From positions 1-38,318 of IMG/VR virus record IMGVR_UViG_3300022744_000065: a DNA stretch of 38,318 nt; one strand, 5' to 3'. Positions 1-38,318 of this stretch are shown here, piece after piece (positions within the stretch are counted from its first letter, which is position 1; every line of letters begins with the position of its first letter). Both the position numbers and the translations under genes were made by a program. The DNA is from a virus. The notes under the pieces are model-generated. The model did not search any database. It saw only the letters and a list, made by a program, of their open reading frames with translations, and was not told the origin of the DNA.

Positions 1-158
1 GATGGTACCGTGAGGTAGTCGCGCCAAACGCTGCCAGCTATATCCTCGGTTCGCGCGTAACCTTTGTCGGAGAAAAGCAAGGATTTACTCAAGACCTTAT
101 GCTGACGGAATGGGGTACGGGAAAGACTGGGTTGGGTTGGTGGGATTGGAAGCGATGA
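1..158 (+). CDS. DNA N-6-adenine methyltransferase, C-terminal fragment (cut by contig edge)
   Basis: The reading frame is open from the first base; the first whole codon is at base 3. It encodes about 52 residues beginning WYREVVAPNA, and its protein matches the C-terminus of the full methyltransferase at 37159-37680. The truncation is caused by the contig edge, not by a mutation. Its stop codon overlaps the start of the next gene (ATGA at 155-158), as in the full copy. Confidence 0.9.
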   Translation, partial: WYREVVAPNAASYILGSRVTFVGEKQGFTQDLMLTEWGTGKTGLGWWDWKR

Positions 159-340
159 GACTACTAAACAATGTACCCCGCTGCACTGGCGGCGATGGCA
201 AAGACGAGATTTGCCCACAGCGTGACACCTGCGAGCGGTATTTGCAGAGGGCGAATAACGGCCCATGGGGTTTATGCTCCAACTTTTATAAACCGATGGA
301 TTTGATTGGGTGCATGGAAAAAATAGAGGCCGACAAATGA
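155..340 (+). CDS. Small Cys-rich protein (61 aa), copy 1
   Basis: Function not recognised. The start at 155 overlaps the methyltransferase stop (ATGA), and the right-hand copy (37677-37862) has the same arrangement. An in-frame ATG lies upstream but inside the methyltransferase gene. The 61-residue protein has five Cys, including CxGGDGKDEIC and an SCERYLQ- or TCERYLQ-like segment, compatible with metal binding. The copy at the right end differs at several residues but keeps all the cysteines. Its stop overlaps the next start (ATGA at 337-340), so it is probably translationally coupled to it. Confidence 0.75.
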   Translation: MRLLNNVPRCTGGDGKDEICPQRDTCERYLQRANNGPWGLCSNFYKPMDLIGCMEKIEADK

Positions 341-504
341 AACTCGCAGATCTTGAGAAGAAACTCATAGCCCGAAAAACCAAATCAGTCCCAGAGATCC
401 GCAAGTGCAAGTTATGCGGCAAAAGGATTGACCGCCATAGGCTCACAAGGATATGTGTAGCCTGCAAAGAGTTTAACGACATGCTGGAGGATGTTAACTC
501 TTGA
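337..504 (+). CDS. Small zinc-ribbon-like protein (55 aa), copy 1
   Basis: The start at 337 makes a 4-base overlap with the previous stop. The protein begins MKLADLEKKL, is basic, and has two CxxC pairs (KCKLCGK and ICVACKE) about 18 residues apart. That is the layout of a small treble-clef or zinc-ribbon fold. Zinc binding is inferred from the spacing only, and DNA or RNA binding would fit the basic charge. The second copy at 37859-38026 differs by a few residues and keeps all four cysteines. Confidence 0.75.
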   Translation: MKLADLEKKLIARKTKSVPEIRKCKLCGKRIDRHRLTRICVACKEFNDMLEDVNS

Positions 505-827
505 CACCAGAACAATCCAGAAAGTTCCGAGAGCGTAGCATGCAAACCACAAGAGCACGCCGAAACTTTGCCCAGCAGCTAATCGAAGAGGCTTTGGAAA
601 GAGCAAAGAAAAGAGCCGAACCAAAGCCTGAGAAGGTTGAAAAGCCCATCATCCCTAAGTCCGAGTACGTCAGCAAGCGTGAGGCCCAGGAGATACGCGA
701 GAAGGCCCGTGAAGCAGCAAAGAAAGCCAATGAGTTGGCAATCCGAAGGGTCAGGGATGAGCGGGAGTTTTTGGCCAAAAAGAAAGAAGCTGAGAAAATC
801 AACCAATACGGATACAGGAACCTATGA
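501..827 (+). CDS. Charged alpha-helical hypothetical protein (108 aa), TTG start
   Basis: The TTG at 501 overlaps the previous stop (TTGA). It has a good ribosome binding site, GGAGG at 486-490, ten bases upstream, so this start is preferred over the ATG at 540. The product is rich in Lys, Arg, Glu and Ala throughout and looks like one long helix or coiled coil with no hydrophobic segment. Family not recognised. The copy at 38023 is cut by the contig end. Its stop overlaps the ATG of the next gene (ATGA at 824-827). Confidence 0.7.
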   Translation: MTPEQSRKFRERSMQTTRARRNFAQQLIEEALERAKKRAEPKPEKVEKPIIPKSEYVSKREAQEIREKAREAAKKANELAIRRVRDEREFLAKKKEAEKINQYGYRNL

Positions 828-985
828 CCATACTTTCAACCACCGACGCCACCACGACTAAGGTTTACACCATCAGGTGCGCGATTTGCAAGAGGCCCAT
901 AGAGACCACGGTATACGAGCATTCCACGCCCAGACCTTGCCAGGCGTGCGAAAACAAGCAAAAACGGGCAAAAAACGCCAAGTGA
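824..985 (+). CDS. Small zinc-ribbon-like protein (53 aa)
   Basis: The ATG at 824 overlaps the preceding stop and the frame closes at 985. The 53-residue product has two CxxC pairs, CAIC near residues 19-22 and CQAC near residues 39-42, and a Lys/Arg-rich tail. This is a minimal zinc-ribbon-like layout. It is the last gene of the operon driven by the promoter at 37109 (reading across the contig join), because a new promoter begins at 1015. Function unknown; metal binding is inferred from cysteine spacing. Confidence 0.65.
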   Translation: MTILSTTDATTTKVYTIRCAICKRPIETTVYEHSTPRPCQACENKQKRAKNAK

Positions 986-1009
986 AATTATTTTGCGGAA
1001 TCTTTGAAA

Positions 1010-1043
1010 ATCGCTTGACGCAAAGCGTTAGGCAAGGTATTAT
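1010..1043 (+). promoter_or_regulatory. Sigma70-like promoter with shared 16-base core
   Basis: TTGACG (1015-1020), a 17-base spacer and TATTAT (1038-1043). The -35 lies in ATCGCTTGACGCAAAG (1010-1025), which recurs exactly at 28324 and 37104. The -35 is flanked by a short dyad (CGCTT...AAGCG). The predicted leader contains a small hairpin, TCGGC-AAGGGA-GCCGA. Confidence 0.8.
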
Positions 1044-1085
1044 ATGGGGGTCGGCAAGGGAGCCGAGAAACAAAAGAGGAGTAGC

Positions 1086-1274
1086 GTGATAATCAGCTTT
1101 ATCCTAACCGCTCTGATAGCTTCCCTATTCTCCGTGCAGATTGGGGTTGTCGATTTGATTCCTGCGATAAAACTGAGCTATCGAGCTATTGCATATAGGC
1201 CAGCACGAAGGCCAATGATGGCTACTGATGGTATATGGGGTTCCTGGGGAGCCCAGGGCATGGTGACGGCTTAG
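1086..1274 (+). CDS. Small membrane protein (62 aa), GTG start
   Basis: GTG at 1086 follows GAGGAG (1076-1081), which supports this start. An upstream in-frame ATG at 1044 adjoins the -10 box and would lie before or at the transcript start. The N-terminus (IISFILTALIASLFSV) is a clear hydrophobic segment, followed by a short basic and Gly/Trp-containing tail. It is the first and only gene between the promoter at 1015 and the terminator at 1304, so it is transcribed largely alone. Function unknown. Confidence 0.6.
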   Translation: MIISFILTALIASLFSVQIGVVDLIPAIKLSYRAIAYRPARRPMMATDGIWGSWGAQGMVTA

Positions 1275-1303
1275 GCTGCAATAGTCACCACTAATTAATA
1301 CTA

Positions 1304-1345
1304 GGCGGTCATGGTAAAAAAAGGAACCCCATGGCCGCCATTTTT
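1304..1345 (+). terminator. Rho-independent terminator
   Basis: GGCGGTCATGG (1304-1314) pairs with CCATGGCCGCC (1329-1339), 11 bp with one G-T wobble, followed by ATTTTT. A second small hairpin, TGGTGAC/GTCACCA (1261-1267 and 1284-1290), overlaps the end of the preceding gene. Confidence 0.8.
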
Positions 1346-1376
1346 AACCCACACAGGGGAGAGACAAGAGGGAATT

Positions 1377-1742
1377 ATGAGAGAAATAAAGTTTCGGGCG
1401 TGGAATGGCGAAGAAATGGTATCTCCTGATTATATATCAAGGGATGGATTGGCATTCTGGAAGCAGAATAGCATTGAAACCTATTCTGATGAAGTTATGC
1501 AGTTCACCGGACTCCATGACCGTAAAGGGAAGGAAATCTATGAGGGGGATATCATAAAATGCCCGGACGATTATGATGCATTTGGAATGATGGCCGGAGA
1601 GATTCGCGAAGTATACGAATGTGATGGTGGCTTTAGATTAAAACCCAGACACGACCACAAGGGTAGAGGTCACTGGCTTGAGGATGATAGAGTTTTTGAA
1701 GTCATCGGAAACATTCACGAAACCCCGGAGCTTTTACCATGA
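1377..1742 (+). CDS. YopX family protein (121 aa)
   Basis: The start MREIKFRAWN and the signatures MQFTGLHDRKGKEIYEGDII and GNIHETPELL are typical of the YopX family, common in phages and prophages of many bacteria and of unknown molecular role. Its length is usual for the family. The start at 1377 follows AAGAGGG. An earlier in-frame ATG at 1311 lies inside the terminator stem and is rejected. It sits just downstream of a strong terminator with no obvious new promoter, so its expression depends on read-through or an unseen promoter. Confidence 0.9.
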   Translation: MREIKFRAWNGEEMVSPDYISRDGLAFWKQNSIETYSDEVMQFTGLHDRKGKEIYEGDIIKCPDDYDAFGMMAGEIREVYECDGGFRLKPRHDHKGRGHWLEDDRVFEVIGNIHETPELLP

Positions 1743-1912
1743 CACCAACCCAATGGGGCGCAGCACGAGGCTGGACCCGCCAATACGTCCACCAACTGCT
1801 TGAGGCCAAGGAAATACCAGGAGCCAAGAAAATCAAGGGCAAGACCAAGAGAGGCCGGGTCAAGTGGCGATGGGACATCCCAGAGGATGCGGAGAGGGTA
1901 AAGAAGGCATGA
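1739..1912 (+). CDS. Excisionase-like helix-turn-helix protein (57 aa)
   Basis: The ATG overlaps the YopX stop (ATGA). The pattern GWTRQYVHQLLEAKEIPGAKK, then a basic stretch, then RWDIPEDAERV, matches the small winged-helix (HTH_17/excisionase-type) DNA-binding domain: helix-turn-helix, GAKK turn, then a strand ending in WxIPED. Because there is no integrase in the genome, a regulator is more likely than a true excisionase. Target unknown. Confidence 0.75.
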   Translation: MTPTQWGAARGWTRQYVHQLLEAKEIPGAKKIKGKTKRGRVKWRWDIPEDAERVKKA

Positions 1913-2415
1913 CCGCCCCACTACTGAGCCGGGAAGAGTGGGAGCGAAAGTTTCGCGACTTTGAGCAAATGGTACGCGTGGATGCTGCCGACAATGCCAG
2001 CTATTCCAAAGGAATCGGCCCAGATTACGGCACTTACGCCCAAGAGAGCAAAACCGAAGTCATTGACTCCATCATGTCCCTCCAGTCCCAACTCACCGCA
2101 GCGCGGGAGGAGGTGGAGATGCTGAAAGCGGATGTTGTGGCTACGGATGCTCTAGCTGATTCCATTCGTTTTCGTTTGGATGAGGCCAACAAACTATTGT
2201 CTCGTGATACTGATTTACTCAGCATCAAAATTGCAATCAAGGCTTACCTAGAATCTTATACCTCATGGATAAGCTGTGATTGCTCCATCCAATACGAAAT
2301 GGAGTTGATAAAATTCTGCGATGAAAAGCGAAAGGTGCTTTTCGAAATAGTCGGAATGTCACCGCTAACCTCCACCACAGACGAAGCAATCGAGAAAGCG
2401 AGGCAACCGAAATGA
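1909..2415 (+). CDS. Hypothetical coiled-coil protein (168 aa)
   Basis: The start at 1909 overlaps the preceding stop by four bases. A GTG at 1864 is in frame but lies inside the previous gene. The central third (about residues 55-105) is a heptad-like Leu/Glu/Lys stretch consistent with a coiled coil. The C-terminus ends in an EAIEKARQPK-type helix. It resembles the filler genes carried in phage early operons. No family recognised, and no catalytic motif seen. Confidence 0.65.
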   Translation: MTAPLLSREEWERKFRDFEQMVRVDAADNASYSKGIGPDYGTYAQESKTEVIDSIMSLQSQLTAAREEVEMLKADVVATDALADSIRFRLDEANKLLSRDTDLLSIKIAIKAYLESYTSWISCDCSIQYEMELIKFCDEKRKVLFEIVGMSPLTSTTDEAIEKARQPK

Positions 2416-2762
2416 GCGAATTGATCCCAGTGGTATGCCAGTACATGACCCCAGACTTGGGGCGCCTACCTGTAAGCAACGAAAACACCATGATAACCAT
2501 TGCGGAGGGTGTGCGCATTTCCGAGAATCCGTTCGTCAAAGAAGCGAAGCGAAAGGCTGGAATTGGCGCAGCAAAAAAGCTGATGCCAATAACTAAGTGC
2601 GCCTCGTGTCCAGAATGTCAGGCAGAAGATGGTTATGGTCGAGATAATGCGAATCGGTTTTTTTGTGAGTTGGTTTGGAAACCGATTGAAAAATCAATAG
2701 CGCGTGGTGATGGGTTCCCGATTTGGTGTCCCCTCATTGATGCAGACGAGCAACCGAAATGA
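2412..2762 (+). CDS. Cys-rich protein with CxxCxxC...PxWCPL domain (116 aa)
   Basis: Starts in an ATGA overlap. The C-terminal 55 residues carry CASCPECQ, then RFFCE, then FPIWCPL. The same pattern forms the whole of the 62-residue protein at 36490-36678 and, more weakly, the protein at 34751-34930, so this is one of three paralogues within the genome. Five cysteines at fixed spacing suggest a metal site. The N-terminal half has no recognisable motif. The stop overlaps the Lar-like gene start. Confidence 0.7.
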   Translation: MSELIPVVCQYMTPDLGRLPVSNENTMITIAEGVRISENPFVKEAKRKAGIGAAKKLMPITKCASCPECQAEDGYGRDNANRFFCELVWKPIEKSIARGDGFPIWCPLIDADEQPK

Positions 2763-2977
2763 GCGGAGAGAATGAGCTTAAGCCATGCCCTTTTTGTGGA
2801 GCACAAGAAGAGGTTAGTTTCGGGATTAGCCACTCAAAATTATTTGATGAGACAAGGGTGCACCATCACGTAGAATGCGAAGAGTGTGGAGTCATGGGGC
2901 CATCGTGTGACACCACGGAAGAGGCTTTAATAGGCTGGAACCGTCGATCCACCCCACCCGCCTCCGAGGAGGCATAA
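2759..2977 (+). CDS. Lar-like restriction alleviation protein (72 aa)
   Basis: The sequence has LKPCPFCG at residues 8-14, ECEECG at 39-44, a GP turn and a final EALIGWNRR. This is the conserved outline of the Lar restriction-alleviation family, small zinc-ribbon phage proteins; the best-known member modulates type I restriction. Length is normal. It is coupled to the previous gene by an ATGA overlap. Together with two DNA methyltransferases elsewhere it suggests a genome prepared for host restriction; that role is inferred from the family. Confidence 0.85.
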   Translation: MSGENELKPCPFCGAQEEVSFGISHSKLFDETRVHHHVECEECGVMGPSCDTTEEALIGWNRRSTPPASEEA

Positions 2978-2978
2978 C

Positions 2979-3452
2979 ATGGACAGGGAAGCAGCGGAAA
3001 AACTGGTAGGCGATTTTGGAGAAGCCGTCCTAAATCGGAAAACAGGAATAGAGCCGTTCATGGATGTAGTCAAGGCTAGAAACGCTTTGATAGAGGCGTT
3101 GACAGCCCAGCCCCCACCACCAGAGACCAAGGGGGAGGCTGGACTGGAGGTAATCGAAAAGTTATGGCTAGGGTACACTGAAAAAGTCTTTTGGAAGCCA
3201 AAGGTATTATGGGATTTAGCGTCCGCAAATGCGTGGAAAGAAAACGCTCCCGTCAATTATGGAAAAGTATTTATTCGGCAGTATAACCTGTCACATCGAA
3301 CCCTTCGGAATCCCCTAATAGGTGGGGAGCTACCAAAGGCAAAGGAATGCCCTGGAATCGTTTCCAAGGATCTCGCTGGATGGACGTGCACCTATGACAA
3401 AAACGGAGTTTGCCTGACTTGCGGAGGCCAAAGAGGCTATGAGTCAAAGTAA
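2979..3452 (+). CDS. Hypothetical protein (157 aa) with C-terminal CxxC
   Basis: The ATG at 2979 follows GAGGAGG (2966-2972), a strong ribosome binding site. The N-terminal part is helical (EAAEKLVGDFGEAVL) and is followed by a Pro-rich linker (AQPPPPETK). The C-terminus carries three Cys, TCTY and CLTCGG, that could form a small metal site. No known family recognised. It continues the early small-gene operon. Confidence 0.65.
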   Translation: MDREAAEKLVGDFGEAVLNRKTGIEPFMDVVKARNALIEALTAQPPPPETKGEAGLEVIEKLWLGYTEKVFWKPKVLWDLASANAWKENAPVNYGKVFIRQYNLSHRTLRNPLIGGELPKAKECPGIVSKDLAGWTCTYDKNGVCLTCGGQRGYESK

Positions 3453-3507
3453 ATCAGGCACCATGGATAGCGGCAAGGTTGAGGCCAACAAAAAGGCGGG
3501 AGCGTGA
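3439..3507 (+). CDS. Possible 22-aa leader peptide
   Basis: A short frame starting MSQSKSGTMD overlaps the end of the previous gene and ends in a GTGA overlap with the next start. A GAGG lies four bases upstream. It may serve only to carry ribosomes to the following gene. Very short, so weakly supported. Confidence 0.25.
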   Translation: MSQSKSGTMDSGKVEANKKAGA

Positions 3508-3680
3508 CCGAGAAACAACAGAGCGAAATAGCCAAGAGCTTGAGCGAATTGATGGCATGCGCGCACAATAACCCGCCAAAACCGTGTGAATTTTGCAGGT
3601 TTACTTGGGTCCACGCCCACGACTGCCTACAAAAAATGAACAGGATGCGGGTTCCTGATGGAGATTGGTGGAAGATTTGA
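3504..3680 (+). CDS. Small Cys/His protein (58 aa), GTG start
   Basis: GTG at 3504 follows AGGCGGGAG and overlaps the preceding short frame (GTGA). The central segment CEFCRFTWVHAHDC combines a CxxC pair with two His and another Cys, strongly suggestive of a zinc site. The ends are helical and charged. It is the last gene before the non-coding stretch that precedes the packaging genes. Function unknown. Confidence 0.55.
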   Translation: MTEKQQSEIAKSLSELMACAHNNPPKPCEFCRFTWVHAHDCLQKMNRMRVPDGDWWKI

Positions 3681-3766
3681 ATCCGGCACCACGGAGACCG
3701 GCCTGGCAGAGCCAAGCAAGTGACCCCACCCGGTACCAGGTGGCCCGGTTTAACTCCGGGTGGCGC

Positions 3767-3805
3767 TTTAAACCACTTGCAAATCCCTCTATAATTCCGT
3801 ATCAT
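3767..3805 (+). promoter_or_regulatory. Candidate late promoter(s) before the packaging genes
   Basis: Two overlapping solutions are visible: TTTAAA (3767-3772), 17 bases, perfect TATAAT (3790-3795); and TTGCAA (3777-3782), 17 bases, TATCAT (3800-3805). GC-rich inverted repeats (CCACCCGG 3726-3733 and CCGGGTGG 3756-3763) lie just upstream. Either would start RNA within about 12 bases of the ATG at 3813. Confidence 0.5.
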
Positions 3806-3812
3806 TCCGACA

Positions 3813-3953
3813 ATGGGAAAGGCAAACCGTCCCTTAGTTGTCCGTATTAGGCCCAACGAATCGAAAGAGGACGCCTTAGAGCGCGTCCTTTCCAAGCCAA
3901 GAAACAAGGGCAAGAAGCCTACCAAAGTACTTGTTCGCGCGGTGAATAAATGA
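3813..3953 (+). CDS. Small basic hypothetical protein (46 aa)
   Basis: The frame encodes a Lys/Arg-rich 46-residue protein (begins MGKANRPLVV) and ends in an ATGA overlap with the terminase small subunit gene. No Shine-Dalgarno sequence is visible upstream, and the candidate promoters would start RNA 0-11 bases before the ATG, so a leaderless message is possible. The position just before the terminase genes suggests a packaging-related or regulatory role, but nothing in the sequence shows it. Confidence 0.5.
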   Translation: MGKANRPLVVRIRPNESKEDALERVLSKPRNKGKKPTKVLVRAVNK

Positions 3954-4423
3954 GCCAAGGACGAGGAAGACCGAGCGATTTCACCCAAGAATTAGCCGAC
4001 ACAATTTGCCTTCGACTGTCAGGCGGGGAAAGCCTTAGGACGATCTGCAAGGATGACGGGATACCATCACAAACCACAATTTTTCGATGGTTGGCCCAAA
4101 ATACCGTTTTTCGTGAGCAATACACACGTGCGCGAGAAGCCCAAACCGACCACATGGCCGAGGAGCTTCTTGATATTGCCGATGACGGCACGAACGATTT
4201 CGGTTTTAAGGATGCCGATACCCAAGAAGGCGCAAGTGCAAACCCAGTTTTTATATCTGAGCACGTCCAAAGGTCAAAATTAAGGGTTGATACCAGGAAA
4301 TGGCTGATGTCTAAAATGGCCCCCAAAAAGTACGGGGAGTCAATTCGACATGAAGGCGAGATAACCCTATCCATTTCAGACAAACTGAAAGAGGCGCGGG
4401 ACCGTGCTGCAAGCGGAGACTGA
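3950..4423 (+). CDS. terS: Terminase small subunit (157 aa)
   Basis: The terminase small subunit binds phage DNA and feeds it to the large subunit for packaging. The N-terminus GRPSDFTQELADTIC with GGESLRTIC and the ATIFRWLA-like segment TTIFRWLAQN form the helix-turn-helix typical of the Sf6/P22-like small terminase family. The C-terminal KWLMSKMAPKKYG is also characteristic. Length is usual for the family. It overlaps the large subunit gene by 20 bases. Confidence 0.9.
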   Translation: MSQGRGRPSDFTQELADTICLRLSGGESLRTICKDDGIPSQTTIFRWLAQNTVFREQYTRAREAQTDHMAEELLDIADDGTNDFGFKDADTQEGASANPVFISEHVQRSKLRVDTRKWLMSKMAPKKYGESIRHEGEITLSISDKLKEARDRAASGD

Positions 4424-5861
4424 AGCCTTAATCGAGGACATGGCGAGGTTCACTCACAACCCGCTTGGATTTGTGTTATACGCATTTGAATGGGGCAAGG
4501 GAGAGCTTTCAACCTTTGCTGAAGGCCCGGAAGAATGGCAGAGGGAACACCTTAAGAGCATCGGCAAGAAGCTCAAAGAAGGCAAAATCACCCATTCCCA
4601 AGTAATCCAAGAAGCCACTGGGTCAGGTCACGGGGTTGGTAAATCCGCTATTGTGTCTTGGTTAATCCTTTGGGCACTTGCGACTTGTGAGGATACCAGA
4701 GGGGTGGTCACTGCGAACACTGAGAACCAACTCAAGACGAAGACCTGGGCCGAATTGGCTAAATGGTATCGGCTTTGCATCGTTAAGGATTGGTTTGTAT
4801 TCACGGCGACAGCCATCTATTCAGCTGAGAAGGCCCACGAAAAGACTTGGAGAATCGATCAGATTCCATGGAGCCTTGAGAACACTGAGGCCTTCGCCGG
4901 TTTACACAACCGAGGTAAACGGATTCTCGCGATATTTGATGAAGCTTCAGCCATTCCCGACCAAATCTGGGAGGTTATGGAGGGGGCTCTAACCGATGCG
5001 GATACTGAGATTATCTGGTGCGTTTATGGAAACTTGACCAGAAACACAGGTCGGCTGGCTGAATGCTGGGGGAGATACCGGCATCGATGGGAAACCCGCT
5101 CGGTTGATTCCAGGACGGTCAGGATCACCAACAAGAAGCAAATCCAGCAATGGATTGATGACGAAGGCGAGGATTCGGATTTTGTCCGGGTTCGCGTTCG
5201 CGGTTTACCGCCTAGGTCTTCCTTGTTTGAATTCATTGGTCCTGAGGATGTCGACAGATGCCTTAAGTACAAGGCTCAAGACTACAAGTCATTCCCCAAG
5301 ATTTTCGGCGTCGACGCAGCCAGGTATGGGGATGACAAGAACGTTATTTACATGCGCCAGGGTCGGAAGTGTGAGATTGTCAAATCATGGTCCGGTCTTG
5401 ATACCATGCAATCTGCGTCAATCATTATCAAAGCCATGGAAGAACATGAGCCAGATACAACCTTCATTGATGATGGTGGCGTTGGTGGTGGGATTGTCGA
5501 TCGATGCCGCGCTTTAGCAGGTGAAAAGGTTATTGGAATAAACTTCGGTGGCGAACCAATGGATAAAACCCGTTGGGCGAATAAGAGGGCTGAGATGTGG
5601 GGATTGATGCGGGACGCAATGCGCGCCGGTTTGGAGATTCCAGACCACAAAGAAACCCGCTCCGACCTTCTTGGCCCTCTTTACTTCTTCTCGGCTAAGG
5701 AACAGATTCAGCTTGAGAAAAAGGAACACATGAAGAAGCGCGGCCTATCCTCACCTGACTTTGCTGATGCTTTGGCTCTTACTTGGGCTATGCCTGTCCA
5801 CAAATCTGTTCATGTTGAAACCCTTCAATTTCATATCCCTCGTTCCGGGTTCGGTGTCTAA
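4404..5861 (+). CDS. terL: Terminase large subunit (485 aa), GTG start
   Basis: This is the packaging ATPase and nuclease that drives DNA into the prohead. An ATPase with a Walker A motif GSGHGVGKS (residues 73-81) and Walker B LAIFDEAS (175-182) is followed by an RNase H-like nuclease with acidic residues at D304 (GVDAARYG), D356/D357 (FIDDGG) and D452/D455 (PDFADAL). Length is standard. GTG at 4404 lies inside the terS end (20-base overlap), so it is likely coupled. Its TAA shares a base with the portal ATG (TAATG). Headful packaging is expected from the overall P22-like gene set. Confidence 0.95.
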   Translation: MLQAETEALIEDMARFTHNPLGFVLYAFEWGKGELSTFAEGPEEWQREHLKSIGKKLKEGKITHSQVIQEATGSGHGVGKSAIVSWLILWALATCEDTRGVVTANTENQLKTKTWAELAKWYRLCIVKDWFVFTATAIYSAEKAHEKTWRIDQIPWSLENTEAFAGLHNRGKRILAIFDEASAIPDQIWEVMEGALTDADTEIIWCVYGNLTRNTGRLAECWGRYRHRWETRSVDSRTVRITNKKQIQQWIDDEGEDSDFVRVRVRGLPPRSSLFEFIGPEDVDRCLKYKAQDYKSFPKIFGVDAARYGDDKNVIYMRQGRKCEIVKSWSGLDTMQSASIIIKAMEEHEPDTTFIDDGGVGGGIVDRCRALAGEKVIGINFGGEPMDKTRWANKRAEMWGLMRDAMRAGLEIPDHKETRSDLLGPLYFFSAKEQIQLEKKEHMKKRGLSSPDFADALALTWAMPVHKSVHVETLQFHIPRSGFGV

Positions 5862-8260
5862 TGGAAGATGTTAAACCCAAAGACTTCGACGAAGAGATCA
5901 TCCAACGCGCCGAGAAGTTCCAGAGCAAGTCATCAGCCTATTGGGGTCCGCATCACAAGCGATTCGAGAAAATTACCCAGTTCGTCAGAAACCATGGCGA
6001 GCACGCTCAATGGGAAGACTCGGAATGGACTGACCGTCAGGCAGCGGTACCAGCACGTTTAACCCTCACCGAAAACCTTCTCGGGCCATTCGCTAATCAG
6101 GTTGCAAACGACCTTAAACAGTCAGACTTCGGCGCCCAGGTTAAACCTAAGGACTCAGGGACCGACCCGAAACTTGCCGAGGTAAGACAGGGGCTTCACC
6201 GAGGGATACAACAGATTGGCGGGTTCAAGAACGCATTGGACCGGGCTATCGATGACTTAATCAATGGCGGTTTAGGGTGCTGGCGTTTTATTACGAAGTA
6301 CGCTGACCCGATGTCGTTCAATAAAGAGATTGAGTACATGGAGGCCGACCCCACTCGGTTACTTCATGGGGACGGGTCCAACAGGAAATCGAATTTCTCT
6401 GATGTCACCGACTCGATGTACTTCCAGCCATACACCAAAGAGGCGTTCAAGGCTGAGTTCCCAGACGATGACCCGGACTCATTTCTATCAGGGGATAGTG
6501 TTTCTGCTTTGTGGGGAGATAAGACAGAAGGCCCACGAGTAACGGAGTACTTCTTCAAAAAAGAAGAACCGGACACCCTAGTCAAATGCACAGAAGACCC
6601 ACAAGCCGCCGACCTGATGAGGTTTGCCAAGGTCAAACCAGGCGCGACTTATTACCTCTCGGACTTCAAAGAAAAGCTAAGCGAGGTCTCAAAACACACA
6701 GGGCTAAAACCTGAAGACTTTATCGCCAAGGACGAGAACGGCGACCCGATAAAACGCAAGACCACAAAGTGTCAGATTTGGTGGGCAAAGTTAGGGGCTA
6801 AGCGAGTCCTGAAGAAAGAGAAATGGCCAGGGTATTTCATACCCAACTTCCTGGCAACTGGAAGAACCGTTACGGTAAATGGTGAGCGCAAGTATTATGG
6901 TCTAGCCGAACCAGCCATCGACGTACAAAAGGCCCACAATTACGCCTTTTCTGCTTTGGTTGAGCGCGCTGGTATGGCTCCCAAGAGTCAGGTCTACATG
7001 CCTATTGAGGGCATGGACCCGAAATATATGAACATCTACAACAACCTGTCGACTTATACAGGTGTTGTCCCTTACAAGAGTCGCGACGTTAACGGCGAAG
7101 CACTTGATAAGCCGAGCCGCGAAGCCCCCATTCAATCCGACCCGGCATTCATTGGCCTTCGCCAAATGACCCTACAAGGTATCCGCGACGTCTTAGGGAT
7201 GTGGGAGACTTCTTTAGGGGCTCAGTCTAACGAGAAGTCAGGCGTAGCGATTAACGCCCGCGAGCGTCAGGCTGATACTGGTAATTATGATTGGGGCGCG
7301 AACCTAGCCAAAGCTGCGGAACACTGCTTCCAAGCCACCGATGAGATCCTTTCCAAGGTTTATGACGTCGCTACTCAAATCAGAATTGTCGGCGAGGATG
7401 ATAAGGAAGAGGTTATTTGGGCTGCCTCATTAGAAGATGGCGACCCAAACCCAAACGGGTATTTCGACCTAAACCAAGGAAAATACGACATCTTGTGCAA
7501 GATGAGCCCAAGCGCAGACACCAAGCGCGAGGACCAAATCCGAGGCATGGAAATGTTATTCCAGAACAACCCGCAATTAGCGTCTGGGTTGGCCCCTGAT
7601 TTCATTGCTATTCAGGACTGGAAGAACGCATCTAAGATGGCGGATATAGCCCGGCTTATTAGGTCAGTTCAATTCCCTGGCGTTGACTTCGGCGATAACA
7701 AGGACAAGGCGCAGCAAATCCCTCCAGAGGTTCAGCAGGCCATGCAACAGGCTCAGCAACAAATGCAGGCCATGCAGGCAGAAATGCAGAAGATGAAGCC
7801 GGAGCTAGACCGAGCCCATCAAGCCGAGGCGCAGGCCAAAATAGAGAACCAATCCATCAAGGCCCAGAAGGATTTAGAAGCCCAAAGGCTGATGATAGAC
7901 AAGTTCAACGCAGACACTCAGAGAATGATCGCCCAGGCTCAGATCGGAAAGATGCAGGGAGAAATGCTCCTGAAGTCCGACGACCAAGAGCACAAGCAAA
8001 TGATTGATAAGGCCAAGTTAGTCCATGAGGTCGAAGTGGACCGGCATGAAGCCAGCGAGATTGAAAAGCAAACCAAACATACCCAAGACAAAGAGATTGC
8101 GAATTTCGTCCTAGCTGCCGATGGGCATTTCCACGGCAAGAATCAGGACCAAGAGAAAATGGCATTCGAGAACAAAAAGCTCGAAGCCGCACAGACCGCC
8201 GCGCAAGCGAAAGGCCCAACCGGGGGCAAACCGGGTAACTCGCCTTCGTCACAGGCGTAA
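5861..8260 (+). CDS. Portal protein, P22-like (799 aa)
   Basis: The portal forms the dodecameric DNA gate at one capsid vertex. The N-terminal FDEEIIQRAE, then YWGPHHKRFEKI, then RLTLTENLLGPFANQV and the GGLGCWRF segment are typical of the P22-type portal family. From about residue 618 the protein becomes Gln/Met/Ala-rich and strongly coiled-coil, corresponding to the long helical barrel of P22 portal. A poorly structured Gly/Pro tail ends the protein. P22 portal is 725 aa, so this one is slightly longer. Confidence 0.92.
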   Translation: MEDVKPKDFDEEIIQRAEKFQSKSSAYWGPHHKRFEKITQFVRNHGEHAQWEDSEWTDRQAAVPARLTLTENLLGPFANQVANDLKQSDFGAQVKPKDSGTDPKLAEVRQGLHRGIQQIGGFKNALDRAIDDLINGGLGCWRFITKYADPMSFNKEIEYMEADPTRLLHGDGSNRKSNFSDVTDSMYFQPYTKEAFKAEFPDDDPDSFLSGDSVSALWGDKTEGPRVTEYFFKKEEPDTLVKCTEDPQAADLMRFAKVKPGATYYLSDFKEKLSEVSKHTGLKPEDFIAKDENGDPIKRKTTKCQIWWAKLGAKRVLKKEKWPGYFIPNFLATGRTVTVNGERKYYGLAEPAIDVQKAHNYAFSALVERAGMAPKSQVYMPIEGMDPKYMNIYNNLSTYTGVVPYKSRDVNGEALDKPSREAPIQSDPAFIGLRQMTLQGIRDVLGMWETSLGAQSNEKSGVAINARERQADTGNYDWGANLAKAAEHCFQATDEILSKVYDVATQIRIVGEDDKEEVIWAASLEDGDPNPNGYFDLNQGKYDILCKMSPSADTKREDQIRGMEMLFQNNPQLASGLAPDFIAIQDWKNASKMADIARLIRSVQFPGVDFGDNKDKAQQIPPEVQQAMQQAQQQMQAMQAEMQKMKPELDRAHQAEAQAKIENQSIKAQKDLEAQRLMIDKFNADTQRMIAQAQIGKMQGEMLLKSDDQEHKQMIDKAKLVHEVEVDRHEASEIEKQTKHTQDKEIANFVLAADGHFHGKNQDQEKMAFENKKLEAAQTAAQAKGPTGGKPGNSPSSQA

Positions 8261-8288
8261 AACGTGATGTTTACCGTGGAGGCAGACC

Positions 8289-9089
8289 ATGTCAGCAAAC
8301 GCAGATAACTTACCGATTGAGGATGTATTCCCAGCAGAGGTATCGGAATCGACCCCGGTTGTAGAGGAGCCAGTAGCCCCGCCCGTTGTAGAAACACCGA
8401 AAGAGGAGCCGGTTGTACAGGATAAACAACCTCAGACCGCGCCACAAATCCCTAAATGGCGATTGGACGAAGTGCTTGAGCAGAACCGCGCCTTAAAAGC
8501 GCAGTTAGCCCAAGTCCCACACCAACCCCAACCACAATCCACGCCGTCAGCCCCGAAAGAGGAAGACTACCCGGATTGGGCGAGCTTTAACGCCGCTGTT
8601 GTTGCGCATACCGTGCAGCAAGAGTTGAAAAAGCACGAGCAGGCAACAAGTCAACAGCAGCAGTTGCGCCAACACCAAGAACGCTTGATGAAGGCCGACA
8701 GCACATGGGAAGAAAAGGTCTACGCCGAAACAGCAAAAGACCCGAATTTCCAGAAAGCGTTGATGGATGCTCCTACTCTTCGCCCAGAGCTTCAATTGGC
8801 TCTAAAGGAATCGGACGACCCTATTGCATTGGCGAGATTCTTAGCGGCTAACCCCGAGAAGATCATCTCAATGAATCGGATGTCTTTCGAGCAAGGAATC
8901 AGGGAATTGGGAAGAACGGAAGCGCGTCTGGCCACGGTAACAGCGGGACCGTCAAAAATCCCCGCTAAGCAAGCCCCCAACCTCGATCCGGTGGGAGGGG
9001 GAAACACGCCGCCACCAAAGAACCCGTATAGCCCGCAATCCTCAGAAGTGGATTACGTAGCGGCTACTCGGAGACTTCCAACGCGGTAA
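8289..9089 (+). CDS. Scaffolding protein (266 aa)
   Basis: Scaffold proteins guide coat assembly and leave the prohead. Its position between portal and coat, its acidic Pro/Val/Glu-rich disordered N-terminus (residues 10-55), a Gln-rich helical middle (about 100-150), and a basic C-terminal tail (ATRRLPTR) fit the P22-like scaffold class, whose basic C-terminus contacts coat. The motif EDYPDWASFNAAV is common to such proteins. It starts after GTGGAGG. Confidence 0.8.
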   Translation: MSANADNLPIEDVFPAEVSESTPVVEEPVAPPVVETPKEEPVVQDKQPQTAPQIPKWRLDEVLEQNRALKAQLAQVPHQPQPQSTPSAPKEEDYPDWASFNAAVVAHTVQQELKKHEQATSQQQQLRQHQERLMKADSTWEEKVYAETAKDPNFQKALMDAPTLRPELQLALKESDDPIALARFLAANPEKIISMNRMSFEQGIRELGRTEARLATVTAGPSKIPAKQAPNLDPVGGGNTPPPKNPYSPQSSEVDYVAATRRLPTR

Positions 9090-9108
9090 ACCAAAGGTTT
9101 AGAAAACC
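9087..9108 (+). promoter_or_regulatory. Two mutually exclusive small hairpins before the coat gene
   Basis: TAAACC-AAA-GGTTTA (9087-9101) starts at the scaffold stop codon, while GGTTT-AGA-AAACC (9096-9108) ends right at the coat ATG. They share GGTTT, so only one can form. The weak ribosome binding site AAAGG (9093-9097) lies in this stretch. A link to scaffold/coat expression balance is inferred. Confidence 0.35.
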
Positions 9109-10326
9109 ATGGCAAGTACCATTATTACTACGGACCTCGCCGCGAAAGAAGCGGTAGCCGAGTTCCATACAGAAGGAATGTTCGTCAACACCGTCGACCG
9201 GGGTTGGGAACCTGAATTCAAACAGTCCGGTTATCAACCCGGAACGTCAATCCGTGTTCGCCGACCCGCTCGGTTCTCGGTGGTGCAATCCAGCGTAGCA
9301 ACGCCGGAAGCCATCGTGGAAGATTCGCTGACCATGACCGTCCTTCCTTACAACGTTTCGACGTTGTGGACTGACTTGGAAAAGCAACTCTCCTTGAACC
9401 CTGAGAAGTTGGCGGAACGCGTTCTTCGTCCCATGGCGAACGCCTTGGTTGCGAAAGCCGAGACCGTCATTGCCCAAACCATGGCCGAAGGGTCATTGCT
9501 TGATGCTGGCAATACTCCCGGAACCGTCCCCGGTTCTTTCCTTTCCCTTTCCGATGGTATGGCACGCTTATCTGAGCAGCGCGTACCTCAAATGGGGGAA
9601 ATCTTCGGGGCACACTCTTATACCGCTTTGTCGAAGCTGATGGACAACACCAAGGCTTTGTCGAACCCAACCACCCAAATCAGCAATCAGTACATCTCTG
9701 GCAAGCTGAAGAACATGGCTGGCGTGAATATGTTCGGTTCCCCGAGCATCTACCGCTTGACCAATGGTACCGGTGTGAACTCCGACGCCTCCCTTTCCGT
9801 CATCTTGGTTGCCGGAACCACCCAAACCATGACCTCGGTGGGCGTATCCAAGACCTTCCTCAAGGGACAAGCCTTCACGATTGCCGACGTCTTCGAGGTT
9901 GACCCACAAACCAAGGCAACATTGCCGAAGTTGAAGGTTTTCCGCCTTTCCGCAGATGCAACATCAACGGGTGGTGAAGCCTTGACCGTGGTCTTGACTG
10001 AGGCCGTTGTCTTGACTGGTTCGACCCAGAACGTTTCTGGTGCTGGCGCCGGTGGTCAAGCTGTTACTTGGCTCAATGGTGGCTCTTCGGGTGCGAAGTC
10101 TTTTCAAAACCTGATTTACACTCCCAAAGCTGTCGCCGCCGTGTTCTTGCCTCCTGTCATGCCCGAAATCAAAGGCTTGGCCTCGATGAAGACCCTCGAC
10201 GGAATCCCGGTTAAGACCGAATTCTGGCGTGATGGCGGAAATCACCAGGAATATCTGCGTATGGATATTCTGCTTGCGGTCAAGGTGCTTCGCGGCAACT
10301 GGATCGTTACGAACTGGGGTGAATAA
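9109..10326 (+). CDS. Major capsid (coat) protein, P22 coat-like (405 aa)
   Basis: The N-terminus ASTIITTDLAAKEAVAEFH, the VNTVDRGWEPEF and GTSIRVRRPARFSV segments, and placement after scaffold identify the P22 coat (gp5-like) family, HK97 fold. P22 coat is 430 aa. Codon choice is visibly more restricted than in neighbouring genes (repeated use of AAG, ACC, GAA, TTG), consistent with high expression. The following gene overlaps by one base (TAATG). Confidence 0.92.
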   Translation: MASTIITTDLAAKEAVAEFHTEGMFVNTVDRGWEPEFKQSGYQPGTSIRVRRPARFSVVQSSVATPEAIVEDSLTMTVLPYNVSTLWTDLEKQLSLNPEKLAERVLRPMANALVAKAETVIAQTMAEGSLLDAGNTPGTVPGSFLSLSDGMARLSEQRVPQMGEIFGAHSYTALSKLMDNTKALSNPTTQISNQYISGKLKNMAGVNMFGSPSIYRLTNGTGVNSDASLSVILVAGTTQTMTSVGVSKTFLKGQAFTIADVFEVDPQTKATLPKLKVFRLSADATSTGGEALTVVLTEAVVLTGSTQNVSGAGAGGQAVTWLNGGSSGAKSFQNLIYTPKAVAAVFLPPVMPEIKGLASMKTLDGIPVKTEFWRDGGNHQEYLRMDILLAVKVLRGNWIVTNWGE

Positions 10327-10643
10327 TGGTTCCTGTAATTGGAAACATCGTCACGCTCTTGGCAGTGGACTTTGGAAACTCAAAAACCTGGTCGTCTGTT
10401 GCTTCAACGAGCAATGAGCAGACTATCACGGTTCCGGGATTGCGAACCACTGATAAGATTGTTGGCATCACAAAACCAACGTCTCAGGCTGGTTTGGCGG
10501 TGGGTGGTGGGCGCGTAAGCGCAGCCGATACCCTCGCTATTACCTTCATTGCCTCAGGCGGAACCGTCACCCCAACCGCCAATGAGGTCTATACGGCCAT
10601 TGTGGCGCGACCAGAAAACAACATCACCGACGCTTCGGCGTAA
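10326..10643 (+). CDS. Small virion-associated protein (105 aa)
   Basis: The ATG shares a base with the coat stop. The sequence is Thr/Ser/Val/Gly-rich, predicted mostly beta strand, with ITVPGLRTTDKIV and a late TPTANEVYTA segment of a kind often seen in small proteins encoded next to capsid genes. A head-decoration or minor capsid role is inferred from fold-like composition and place. No signal peptide, no catalytic motif. Confidence 0.6.
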   Translation: MVPVIGNIVTLLAVDFGNSKTWSSVASTSNEQTITVPGLRTTDKIVGITKPTSQAGLAVGGGRVSAADTLAITFIASGGTVTPTANEVYTAIVARPENNITDASA

Positions 10644-10652
10644 GGAGGAAGA

Positions 10653-10895
10653 ATGACCCAGTATATTGGATTTGACACTGACGGATATAGCCTCGGCCAG
10701 ACTTCGGTCTCCAAGGTTTCCCTGTATGGAAAGACGCCGATCGTTCAGCAAGCCGCTCCGACAATTGTTGCATCGGTTGACCCCACCGTTTCCAGTTCTG
10801 CCTTGGTGGCATCGATTCATTCGATTGCGGTTTATTCCGCTTCGACCGTGAATCGTGTCGTCCTGGCTCTCTCGAATTTGGGCGTCTTCGTATGA
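10653..10895 (+). CDS. Small structural-type protein (80 aa)
   Basis: It starts after AAGGAGG (10642-10648). The motif SLYGKTPIVQQ resembles the FYGxTPxxQ segment seen in small proteins encoded near phage capsid and head-fibre genes. The rest is Ser/Val/Ala-rich. Role unknown, probably virion-associated. The stop overlaps the glycosyltransferase start (ATGA at 10892-10895). Confidence 0.55.
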   Translation: MTQYIGFDTDGYSLGQTSVSKVSLYGKTPIVQQAAPTIVASVDPTVSSSALVASIHSIAVYSASTVNRVVLALSNLGVFV

Positions 10896-12403
10896 GTGAA
10901 GCGGGGGGTAACTCCCCCGCCCTTTTGGGCGTGAAGCTATTCATTGGAACCCCAACACGTGGGGATTGCTCTATTCATTATGCAAGAAGCCTTGCGCATA
11001 CTGTAGGGCTATTAACCCAGCACGGGATTGAGGTCGAGTGCCATCAAGCGGTTTTGAGCTGTTTTGTTGACATGAGCCGAAATACCCTTGTGTCGGAGTT
11101 CTTGAAGACCGATTTCACGCACATGATGATGATTGACGACGACATGGGATGGAATCCTGAAGCCGTCTTGAAAATGCTTTCCCATGATGTCGAATTTATT
11201 GCCGGAGTCGGACCAAAGAAGGTCGACGCTGGAAATGAATTTTGCTGTCATGTAAATGTGAATGCAGATGAAACCCCAATGGTTCAGAATGGACTCATAT
11301 CTGCTTCGCATGTTGGTGGAGCATTTGTTCTATTAAAAAGGTCGGCACTTGAGCGTATGATCAAGGCTTACCCTGAAATGGTTTGCCGCGCCGTCGACCT
11401 CAAGCATGGGTATCGATTCTTTGAAACCCAATACACGGAAAACAAATTCCAATCAGAGGACTATCTGTTTTGTGACAGGTTTATCTCTGCTGGTGGTGAG
11501 GTTTGGATTTATCCAGATGTGGACTTTTCTCACACCGGAGCAAAAGATTACCTAGGGAATTACCATAGATTCCTGATGGGTATGCCAAAGGAAGAACCGA
11601 AACAAAAGACCGAGGGCGTTAGGGATTCGATTATTATAGTGGCATACAAGGGAAGAGAAGCATTAAAAAGATGCTTAGAATCCGTTGACGCCAACACTAA
11701 AAACGCTGAGGTGATTGTTGTAAATAATGGTCCAGAAACCCTTTATCTCGATATTCACCCATCCGTGAAATTGATTGAAGGACACGGGAATATCGGGTTT
11801 TCTGCCGGGTGTAATCTTGGGGCAAAACAGGCAATAGGCCAAAACCTTGTCTTCTTAAACCCCGACACCATTGTTTACCCAGGATGGAATGATACCCTAG
11901 ACTCTCATTTACTTGATGACGTTGGAGCGGTTGGGCCTATTTCAAACTTCGTCGCTGGTGCTCAAAATTGGTTGTGTTACGAACACACGGCAAAGCATAT
12001 TAGCGACTCCCCGAATTATCAGGAAGCTGCAAAAGACATTGCAGCGTCAAAACTTCACCGAGGTTTAGAGGTGAAGCTGCTGATTGGGTTCTGCCTCATG
12101 GTTCCAAAAAAGGTATGGGATTCCGTGGGTGAATTTGACCCTGCCTTTTTCCTTGGGTGCGATGACCTGGATTACTCTCTTCGGATTCGCTCGGCTGGCC
12201 TTAAACTCATTATTGCCCCAGACGTTTTTGTCTATCACGAAGGTCATGTTAGTTTTCGTGAAGATGGATCACCGGCTATGCTGATGAACATGGCTTCAGA
12301 ATCAGCACTCAGAACCAAATTGAAAAAGGTCTATGGGGAAAATATCCCTGATTCAACTGAGCTTTGGGGTTGTCCAATTTTCCAAACCGAGGTTAAGGCA
12401 TGA
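10892..12403 (+). CDS. Two-domain glycosyltransferase (503 aa)
   Basis: Two GT-A-type domains are fused. The first (about residues 13-230) begins VKLFIGTPTRG and has a MIDDDMG acidic motif (D82-D84) for nucleotide-sugar and metal binding. The second (about 245-480) is GT2-like (SIIIVAYKGREALKRCLES, then NIGFSAGCNLG, FLNPDTIV, then GCDDLDYSLRIRSAG), as in rhamnosyl-type transferases. Substrate unknown; it could glycosylate virion proteins or host surface sugars. It lies between head genes, coupled on both sides by ATGA overlaps. Confidence 0.85.
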   Translation: MSEAGGNSPALLGVKLFIGTPTRGDCSIHYARSLAHTVGLLTQHGIEVECHQAVLSCFVDMSRNTLVSEFLKTDFTHMMMIDDDMGWNPEAVLKMLSHDVEFIAGVGPKKVDAGNEFCCHVNVNADETPMVQNGLISASHVGGAFVLLKRSALERMIKAYPEMVCRAVDLKHGYRFFETQYTENKFQSEDYLFCDRFISAGGEVWIYPDVDFSHTGAKDYLGNYHRFLMGMPKEEPKQKTEGVRDSIIIVAYKGREALKRCLESVDANTKNAEVIVVNNGPETLYLDIHPSVKLIEGHGNIGFSAGCNLGAKQAIGQNLVFLNPDTIVYPGWNDTLDSHLLDDVGAVGPISNFVAGAQNWLCYEHTAKHISDSPNYQEAAKDIAASKLHRGLEVKLLIGFCLMVPKKVWDSVGEFDPAFFLGCDDLDYSLRIRSAGLKLIIAPDVFVYHEGHVSFREDGSPAMLMNMASESALRTKLKKVYGENIPDSTELWGCPIFQTEVKA

Positions 12404-12831
12404 ATCTTGATATTGGTTGTGGGCCAAAAAAACTCCCCGGCTATGTTGGCATGGACCACCAAGACCGGGAAGGCGTTGATATCGTCGGAGACATCGAGGG
12501 TGTTTGGCCTATTGAATCCGAGTCTTGCGAAAAGATAAACGCCTGCCATGTGCTTGAGCATGTTAAGCCGTGGAAGATATTCGACGTGTTTAATGAGGCT
12601 TGGAGAGTTTTAAAACCTGATGGGGAAATGAAGGTTCGCACACCTTATGGAGTCGCTTACGCTTTTGACCCAACCCACTGTATTCTATTTCAACCGGTTA
12701 GCTTCAATTACCTAACCCCACTTTCAGACCTTTTCCAAATTTACCAACCCAAACCCTGGGATGTTCTCTCTTGTGAAAGAGATGATGCGCTTCAGGAAAT
12801 GACCACCGTCATAAGAAAGAGGCCGCTATGA
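12400..12831 (+). CDS. SAM-dependent methyltransferase, class I (143 aa)
   Basis: LDIGCGPKKLPGY is a typical SAM-binding motif I. A D-x-x-D turn, NACHVLEHVKPW and AWRVLKPDG complete a small class I methyltransferase of the Methyltransf_11 type. It is shorter than average, so it may be a minimal domain. It overlaps the glycosyltransferase by four bases and likely acts on the same product, for example methylating a sugar; this pairing is inferred. Confidence 0.8.
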   Translation: MNLDIGCGPKKLPGYVGMDHQDREGVDIVGDIEGVWPIESESCEKINACHVLEHVKPWKIFDVFNEAWRVLKPDGEMKVRTPYGVAYAFDPTHCILFQPVSFNYLTPLSDLFQIYQPKPWDVLSCERDDALQEMTTVIRKRPL

Positions 12832-13157
12832 GCCATGCAGTAACACCCATCGAAGTTAATGGGCTCACCACAGCGGTCAATGTGACCGTTGGCAGCGCAT
12901 CGGGTTCAACCCCCATTGCGACCCTTGGCGGCAATACAATCATGCTGTCAGTCGGTACGATTGCCGCTAGCGCTTTTCCCATATACATCATGTTTGGGAA
13001 GGTGAACCTATCCGTCACCAGTACAACCGGATTCCGTCTCCCAGCTGGCTTTGTTGGGCGATTAAACGTCCCCCCTGGTGCGACGCATATTTATTACATC
13101 CGAGCCGCAGCTTCTGACGCCGACCTTTCCCTGCTTGGTTGCAGTGGTGGGATCTAA
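12828..13157 (+). CDS. Small structural-type protein (109 aa)
   Basis: Starts in an ATGA overlap with the methyltransferase gene. Ser/Thr/Gly/Ala-rich with alternating hydrophobic residues, suggesting a beta-sandwich; no motif recognised. Position just before head-completion genes suggests a virion component. Function unknown. Confidence 0.55.
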   Translation: MSHAVTPIEVNGLTTAVNVTVGSASGSTPIATLGGNTIMLSVGTIAASAFPIYIMFGKVNLSVTSTTGFRLPAGFVGRLNVPPGATHIYYIRAAASDADLSLLGCSGGI

Positions 13158-13871
13158 ATGGCCACCGGCAATAGCCTTGTATCTGATGCGTTAAGTCGTA
13201 TTCGGTATATTCCAGCTGGCGGAACACCAACGGCTACTGAGCTATCAGATGGGGTTGCGGAGATAAACCGCATGCTTGGCAATTGGAATGCTGAGATGGG
13301 GCCGATCTTCGCGGAAACCCTTGACTCTCTTACATGGACCGGTGGGGCGTCGTCGATGACCATTGGTGTCGGTGGTGATTTTAATGTCGCGAGACCAATG
13401 AAGATTTTAGGCGCTCAGTATCGGGATGCATCAAACATTGATTACAACATGCAACTGATTTCCCACAAGGAATATCAGAATGCCATGTTAAAAACGATCC
13501 AGATCATTCCTTATTGGGCGCAACTAGCGTACAACCCAACGTTTACCAGTAGCTTAGGGACGCTCTACATCCTTCCCGTTCCTGTTTCATCATTCACGTT
13601 CAGATTGAACAGTTTGAAGCCTTTGGCGGATTTAACTGGAGCGGGAACGGTAACGCTTCCCCCAGGGTTTGAAGATGCCATCATAATGAATCTTGCTGTT
13701 CGATTGGCTGATGTTTACGGTGCAGAAATAACCCCTATGATGGTTAAGATGGCTGATGACTCCAAGAGGGCGATTGTACAAGCCGCCATTCAGTTTGAAA
13801 ACGGCCACATGGACCCATTAGCACCAGGCAAGAGAAACGGATACAACCCTAGGGCATATTGGAATATATGA
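13158..13871 (+). CDS. Head-completion/adaptor protein, P22 gp4-like (237 aa)
   Basis: The N-terminal pattern LVSDALSRIRYI, ELSDGVAEINRMLGNWNAE matches the P22 gp4 (tail accessory factor) family, which docks under the portal and closes the head. The C-terminal part has LPPGFEDAIIMNLAVRLADVYG, common in this family. P22 gp4 is 166 aa, so this protein carries extra sequence. It ends in an ATGA overlap with the gp10-like gene, as expected for neighbours in the P22 tail-machine module. Confidence 0.8.
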   Translation: MATGNSLVSDALSRIRYIPAGGTPTATELSDGVAEINRMLGNWNAEMGPIFAETLDSLTWTGGASSMTIGVGGDFNVARPMKILGAQYRDASNIDYNMQLISHKEYQNAMLKTIQIIPYWAQLAYNPTFTSSLGTLYILPVPVSSFTFRLNSLKPLADLTGAGTVTLPPGFEDAIIMNLAVRLADVYGAEITPMMVKMADDSKRAIVQAAIQFENGHMDPLAPGKRNGYNPRAYWNI

Positions 13872-15289
13872 AAGAGGTTCCAGAGTTTTGCGCGCCGAGC
13901 TACTTAGACAGAACTGCAAACAATTTGCAGCGAATGCAAAACTTTGTCCCTGAAAAAACACCCGAGGGGTGGAAACTCGTTTCGTATCCGGGATATCAGT
14001 ATCTCAATGCTTTTGCTAATAATGCGGCGTGTCGAGGGGCTTTTTATACCAGTACTGGAAGGCTTTTCAGTGTAAATGGGAATACTGTTTACGAATATGG
14101 CGTTGGTGGGTCGATTACCTCTAGGGGGACTATTTCCACATCATCTGGTATAGTCTATTTCGCTGATAATGGGCTAGAGCTTCTCATAGTTGTGGATGGT
14201 GTTAATGGGTATACCGTTACCCTTTCATCAGGTGCTCCGACACTTATTGCTGATGCAAACTTCCCATCTTCACCGCGTGGAGCGGCATTTATAGATGGGT
14301 ATTTCGTGGTGTGCAAGGGGTCCTCTGGACAGTTTTATCTGTCACAGCTTTACGATGGGACAGATTGGACTCCCATTCAATTTGCAACCGCTGAATATGC
14401 GGGGGATAGCCTATACGCTGTTAAACGCCTTGGCAGCCAGCTTTATTTGTTCGGAACGCAAACCGTTGAGGTTTGGTCTGACACTGGAAATGCTTCATTC
14501 CCATTTGAGAGAGTAAACGGGGCAACGATTAACGTTGGACTTGGGGGGCAGGTTTCCTTGGCCGTATTCAAAGACGTGGCCTATTTTGTCGGTTCAAGCC
14601 AAGCAGGTCAACGGCCAATATATGCTTTATCGCAGGCAGGTCTAAAAAAGATTTCCACCCCATACATAGAATCCTTGATATGGAATATGATTGTTCCAGC
14701 TTGGGACGGATATTGCTTTTCAAATAATGGCCATGATTATTACGCACTTCAGAACGGATCGAACGGTGGTGTTTTGGTTTATGACATCACCTATGATTGT
14801 TGGATGGAGAATGTTTTAATAGGAACAACTTATCCTCTTAAATTGATTTTGAACTGCTTCGACACTAACGGAGAGGCAGCTTACGCATTCAGTAATTCCG
14901 ATGGATCAATTTACGAGGTAAAGCGAGGATACAACTCCCTAAATGGGTCGAATATAACCCGCTCCAGAACATTCGGACCAATCGGAAACGGGACGTCTAG
15001 GTTATTTCATTCAGCCATTAGATTTGTTTTTGAGGCTCAGTTCGACTCTACACCAAGCACGACATTCAGCGGCCTTTCCATAGATTGGACCGATGATGAC
15101 GGTTATAGCTATGCTACTGCCGTAACGCCTTCAGTGACAATCACAGCCACAACAAACGGACAGCTTGTCACGGTTGAGGCTAGACGTCTTGGGATGTCAC
15201 CAAAGAGGTATTACAGGATAACCTGCACAGGTGCGGCGCAGTTCATTTTTCAGGGTTGCTACTTAGACGCCCAACAAGGACCAGGATAA
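13868..15289 (+). CDS. Packaged-DNA stabilisation protein, P22 gp10-like (473 aa)
   Basis: This is a tail-hub protein that seals the portal channel. The length is almost equal to P22 gp10 (472 aa). The N-terminus carries DRTANNLQRMQNFVPE, followed by repeated beta-propeller-like units (SVNGNTVYEYG; LQLYLFGTQTVEVW-type segment LYLFGTQTVEVW; YDITYDCW). The ATG at 13868 overlaps the previous stop and is preferred over the TTG nine bases upstream. Confidence 0.85.
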   Translation: MKEVPEFCAPSYLDRTANNLQRMQNFVPEKTPEGWKLVSYPGYQYLNAFANNAACRGAFYTSTGRLFSVNGNTVYEYGVGGSITSRGTISTSSGIVYFADNGLELLIVVDGVNGYTVTLSSGAPTLIADANFPSSPRGAAFIDGYFVVCKGSSGQFYLSQLYDGTDWTPIQFATAEYAGDSLYAVKRLGSQLYLFGTQTVEVWSDTGNASFPFERVNGATINVGLGGQVSLAVFKDVAYFVGSSQAGQRPIYALSQAGLKKISTPYIESLIWNMIVPAWDGYCFSNNGHDYYALQNGSNGGVLVYDITYDCWMENVLIGTTYPLKLILNCFDTNGEAAYAFSNSDGSIYEVKRGYNSLNGSNITRSRTFGPIGNGTSRLFHSAIRFVFEAQFDSTPSTTFSGLSIDWTDDDGYSYATAVTPSVTITATTNGQLVTVEARRLGMSPKRYYRITCTGAAQFIFQGCYLDAQQGPG

Positions 15290-15290
15290 T

Positions 15291-16712
15291 ATGGGAATAC
15301 TCTCTGACGGATGGGATGCAGTAACGGGCGGTATGGACGCCACTGCGTCTGGTATAATGGGCGCAGGCAGGGCTATCGGTAGTGCGCCGGGAAAAATATG
15401 GAACGCGGCTACGAACGCATGGGATGATATATCCGGCGCAAGCGCAACCCAGGACGCACTAAATCAACAGATGGCCGGAGCCCAACAAGCCCAGGGCGCA
15501 GTAAGCGATGCGTATAAACAAGGGCAGGGATACATCCAGCCTTATCAGCAGAATGCCGCGCAGAACTTCCAAAACCTTCAAAATGGGATTCAAAGCGGTG
15601 CGTACTCGCCACAATATCAAGCCTATGGAGGCCCAGCCACAAGCGGGATACAGGCCCCATCTTATGGCGGCTATCAAGGTCAAATGACCAGTGGCCAGCA
15701 GGCACCAACCTATCAAGGCTACCAAGGTCAAATGTCAAGCTATGGGCAGAATAACCCACAGTTTCAGCAGTATTCTGGACCCATGGCGAGCGGCCAACAA
15801 GCCCCGGCGTATAACGCCTATCAAGGTGGTCAGCCATATCAACGCCAAGAAGCGACAGCAGAGAACATCCAGAAGTTCGCCAATCCCTTTCTGGACCAAA
15901 TCATCCAGAAAGGAACAAATGCAATTCAGACCAGCGCGGCGGCGCGTGGTGGTTTGATGTCTTCGGGGACTTTGAATAATATCGGGTCTTGGGCGACTGA
16001 TGCGGCGCAGAACAACTTCAATGATGCTTACAGCAAGTTCCAGGCTGCTCAAAATGCCGGATACGGAGATTATCAGGACCAAAGGAATTTCAACGCTGGC
16101 CAGAACAGCGAGATGAACAACTACGGAATGAACGCAGCCCAGTTCAATCAGGGTGTTTTCCAAGATGCCAGAAATGCTGGAATGAACAACATCCAAATGA
16201 ACAACACCAACGCCATGAACCTTGCCAACTTCCAGCAGGGGGCTTTTGAAGGGGATAGGGCGGCTGGATTAAACCAGAACCAATACGCCAATAATTACGC
16301 TATGCGGGGGGCACAGTTCAACCAAGGAGCTTTTGAAGGAGACCGGGCCGCAGGGATGAACAATAGCCAGTATGGAGCCAACTATGGTTTAAACGCTGCG
16401 CAGTTCAATCAAGGAGCCTTCGAGGGTGATAGGGCTTACGGTTACAACGCCAACCAAGCACAGAACACATGGAACGCCAACCAAGCACAGAACAAGTACA
16501 ATATGCAAAGTGGTCTCGTAAATACTGGCTACAACGCAGCGAATTTGGGGGCTAATATGGCAAGCAATTACGGCCAACAAATGGCTGACATTTATACGGG
16601 AATGGGTAACGCACAAGGAGCCGCTACCTTAGAGCAAAGTAAGCAAAGGCGGGGACTATTTGGGGATATAGTCGACACCGGTTTTCGGGCCATCCCATTG
16701 GTTACGGGGTAA
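15291..16712 (+). CDS. Gln/Asn/Gly-rich ejection-type protein with internal repeats (473 aa)
   Basis: The N-terminal GILSDGWDAV and the AAARGGLMSSGT segment, seen in many phage DNA-transfer proteins, together with position after gp10-like, support a gp7-like ejection role. Two repeat sets are visible: SGxQAPxYxxYQGQM (about residues 117-180), and AAQFNQGAFEGDRAAG with NNxQYxANY (about 280-400), three to four imperfect copies. Very low hydrophobicity. The C-terminus ends in a short hydrophobic segment (FRAIPLVTG). The function is inferred from context. Confidence 0.7.
   Translation: MGILSDGWDAVTGGMDATASGIMGAGRAIGSAPGKIWNAATNAWDDISGASATQDALNQQMAGAQQAQGAVSDAYKQGQGYIQPYQQNAAQNFQNLQNGIQSGAYSPQYQAYGGPATSGIQAPSYGGYQGQMTSGQQAPTYQGYQGQMSSYGQNNPQFQQYSGPMASGQQAPAYNAYQGGQPYQRQEATAENIQKFANPFLDQIIQKGTNAIQTSAAARGGLMSSGTLNNIGSWATDAAQNNFNDAYSKFQAAQNAGYGDYQDQRNFNAGQNSEMNNYGMNAAQFNQGVFQDARNAGMNNIQMNNTNAMNLANFQQGAFEGDRAAGLNQNQYANNYAMRGAQFNQGAFEGDRAAGMNNSQYGANYGLNAAQFNQGAFEGDRAYGYNANQAQNTWNANQAQNKYNMQSGLVNTGYNAANLGANMASNYGQQMADIYTGMGNAQGAATLEQSKQRRGLFGDIVDTGFRAIPLVTG
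15640..15840 (+). repeat. Imperfect in-frame repeats, ejection-type gene (set 1)
   Basis: About three to four copies of a unit encoding SGxQAPxYxxYQGQM, 48 bases each, with variable third positions. They are part of the coding region. Confidence 0.6.
16129..16470 (+). repeat. Imperfect in-frame repeats, ejection-type gene (set 2)
   Basis: Units of about 87-93 bases encoding AAQFNQGAFEGDRAAG plus NNxQYxANY. Copies near 16135, 16222, 16312 and 16399 differ mainly by silent changes, suggesting old duplications kept under selection. Confidence 0.65.
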
Positions 16713-16715
16713 ACT

Positions 16716-17867
16716 ATGCCACTGATTGATTCGACCATCTATCAGAATGCTCCGCAAAGCGCACTAAGGTATGCTTTGAATGGGTACGATAATGCTATGC
16801 GGGCGAATGACGCAGCATCACAGCGTAAAGATGCCGAATCCCAGAGAAAACTGGAAGAGGCTAAACGTCGAAGAGACCAAGAATTTCAACAGAACCTAAG
16901 CGGTCTTATGGGCTCTTATGGCGAGTACGGCCATACACCTGAGGGCCAGCGCGAAATCTTCGACCACATGGCCAAGGCTGGATACGCTAAGGAGATGATT
17001 GGGTTAATGGGTGGGATTCCGGCCAAAGAAACCCCACCAAATAACGCTCAGATTTGGCATGGGTCAACCAATGGAAATATATTCAATGGGGCCACTGGCG
17101 AATTTAAATCACCACCAGTTATTCAATCAGCAGCTCAAACTAATGATAGCGTTTCTCCAAAAATAAACCCAATAGCTGAAGCCAGGTTAGCCGAAACAAA
17201 AAGGATGAATGACGCTAGGATTGCGGCTATGGATAAAAAGGACACAAGCCCTAAAATTGGTTCGGCCTTAGCCAATCGGTCCTTGTTGTCGGATTGGGGA
17301 AAATCAAGGTTTGACTACGAAAAAACTGCTAAACCTTATCTTGCTTTAAAAGCGATTAAAGATTCCCCATCTTATGGAACTGGAGTAGGCGATCAGTCCA
17401 TGATTGACAAAATCATTATGATTGAAACCGGGCGCGTTCCAACCGAAGCCCAATACTTCCAGTTCGCCCATAATCTTGGAATTGAGGATAAGATTGACAG
17501 GGTGACGGGTAGGTTAAAGAGTGGAGCCATTTTAGGCGAAGACGCCAGGAGAAACATCGAGGCCCAGGCTGATGAGCAGATGAAGATAGCCCACAACGCA
17601 TACGATACGGACTATTCACAGGCCGAGGGCATGGCTAATAAAAATAACGTCGACCCTGGGAAGGTATTACGCAAGGGTGGCTATTACGACGAAGTTGGAA
17701 AGATGCTGACCCGCTCTGACTCTAATGGTCAAAATGCGCAGACATTACCAGCACCAAACAGCCAGCAATCCCAGGTAGCGCAACCAAAAAGCAAGGCGGA
17801 GCGGGATGCGTTACCACCCGGCACCAAGTACATTGGTCCAGACGGAAAGATGGCAACCAAGCAATGA
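16716..17867 (+). CDS. Ejection-type internal virion protein (383 aa)
   Basis: Position between two other ejection-type genes suggests a P22 gp20/gp16-like internal protein delivered with DNA. A charged helical N-terminal stretch (DAESQRKLEEAKRRRDQEF) is followed by a Pro/Ser linker and a helical C-terminal region. The last residues, LPPGTKYIGPDGKMATK, are typical of the C-termini of such injected proteins. No lytic transglycosylase motif is seen. Confidence 0.6.
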   Translation: MPLIDSTIYQNAPQSALRYALNGYDNAMRANDAASQRKDAESQRKLEEAKRRRDQEFQQNLSGLMGSYGEYGHTPEGQREIFDHMAKAGYAKEMIGLMGGIPAKETPPNNAQIWHGSTNGNIFNGATGEFKSPPVIQSAAQTNDSVSPKINPIAEARLAETKRMNDARIAAMDKKDTSPKIGSALANRSLLSDWGKSRFDYEKTAKPYLALKAIKDSPSYGTGVGDQSMIDKIIMIETGRVPTEAQYFQFAHNLGIEDKIDRVTGRLKSGAILGEDARRNIEAQADEQMKIAHNAYDTDYSQAEGMANKNNVDPGKVLRKGGYYDEVGKMLTRSDSNGQNAQTLPAPNSQQSQVAQPKSKAERDALPPGTKYIGPDGKMATKQ

Positions 17868-19510
17868 AAAACGTATGGGGAGATGAGATAGAGGTTTCCG
17901 GCGCAGAATCCGTGAATGAATGGGGCGATCCTATTCATATCGAACAACCAGGTGCCCAACATTCATCACTTACCAAAGCCATTTTCCCAAGTGCGACGCA
18001 AACCTTTGACTCTGTTTATGGCCAACCTGCCACACCATGGCAAACGGTAAAGGATGTTGGAAATATCGCCTTGCACGGGGCTGGAGACCTCTTAGGATTA
18101 ACGGCTAGGATACCAGCAAAGGTATTTGGTGGGCAACCCCTAAGCGACCCATCTTCTAACCTAATGCGTGACCGTGCGGCACAAGCCGGGCAGAATGCGC
18201 AGCAAGACCTTAACAACGCCCCAGAAGGCTTTGACCCGCTTAAATCCTATGGGGTCATGTCAAGCATGGGAGGAATGCCATACATGCCAGCTACCCCTGC
18301 AATGGCCCCAGGACTGGCACAAGCAGGAGGGCTTCAGCTAGGGGACGCCGCGACATATATACCCGCTGCTGGAGTCGCGGCGGAAAATACCTTGAATATG
18401 GGAAAAGCTGCACTAAGAACCGAAACCACCGGGAAAGTCTTAAGCGCAGCCGAAAAGATTTCCAACCTACCCAATAAAGCCGCCGGTAAGCTAGCCCAGG
18501 AGCTTTCTAGCGTGTCTGAAGAAGCCCTGAGAATGGCTACAACCAAAGAGGGGCGGGCGGCTTTAAAGGCTAATGCAGGCAAAGAGTATGAGATCGGGCA
18601 AAAATTGGTTAACATGCTCGACAATCCCAAAGAGTTTGCGCCTAATAAAGCGTTGGTCGACAAAGCCCTAAAAGGAATGGGCGAGGTGGATATCGCTCCG
18701 GTAATACAAGTCCTAGAGGATGCGAAAATAAAAAGGGCGTCTGGAAAGATTTGGGAGCACGAAAAGGCCGCAAATGACGCAATTCAGAAAGATATCGACA
18801 ACCTTTTAGGGGTGGATAAGAAAACAAGTTTACCAGCTTCTGAGGCTCTTGATCTTCGTCGTGGCATGGATGATGTCATAGACCATACCGGCGACCAGAA
18901 ACAAATAAACATTGTAAACGCAGCCAAACTAAAGGCGCGAAAAGCAATGAAAGTTATTCTGGAAAAGAAGGCAGAAGAAACCGGAAACCCGGAATATGTC
19001 CAAGGTATGAGGGAATTGCACAAACAGTTTGAAGCTAGGGATAGGTTAATCCGATTCCTTGGAAAGAATAAGGCTGCACAAGAAGACCGGGCCGAGTCTT
19101 TCATATCAAATATGTGGGGTAAGAACAAGAAAAACCGCCAAATGGTGATGAATGACATAGGCCAAGCCTTTGGGAAGGATTTCCTAGAAGAATCCAAATT
19201 GGCTAATCTCGCGTCGCAGTTGGGCCCGGAGGGCGATGCAACATGGCTCTCTAGGGCCAGCACAGGCAGATCAAGACTTGGTGGGGCAGCTGGTTTTTTA
19301 TTGGGTGGTTCCCCGAAAGTGGCTACTCGCATAATTCTCCCTCTAACCGAATTACCGCCTAAAGCGATTAAATGGATTCGGGAGTTGTCAAAAGCTAAAA
19401 CGAAAGAAGAAAAAGCGTTTTACATGGGCAATCTGAATAAGGCGGGTGTATCCGCAGAAACAATAAAAAAGGCTCTTGAGGAAATAAACAAACCAAAGGC
19501 GCAGGAATGA
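17864..19510 (+). CDS. Ejection-type internal virion protein (548 aa)
   Basis: Starts in an ATGA overlap. The short N-terminal repeat NVWGDEIEV / NEWGDPIHI is followed by an amphipathic Ala/Gly-rich region (about 45-190) with possible membrane-active helices, then long helices rich in Lys and Glu. By order and composition it corresponds to the largest ejected protein of P22-like phages (gp16, 609 aa). No enzymatic motif recognised. Role inferred from context. Confidence 0.6.
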   Translation: MKNVWGDEIEVSGAESVNEWGDPIHIEQPGAQHSSLTKAIFPSATQTFDSVYGQPATPWQTVKDVGNIALHGAGDLLGLTARIPAKVFGGQPLSDPSSNLMRDRAAQAGQNAQQDLNNAPEGFDPLKSYGVMSSMGGMPYMPATPAMAPGLAQAGGLQLGDAATYIPAAGVAAENTLNMGKAALRTETTGKVLSAAEKISNLPNKAAGKLAQELSSVSEEALRMATTKEGRAALKANAGKEYEIGQKLVNMLDNPKEFAPNKALVDKALKGMGEVDIAPVIQVLEDAKIKRASGKIWEHEKAANDAIQKDIDNLLGVDKKTSLPASEALDLRRGMDDVIDHTGDQKQINIVNAAKLKARKAMKVILEKKAEETGNPEYVQGMRELHKQFEARDRLIRFLGKNKAAQEDRAESFISNMWGKNKKNRQMVMNDIGQAFGKDFLEESKLANLASQLGPEGDATWLSRASTGRSRLGGAAGFLLGGSPKVATRIILPLTELPPKAIKWIRELSKAKTKEEKAFYMGNLNKAGVSAETIKKALEEINKPKAQE

Positions 19511-19932
19511 TACCGAATTCTCAGGATGCGACTGAGCTGATCAAGTTCTTTGGAGTCCTCTCAACTGCCCTGGCAGCCATTTTGGGTGGTTTGAAAATAT
19601 GGGGCGACGTTCAGAAGTCCAAGGTGTCGTTTGACCCATCAGTCAACAAAGAAATGGTCAGCAGCATCCATGAGGATTCAAGGGTTAGGCGCGAGTATAT
19701 GGAATTGATGAGTAAGTCTCTTGTCTCTCAGTCTGAAATAATGACCATGCTGTCAAAGAACCACTTTGAGGCCAGAAGTGAGACGGAGTCCATGCATCGG
19801 AACACCCACAACATGATAGGGGCTCTTGAGAAGACCGTCACCAAAGAACTCGGTGACATAAAGAGCAACCAGAGAAGCACGATTGAAGAAATCAAGAACG
19901 TCGGAAAAATTCTAACCGGGGATAGAGCGTGA
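19507..19932 (+). CDS. Membrane-anchored coiled-coil protein (141 aa)
   Basis: Starts in an ATGA overlap with the ejection gene. One hydrophobic segment (LIKFFGVLSTALAAILGGLKIW, about residues 10-31) is followed by a long hydrophilic helical region to the end. This layout, next to a holin-like gene, could fit a lysis accessory or spanin-like component, but no lipobox or signal cleavage site is visible. Function unproven. Confidence 0.55.
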   Translation: MIPNSQDATELIKFFGVLSTALAAILGGLKIWGDVQKSKVSFDPSVNKEMVSSIHEDSRVRREYMELMSKSLVSQSEIMTMLSKNHFEARSETESMHRNTHNMIGALEKTVTKELGDIKSNQRSTIEEIKNVGKILTGDRA

Positions 19933-20144
19933 ACCCACTACCAAAACTTGACGGCAAAAAAACTGCAATCGCTGGAGGGCTTTCATCCATTCCGGCATTC
20001 ATGGTTGCCTTGGACATGATCTGGAAATTCCCGCCAATCTATGACAAGATTCTGGACACCGTCACCCTAGCCATCGGAGCCCTAGGTGCTCTTGGGGTTA
20101 CTCACAAATTTGCCAAGTTCATGGCTGATAAGGAGGGCCAATGA
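19929..20144 (+). CDS. Holin-like small membrane protein (71 aa), GTG start
   Basis: GTG at 19929 overlaps the previous stop (GTGA). Two hydrophobic segments (about residues 12-30 and 42-60, the latter AIGALGALGV) and a charged C-terminus (HKFAKFMADKEGQ) resemble small class II-type holins. The position after ejection genes and next to another membrane protein fits a lysis cassette. No endolysin gene follows, which weakens the assignment. Confidence 0.5.
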   Translation: MNPLPKLDGKKTAIAGGLSSIPAFMVALDMIWKFPPIYDKILDTVTLAIGALGALGVTHKFAKFMADKEGQ

Positions 20145-20428
20145 AGTTTTGGAGCGCGTTATCACAGGCTCTTGGTTCGACACCTAAAGAAGGTGTCATT
20201 TATGCTCGCTTAACCCTTGGAAACCCTCATGCTGGGTTGGATTTATTCTCAGAAACTCCGGACTTTGATAAGTACCTGAAAATATCGGGAATGACCTTGA
20301 ATGATGTCAAACGCAGATTCTGCGGAAGAGTTCTTGACAGGGAAAAGCTGGACAAGAAACAGGACTACTTGCTAAACACCAACGGTCTTAAACTTTCAGA
20401 AATCGAAATGATTGGATTGCTGAAATAA
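20141..20428 (+). CDS. Hypothetical protein (95 aa)
   Basis: Starts in an ATGA overlap with the holin-like gene and shares one base with the next gene. A hydrophilic protein with a C-terminal helix; the motif PHAGLDLFSETPDF has no family I recognise. A hydrolase active site is not visible. It is probably expressed with the neighbouring late genes. Confidence 0.55.
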   Translation: MKFWSALSQALGSTPKEGVIYARLTLGNPHAGLDLFSETPDFDKYLKISGMTLNDVKRRFCGRVLDREKLDKKQDYLLNTNGLKLSEIEMIGLLK

Positions 20429-20919
20429 TGGAAGAGTTCTACGACTTCGACAAAGTTATCAATGCCAATCTTTTTTCGGTGGTTACCGATGTTTTCTCTC
20501 TTCCAAGAAATTTGAACGACCTTATAGATGAATGGGTTGCGAGAGGTCAAGGCGGGGAACAACTCGCAACACTTCGCCCTGATGTCCTAAGGGGTTTGAG
20601 GGCAATTCTAGGCCGCATGTTGAGGTTTTACCAATTCGTCCATGGCGACCCATCAAACCCAAGCGAAACCCCGCAAATGGTCGCAGCGCAAAGAGCGGAG
20701 ATAGCCGCACAGTTCACAAAACTAGGTGTGGATGTTGACGCGTTTACAACCCGATTCATAACCCTAAGAGATGCGCTTAGAACGGCGAGAGATGCGGATA
20801 CCAGCACGCTTTTAAAACTCAGGAATGCGGTTTTAACCTTAAAGGCGACGCTACCAACAAGACCGGCAAATATTGCAATCGAAAACTACCTAAATCGGCA
20901 AACGCCAACGGATTGGTAA
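20428..20919 (+). CDS. Hypothetical helical tail-region protein (163 aa)
   Basis: The ATG shares a base with the previous stop (TAATG). The sequence is mainly helical, with Arg/Leu-rich amphipathic repeats (LRPDVLRGLRAILGRML). Position between lysis-like and tail genes would allow a tail component such as a needle, but no such family is recognised. Confidence 0.5.
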   Translation: MEEFYDFDKVINANLFSVVTDVFSLPRNLNDLIDEWVARGQGGEQLATLRPDVLRGLRAILGRMLRFYQFVHGDPSNPSETPQMVAAQRAEIAAQFTKLGVDVDAFTTRFITLRDALRTARDADTSTLLKLRNAVLTLKATLPTRPANIAIENYLNRQTPTDW

Positions 20920-21534
20920 ATGGCGCACATAGGTTTTAATTTTCGGGCTACCACAGCATACGTAACAGATGGTTCTGGTGATAGTCGGCCATCGTATGAT
21001 GGATTTGGGGCTGCCACGTATCCAGAAACACTGGGAAATGGCGCAACATGCGGATGGGAATCATCGCCAGATGGAATAGATGCTCGCGATAGAAGCACTG
21101 GAGTGGACGTACATTTAGCCGGATTACAATTCCCTCGTGGCGCCTCAGTTGCAACCTTTCGCGTTGACTTGGCCTCGTCAGGATCAAAAGATATTCGGCT
21201 CGCTTCGGGAGATTATTCTAACTCGCTATCTAATAATCAGAATCTTGTAATTCGAGATACGACAACAACCCTAGCCACTCCAATGAATAATTTAACTGGA
21301 GTCGCTCAGCATCATTACCGAGATGCAAACGGAGTTGATAGGACAAGCGAAAGCGATTGGGCTTCAAATAACACAATTCTAAACCTCACATGGTCTACCA
21401 CAATCGCAAGGTTTGATATTGGTGGGTCATCCTCTGCAAACATGCCTATAAATTATATCGGCATAGATGATGCCGGTGGTGGTGGTGGTTCAACATTTGC
21501 CGCAAGGCTTTCTCTTTTAGGGGTAGGTAGATAA
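20920..21534 (+). CDS. Putative tail structural protein (204 aa)
   Basis: Beta-rich sequence with many Ser/Thr/Asn/Gly, starting directly after the previous stop. Segments such as GVDVHLAGLQFPRGASVATFRVDLASSG look like a beta-sandwich appendage or fibre domain. The Gly run near the C-terminus (DDAGGGGGS) is a likely linker. The role as a tail or appendage protein is inferred from composition and from the tail genes that follow. Confidence 0.5.
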   Translation: MAHIGFNFRATTAYVTDGSGDSRPSYDGFGAATYPETLGNGATCGWESSPDGIDARDRSTGVDVHLAGLQFPRGASVATFRVDLASSGSKDIRLASGDYSNSLSNNQNLVIRDTTTTLATPMNNLTGVAQHHYRDANGVDRTSESDWASNNTILNLTWSTTIARFDIGGSSSANMPINYIGIDDAGGGGGSTFAARLSLLGVGR

Positions 21535-23012
21535 TGGCCGATAATATCCAGCTTAACGCAGGGACCGGCGGTGCCACCCTTGCCGCCGATGACATTTTGA
21601 GCGTTTGGCACCAAAGGGTAAAAGTTGAGTTTGGGGTTGATGGTTCGGCTACAGACGTTTCCGCTTCAAACCCCCTACCGGTTGATGGGAGCGGTGTAAC
21701 GCAGCCAGTAAGTGATGCCGGCGGCTCTCTGACCGTTGACTCTGCCCAACTTCCATCGACCATTGGGCAGAAAGCCATGGCCGCTTCGGTTTCGGTTGCT
21801 ATTGCTTCGGACCAAGGCAACATTGGGGTTACCGATGGGGGAACATCCCTAACCGTTGACTTCACTGGTCAAAAAACAGGGGACTACGACTCAGGAGCCG
21901 GGACAGATACTGTCCTCATGGTTGGGTTGGCCTTACCTGCTTCAGGCGGCGCGGTTCAAGGCGGCACATCCACCAATCCTTTGAGGACTGATCCAACCGG
22001 CACCACTACCCAACCGGTATCAGCGGCATCCCTTCCCTTACCCTCAGGCGCGGCCACAGAATCCACTTTATCGGCTGCAAGCGGAAAGCTACCTGCCACC
22101 CTAGGCCAGAAGGCTATGACGGCCTCCATGGCCGTTGTATTGGCTTCTGACCAATCATCTATCCCTGTCACAGGGACATTCTACCAGGCCACCCAGCCAG
22201 TGAGCGGTACCGTCACCGCCAATGCCGGAACCGGAACCATGGCTGTTTCTCTAGCGTCCGTCCCTTCGCATGCGGTTACCAATGCGGGCACTTTTGCCGT
22301 CCAAGACTCTGAAAAGGTCACAGATAACGCTGCATTTACTGACGGAACAACCAAGGTCCAACCGGCTGGGTTTATCTATGACGAAGTAGCCGGGACCGCC
22401 TTAACAGAAAACGACGCTGGCGCAGCAAGAATGGACGTAAAGCGGGCTCAGGTGCTCGTTGTCGAAGACGCCACAACCAGGGGTCAAAGACAGGCGGTTA
22501 ACTCCGGTGGAGCAGCTGAGGTTCACGGAGATATTGCGCATGATTCCGCTGTTTCTGGTAACCCTGTTCGCATAGCTGGGAGGGCTAGGACTTCGGATTA
22601 CACCTCAGTCGCAAGTGACGACGTGGCTGATTTTATTACCGACCTCAACGGAAAACAAATCGTTCTTCCCTATTCAATTCCAGAAAACGCAGTCTCTGGA
22701 GCCATTACCTCCGCAATGACCGGAACAACCTCGACATCTTTGGTTGCCGCACCTGGAGCCGGTTTGAGGAATTACATCACAACGATAATAGTTTCCAATT
22801 CTCACGCGACAGTCGGAACGGACGTCATTATCCAAGACGGAAGCGGCGGGACAACTCTTTTAACCATTCCAGCAGCGGCAGTTTATGGCGGGGCGGTTAT
22901 TACCCTTCCCACACCCCTAAGACAACCAACAGCAAACACAGCCCTTTATTGTGCTAATGTCACCACGGGATCATCAACCAAGGTGAGCGCAGTAGGGTTT
23001 AAGGCTCCATGA
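21534..23012 (+). CDS. Putative tail/fibre structural protein (492 aa)
   Basis: Rich in Ser, Thr, Gly, Ala and Val with repeat units: LPSTIGQKAMAASVSVAIASDQ and LPATLGQKAMTASMAVVLASDQ (about residues 73 and 190), each followed by a short IPVTG-type strand. This unit is widespread in phage virion appendage proteins. The C-terminal portion (about 400-490) looks like a separate beta domain. The start overlaps the previous stop by one base. Confidence 0.6.
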   Translation: MADNIQLNAGTGGATLAADDILSVWHQRVKVEFGVDGSATDVSASNPLPVDGSGVTQPVSDAGGSLTVDSAQLPSTIGQKAMAASVSVAIASDQGNIGVTDGGTSLTVDFTGQKTGDYDSGAGTDTVLMVGLALPASGGAVQGGTSTNPLRTDPTGTTTQPVSAASLPLPSGAATESTLSAASGKLPATLGQKAMTASMAVVLASDQSSIPVTGTFYQATQPVSGTVTANAGTGTMAVSLASVPSHAVTNAGTFAVQDSEKVTDNAAFTDGTTKVQPAGFIYDEVAGTALTENDAGAARMDVKRAQVLVVEDATTRGQRQAVNSGGAAEVHGDIAHDSAVSGNPVRIAGRARTSDYTSVASDDVADFITDLNGKQIVLPYSIPENAVSGAITSAMTGTTSTSLVAAPGAGLRNYITTIIVSNSHATVGTDVIIQDGSGGTTLLTIPAAAVYGGAVITLPTPLRQPTANTALYCANVTTGSSTKVSAVGFKAP

Positions 23013-23164
23013 TAATTTTCTTCCAGACCAACATGATCGATGGGGGGAGTCCTTCGGACGCACCGTCAGCCAGCACGGCAACCCATGTTGCTAACTGGAT
23101 ATCCCCGACATTTGGGCTTTACAGTCTTACCCTGTTTTTTGTTGGGTGGTTTAAATGGCCTTAA
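23009..23164 (+). CDS. Small hydrophobic-tailed protein (51 aa)
   Basis: Starts in an ATGA overlap with the fibre gene and ends ten bases inside the tailspike gene. The C-terminus (FGLYSLTLFFVGWF) is a likely membrane segment; the N-terminus is polar. Small and unrecognised, it may help lysis or superinfection control, but nothing in the sequence shows a function. Confidence 0.4.
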   Translation: MIIFFQTNMIDGGSPSDAPSASTATHVANWISPTFGLYSLTLFFVGWFKWP

Positions 23165-25686
23165 GCGATATTCAAGACATACCTAATCCAGGACAGGACC
23201 GAAATTTATTAACCGCCTGGAGGAATTGGAAAAAGATAAAAGAGCGGTTCAATGGGATTTATTACACATCGAACTACTCTTCGTTTTCTGGTCTTGTATC
23301 GGATATAGGAACAAACAATGCCGTCGTAGTCGTTAACTCAACGGTTACCCTAACAGCAGATACAACGGTACCATCAAACATATCCATCCGTGACGGTGGC
23401 GGGGTGTTCGTTCTTGGAAATTACAACCTAAACATAAAAGGTCCATGCCCATGGGGCATGCGCCAGGCATTCAGCTATACGGGTACCGGAGTGGTTGAAT
23501 TTGCTACCGGGTGTGATTTCGTTTGCAGCCCTGAGCATTGGGGTGGAGTCCCAGATGCTTACACCACGGCAACGGATAACACGGCGGCGGTCCAGGCGTG
23601 TGTGACCGCTGCGGCCACGGGGTCTCGCAAAGCCTTTTTTACTGGCTGGTATCGAGTAACCGGAACCATTACTATCCCACAAAGGTCTGTCATCATTGAA
23701 GGCGTGTCGGCAGATGCAAGCGGAATTGCCCACGACCCATCGACCTTTATTAATTGCTTTGAAGGAGATACCCTTGGAGAGGGTTGGATAAGAATGAGCA
23801 ATTTTTCCCTTGAGGCTTTACACTTCGGCCTAGGGAAAACAAAATACTTCCTTTATTATGAAAATCTGAATGAAGGCAGTAAGATTGATATTAAAATCAA
23901 TGGAGGAGTAGGCCAAATCTACGTAGGTCTTGGGTATTTATCTGATATAAATATCCGATGCACGAACACTACTTGCGATGCTGTTGGGAGTGCTGGAATA
24001 AGCCAGGCCGAATGGGAGCAAGTGTGGGGAACGAATCACGCGCCAATTCATTTAAACTCAATGAATGCGTGTCGCATTTGCATTAGGACTTTCAGGGTTT
24101 GCACGGTTGTGACCGGTGGCGTCACTGGTTTTGCACCTATCATAATTGATGACTCTGTTGGATTCTCCTCAGAAGCCACAAACATTGAATGGGGGTTGAC
24201 TAATTACGATACCTTTACCAATGGTGCCGGAACGTTTGCGCCAAGATCAAAGCACGCCCTATACATCGAAAGCAGTGTTGGTCGGTTTACTGGATTAAAC
24301 ATCGAAACAATGAGAACAACCGAAACACTTGTAAAAGTGACTCGGGAAAGCTCTGTACACATAGGCGAAATCAACGACTACTACACATACTGCGAAGGCG
24401 ATAGATTTTTAAACAGCAGCCACAACGACCAAATAGTCGAAGTGTATCGCGGCTATGTAATGCGCAATGGTGGCGGTAATCTTTTCAAAACCACGAATAG
24501 TGGTATTTCCGCATCTCAAGGATGGCTTGTTAGAGCTTCTATTATTTCATACGGTGGTAGATACCGCCAAACCATCGCAAATAGCGGTCCAAATGACGAT
24601 GTGGAAAACATCATTGATACCTGTGAGTTTTCTGGAACAGAAAAATTAGGAATAACAGAAGACGCATCAAGAGCGTATAGCTTAGACAGAATTGTAATTC
24701 CAAAAATCCTAACAGGATATACCGTTACCTCTGGGTCTAATCCAACATATACGCCAACGGTTGCCGCATCTTCTGGGTATTATGTGGAAATCACTTGTGG
24801 TGTATTCATGCGAGAGAGCGGACAACAGGTTGCACTAAAATGGTATACAGGGAGCGCGACGGGAAACCTTCAAAGATTTAGATTAAGGCCCGTCACAGCA
24901 TCTAAATGGTATAGGGTATTCGTTGGGATTGGCGGCAACCCTTATTTAATCGAATACGGCTCGGACCCAGCCTCAACCCCAGAGGGGAATTGGATAGCAT
25001 CATTCCAAACGGACGGGTCGCTTGCAATCACAAGCCTAGCCAATAACCCAAGGCTGGCATACACCGGAGTTTATACACCAAACGATACCGATGTCCAGAT
25101 TGTTGCGTCATCTGCACCTAGTACCGGATATTGGAGGGCTGGCAGCACCTATAAATACAGCGCGGGAACAAATGCGATAGTTGGCGGAAAATGTATCACG
25201 GCTGGAACGCCTGGGACATGGCGAAGCATTTCAGCCGGTGCTCTAGTAATTGGGACTTCTACCGTTGGAAATGTTGGGGTTGGAGAAGATGACCTGATGT
25301 CATGGTCCATGCCAGCCAACACGCTTCTGGTTAATGACGACTCAATAGAAATTGATATGGCTGGTCAGTTCGCTAATACAGCGAATAACAAACGCTTAAG
25401 AATTTATTTTGGTTCATCTCTGGTTTTCGACACGACATCGTTAGCGATTTCAGCCGCATCCGATTGGATGGTAAACATCCTGGTTATTCGCACTGGATCG
25501 GCTACGCAAAGAGTCAGGGTTGATTTTTCATCGACAAACTCTGTTTTGGCGACATCGATGAAATACACAGCCACATCAGAAACCATGTCAGGGGCCATCA
25601 CAATTAAGGCCACGGGAGAGGCTACATCAAATAACGATGTCACCCAAACGATGATGAGGGCTAAGCCGGTAACCGCAGGAAGCTAG
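23155..25686 (+). CDS. Putative tailspike / receptor-binding protein (843 aa)
   Basis: The last late gene. After a short N-terminal region (SDIQDIPNPGQDRNLLTAWRN), a beta-helix-like part begins near residue 40; PEHWGGVPDAYTTATDNTAAVQAC (about 124-147) is the entry motif common to pectate-lyase-fold tailspikes, followed by repeated short strands. The C-terminal third (from about 520) looks like separate beta-sandwich domains. A polysaccharide-cleaving activity is possible but active-site residues cannot be assigned by eye. It determines host range by inference. Confidence 0.75.
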   Translation: MALSDIQDIPNPGQDRNLLTAWRNWKKIKERFNGIYYTSNYSSFSGLVSDIGTNNAVVVVNSTVTLTADTTVPSNISIRDGGGVFVLGNYNLNIKGPCPWGMRQAFSYTGTGVVEFATGCDFVCSPEHWGGVPDAYTTATDNTAAVQACVTAAATGSRKAFFTGWYRVTGTITIPQRSVIIEGVSADASGIAHDPSTFINCFEGDTLGEGWIRMSNFSLEALHFGLGKTKYFLYYENLNEGSKIDIKINGGVGQIYVGLGYLSDINIRCTNTTCDAVGSAGISQAEWEQVWGTNHAPIHLNSMNACRICIRTFRVCTVVTGGVTGFAPIIIDDSVGFSSEATNIEWGLTNYDTFTNGAGTFAPRSKHALYIESSVGRFTGLNIETMRTTETLVKVTRESSVHIGEINDYYTYCEGDRFLNSSHNDQIVEVYRGYVMRNGGGNLFKTTNSGISASQGWLVRASIISYGGRYRQTIANSGPNDDVENIIDTCEFSGTEKLGITEDASRAYSLDRIVIPKILTGYTVTSGSNPTYTPTVAASSGYYVEITCGVFMRESGQQVALKWYTGSATGNLQRFRLRPVTASKWYRVFVGIGGNPYLIEYGSDPASTPEGNWIASFQTDGSLAITSLANNPRLAYTGVYTPNDTDVQIVASSAPSTGYWRAGSTYKYSAGTNAIVGGKCITAGTPGTWRSISAGALVIGTSTVGNVGVGEDDLMSWSMPANTLLVNDDSIEIDMAGQFANTANNKRLRIYFGSSLVFDTTSLAISAASDWMVNILVIRTGSATQRVRVDFSSTNSVLATSMKYTATSETMSGAITIKATGEATSNNDVTQTMMRAKPVTAGS

Positions 25687-25752
25687 CCATTACCCTAGAT
25701 TCTTGACGCTCTTTGCTTGAGAAGTAGGCGAAATAACTGCAGGTAAAGGAGG

Positions 25753-26223
25753 TCAAAGCTCATTTATAAAAGCAAAGTCTCCAAACAGATTTTTTGCCGC
25801 ATTGTTATATGCAATAGCGGCATCAATTTCATTCTTGAATCTTCCTAGTTTGATTTTATTTCCATTAAAACATAGCCCTGCCTCAAACCTATTCTTCTTT
25901 GTTACAAAATGAACTCCCTTAAATGATGATGTTTTCTTTGTTACCCGTGGTCTTTGATTCCAAGAATTTTCGTATTTCGAACAAAACCTTAAATTTCCTC
26001 TTCGATTATCATAAGGTTTTCCATTTATATGGTCGATTATATCGCCATCGTTTGCACTAAGTAACTGCCTATGCAGTAGTATTGTTTTGTTTTTAGACGT
26101 TCTGACTATATACCCATCTCTATTCCGTCTCCATTTCCATCCGGAAATAGATTTGAAATCATCGTCATCAACTATTGCTATTGTATTCGGATATTTTTTT
26201 GTCGAACAATCGAAAGAAATCAT
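25753..26223 (-). CDS. HNH homing endonuclease with AP2 DNA-binding domain (156 aa)
   Basis: This is the only protein gene clearly on the - strand. The HNH core is visible: LLHRQLL (H51), IIDHINGKPYDNRRGNLRF (D64, H65, N73), then an AP2-type domain from about residue 99 (SFKGVHFVTKKNRFEAGLCF...GRFKNEIDAAIAYN). The start at 26223 follows TTAGGAGAACCG. An open extension upstream (to 26358) covers a terminator-like hairpin and is not needed. Homing endonucleases of this type are self-mobilising and add no known benefit to the phage. Confidence 0.88.
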   Translation of the reverse strand: MISFDCSTKKYPNTIAIVDDDDFKSISGWKWRRNRDGYIVRTSKNKTILLHRQLLSANDGDIIDHINGKPYDNRRGNLRFCSKYENSWNQRPRVTKKTSSFKGVHFVTKKNRFEAGLCFNGNKIKLGRFKNEIDAAIAYNNAAKNLFGDFAFINEL

Positions 26224-26242
26224 CGGTTCTCCTAACCGCTCC

Positions 26243-26279
26243 AAAAAAAATGGCTGGGAGGTGGAGTTCCTCCCCAGGC
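26243..26279 (-). terminator. Terminator-like hairpin upstream of the HNH gene
   Basis: Read on the - strand, CTGGGGAGG (bulged) pairs with CCTCCCAG around a 7-base loop, and eight T follow (complement of A 26243-26250). It would stop - strand transcription just before the HNH ribosome binding site. Confidence 0.6.
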
Positions 26280-26352
26280 TTGCAAACCTGTGCCGATTTC
26301 GAAGGTATAAACACCTGCCCAAAAGTGCAAGGAAAATAATTCGCTTTTCCCC

Positions 26353-26381
26353 TTGCATCCCTTGTAGTCCCGATGTACTAT
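26353..26381 (+). promoter_or_regulatory. Early promoter, sigma70-like
   Basis: TTGCAT (26353-26358), 17 bases, TACTAT (26376-26381). The downstream sequence (CTATCC, then GGCAATGGAGCC and a good ribosome binding site AAGGAGAG) resembles the leaders of the promoters at 1015 and 28329. Confidence 0.75.
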
Positions 26382-26424
26382 CTATCCCAGCAAGGCAATG
26401 GAGCCGAGCGAAGGAGAGACGACA

Positions 26425-26922
26425 ATGAGCAAGATTGAAATTGACCTATTGAGATGTATTCGCGGAATGCGCAATATCGCAGTGAGTGGTGCGCCTGATA
26501 AAGGCGGAGGGGGAGAGGGGACTAGAATCAAATTGATAGAGGAGGCCATAGGCCAAATCTTAAAGGATGGAAAATCGGCACTCCATAAGGAATATCTTGG
26601 CTATAAGCAATATGCAGGATTTGGCGACCAGCGTTGCGATTGTTCTTACGGTACGGGGCCAAGACATGGTGCCATTGTTTTCAGCGTTGGAAGAACAAGC
26701 GATGCAAGAGATAAAGCCGCAGAACTCGGAAGAGATGAGATTTACCTGCTTGAATGTGTTCGCGATTTCGGATCTCGAAATATCCCAAATGAAGGCAACG
26801 GATATTCTCGGGACTGGAATCTTATTGACTTCATCAAAAAAATCGAACACCTTCGCCATGAACTAACGATTTATGAATCACACTTGTGTGGGTTCGTGGT
26901 CGAAGAAGTCATTAGCAACTAA
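26425..26922 (+). CDS. Hypothetical early protein (165 aa)
   Basis: First gene after the early promoter. AAGGAGAG (26409-26416) supports the ATG at 26425 over an in-frame ATG at 26398. The N-terminal half is helical; the middle has a RCDCSYGTGPRHGAIVFSVG segment with two Cys. No family recognised. Position suggests an immediate-early role such as host takeover or transcription control, but this is only inferred. Confidence 0.65.
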   Translation: MSKIEIDLLRCIRGMRNIAVSGAPDKGGGGEGTRIKLIEEAIGQILKDGKSALHKEYLGYKQYAGFGDQRCDCSYGTGPRHGAIVFSVGRTSDARDKAAELGRDEIYLLECVRDFGSRNIPNEGNGYSRDWNLIDFIKKIEHLRHELTIYESHLCGFVVEEVISN

Positions 26923-26937
26923 ACCAAAAGGACACCA

Positions 26938-27132
26938 ATGCCAAAACAATCACGCTGGTACATCACCACAGAGGACAGCTGGGAGCTTAAAAAGCTGGCC
27001 CTGGACATGAAGGGGTTGACCCAGGAAGAGGTCATCCATGAGGCCGTGAAGGCTCTCAAGGCCCAGGAATCGAAGAAACCAAAGCACCACCAAGCCGTAG
27101 AGGCGCTAAAGGAAAAGAAGGGCAAACGATGA
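26938..27132 (+). CDS. Small, possibly ribbon-helix-helix protein (64 aa)
   Basis: The N-terminal strand RWYITTED, followed by helices SWELKKLALDMKGLTQEEVIHEAVKALKA, has the size and order of a ribbon-helix-helix DNA-binding protein. The Lys-rich tail (ESKKPKHH...KEKKGKR) fits nucleic-acid binding. A regulator role is a guess from fold-like pattern only. It overlaps the next start (ATGA). Confidence 0.5.
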   Translation: MPKQSRWYITTEDSWELKKLALDMKGLTQEEVIHEAVKALKAQESKKPKHHQAVEALKEKKGKR

Positions 27133-27395
27133 ATATCATCAAATCGCTAATTAAAAAGCTATCCAGAGTCCGTAAACATCCGAGACGCATTGAGACGGAT
27201 ATTGAAGCCCAGGACCGCTTTATTTCCCACCTAAAGGCATCACTAAAGGGCCATGAGTGGAGATATAAACACCCAGGCACAGAAAACCGACGCGCACTAC
27301 AATCAAAGGTAGACCAGACGAAAAACGCCATTCAAAACGCCATAATCAAGCGGCGAGTAATGGCGGCAAGAAATGAAACGGCTCAAAAGTGGTAA
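27129..27395 (+). CDS. Hypothetical basic helical protein (88 aa)
   Basis: Starts in an ATGA overlap. Very basic (Lys/Arg-rich) with amphipathic helices (IIKSLIKKLSRVRK, later SKVDQTKNAIQNAIIKRRVM). No family recognised; nucleic-acid binding would fit its charge. Confidence 0.6.
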   Translation: MNIIKSLIKKLSRVRKHPRRIETDIEAQDRFISHLKASLKGHEWRYKHPGTENRRALQSKVDQTKNAIQNAIIKRRVMAARNETAQKW

Positions 27396-27579
27396 CCAGG
27401 AAAGAGAAGATGTCGAAACCAAAGAAAGCGGGGAAGTGATGTGCTATAAATGCCGATACCCTGACCACTACGACCGACCGAACCACACGGCTAATTACCT
27501 GGCAGTGATGTCCTTGGTGGTCATTGCCGGATGTTTGTTTTACGGCGCGATTTGTGCGCTGGAAAGGCTTGTGCCGTGA
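27373..27579 (+). CDS. Small membrane protein with CxxC (68 aa, or 46 aa from 27439)
   Basis: Two starts are plausible. The ATG at 27373 overlaps the previous gene and has a poor ribosome binding site. The ATG at 27439 follows GGGGAAG and is linked by TGATG to a nine-codon frame (27410-27439) that has a strong AGGAAAGAG site. Either way the core is CYKCRYPDHYDRPNH and a membrane segment LAVMSLVVIAGCLFYGAICA near the end. Function unknown. Confidence 0.5.
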   Translation: MKRLKSGNQEREDVETKESGEVMCYKCRYPDHYDRPNHTANYLAVMSLVVIAGCLFYGAICALERLVP

Positions 27580-27677
27580 TAACCCTATTCTGGTCATGTG
27601 TGGCCGCCTACATCATTCTGGCCATTTACGGGGTTGTCAAAGCCGCCCGAGAGGCTAAGCACTTTTACGAGGATTAA
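27576..27677 (+). CDS. Mini membrane protein (33 aa), GTG start
   Basis: GTG at 27576 overlaps the previous stop (GTGA). It is almost all one hydrophobic helix (TLFWSCVAAYIILAIYGVV) with a short charged tail. It ends nine bases before a strong terminator, so it closes the transcript. Function unknown; size and layout resemble small phage membrane peptides. Confidence 0.45.
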   Translation: MITLFWSCVAAYIILAIYGVVKAAREAKHFYED

Positions 27678-27686
27678 CCAACAAAA

Positions 27687-27720
27687 AACCCGGAGGACTT
27701 TCGACCACCGGGTTCTTTTT
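27687..27720 (+). terminator. Rho-independent terminator
   Basis: AACCCGG (27687-27693) pairs with CCGGGTT (27708-27714), followed by CTTTTT. It ends the first early transcript. Confidence 0.85.
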
Positions 27721-27751
27721 GCCAAACCGTCCGGAGAGACAGGAGATGACA

Positions 27752-27982
27752 ATGGGAAAGATAATCGAAAAAACCAAAGGGCGCAAGCCGATAATCGACG
27801 TCAGGGGCGCAAGTCTCGCCGACCTCAAGAATCGCATGACGGTTCTAGGCTGTGCCATGAGGCGTGAAAGCGTCATTCACGGGGCTAAGATGGCCCAATG
27901 GAGGCGAGAGCATCGGGCGATAGCAGATGCCATATATGGGCACAATCAAGCCTTTATCGATGGGATTAGGAGGGGTAAGTGA
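27752..27982 (+). CDS. Hypothetical protein (76 aa)
   Basis: AGGAG (27741-27745) six bases upstream supports the ATG at 27752; an ATG two codons earlier is also possible. Basic N-terminus (GKIIEKTKGRKP), then a helical region ending in GIRRGK. No family recognised. Transcription must pass or restart after the terminator at 27687-27720. Confidence 0.55.
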   Translation: MGKIIEKTKGRKPIIDVRGASLADLKNRMTVLGCAMRRESVIHGAKMAQWRREHRAIADAIYGHNQAFIDGIRRGK

Positions 27983-28116
27983 GAGCGTTTACGGTCCTTT
28001 TTATTTATGTGGCGTTCTTCGGCCTTATTGGCTTTGCTTGCTACTGGACAAAATCAGCAAGTCCATTGTGGGCATTGTTACTGATCCCAAGTGTGAAGGC
28101 ACCCAAGAATGACTAA
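27979..28116 (+). CDS. Mini membrane protein (45 aa), GTG start
   Basis: GTG overlaps the previous stop (GTGA). Two short hydrophobic stretches (VLFIYVAFFGLIGFACYW and PLWALLLIP) separated by TKSAS suggest a hairpin membrane peptide. The stop lies eight bases inside the next gene. Function unknown. Confidence 0.45.
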   Translation: MRAFTVLFIYVAFFGLIGFACYWTKSASPLWALLLIPSVKAPKND

Positions 28117-28309
28117 CTGGCACCTTCTAATCTGCCTATCCATTTGCCGCGAGCGTGCTGAACTTTACCGGAAAATGGCCGACGAATCCAAGGACCAGGG
28201 GACGCGAATCGATTGGGAGTTTCGATACGCCGACATCGAACTCAAGCGGTGCGAGATAGCTCACAAAATAGTGGATTCCGATGGAAATTTGCCGATTTCC
28301 AGGCTGTGA
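28109..28309 (+). CDS. Hypothetical helical protein (66 aa)
   Basis: ATG at 28109 lies just inside the end of the previous gene. The sequence has RERAELYRKMADESKDQGTR, then EFRYADIELKRCEIAHKIV, a charged two-helix protein. No family recognised. It precedes the promoter at 28329 with no terminator seen. Confidence 0.55.
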   Translation: MTNWHLLICLSICRERAELYRKMADESKDQGTRIDWEFRYADIELKRCEIAHKIVDSDGNLPISRL

Positions 28310-28323
28310 AAATAATCCAATAA

Positions 28324-28357
28324 ATCGCTTGACGCAAAGCAAGTGGTAAGCTATTAT
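28324..28357 (+). promoter_or_regulatory. Sigma70-like promoter with shared 16-base core
   Basis: TTGACG (28329-28334), 17 bases, TATTAT (28352-28357), with the ATCGCTTGACGCAAAG core at 28324-28339. The leader contains TCGGC...GCCGA (28365-28385), a hairpin like that after the promoter at 1015. Confidence 0.8.
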
Positions 28358-28398
28358 CTATCCATCGGCAAAGGGAAATAGCCGACAAGGGAGACAAG

Positions 28399-28821
28399 AT
28401 GAACACATTGCAAGAAACTGTATCACTCGACACCACTGAAAAACTCGCTGAGCATGTCAATACTACCCGCGAAGAAATCAAAGAGGACCATGCAAAGCGT
28501 GTAAAACTGGCCATCGACGGACTCGAAGAAAATGAAGCGATCTATGAATTTGATGGCGACGAAATAACAGTCACATGCAGCATCCTCGGCATAACCGTGG
28601 TGGCCCGAATCGAGGCAAGCGCGGACTGGGAAGACGATGGCTGGGACCTCCACGTGGGTGAGTTTCGCGAGGTATACATCGACTTTGGCCGTGGGACGGT
28701 GTGCGCGTCCATCCCGCCACGGTCTGCACTGGCTCAGGCTATCCGTAGGGCTGCGACGGCATGGCACACGAAACAATACGAGGGCGAGGGAGCGCCGGAA
28801 AAGGAAACCCAAGATGATTGA
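28399..28821 (+). CDS. Hypothetical protein (140 aa)
   Basis: First gene after the promoter; GGGAG lies eight bases upstream of the ATG. Acidic, with an N-terminal helical part (TEKLAEHVNTTREEIKEDHAKRV) and a likely beta domain (EITVTCSILGITVVARIEA; WDLHVGEFREVYIDFGRG). No family recognised. Being first in the operon that carries recombination genes, it could be an early regulator. Confidence 0.6.
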   Translation: MNTLQETVSLDTTEKLAEHVNTTREEIKEDHAKRVKLAIDGLEENEAIYEFDGDEITVTCSILGITVVARIEASADWEDDGWDLHVGEFREVYIDFGRGTVCASIPPRSALAQAIRRAATAWHTKQYEGEGAPEKETQDD

Positions 28822-28942
28822 GCTTGAGGTAGCTGCAGCAATCACAGTCCTGCTTTTCCTGGCTTACAAGGCCAGGGTATGGCAGCAATCGAAAACGGAA
28901 TGCACCTGCACTGATGCGGACCACAAACCAGGAGAGAGATGA
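28814..28942 (+). CDS. Mini membrane protein (42 aa) with CxC
   Basis: ATG at 28814 overlaps the end of the previous gene by eight bases. N-terminal hydrophobic helix (LEVAAAITVLLFLAYKARVW), then a short tail with TECTCTDADH. It ends in an ATGA overlap with the recombination gene. Function unknown. Confidence 0.45.
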   Translation: MIELEVAAAITVLLFLAYKARVWQQSKTECTCTDADHKPGER

Positions 28943-29868
28943 TGACGAACGAAGTCGCCTTATTGAGCCATGACACCCTAGCCGCCTTAGTGGTCGGCGG
29001 TGACCTTTCCAAGCTGACCCAGCAGCAGAAGGTTGAGTATTATATCCAATTCTGCGTTCGGATTGGGTTGGACCCGGCCACTCAACCTTTCAAAATCCTG
29101 AAATTTCAAGGCAAAGAAATGCTTTACGCAGGCCGCGAATGCTCAGCCCAGCTTTGCAAACTACACAAGGTCTCTCACCAAATTGTGAGCCGCGAGCGTT
29201 TTGATGACCTTTCGGTTGTGACGGCCAAAGCCATGACCCCAGACGGGCGATGCACGGAAAGCATCGGAGCCGTTTCAATCATAGGCCTAAAAGGTGAAGC
29301 ATTGGCCAATGCCTTGATGAAGGCTGAAACGAAGGCCAAGAGACGCGCCACGCTGGATTTGCTTGGTCTTGGCTTACTGGACGAAACCGAGGCCGACACG
29401 ATACCCGGAGCGGTTCAGATTCCAGTACAAACCGATGCCACGGTTATCGAACCCGAACAACCATCGGCACCAATCGCTCAAACCACGGAACAACGGAACT
29501 GGAGAGCCTGGGTCAATAAACAGGGCCAAGCGTGCAAGACTTTAGACCATATCGCGCTACTGATTACCGAATCTGAAAAGCGCATTGGAAACCTTGACCT
29601 TTTCACCGGCCACAACGAGACCGAGACCTACCGAAGCCTGATAGCAGAGCACGCCACGCGAATCTCTGAGGACATGGAGCGCAAAAGCCCGGAAGGTATC
29701 GCAAGGTGGGTTGAATTGGTGAAGAAGTCAAAGAACGTCAAAGACCTTGCCGATTTTGTGAAGGTATTCAAGGCTAATGAATACCTGCACACTCAAGAAG
29801 TTGAGACGGCCTTGCAAGATGTGGCCGATGACTTGGAAATTAAAAATTTTCACGACTTGGTAGCCTGA
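28939..29868 (+). CDS. Putative single-strand annealing (recombination) protein (309 aa)
   Basis: The N-terminal domain, with VEYYIQFCVRIGLDPATQPF, LYAGRECSAQLCK and then NALMKAETKAKRRATLDLLGLG, has the layout of phage single-strand DNA annealing proteins in the broad RecT/Rad52-like group. An Ala/Pro/Gln linker (about 155-190) separates a helical C-terminal domain. A NinB-like gene follows directly. Such proteins anneal strands during recombination-dependent replication. Family assignment is from pattern memory only and needs a profile search; starts in an ATGA overlap. Confidence 0.6.
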   Translation: MMTNEVALLSHDTLAALVVGGDLSKLTQQQKVEYYIQFCVRIGLDPATQPFKILKFQGKEMLYAGRECSAQLCKLHKVSHQIVSRERFDDLSVVTAKAMTPDGRCTESIGAVSIIGLKGEALANALMKAETKAKRRATLDLLGLGLLDETEADTIPGAVQIPVQTDATVIEPEQPSAPIAQTTEQRNWRAWVNKQGQACKTLDHIALLITESEKRIGNLDLFTGHNETETYRSLIAEHATRISEDMERKSPEGIARWVELVKKSKNVKDLADFVKVFKANEYLHTQEVETALQDVADDLEIKNFHDLVA

Positions 29869-30278
29869 TGCTTTCACCCGTCATAACCGGAAAGGTAGAG
29901 AAAGGAAAATTCATCCCTGACAGCCCAGAGGTGATGAAGAAAGCCTTTCATTGTCACGAAGGTAGACGGGTTTCTTTTTGCCCAAAGAGAATCGTCAAAA
30001 GGAGAAGCGACAATCAGAACCGCTTTTACTGGGGCGTGGTGGTCCCCAAGATCGCCGATTATATGGGCGAGAGAGACCACGAAGAGGTCCACGCATACCT
30101 CAAGGCGCATTTCAATTATAAGGATATTTTTGTCGAGGACAAAAAATACCGAGTAGCCAAGAGCACGACAAAACTAAGTACCCAAGAGTTCGAGGATTAC
30201 ATCGAACGGGTAAAAGAGTTTGCGGCAAAAGAGATGGGCCTTTATATCCCAAACCCTAACGAAGTCGAGTTTGATTAA
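29868..30278 (+). CDS. NinB-like recombination protein (136 aa)
   Basis: RSDNQNRFYWGVVVPKIADYMG and HEEVHAYLKAHFNYKD match the general pattern of phage NinB/Orf-like recombination mediator proteins (an RxxxQNxxxW core). It shares one base with the annealing-like gene (ATG right at its stop), which supports a recombination role. It may instead belong to a related unnamed phage family with the same core. Confidence 0.5.
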   Translation: MLSPVITGKVEKGKFIPDSPEVMKKAFHCHEGRRVSFCPKRIVKRRSDNQNRFYWGVVVPKIADYMGERDHEEVHAYLKAHFNYKDIFVEDKKYRVAKSTTKLSTQEFEDYIERVKEFAAKEMGLYIPNPNEVEFD

Positions 30279-30309
30279 CCACCCCCAATAGAGGGAAAAA
30301 AGGATCAGC

Positions 30310-30798
30310 ATGATCACAGGAAAACCAATAACCCTCGCCAGATATAAATATCTGAAAGGCAAGCGCACGCTTGGGGCCTTGTACCCGACCCCAGACGACC
30401 CATTGTTGCCAATCAACCCCACGGGCAAAGAATGGCTTTGTTGGACGATGGAGCCTGACCGGGACGTTTCTCGCGAAAACATCCCTGGGAGTGATACAGC
30501 TATTCCAGAGGGCGACTACGAATACAAGGTTATCAGTCACCCTCATTTTACAAAAGGCCCAATCCTGATGCTCACTGCATTAGACCCCAAGGTCAAGCGT
30601 GGTGGTCTGCTCATGCACCCTGGTAACCATGATTCAGAGACATTGGGGTGTGTGTTGCCTGGCCTCACGAGAAATGCTGATGGAGAAGTATTCAATAGCC
30701 GTGAAGCCATGAGAGCCGTCATTGAATACGTAACCGGGGAAGCTGACCCATCGAAACAATTTGATGTGACTGGAATTCTTACAATCAAGGGCACATGA
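30310..30798 (+). CDS. DUF5675-like protein (162 aa)
   Basis: The sequence has CWTMEPDRDV (from residue 44), TAIPEGDYEYKV, a HPGN motif (103-106) and LGCVLPG (112-118), the outline of the DUF5675 family of phages and bacteria. The H...GN...GC arrangement recalls L,D-transpeptidase-type active sites, so a cell-wall role is conceivable, but this is a weak inference. A good ribosome binding site (AAGGATCAGC) precedes it. Confidence 0.7.
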   Translation: MITGKPITLARYKYLKGKRTLGALYPTPDDPLLPINPTGKEWLCWTMEPDRDVSRENIPGSDTAIPEGDYEYKVISHPHFTKGPILMLTALDPKVKRGGLLMHPGNHDSETLGCVLPGLTRNADGEVFNSREAMRAVIEYVTGEADPSKQFDVTGILTIKGT

Positions 30799-30983
30799 GC
30801 CGCGCCACATCCATCACCACCGATTCCCGCCTAGAGCTTCTAGGGCCAGGGTGGAGGAAGGAAACCGCCCAGGACATCCAGAGGATGAGAAAACACGGAT
30901 ACAAGCCTCCCAAAGAGGTTTTGAAGGCTTTAGAACATAAACAAGTTATTAGGGAAAACCGAATAACTGAAAACAATGAATAA
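30795..30983 (+). CDS. Hypothetical small protein (62 aa)
   Basis: Starts in an ATGA overlap. Hydrophilic and helical, with RLELLGPGWRKETAQDIQRMRKHGYKPPKEV, and an Asn/Glu-rich end. No family recognised. Confidence 0.5.
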   Translation: MSRATSITTDSRLELLGPGWRKETAQDIQRMRKHGYKPPKEVLKALEHKQVIRENRITENNE

Positions 30984-30992
30984 GGGGGACGC

Positions 30993-31247
30993 ATGGAAGG
31001 AGCATCGTATCACGCCAAAAATAGGGCCGCTCAAAGATTCGGGATAAAACTCACCCAATCACAAATAGATGAGATACTCGGAAAAATCAAACGCCATGAA
31101 TTATTGGTGGAATCTGAAAACAAGGAAGAGAACTCAACGATTTACAAAACAGTGATTCTAGGGAAAGTTTTCAGGATTGTATATTCTCATAGGTCGCGTC
31201 AAATCATCACTGTTATGAAGTCCGCCGCATTGACCTTTAGACCATAA
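30993..31247 (+). CDS. DUF4258-like small protein (84 aa)
   Basis: The sequence has YHAKNRAAQRFGIKLTQSQID, then VFRIVYSHRSRQIITVMK. HAxxRxxxRFGI and a closing IxTVM strand are typical of the DUF4258 / RelE-like small proteins found in phages. GGGGG precedes the ATG. No antitoxin-like partner is adjacent, so a toxin role is not supported. Confidence 0.6.
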   Translation: MEGASYHAKNRAAQRFGIKLTQSQIDEILGKIKRHELLVESENKEENSTIYKTVILGKVFRIVYSHRSRQIITVMKSAALTFRP

Positions 31248-31291
31248 AACCAAACCGACCAAGCGGGTTCTTGGAAATGGAGAGATGGAAA

Positions 31292-31609
31292 ATGAAAAAA
31301 TCAATCGTTAAAACCAAGCATAAAAAAGTTAAGCGGTATATCATCCGCACTTATTCGGCTGGTGTTTTTGCCGCAGAAATTATCAGCCGAAAAGGTGGTG
31401 AGGCTGAATTGAAAAACGCTCGCCGACTATGGTCATGGCAAGGTGCGGCAAGCCTTTCCGAAATGGCTGTCCGTGGGACATCAAAACCGAGCCAATGTAA
31501 ATTCCCGATTATCGTTCCGACTCAAACGGTCATCGGCGTGATCGAAGTCATCCCGATGACGGATGAAGCATGGGCCACAATCGAGGCGGTGCCAGTATGG
31601 ACGGTGTAG
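31292..31609 (+). CDS. Phage hypothetical protein, RTYSAGV type (105 aa)
   Basis: GGAGAG seven bases upstream supports the ATG at 31292 over in-frame starts at 31277 and 31271. The segments IIRTYSAGVFAAEI, NARRLWSWQGAASLSEMAVRG and VIEVIPMTDEAWATI are typical of a small conserved phage family often found beside a Gly-rich repeat gene, as here. Function unknown; it overlaps the repeat gene by 13 bases. Confidence 0.65.
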   Translation: MKKSIVKTKHKKVKRYIIRTYSAGVFAAEIISRKGGEAELKNARRLWSWQGAASLSEMAVRGTSKPSQCKFPIIVPTQTVIGVIEVIPMTDEAWATIEAVPVWTV

Positions 31610-31812
31610 TTATTGGCTCTGGCTATGGCGATGGCTATGGCGATGGCTCTGGCGATGGCTCTGGCGATGGCTCTGGCTCTGGCTATGGCGATGGCTCTGG
31701 CGATGGCTCTGGCTCTGGCTATGGCGATGGCTCTGGCTATGGCTCTGGCGATGGCTCTGGCGATGGCTCTGGCTATGGCTATGGCTCTGGCTATGGCGAT
31801 GGCTCTGGCTAA
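31597..31812 (+). CDS. Gly/Ser/Asp/Tyr repeat protein (71 aa)
   Basis: The ATG at 31597 follows GAGGCGG. After MDGVVIGSG, nearly every second residue is Gly, alternating with Ser, Asp or Tyr (units GSGDGSGYGDG). The coding DNA is a hexanucleotide repeat, GGC plus TCT, TAT or GAT. All three + frames are open across it, but only this frame gives the Gly-alternating sequence and has a site of its own. An elastic or ice-like surface repeat is possible, but no function is shown. Confidence 0.5.
   Translation: MDGVVIGSGYGDGYGDGSGDGSGDGSGSGYGDGSGDGSGSGYGDGSGYGSGDGSGDGSGYGYGSGYGDGSG
31612..31812 (+). repeat. Hexanucleotide GGC-NNN tandem repeat (about 33 units)
   Basis: GGC alternates with TCT, TAT or GAT for about 200 bases. 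The array is prone to slippage and length change. Confidence 0.85.
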
Positions 31813-31843
31813 AATTTAACCCATCGAAAAAGTCGAATAGTTC

Positions 31844-31870
31844 AAGGCCCCGTCACTGGGGCTTTCTTGT
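31844..31870 (+). terminator. Rho-independent terminator
   Basis: AAGGCCCC (31844-31851) pairs with GGGGCTTT (31858-31865) around GTCACT, then TCTTGTT. It ends the transcript carrying the Gly-repeat gene and stops just before the antisense tRNA. Confidence 0.75.
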
Positions 31871-31947
31871 TGGTGCTCCCTGATGGACTCGAACCACCAA
31901 CCCAACCCTTAGAACGGGCATGCTCTGATCCATTGAGCTAAGGGAGC
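31871..31947 (-). tRNA. tRNA-Arg (anticodon TCT), CCA encoded
   Basis: Read on the - strand: acceptor GCTCCCT/AGGGAGC, D-arm GCTC...GAGC, anticodon loop GTTCTAA, T-arm GGTGG-TTCGAGT-CCATC, discriminator A and an encoded CCA. The anticodon TCT reads AGA/AGG, codons common in this genome. The anticodon stem has one weak pair at its base. It is the only - strand gene besides HNH. Confidence 0.9.
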
Positions 31948-31953
31948 AAAATA

Positions 31954-31990
31954 AAAGCCCAGGGTAGTTAGAGCTACCCTGGGCTTTCTG
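31954..31990. terminator. Bidirectional terminator hairpin beside the tRNA 5' end
   Basis: AAAGCCCAGGGTAG (31954-31967) pairs perfectly with CTACCCTGGGCTTT (31974-31987). On + it is followed by CTG; on - by TTTTATTTT running straight into the tRNA's first base. In the - direction it lies immediately upstream of the tRNA. Confidence 0.75.
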
Positions 31991-32175
31991 TGAACCGATG
32001 AAGCCCCACATAGCAGGGAATATCGGCACCCGTTGTCATTTCAATATAACCCATTCCACCTATTCAAACAGGTTAAAAGATTTCTGAATAGGTCAAAGTT
32101 CCCTCGTATTTCTTTTAGTTCCCTGACTTCCCTACCTACCCACATCACCCCATACCCAGACAGAAAACAAATGAC
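31988..32175. other. Non-coding stretch: dyad and pyrimidine-rich segment
   Basis: No gene found. It contains an 8-bp dyad CCTATTCA...TGAATAGG (32059-32066, 32085-32092), which may be an operator or weak hairpin, and three TTCCCT repeats (32099, 32119, 32128) in a CT-rich stretch. Nothing else is visible up to the promoter. Confidence 0.5.
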
Positions 32176-32204
32176 TTGATTTCCTGATTTGTTTTTGGTA
32201 ATGT
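32176..32204 (+). promoter_or_regulatory. Candidate replication-gene promoter
   Basis: TTGATT (32176-32181), 17 bases, and TAATGT (32199-32204) with an extended -10 (TGG). It would start RNA near 32211-32213, exactly at the foot of the long hairpin. Confidence 0.55.
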
Positions 32205-32212
32205 TTGGGTAT

Positions 32213-32287
32213 GCGACGAGTTTCCGAATCAGCTTTCCCCCTCAATGGTCCTTTGACAGTACGCGCCCGGAACTCGTCGCGGTTTTT
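32213..32287 (+). terminator. Long attenuator-like terminator in the initiator leader
   Basis: GCGACGAGTTTCCG (32213-32226) pairs with CGGAACTCGTCGC (32268-32280), 13 bp with one bulged T, then GGTTTTT. The 41-base loop holds one arm of a second inverted repeat. It could either end a short RNA of about 75 bases or act as an attenuator for the initiator gene. Confidence 0.65.
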
Positions 32288-32327
32288 CGTTTGCGCTATT
32301 TGGCTGTCAATGGATCATTCAGGGTGG
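32239..32327 (+). promoter_or_regulatory. 21-bp imperfect inverted repeat covering the initiator Shine-Dalgarno site
   Basis: Arm 32239-32259 (begins CCCTCAATGG, ends TTTGACAG) matches the reverse complement of arm 32304-32324 (begins CTGTCAATGG, ends CATTCAGGG) at 18 of 21 positions, with one further G-T pair. The second arm ends in AGGG of the ribosome binding site AGGGTGG (32321-32327). It interlocks with the terminator hairpin. Confidence 0.7.
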
Positions 32328-32334
32328 AAACAGC

Positions 32335-32931
32335 ATGGCTGAAATTTCCTTTGTAAAAATCGACATAGCTAGGCTTTGCAGAGAAGTCTACCGAATCCAA
32401 GACGACCGTGATTTAGGCCGATGGATGAGAAGCCTCACCGAGTCTCTTGTTTTGCGTGATTCATCCCTCAACGAATACGGCGCATCGCTTTTGGCTGAGG
32501 TTGAGAAATACCGCGAAATTGACGCAAAAAGAAAGAAAAAATCCAAGGATTCCGTGGATTCCAAGGATTCCGCGGATTCCTCTAACAAACAAACAAACAA
32601 ACAAACAAACAAGAAGATTCCCGCCGCGCGGGAAAGAGACCAAATTTGGGATTCAGTTGTGAACCTATTTTTCCAAGATGGGGTTCCCAAGTCTGCAAAT
32701 TCTCGGATCGGAAAAATCGTAGCCGACCTGAAATCAATCGACGCTACCCCAGAGCAAATCCGAACCAGGACCGAAAACATGCGCCGGACGGATTGGGGGC
32801 GGTCAGCTGGCCCCGAGGGATTGGTCAAGCAATGGGCGAATTTGAGGGGGTACGAAACGCCCAAACCTAGGCCATTTATCGAGCGTGACCCGAACGCGTA
32901 TGACCACACCCTAGAGTTAGACGACGCATGA
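32335..32931 (+). CDS. Replication initiator / helicase-loader-type protein (198 aa)
   Basis: The C-terminal domain, with SANSRIGKIVADLKSIDATPEQIRTRTENMRRTDWG and GPEGLVKQWANL, is the form seen in phage replication (initiator or helicase-loader) proteins. The N-terminal helical part is joined by a low-complexity Ser/Asp/Lys/Asn/Thr/Gln linker (about residues 65-95). The linker DNA contains the candidate origin repeats. The next gene is a primase-helicase, overlapping by four bases. The start follows AGGGTGG, which lies in the leader inverted repeat. Confidence 0.75.
   Translation: MAEISFVKIDIARLCREVYRIQDDRDLGRWMRSLTESLVLRDSSLNEYGASLLAEVEKYREIDAKRKKKSKDSVDSKDSADSSNKQTNKQTNKKIPAARERDQIWDSVVNLFFQDGVPKSANSRIGKIVADLKSIDATPEQIRTRTENMRRTDWGRSAGPEGLVKQWANLRGYETPKPRPFIERDPNAYDHTLELDDA
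32545..32611 (+). repeat. Candidate replication origin: four 9-bp iterons plus (AACA)7
   Basis: Four head-to-tail units AAGGATTCC, GTGGATTCC, AAGGATTCC, GCGGATTCC (32545-32580) are followed by seven AACA units (32584-32611), an A-rich tract. Both lie within the initiator coding sequence. This mirrors the lambda origin, where iterons and an A/T-rich tract lie inside gene O. No experimental evidence. Confidence 0.6.
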
Positions 32932-34754
32932 CGCCCGCAAAGCTACCTCCAAGCGTTTATCAGGAGCTTATTAGGGTTGGGCTTTCAGTTATCCCAACGG
33001 ATGCCTACAAGGCACCTCAAATCGGTTCATGGAGGGAGTACCAAAAGACCCCAGCGACCCGAGAAGTTGCGGGCAAGTGGTCGGGTAATGGGGTGGGCGT
33101 TCTTTGCGGTCAAGCTTCCAACGGGCTTTTTTGCATCGACATCGACGAAAAAAACGACCCAAAAAAGACGATTTACAAGGATTATACCGACCTTGTGATG
33201 GAGACGGCCCCGGAATTGATGGGGGCTATGGTCATTCAGGCGACCAAAAACGGCGGATACCACCTGATCGCTCGATGTTCGGAAATAATCAAAAACCAAA
33301 AGCTGGCCCACTTCGCTGGCGTGAAAGAGGCGGTAATCGAAACCAGGGGAGAAGGCGGGTACTTTTGCGCGGCTCCTACCCCAGGCTATAGCCTTTTGCA
33401 AGGGTCATTGGACCTAATCGACACAGTAACCCCAGAGGAATTGAAAATACTCCTTGACTGTGCGAGGGCATTTAACGAGGTCCACCAAGAGGAAAAGAAC
33501 TTTTCCCCAATTGCCAAACCAGCTTTTGAAACGCAGGGAGATACCCCCCTTGATGACTATGACAATCGAACCCAATACGAAGAGACTATCGAGCTTTTAA
33601 AAAAGCATGGGTGGACCGTCAGGGCTAGGAGAGGAGACGCATACCAACTTTGTAGGCCGGGGAAAAAGCAAGGCATATCGGCGACTTTGAATCACGTCCC
33701 TGGTCGGTTCTATTGCTTTTCGACTTCCACCGAATTCAAAAGCGAAGGGGTTTACAAGCAAAGCGCGGTCTATGCCATGCTTGAACATGGTGGACGGTAT
33801 GGAGACGCCGCCAAGGCTCTTTATTCGATGGGTTTCGGTGCCCGCCATACATCGGCAAAGCCTTTGCAGGTTACGGCGACACAGCCCGAGCAACCAAAAG
33901 AACCAATACCCGATTTTATAGCCCAAATGGAAACCCTATACCGGGATGGAATGCGTAAAGGTATTTCCACGGGATGGCCTTCACTTGATAGGCTCTACAT
34001 GGTTGTAAAGGGGCAGCTAAACATTTTCACGGGTATACCTTCACATGGGAAATCTGAATTTACCGATGCGCTAATGGTAAACCTTTCGCAGACAAAGGGA
34101 TGGCATTGGGTGGTGTACTCGCCTGAAAATTATCCAATATCAATGCACGGAAGAAAGTTATTAGAAAAACATACTGGGAAAAATATGCTTGCCGGAAATG
34201 ATAGGCTTACTCTTGAAGAATTCCGAAAAGGGGCGGCATGGGTTAACGAGCATTTTACTTTCCTAGATGGCTTAGATGAGGATATGACGCTTGACACGAT
34301 TTTCCAAATGGTCGAGAAAATAAAAAGCGTTAAACCGGTAGACGGTTTAATCATCGACCCATGGAATGAGCTTGAATCATTTAGGCCAGAGCGAATGACG
34401 GAAACCGAATATATTGGAAATTGCTTGAAGCGTACGCGAATGTTTGCAAGAAAGCATGATATTTATACCGCTATCGTAGCGCATCCATTCAAGCTAAGGA
34501 AAGATATAAAAACAGGTGAAACGCCTATCCCTAACCTCTATGACATTTCAGGTTCGGCGCATTGGTATAACAAAGCAGACAATGGAATCGCGGTACACAG
34601 GGACTTTCAAAATTCAGTCACAAAAATTTGCGTGCTTAAGGTTAAATTCAAATACTACGGTAGCCCCGGTGAAGTGGATTTGAAGTACAACCCAACAAGC
34701 GGCAGATATTATGAACCAACAACCCAGGAATCATTTTTAGGAGATGCAAGATGA
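32928..34754 (+). CDS. Prim-Pol primase / RecA-fold helicase fusion (608 aa)
   Basis: The N-terminal domain is primase-polymerase-like: IPTDAYKAPQIGSWREYQ, WSGNGVGVLCGQASNGL, then CIDIDEKND with D71 and D73 in the catalytic DxD position. The C-terminal domain is DnaB/RecA-type: Walker A GIPSHGKS (about 369-376) and Walker B LIIDPWNE (about 474-481). It would prime and unwind at the fork. Phages of this size often carry the two activities in one protein. It overlaps the initiator gene by four bases. Confidence 0.88.
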   Translation: MTPAKLPPSVYQELIRVGLSVIPTDAYKAPQIGSWREYQKTPATREVAGKWSGNGVGVLCGQASNGLFCIDIDEKNDPKKTIYKDYTDLVMETAPELMGAMVIQATKNGGYHLIARCSEIIKNQKLAHFAGVKEAVIETRGEGGYFCAAPTPGYSLLQGSLDLIDTVTPEELKILLDCARAFNEVHQEEKNFSPIAKPAFETQGDTPLDDYDNRTQYEETIELLKKHGWTVRARRGDAYQLCRPGKKQGISATLNHVPGRFYCFSTSTEFKSEGVYKQSAVYAMLEHGGRYGDAAKALYSMGFGARHTSAKPLQVTATQPEQPKEPIPDFIAQMETLYRDGMRKGISTGWPSLDRLYMVVKGQLNIFTGIPSHGKSEFTDALMVNLSQTKGWHWVVYSPENYPISMHGRKLLEKHTGKNMLAGNDRLTLEEFRKGAAWVNEHFTFLDGLDEDMTLDTIFQMVEKIKSVKPVDGLIIDPWNELESFRPERMTETEYIGNCLKRTRMFARKHDIYTAIVAHPFKLRKDIKTGETPIPNLYDISGSAHWYNKADNGIAVHRDFQNSVTKICVLKVKFKYYGSPGEVDLKYNPTSGRYYEPTTQESFLGDAR

Positions 34755-34930
34755 AATTTAGTTGCATGGAATGCGAATATAGGCGCGAGGGAGATACCGA
34801 AAAATATGGTCATTGCGGTTTCGATGGAGACTGCAAGGATGGCATTATTGTAAATAAACCTGGGTGGTTGCCGCTTTGGTGCCCAAAACTACCAATAGAA
34901 AAAGGCGAGTTAGACAATGTTCAAGAATAA
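34751..34930 (+). CDS. Small Cys-rich protein (59 aa)
   Basis: Starts in an ATGA overlap with the helicase gene. CMECEYRRE, HCGF, DCKD and a closing LPLWCPKLP place five Cys in the same general order as the 116-aa protein at 2412 and the 62-aa protein at 36490, so it is probably a distant paralogue. Metal binding inferred from spacing. Confidence 0.6.
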   Translation: MKFSCMECEYRREGDTEKYGHCGFDGDCKDGIIVNKPGWLPLWCPKLPIEKGELDNVQE

Positions 34931-35036
34931 ATACCAAGTCTACGAGCATTACAAAAAGCAAATCGCCGCCACCTCCCAGACTCCAGCGGAGTACGAGAGA
35001 CGGATTAATGCACTTGTCAAAAGGTTGGGAGTATGA
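34917..35036 (+). CDS. Small basic protein (39 aa)
   Basis: The ATG at 34917 lies 14 bases inside the previous gene and follows AGGCGAG. The 39-residue product begins MFKNKYQVYE and is basic and helical. It ends in an ATGA overlap with the start of one of the two overlapping frames that follow. Function unknown. Confidence 0.45.
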   Translation: MFKNKYQVYEHYKKQIAATSQTPAEYERRINALVKRLGV

Positions 35037-35908
35037 AATGCGAACATTACACCTATTCGCCGGAGCAGGAGGTGGACTCCTCGCAGACCTTATCCTTGGG
35101 CATACCCCAATCGCCGCCGTCGAGTGGGACCCCTACGCCTGCGCAGCCCTCCGATCCCGTGCAGCCGATGGATGGTTCCCCGGCCTGCATGTGCACGAGG
35201 GAGATATTCGGCTGTTCGAACCATCCCAATACGCCAGCAGAGTGGATTGCATACATGCGGGATTCCCTTGTCAGGATATTAGCACTGCAGGAAAAGGAGC
35301 GGGAATTACAGGAGCTAGAAGCGGCCTCTATACCGAAGTCATGCGAGCAATTGACGCTATTCGCCCTCGATTTGTTTACCTCGAAAACTCCCCTGCCATA
35401 CGCACCAGAGGCCGGCATGTGGTACTTGGCGAATTGGTGGCGCGAGGATACTCCTACCGTGACGGAATCCTTGCCGCGGCTGATGTTGGAGCCAATCACA
35501 GGCGGAATAGATGGTGGTGCTTGGCTACCAACGCCAACAACCCAGGACAACAATCAAATAAAGGGCAAGGGCAAGAGAGGCACGACTCTTGGAGGCCCGA
35601 ACCAGAGGGACAGCAAGGGGAACCTCGCACTGCCAGCCTATGCAGCGCAATACCCAACCCCGAAATCCCGAGATTTTCGGACGGGAGACAAAACAAAAGG
35701 AAGCCTTCGGCGGATGCGCAAGAGCAAGCCTGGAGCGATAGGCCCGGACCTGAACGATGTGGTGGCGCCTGGTGGTCAGTTGAACCCGCCGTGGGTCGCC
35801 TGGCTAATGGGATGGCCCTTAGGGCACACCAAATTAAATGCCTCGGAAATGGACAAGTACCTCTCTGCGCGTCGGCGGCGTGGAAACTCCTCGGAGGCCC
35901 GTAAATGA
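35033..35908 (+). CDS. Overlapping-frame methyltransferase-associated protein (291 aa)
   Basis: This frame starts five bases before and ends four bases after the C5 methyltransferase, completely co-extensive with it. It is open for 291 codons and contains LPTPTTQD (165-172), YPTPKSRD (207-214) and LNPPWVAWLMGWPLG (250-264), which I recognise as typical of proteins and C-terminal regions associated with phage DNA methyltransferases. It starts in an ATGA overlap and could be translated by coupling. It may be a genuine second protein or a conserved by-product of the first frame. Confidence 0.55.
   Translation: MKCEHYTYSPEQEVDSSQTLSLGIPQSPPSSGTPTPAQPSDPVQPMDGSPACMCTREIFGCSNHPNTPAEWIAYMRDSLVRILALQEKERELQELEAASIPKSCEQLTLFALDLFTSKTPLPYAPEAGMWYLANWWREDTPTVTESLPRLMLEPITGGIDGGAWLPTPTTQDNNQIKGKGKRGTTLGGPNQRDSKGNLALPAYAAQYPTPKSRDFRTGDKTKGSLRRMRKSKPGAIGPDLNDVVAPGGQLNPPWVAWLMGWPLGHTKLNASEMDKYLSARRRRGNSSEARK
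35038..35904 (+). CDS. dcm-like: C5 cytosine DNA methyltransferase (288 aa)
   Basis: The C5 methyltransferase motifs are in order: motif I LFAGAGGGL (6-14), motif IV GFPCQDIS with catalytic Cys78, motif VI ENS (116-118; canonical ENV), motif VIII RRNRWW (155-160), and motifs IX-X (VGRLANGM, LGNGQVP near the end). It methylates cytosine in a short DNA site, likely to evade restriction. The ATG at 35038 has GGGAG six bases upstream. The target-recognition region (about 165-245) is low-complexity Gln/Pro/Arg/Gly-rich, overlapping the other frame's most conserved part. Confidence 0.88.
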   Translation: MRTLHLFAGAGGGLLADLILGHTPIAAVEWDPYACAALRSRAADGWFPGLHVHEGDIRLFEPSQYASRVDCIHAGFPCQDISTAGKGAGITGARSGLYTEVMRAIDAIRPRFVYLENSPAIRTRGRHVVLGELVARGYSYRDGILAAADVGANHRRNRWWCLATNANNPGQQSNKGQGQERHDSWRPEPEGQQGEPRTASLCSAIPNPEIPRFSDGRQNKRKPSADAQEQAWSDRPGPERCGGAWWSVEPAVGRLANGMALRAHQIKCLGNGQVPLCASAAWKLLGGP

Positions 35909-35926
35909 TAACGCTACAATCAACCG

Positions 35927-35950
35927 CCCTAGCCCGTAGGCTGGGGGTTT
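35927..35950 (+). terminator. Weak hairpin after the methyltransferase genes
   Basis: CCCTAGCC (35927-35934) pairs with GGCTGGGG (35939-35946), with one T-G pair, and is followed by only GTTT. It is a possible weak terminator or processing hairpin. Confidence 0.35.
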
Positions 35951-35968
35951 AACACAGGAGAGATGGAA

Positions 35969-36184
35969 ATGAAGGCATCAGAATACATCAAGGCCATGCA
36001 AGCACTGATTGACGAACATGGGGATTTGGAGGTTATGTATGAAAAATTTGACCTCAGCACCTACAGCGTTGGTGAACCAAAGGTGATGAACATGAAAATC
36101 CTAACCAAGCGAGAGAGCAAGCCTAAACTATGGCGTGACTGGCACCCAGAAAAAGAGAAAGGCGAAAAGGTGATAAGGGTATGA
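35969..36184 (+). CDS. Hypothetical small phage protein (71 aa)
   Basis: The ATG at 35969 has GGAG eight bases upstream; an ATG at 35963 is too close. The start MKASEYIKAMQALIDEHGDLEVM follows the form of a small protein common in phages (ELIEHGDLEV pattern). The C-terminus is charged. Its stop overlaps the next ATG. No function known. Confidence 0.6.
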   Translation: MKASEYIKAMQALIDEHGDLEVMYEKFDLSTYSVGEPKVMNMKILTKRESKPKLWRDWHPEKEKGEKVIRV

Positions 36185-36333
36185 CGCGCGCCTGGACGAT
36201 TGACGCCATCTTTCAAAAGACCTATTCACCAGAATGCCTAAAGGACACCATGGCGAACAATATCAAGTGGCCGTATAGGCGTGAGGCTTTGCCTTATTCG
36301 CTTTACTCCATCATCGAAAGGGGAGGGGCATGA
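36181..36333 (+). CDS. Hypothetical protein (50 aa)
   Basis: Starts in an ATGA overlap and ends in one. It begins MTRAWTIDAIFQKTY and contains a WPYRREALPYSLYSIIE segment. No family recognised; supported mainly by tight coupling to genes on both sides. Confidence 0.45.
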   Translation: MTRAWTIDAIFQKTYSPECLKDTMANNIKWPYRREALPYSLYSIIERGGA

Positions 36334-36497
36334 GCCACAATTGCCCAGATTGCGGAAAGACTTGCCACTGTGACGGTGATGATGTCGAATCTATCCCAGC
36401 CACTTGCAGCCATCCATGCAACACATGGGAAACCGATGAAGAAGGCGATTGTGATATTCTGATAGATGACGATCCAGAGGAGCCGGAATATGTCTAA
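36330..36497 (+). CDS. Small acidic Cys-rich protein (55 aa)
   Basis: The sequence has CPDCGKTCHCDGDD followed by two more Cys and His (TCSHPCN), and a very acidic C-terminus (DDDPEEPEYV). Two possible metal sites; the acidic tail recalls DNA-mimic-like proteins, but this is speculative. ATGA overlap at the start; it ends inside the next gene. Confidence 0.5.
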   Translation: MSHNCPDCGKTCHCDGDDVESIPATCSHPCNTWETDEEGDCDILIDDDPEEPEYV

Positions 36498-36678
36498 AAT
36501 GATTGAGGTGAAAGACTGTGCGTCATGCCCTGAATGCGGCCCAGCGGGAGAAGGTGGCACCATGTATCGCTTTTATTGCGACATGAAAGAAAGAAGAATC
36601 GAAAAAGAAATTGCGATTAAAGGGTATCCAGATTGGTGCCCTCTTCCGGATATGCCAAAGCAAGGGAATGGGGCATGA
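36490..36678 (+). CDS. Cys-rich protein, CxxCxxC...DWCPL type (62 aa)
   Basis: GAGGAG (36478-36483) precedes the ATG. CASCPECG, FYCDMKE and YPDWCPLPD repeat the C-terminal domain of the 116-aa protein at 2412-2762, so this is a stand-alone paralogue. The shared five-Cys pattern suggests one metal-binding fold used at least twice. Confidence 0.65.
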   Translation: MSKMIEVKDCASCPECGPAGEGGTMYRFYCDMKERRIEKEIAIKGYPDWCPLPDMPKQGNGA

Positions 36679-37112
36679 GCAAGAAACCCGACCGCCACGC
36701 ATGGACCAAGGGGATAGCGGGAGCTATTGGAGCGGCTGAGAAGCCAAAGGTAAAGCGAGTCACCAAGGCCAGCGAACCGGAGAAGGACATCCAGGCCAGG
36801 GCTGAAAGCCTTTGTGATGCTCTTGGTATTCGGTGGTTTCGGATTCCTGACACCTTGCTCGGATACCTGAAAAACAACCAATCAGTACCAATCTGGGCGC
36901 GCGTGATGATTGGCCGATACTTTCGCGGGGTACCTGATTTGATGCTATTCAAGAGGCTTGAACCAGGTGATAATGTTTGCCGATTCATTGAGATCAAAAC
37001 CGAGGTTGGAAAACTAAGCCAAGGACAAAATCAATGGCATCGAGGGCTTAACGTCCATGTCACCTATGGGTGGGCTGAGACAGAAAAAGCAATAAAGGAT
37101 TTTATCGCTTGA
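36675..37112 (+). CDS. VRR-NUC domain nuclease (145 aa)
   Basis: Phage nuclease of the VRR-NUC/Holliday-junction-resolvase-like class. Key residues are in order: E37 with DIQARAESL, IRWFRIPD, GVPDLMLF (D88), FIEIKT (E106, K108) and KLSQGQNQWH (Q117/Q120). It could resolve branched DNA before packaging. The true start at 36675 overlaps the previous stop; an earlier in-frame ATG lies inside the neighbouring gene. Confidence 0.85.
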   Translation: MSKKPDRHAWTKGIAGAIGAAEKPKVKRVTKASEPEKDIQARAESLCDALGIRWFRIPDTLLGYLKNNQSVPIWARVMIGRYFRGVPDLMLFKRLEPGDNVCRFIEIKTEVGKLSQGQNQWHRGLNVHVTYGWAETEKAIKDFIA

Positions 37113-37137
37113 CGCAAAGATAGGGATAGGGTAGATT
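37104..37137 (+). promoter_or_regulatory. Sigma70-like promoter with shared 16-base core
   Basis: TTGACG (37109-37114), 17 bases, TAGATT (37132-37137). The 16-base core ATCGCTTGACGCAAAG is at 37104-37119, overlapping the end of the nuclease gene. No leader hairpin is visible. It would drive the methyltransferase and, on a circle, the genes at 155-985. Confidence 0.7.
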
Positions 37138-37158
37138 GAAAGGGACTTAAACAAGGGA

Positions 37159-37680
37159 ATGATGATGCGAGATATTAGCCATAAAGGCGGAACCAGAGAT
37201 AAAACTGTTTCCAGTAAAGGTGTGCAGGATTATGCAACGCCTACCGAATTGATTCTTGCTGTTCAAAGGGATTTAAAAAAGATCGCTTTCGACCTTGCAG
37301 CAACATCATTAAACGCGGTAGCTCCTTTTTGGATAAGCAAGGAAAACGGCGGGGACAGCTTAAAAGCTGATTGGCTTGCAGATTATAATTACCACAAAAG
37401 CAATGGCGTTCTTTGGCTAAATCCTCCATTTAAAACCGTGCGTCCATGGATGGAAAAATGCCGTGATGAGGCTGCCAGGGGTTGTGTGATATTGAGCCTA
37501 ACTAAGGCCAGTATTGGATCGAGATGGTACCGTGAGGTAGTCGCGCCAAACGCTGCCAGCTATATCCTCGGTTCGCGCGTAACCTTTGTCGGAGAAAAGC
37601 AAGGATTTACTCAAGACCTTATGCTGACAGAATGGGGTACGGGAAAGACTGGGTTGGGTTGGTGGGATTGGAAGAGATGA
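37159..37680 (+). CDS. dam-like: Phage DNA N-6-adenine methyltransferase (173 aa)
   Basis: FDLAA (44-48) for SAM binding and NPPF (88-91) as the catalytic DPPY-type motif define the small phage Dam-like family. It methylates adenine and probably protects phage DNA from restriction. Three ATG codons stand in a row (37159, 37162, 37165); AAGGG seven bases before the third suggests translation from the second or third. The same gene end is repeated at 1-158. Confidence 0.88.
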   Translation: MMMRDISHKGGTRDKTVSSKGVQDYATPTELILAVQRDLKKIAFDLAATSLNAVAPFWISKENGGDSLKADWLADYNYHKSNGVLWLNPPFKTVRPWMEKCRDEAARGCVILSLTKASIGSRWYREVVAPNAASYILGSRVTFVGEKQGFTQDLMLTEWGTGKTGLGWWDWKR

Positions 37681-37862
37681 GACTCCCAAACAACGATCCC
37701 CGCTGTTCTGGCGGCAATGGCAAGGACGAGATTTGCCCACAGCGTGAGTCATGCGAGCGGTATTTGCAAAGGGCGAATAATGGGCCGTGGGGTGTATGCT
37801 CCAACTTTTACAGGCCGGATGAATTGATTGGGTGCATGGAAAAAATAGAGGCCGACAAATGA
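37677..37862 (+). CDS. Small Cys-rich protein (61 aa), copy 2
   Basis: Equivalent of the gene at 155-340. It starts in an ATGA overlap with the methyltransferase. It differs by several residues (for example PRCSGGNG against PRCTGGDG, and FYRPDELIG against FYKPMDLIG), but keeps all five Cys. Confidence 0.75.
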   Translation: MRLPNNDPRCSGGNGKDEICPQRESCERYLQRANNGPWGVCSNFYRPDELIGCMEKIEADK

Positions 37863-38026
37863 AACTCGCAGAACTTGAGAAGAAACTCATAGCCCGAAAA
37901 ACCAAATCAGTCCCAGAGATCCGCAAGTGCAAATTATGCGGAAAAAGGATTGACCGCCATCGAGTAACAAGGATTTGTGTAGCCTGCAAGGAGTTTAACG
38001 ACATGCTGGAAGAGGTTAACTCTTGA
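37859..38026 (+). CDS. Small zinc-ribbon-like protein (55 aa), copy 2
   Basis: Equivalent of 337-504. It has only a few conservative changes, all away from the four Cys. Confidence 0.75.
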   Translation: MKLAELEKKLIARKTKSVPEIRKCKLCGKRIDRHRVTRICVACKEFNDMLEEVNS

Positions 38027-38318
38027 CTCCAGAACAATCCAGAAAATTCAGAGAACGGAAAATGCAAGCCACAAGATCACGCCGAAGTTTTGCCCAGCAG
38101 TTAATCGAGGAGGCTTTGGAAAGAGCCAAGAAAAGAGCCGAACCAAAGCCTGAGAAGGTTGAGAAGCCAATCATACCTAGGTCCGAGTACGTCAGCAAGC
38201 GGGAAGCTCAAGAGATACGCGAGAAGGCCCGTGAAGCGGCCAAGAAAGCCAATGACCTTGCAATCCGAAGGGCCAGAGACGAGCGGGAGTTTTTGGCAAA
38301 AAAGAAAGAATCTGAGAA
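38023..38318 (+). CDS. Charged helical hypothetical protein, cut by the contig end
   Basis: Equivalent of 501-827 with the same TTG start. It runs off the end of the window after about 98 residues. The reading frame stays open. Confidence 0.7.
   Translation, partial: MTPEQSRKFRERKMQATRSRRSFAQQLIEEALERAKKRAEPKPEKVEKPIIPRSEYVSKREAQEIREKAREAAKKANDLAIRRARDEREFLAKKKESE

Follow-up and report, generated by a model that had tools for sequence, protein, structure and literature searches.

Control of early replication in phages is for the most part attributed to repressor and activator proteins. The pT181 and pIP501 attenuators set an antiterminator against a terminator in the leader of a replication gene, with antisense RNA feeding back on copy number, and the C4 antisense RNA of P1 and P7 has complementarity to the ribosome-binding region that lies downstream in the same operon. 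C4 RNAs have a table entry in PMC2864571. According to PMC4825925, the P4 CI RNA prematurely terminates the replication genes through seqA and seqC, and IsrK of Gifsy-1 is a 77-nt terminated RNA that acts in trans, the read-through RNA being inactive through a long cis helix.

We analysed a 38,318-base IMG/VR virus record (the window, that is, the whole stretch of DNA), whose head genes (portal, scaffold, major head, head closure) are P22-like and whose small terminase is Sf6-like. The leader of its replication operon contains two stems with their arms in the order A-B-A'-B' (Table 1). IsrK is the nearest tested precedent for this form: by analogy, the leader RNA of the window would also exist in a short terminated version of about that size, with alternative structures in one RNA, and the middle of the short RNA would pair with downstream sequence, making the read-through mRNA inactive. 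However, IsrK controls an antirepressor via orf45 and not a replication operon. P4 CI likewise has an untranslated replication-gene leader with an internal segment complementary to another leader segment, as B and B' are within the leader of the organiser-primpol operon here, and premature termination is its off state. CI differs in being a processed, trans-acting RNA; in the phage described here, no integrase or repressor was matched among the 36 distinct window proteins scanned (a subset of the ORFs), so that lysogenic immunity finds no support here.

Like C4, the window leader would be a structured RNA able to pair with the ribosome-binding region of the operon it heads (B with the Shine-Dalgarno region), but it differs in sequence and stems. 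The C4 covariance model (RF01695) matched neither the window nor 15 loci, and Rfam gave no relevant match at gathering threshold in the window and these loci, nor at E up to 10 in 32000-32500. With pT181 and pIP501 it would have in common a replication gene leader that sets antiterminator against terminator, and feedback on copy number by antisense RNA; their alternative stems, however, share a strand, whereas the stems here share none and would exclude each other by crossing. A literature search by title and abstract found no such leader described in these phages, an absence that proves little since most subscription journals lie outside its coverage.

Crossing stems at the head of the replication operon

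A and A' form 13 pairs with one bulged T and are followed by GG and then TTTTT. Of the 21 positions of B (32239-32259) and B' (32304-32324), 18 are Watson-Crick pairs, one is a G-U pair and two are mismatches; the helix is longer than first stated and reaches about the limits given in Table 1. The loop lengths are 9, 8 and 22. The sequence-only reading made before this analysis had placed the arms in this order and B' over the ribosome-binding site of the first gene, and direct reading found both as described, with AGGGTGGAA covered upstream of the start codon. Its 21-bp inverted repeat has correctly placed arms but contains the two mismatches and extends further. The name replication initiator, given to the first gene, reflects where the gene lies; neither Pfam nor PHROG gave a significant match for the 198-aa protein. 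No relatives of this protein were found from the single sequence and none in phage records; an alignment search gave only the one in L002.

A promoter at the foot of the first hairpin had been proposed as well and is the weaker point of that reading. Boxes seen by eye would put the RNA start at about 32211, but a consensus promoter scan of 31500-33500 found none. In several relatives, inspection by eye showed TTGAC/TTGCA and TATATT-like boxes spaced from A in much the same way. The inverted repeat CATACCCAGACA/TGTTTGGGTATG (32151-32162 with 32202-32213) spans the candidate promoter and touches the foot of A. An open frame runs from ATG 32211, the expected transcript start, to TGA 32339-32341 and overlaps the ATG of the first gene; short frames are also present in the leaders of L193 and L272. 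A leader-peptide mechanism as a general rule was dropped, as by eye an ATG is missing from the 5' end of leaders such as L280, L306 and L310.

Table 1. Leader elements and first genes of the replication operon in the window
Feature	Position	Strand	Remarks
Candidate sigma-70-like promoter, TTGATT (32176-32181)-17 nt-TAATGT (32199-32204)	32176..32204	+	by eye
A, 5' arm of first stem	32213..32226	+	GCGACGAGTTTCCG; compensatory changes compared with L343, L002, L178
B, complementary segment displayed in A-A' loop	32234..32259	+	extended helix
A', 3' arm of first stem	32268..32280	+	CGGAACTCGTCGC; direct reading and alignment
T5 run after A' (possible terminator tail)	32283..32287	+	not common to L343 or L002
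B', partner of B over Shine-Dalgarno region AGGGTGGAA	32304..32329	+	upstream of ATG 32335
First gene of replication operon, 198 aa	32335..32931	+	helicase loader/organiser-like by position only; homologue in L002
Prim-Pol plus DnaB-like helicase protein, 608 aa	32928..34754	+	protein-level matches

The A-B-A'-B' pattern in the window is real and above chance. With 71.5, the top-scoring crossing pair of the leader is beyond all 2000 dinucleotide shuffles; taken as single helices, B-B' (41.5) was reached in none of them and A-A' (30) in 28. On the whole plus strand of the window, the crossing score was tied only at a tandem-repeat ORF at 31.6 kb. A terminator scan does not list A-A', because it permits loops of 3-8 only. 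A DNA blast of the leader region against phage records gave no match.

The tandem-repeat ORF (31613-31819; 12-bp repeats, Gly/Ser/Tyr/Asp-rich) lies shortly upstream of the leader, and different repeat ORFs lie close to the module in relatives (L003 6161-6787, NWNSG; L193 2290-2643, CGMG; L197 1877-2095). A tRNA-Arg (TCT) gene at 31871-31947 on the minus strand points away from the replication operon.

Related leaders in other phages

Full-length relatives were collected from Prim-Pol protein scans and alignments. Where they share the primase-polymerase/helicase operon, crossing stems with unrelated B sequences were found in their leaders. Ten leaders, the window's among them, were examined singly: for eight, at most 8 of 2000 shuffles were as good (none for L002, L003, L193 and L197, 5 for L178, 6 for L004 and 8 for L272) and two were borderline (L190 with 77 and L188 with 103), counts that are not a blind test since the starts were set by hand after the leaders had been viewed, the L190 start being one base off. 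L189 was left out of this test, and its crossing stems were seen by eye only. By eye, transcripts of the window, L343, L002, L193 and L272 would be expected to begin at A or close to it. L003, at first taken as a permuted order, has the common order. In the related leaders L306 3297-3378 and L310 3204-3287 the B arms are identical and changes in A are compensated, as if A were the specificity element (by eye).

In most relatives the U-run sits after B', directly before the gene, which makes B-B' the terminator and A-A' the competing stem. A separate class with the T-run after A' (window, L190, L189, L294) was mostly withdrawn: a strict scan put L294 in the common class, and L190 and L189 were placed there by eye only.

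The window portal led to L340, a 36,983-base record with an 86% identical portal and 94% identity over the part of the large terminase compared. Neither the two replication proteins of the window nor its leader DNA found a match in this record. In this structural relative (L343 in what follows), crossing stems precede an HNH gene (start L343:8939) at the head of a different early operon (A 8819-8828/A' 8885-8894; B 8847-8867/B' 8914-8934; loop lengths 5, 6 and 19). Its crossing score was reached in none of 500 shuffles, and B' covers the Shine-Dalgarno region as in the window, leaving 4 bases to the start codon. The A stems can be aligned and differ by compensatory changes (window GCGACGAG/CTCGTCGC; L343 GCGAAGAGG/CCTCTTCGC; L002 GCGAAGTAGG/CCTACTTCGC), which extend to L178; B is unrelated among the window, L343 and L002. 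No close relative has the window's own B, and covariation of B is thus established in the Flavobacterium leaders only (below). The T5 run is absent after A' in L343 and L002, and so the comparison does not back A-A' as a terminator hairpin, as it had been called: stem and T5 are present in the window, but most relatives would terminate at B-B'.

This bears on a rather unlikely though serious alternative, a trans-acting antisense RNA of the P4 CI, P1 c4 or Gifsy-1 IsrK type. The RNA would be about 75 nt long and end at the T5 after A', and its loop segment B would pair with B' of the read-through mRNA. The T5 run, the position of B inside the A-A' loop and that of B' over the Shine-Dalgarno region all fit, and a precedent exists in the 77-nt terminated IsrK, whose read-through form pairs over about 30 nt with sequence further downstream and is inactive while the short form acts in trans (PMC4825925). 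Against it stand the missing T5 in L343 and L002, the use of B-B' as terminator in the strict class of leaders described next, which would hide B, and the lack of C4, integrase and repressor matches given above.

Systematic scans started from a table of 70 loci (69 of 80 primpol loci plus L197, the others being short or duplicated). After addition of the window, loci were removed, six for the 2.5-kb scan (65 loci), nine for the strict and looser scans (62) and ten for the automatic-start scan. For the strict class, that is, a terminator with a competing stem, a leader had to score 46 or more, lie beside a start codon and have a T-run behind the B' arm of its crossing stems. The class was found upstream of the primpol gene at 13 of 62 loci, leaving 49 without it. 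It was found at 6 of 564 other genes of the same loci and at 5 of 1251 genes of control contigs, which were not random but chosen because 14 bases of the A arm occur in them exactly, and in shuffles at 3 of 3970 and 3 of 2502. The window itself falls outside this class, its T-run coming after A' and not B'. A looser scan gave a weaker enrichment (31/230 genes vs 39/525 at score 45). With automatic operon starts, an optional T-run and p<=0.02, 14 of 52 primpol, 9 of 186 other and 8 of 343 control leaders were positive; 28 of the 52 primpol leaders showed no structure, partly from wrong gene starts, which affected the window, L190, L267, L283 and L310 and bias against our reading there. Ungapped rules thus detect the leader in a minority of Prim-Pol phages. 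In helicase-only relatives (52 of loci L200-L262) it was found at 2 of 52 loci compared with 4 of 532 other genes, so it goes with Prim-Pol phages more than with the helicase alone. Strong crossing leaders in helicase-only relatives are L239 1901-2061 (84.5) and L255 3009-3101 (60.5), and crossing stems also occur before non-replication genes of primpol phages (L302 129-230 and 9103-9239; L271 6352-6450; L281 6782-6884).

Within 2.5 kb upstream, with the T-run after either stem and a score of 48, 13 of 65 loci were positive (shuffle average 0.7), compared with 4 of 65 on the reverse complement. This strand difference weighs against a function at the DNA level, with the inverted repeats as protein-binding sites or part of an origin. 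Complementarity by itself cannot separate RNA from DNA, and inverted repeats beside replication genes are common at origins, but A at the expected 5' end, the T-run after B' and the Shine-Dalgarno overlap are strand-specific RNA features, and we regard a DNA-level function as improbable.

Homologous leaders are present in the Flavobacterium phages hattifnatt9-1, morran9-1, snusmum9-1, mumin6-1, snusmum6-1 and elemoA_11-9C, and similar ones in Olleya Harreka_1 and Cellulophaga phi19:1 and phi19:3. The muminvirus leaders precede a small gene and a helicase gene, the other named-phage leaders a primase operon or replication protein. Named records negative for the tested leaders were L345, L346, L347, most of L348, L359 at 2501, L360 at 2292 and L362. 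In an alignment of the six Flavobacterium leaders (5 distinct rows; Olleya Harreka_1 left out, its A arm being misaligned), 98.1% of cells are paired, two B cells being non-standard pairs, and 6 of 21 pairs, three in A and three in B, show changes on both sides. Neither the paired percentage nor the covariation score was matched in any of 500 shuffles; 4 of 500 reached the number of both-sided pairs and 223 of 500 that of further pair types, and slid structures gave 0 or 1 both-sided pairs. The compensatory changes that the sequence-only reading had predicted for related phages were therefore found, for both helices in Flavobacterium and for the A stem in the window, L343, L002 and L178. A second crossing leader of hattifnatt9-1 (L349 1185-1255), with short stems, lies before the gp041 endonuclease gene and is not significant alone (47/200 and 56/200 shuffles as good in two runs).

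Terminator-like hairpins are frequent in phage DNA (7 found in our scan, 2.6 expected), which could suggest chance or an ordinary terminator without switching. The strict-class enrichment, the shuffles of the singly examined leaders and of L343 and the Flavobacterium covariation make this highly improbable.

A proposed two-state switch

We think it probable that the replication-operon leader is a two-state RNA switch, open with A-A' and closed with B-B', and most likely it acts co-transcriptionally. A-A' would close once A' is transcribed, before B' exists, and would hold B in its loop, so that the operon stays open. In the closed state, B-B' would bury the Shine-Dalgarno region of the first gene in the window and would form an intrinsic terminator just upstream of the gene in most relatives. 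The stems have no bases in common and yet would compete, because they cross. In forced folds, both states were predicted to be stable in 7 of 7 leaders, with A-A' available first. For the window the values were -33.3 for A-A' (-21.4 before B' is made), -42.3 for B-B' and -47.3 for the overall minimum; in L193, A-A' is the more stable state. A' overlaps B' or lies directly against it in L193, L197 and L272 (L3 of -3, 0 and 0), so there the stems should exclude each other. The crossing order, the folds and this contact support the earlier suggestion that the two stems compete.

Alternatively, the two stems would exist together in a stable aptamer- or ribozyme-like pseudoknot of the H type, for which A-B-A'-B' is the right order, and the loops of the window and L343 could permit partial B-B' pairing. 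However, the L3 values of L193, L197 and L272 should not span a stem of 11-15 bp, and no conserved unpaired core was seen across relatives (by eye), so we consider a pseudoknot improbable. As for a riboswitch aptamer, the leaders of the window, L343, L002 and L178 have no conserved loop sequence (by eye) and there was no Rfam match.

It counts against the proposed direction that in the window both stems are possibly off-signals, A-A' as terminator and B-B' as block. B' is transcribed after T5, and B-B' therefore cannot act in cis on termination at T5. The complementarity, its conservation across phages, the covariation of both helices in Flavobacterium phages, the position and the predicted energies are what the analysis shows; that the switch works in vivo, which way it turns and what triggers it we infer. 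We consider RNA the likeliest trigger: leaders transcribed earlier would accumulate with phage copy number, pair with new leaders and favour the closed state, and the outcome would be negative feedback on replication. Of the attenuator or RNA switch suggested before, the RNA element, the competing stems and the position at the operon head were retained, but the terminator stem is B-B' in most relatives.

That the fold is conserved while its sequences change suggests that early phage genes are turned on and off by a type of RNA switch not described before. A wider idea, which we offer as a long shot, is that the switch is widespread, with exclusion by topology only and the terminated leader feeding back in trans, as an RNA-only sensor of copy number or superinfection. 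If this were true, closed leaders would beget closed leaders, and a specificity code would lie in the A-stem sequences, whose paired bases change together from one phage to another on the same host. The leader has few conserved bases and is therefore missed by sequence-based family libraries, whereas a search for crossing complementarity detects it. The leader fold recurs and covaries in podovirus-like phages that are uncultured as well as in cultured phages of Flavobacterium, Cellulophaga and Olleya, and offers a candidate point of RNA control, open to testing, where replication or early operons begin.

Follow-up and report, generated by a model that had tools for sequence, protein, structure and literature searches.

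In this work we have examined two overlapping reading frames, A and B, in a viral DNA stretch of 38,318 nucleotides (IMG/VR record IMGVR_UViG_3300022744_000065; hereafter the window), and we consider it very probable that they encode a single phage C5-cytosine DNA methyltransferase as two subunits. We favour this reading because both frames are under selection, because of the way the methyltransferase motifs are placed in them, and because B is homologous to the part of single-chain enzymes that holds the target recognition domain (TRD) and motif IX. An earlier note on this DNA had described two plus-strand frames that cover one stretch of ~870 bases, begin five bases apart and each have a candidate ribosome-binding site; direct reading of the sequence gives the same coordinates, lengths and sites, with B in the +1 register relative to A. 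The three motifs which the note had picked out in B, LPTPTTQD, YPTPKSRD and LNPPWVAWLMGWPLG, were all located there and are listed with the other features of the locus:

35021–35024, + strand: AAGG, candidate ribosome-binding site of B, 8 nt upstream of the ATG at 35033 (direct reading)
35027–35031, + strand: GGGAG, candidate ribosome-binding site of A, 6 nt upstream of the ATG at 35038 (direct reading)
35033–35908, + strand: frame B, putative second subunit, 291 aa, with TRD-like repeats and motif IX
35038–35904, + strand: frame A, C5 cytosine methyltransferase large subunit, 288 aa, with motifs I–VIII and X
35053–35076, + strand: motif I of A, LFAGAGGG, AdoMet site, conserved in A1/A4
35260–35283, + strand: motif IV of A, GFPCQDIS, with the catalytic Cys78; C78 invariant (n = 69 sequences)
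35380–35394, + strand: motif VI of A, LENSP; E116 and N117 invariant
35494–35514, + strand: motif VIII of A, NHRRNRW; H154, R156 and R158 conserved
35525–35548, + strand: LPTPTTQD of B, first TRD-like repeat; family consensus PTP
35566–35799, + strand: A residues 177–254, predicted disordered, at the position of a would-be TRD; pLDDT mostly below 50, with B the constrained frame by substitution phase
35651–35674, + strand: YPTPKSRD of B, second TRD-like repeat; family consensus WPTPxA
35780–35824, + strand: motif IX of B, LNPPWVAWLMGWPLG; L250, N251, P252, W254, W257, M259, G260 and P262 at least 90% conserved (n = 71 sequences)
35842–35862, + strand: motif X of A, LGNGQVP; N271 and Q273 invariant

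Among the other genes of this virus are P22-like portal and coat genes and one for a Prim-Pol/DnaB-type replication protein. Just downstream of the two frames lie a Dam-type adenine methyltransferase (37159–37680) and a VRR-NUC nuclease (36633–37112).

Frame A matches PF00145 over residues 1–171 (Pfam search, E 2e-31) and phrog_363 over residues 1–284 (PHROG search, E 1.6e-53), and its motifs follow the C5-methyltransferase order, namely I, IV with PCQ, VI with ENV/ENS, VIII and X. A TRD and motif IX are not found in the same chain: the Pfam match ends at residue 171, residues 189–249 are disordered and motif IX lies in frame B. The AlphaFold model of A (pTM 0.71) is confident in its catalytic core and in the helices of motif X, and the Rossmann core matches those of M.HhaI (a protein of 327 residues) and M.HaeIII over about 169 columns. 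Low complexity had been remarked earlier at about residues 165–245 of A; it is indeed present, at about residues 163–250, and pLDDT falls below 50 at residues 177–179 and 189–249. Judging from the model, A appears to have no target recognition domain, and would fold as an AdoMet-binding catalytic domain made up of motifs I–VIII and the motif X helix.

Could B supply what A lacks? In the PHROG search, B matched a family labelled DNA methyltransferase (phrog_1008, E 2.6e-14), the outcome of a profile search that the earlier note had proposed. The best-conserved block of B, LNPxWVEWLMGWPxG, has the pattern of C5 motif IX and is preceded by the PTPxxxD repeats. Columns ~160–250 of the B profile match the stretch that lies between motifs VIII and X in single-chain phage enzymes, with i-E values of 6e-12 for Rita gp76, 1.6e-10 for Hamulus gp68 and 2e-8 for ArcusAngelus gp74. 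The note was thus right to associate the second frame with phage methyltransferases; the best reading of the sequence goes further than the note did and would make B the half of the enzyme, with the TRD and motif IX, that A lacks. It is very improbable, in our opinion, that B is instead a phage protein in its own right, such as a regulator or an anti-restriction factor, which overlaps A by chance and has no part in the enzyme. Such a protein would fit with the finding that B has no match in Pfam or NCBIfam and no confident fold (the model of isolated B reached a pLDDT of 61.6 and a pTM of 0.34), but B is always paired with A, carries exactly what A lacks and matches the TRD/IX segment of single-chain enzymes, and in relatives motif X moves into B. 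A profile search of B against the solved structures of the PDB returned chance matches only.

The pairing of the two frames is seen in each of our samples of homologous loci. All 24 viral loci recruited by B sequence also contain an overlapping A. For a second set we recruited 74 viral loci through A alone, so that it is not conditioned on B; a third, independent set consists of 80 bacterial or prophage loci recruited by two A motifs only. The A motifs used for recruitment come from one clade. All 188 loci with a clear A gave a +1 B match, and the two-frame arrangement is conserved in at least 150 related viral and bacterial loci. A tblastn search of phage records with the window's own B gave no match; with B of a relative (L032) as the query, 84 phage records matched. 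Matches in a plasmid search with A were mostly partial, and a search of E. coli with the Kluyvera copy found four prophage-type genomes only and no EcoHK31I system.

The +1 frame of A is strongly depleted of stops. As the expectation we took the stops that appear after shuffling the synonymous codons of A within each gene. By this measure the window alone has no +1 stop where 5.9 are expected, and an open run of the natural length was reached in none of 200 shuffles. In nearly every one of the 74 viral loci recruited through A, the +1 frame stays open along almost the whole of A. Across 75 distinct loci with a near-complete A there were 59 stops in the +1 frame against 402 expected, almost all of them at the two ends of A, with a single stop over residues 40–243 against about 237 expected; the +2 frame of the same loci showed no depletion (1116 against 950). 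The 80 bacterial or prophage loci had 2 core +1 stops (231 expected). Homologues with B broken and A intact would, according to the earlier note, refute the overlap; over A residues 40–243 B is not broken in this way, with three isolated single stops in 155 loci.

Might B nevertheless be a non-gene, the open shadow of a conserved, GC-rich frame A? Part of its apparent conservation is such a shadow: the first half of the B profile also finds matches in the +1 frame of single-chain enzymes, and after shuffling the +1 frames of the loci average 164 bits against that profile. However, the stop depletion, the substitution phases described below and the profile scores far exceed what a shadow would give; the natural +1 frame outscores all 20 synonymous shuffles in 75 of 75 loci, against a profile built largely from those same loci. 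Single-chain mycobacteriophage methyltransferases, which are themselves GC-rich, have as many +1 stops as expected (7 against 6.3, 8 against 9.6, 11 against 9.4 and 11 against 9.2). We find a non-genic B hardly credible: the synonymous shuffles, the substitution phases and the single-chain controls rule out a chance or shadow ORF at the level of selection.

We compared the phase of substitutions in 24 pairs of relatives, each locus being used once and kinship otherwise being ignored. The earlier note had supposed that constraint is split along the length of the overlap, and the wobble substitutions agree: they favour A at its residues 0–163 and 262–288, where differences fall mostly at the third position of A (the commonest in 24 of 24 pairs), and favour B at A residues 163–262. 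In the latter region the differences at the third, first and second positions of B number 660, 370 and 449 (n = 1479, chi-square p 1.6e-20), and the third position of B, which is the first of A, is the commonest in 20 of 24 pairs. Residue differences in three bins of this region are 0.55, 0.53 and 0.33 for A against 0.46, 0.37 and 0.23 for B. Synonymous-site constraint in A, whose absence the note had named as a refutation, is present as well, with 0.18–0.23 third-position differences per codon at residues 40–163 against 0.33–0.35 at the ends of A; since third positions are quieter there than at the ends, both frames matter at residues 40–163. The locus thus combines stop depletion with phase-specific constraint in the second frame, the two marks of an overlapping pair under dual selection, and selection on both frames is confirmed.

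The end-to-end co-extension of the frames holds insofar as both are open throughout, but the exact match at the 5' end is partly incidental, because the first ~40 codons of B have little constraint of their own and contain stops in some relatives. The ATG of B lies at −5 or +4 relative to the start of A in many loci. An in-frame ATG of B at +217 from the start of A (codon 75 in the window, in EWIAYMRDSL) recurs in many of the loci L033–L103; it may be forced by the His-Ala codons of A, or it may be an internal start.

The enzymes of Mycobacterium phages Rita, Hamulus and ArcusAngelus are single chains in which an A-type catalytic core is followed by the B-profile stretch and then by motif X. 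In Streptomyces phage Sebastisaurus (gp34/gp35) and in loci L021 and L024, A ends after motif VIII and B runs through motifs IX and X. The single-chain, end-to-end split and two-frame layouts explain each other on the assumption that A and B are two pieces of a single enzyme. Single indels swap the A and B frames in L089–L092 and L098, and in L090–L092 the indel fuses the N-terminal half of A to the TRD and motif IX of B; as this layout is common to all three loci, which come from different metagenomes, sequencing error is not its obvious cause. Is it possible that programmed ribosomal frameshifting joins A and B into one chain instead of two proteins? In Sebastisaurus, L021 and L024 a single +1 shift after motif VIII would give a full chain of motifs I–VIII, TRD, IX and X, and the indel of L090–L092 already links the two parts. 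In the window, however, with B +1 to A and motif X encoded by A, a single chain would take two opposite shifts, and A and B each retain their own start and stop; we regard frameshifting as very unlikely.

Returning to two subunits, perhaps phages have repeatedly rearranged one C5 methyltransferase among single-chain, end-to-end split and co-extensive two-frame forms, whereby the recognition half evolves in its own frame over a disordered linker of the catalytic half. We put this forward tentatively, as somewhat less than an even bet. If it is true, target specificity could drift at little catalytic cost with the halves still linked in the genome. Two further loci deserve mention. In L021 (1829–2894) an ORF that encodes an HNH endonuclease domain (phrog_2340, E 6e-19) interrupts the A gene; it is perhaps a mobile intron or insertion. 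In a prophage of E. coli PCP07014 (L203, 3340–3400) both frames have stops a few bases apart, and the annotation calls the gene a pseudogene on which it marks an internal stop.

We propose that A and B are translated from their adjacent starts and then assemble, both being needed for activity. A would bind AdoMet and catalyse, and B, read in the +1 frame, would bring the target recognition segment, with its PTPT...D repeats, and motif IX. A particular cytosine-containing site of the phage DNA would then be methylated by the complex. Orphan methyltransferases of phages usually serve to shield the viral genome from host restriction, and this would most likely be the purpose here too.

In public records B is usually unannotated and A is sometimes missed. 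B is unannotated in Salmonella phage S9-5, Manatee Spring phage, Mycobacterium phage SG4, Pseudomonas phage phPA-G and Acinetobacter phage ABMM1. In the records of Vibrio phage 1.236 and Acidovorax phage Alfacinha3 the reverse holds: frame B was called as the gene and A was left out. The public annotation of loci L199 (1108–1839) and L200 (976–2176) chose B, as a hypothetical protein and as a cytosine-specific methyltransferase, respectively, and missed the catalytic A. In Streptomyces phage phiBT1 (L193, 1762–2691) gp9.1 is recorded as a possibly inactive methylase, and its B partner, which lies alongside and overlaps it, is unannotated. Because gene callers retain one frame, many phage methyltransferases may have been cloned or judged incomplete with half of the enzyme absent. 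Split methyltransferases serve as tools for targeted DNA methylation (PMC3439449), and A/B loci are a natural supply of them. Overlaps of ~870 bases on one strand in which both frames are under strong selection are also rare, and well suited for study.

How does the pair relate to known systems? M.EcoHK31I, to which M.EaeI is related, recognises YGGCCR, and M.AquI recognises CYCGRG. Lee et al. (1995) reportedly found that the smaller polypeptide of M.EcoHK31I is read from the larger gene in an alternative frame, as B is from the A gene in the window. According to its published description, the larger polypeptide of M.EcoHK31I contains motifs I–VIII and X and the smaller one motif IX, and its predicted TRD is assigned to the larger subunit (PMC3404938). 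Compared with that description, A and B share the distribution of motifs but differ in that the TRD-like segment is in B, its counterpart in A being disordered and unconstrained. B is also about as long as A (291 and 288 aa), and the pair is phage-borne, with no restriction gene noticed adjacent to it. As the TRD-like part is in the second frame, we regard the pair as a variant of the M.EcoHK31I type and not as a proven member. In M.AquI one chain has motifs I–VIII and the other IX–X (PMC3404938). The window resembles it in having two chains split within the variable region, and Sebastisaurus gp34/gp35, L021 and L024 have the same I–VIII/IX–X distribution; in the window, however, motif X is in A, not with IX in the second chain, and the genes overlap over their whole length. 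Rita gp76, Hamulus gp68 and ArcusAngelus gp74 have the same catalytic domain, TRD, motif IX and X parts and PTPT repeats, but all in one frame, whose +1 stops are not depleted. The families matched by A and B, phrog_363 and phrog_1008, are entered in PHROG as two separate 'DNA methyltransferase' families, with no mention of the overlap. An annotated B nested in a methyltransferase gene does exist in Paenibacillus phage Diva, where it is called 'g49 internal gene' (DIVA_50) and carries no annotation beyond hypothetical. Our literature search on overlapping phage methyltransferases found nothing on the A/B system; HNH endonucleases hidden in alternate frames of insertions in phage methylases are the subject of a 2025 paper, but this is a separate phenomenon. 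The kind of arrangement is already known from M.EcoHK31I, and what is new here is its scale across phages and the placing of the TRD in the second frame.
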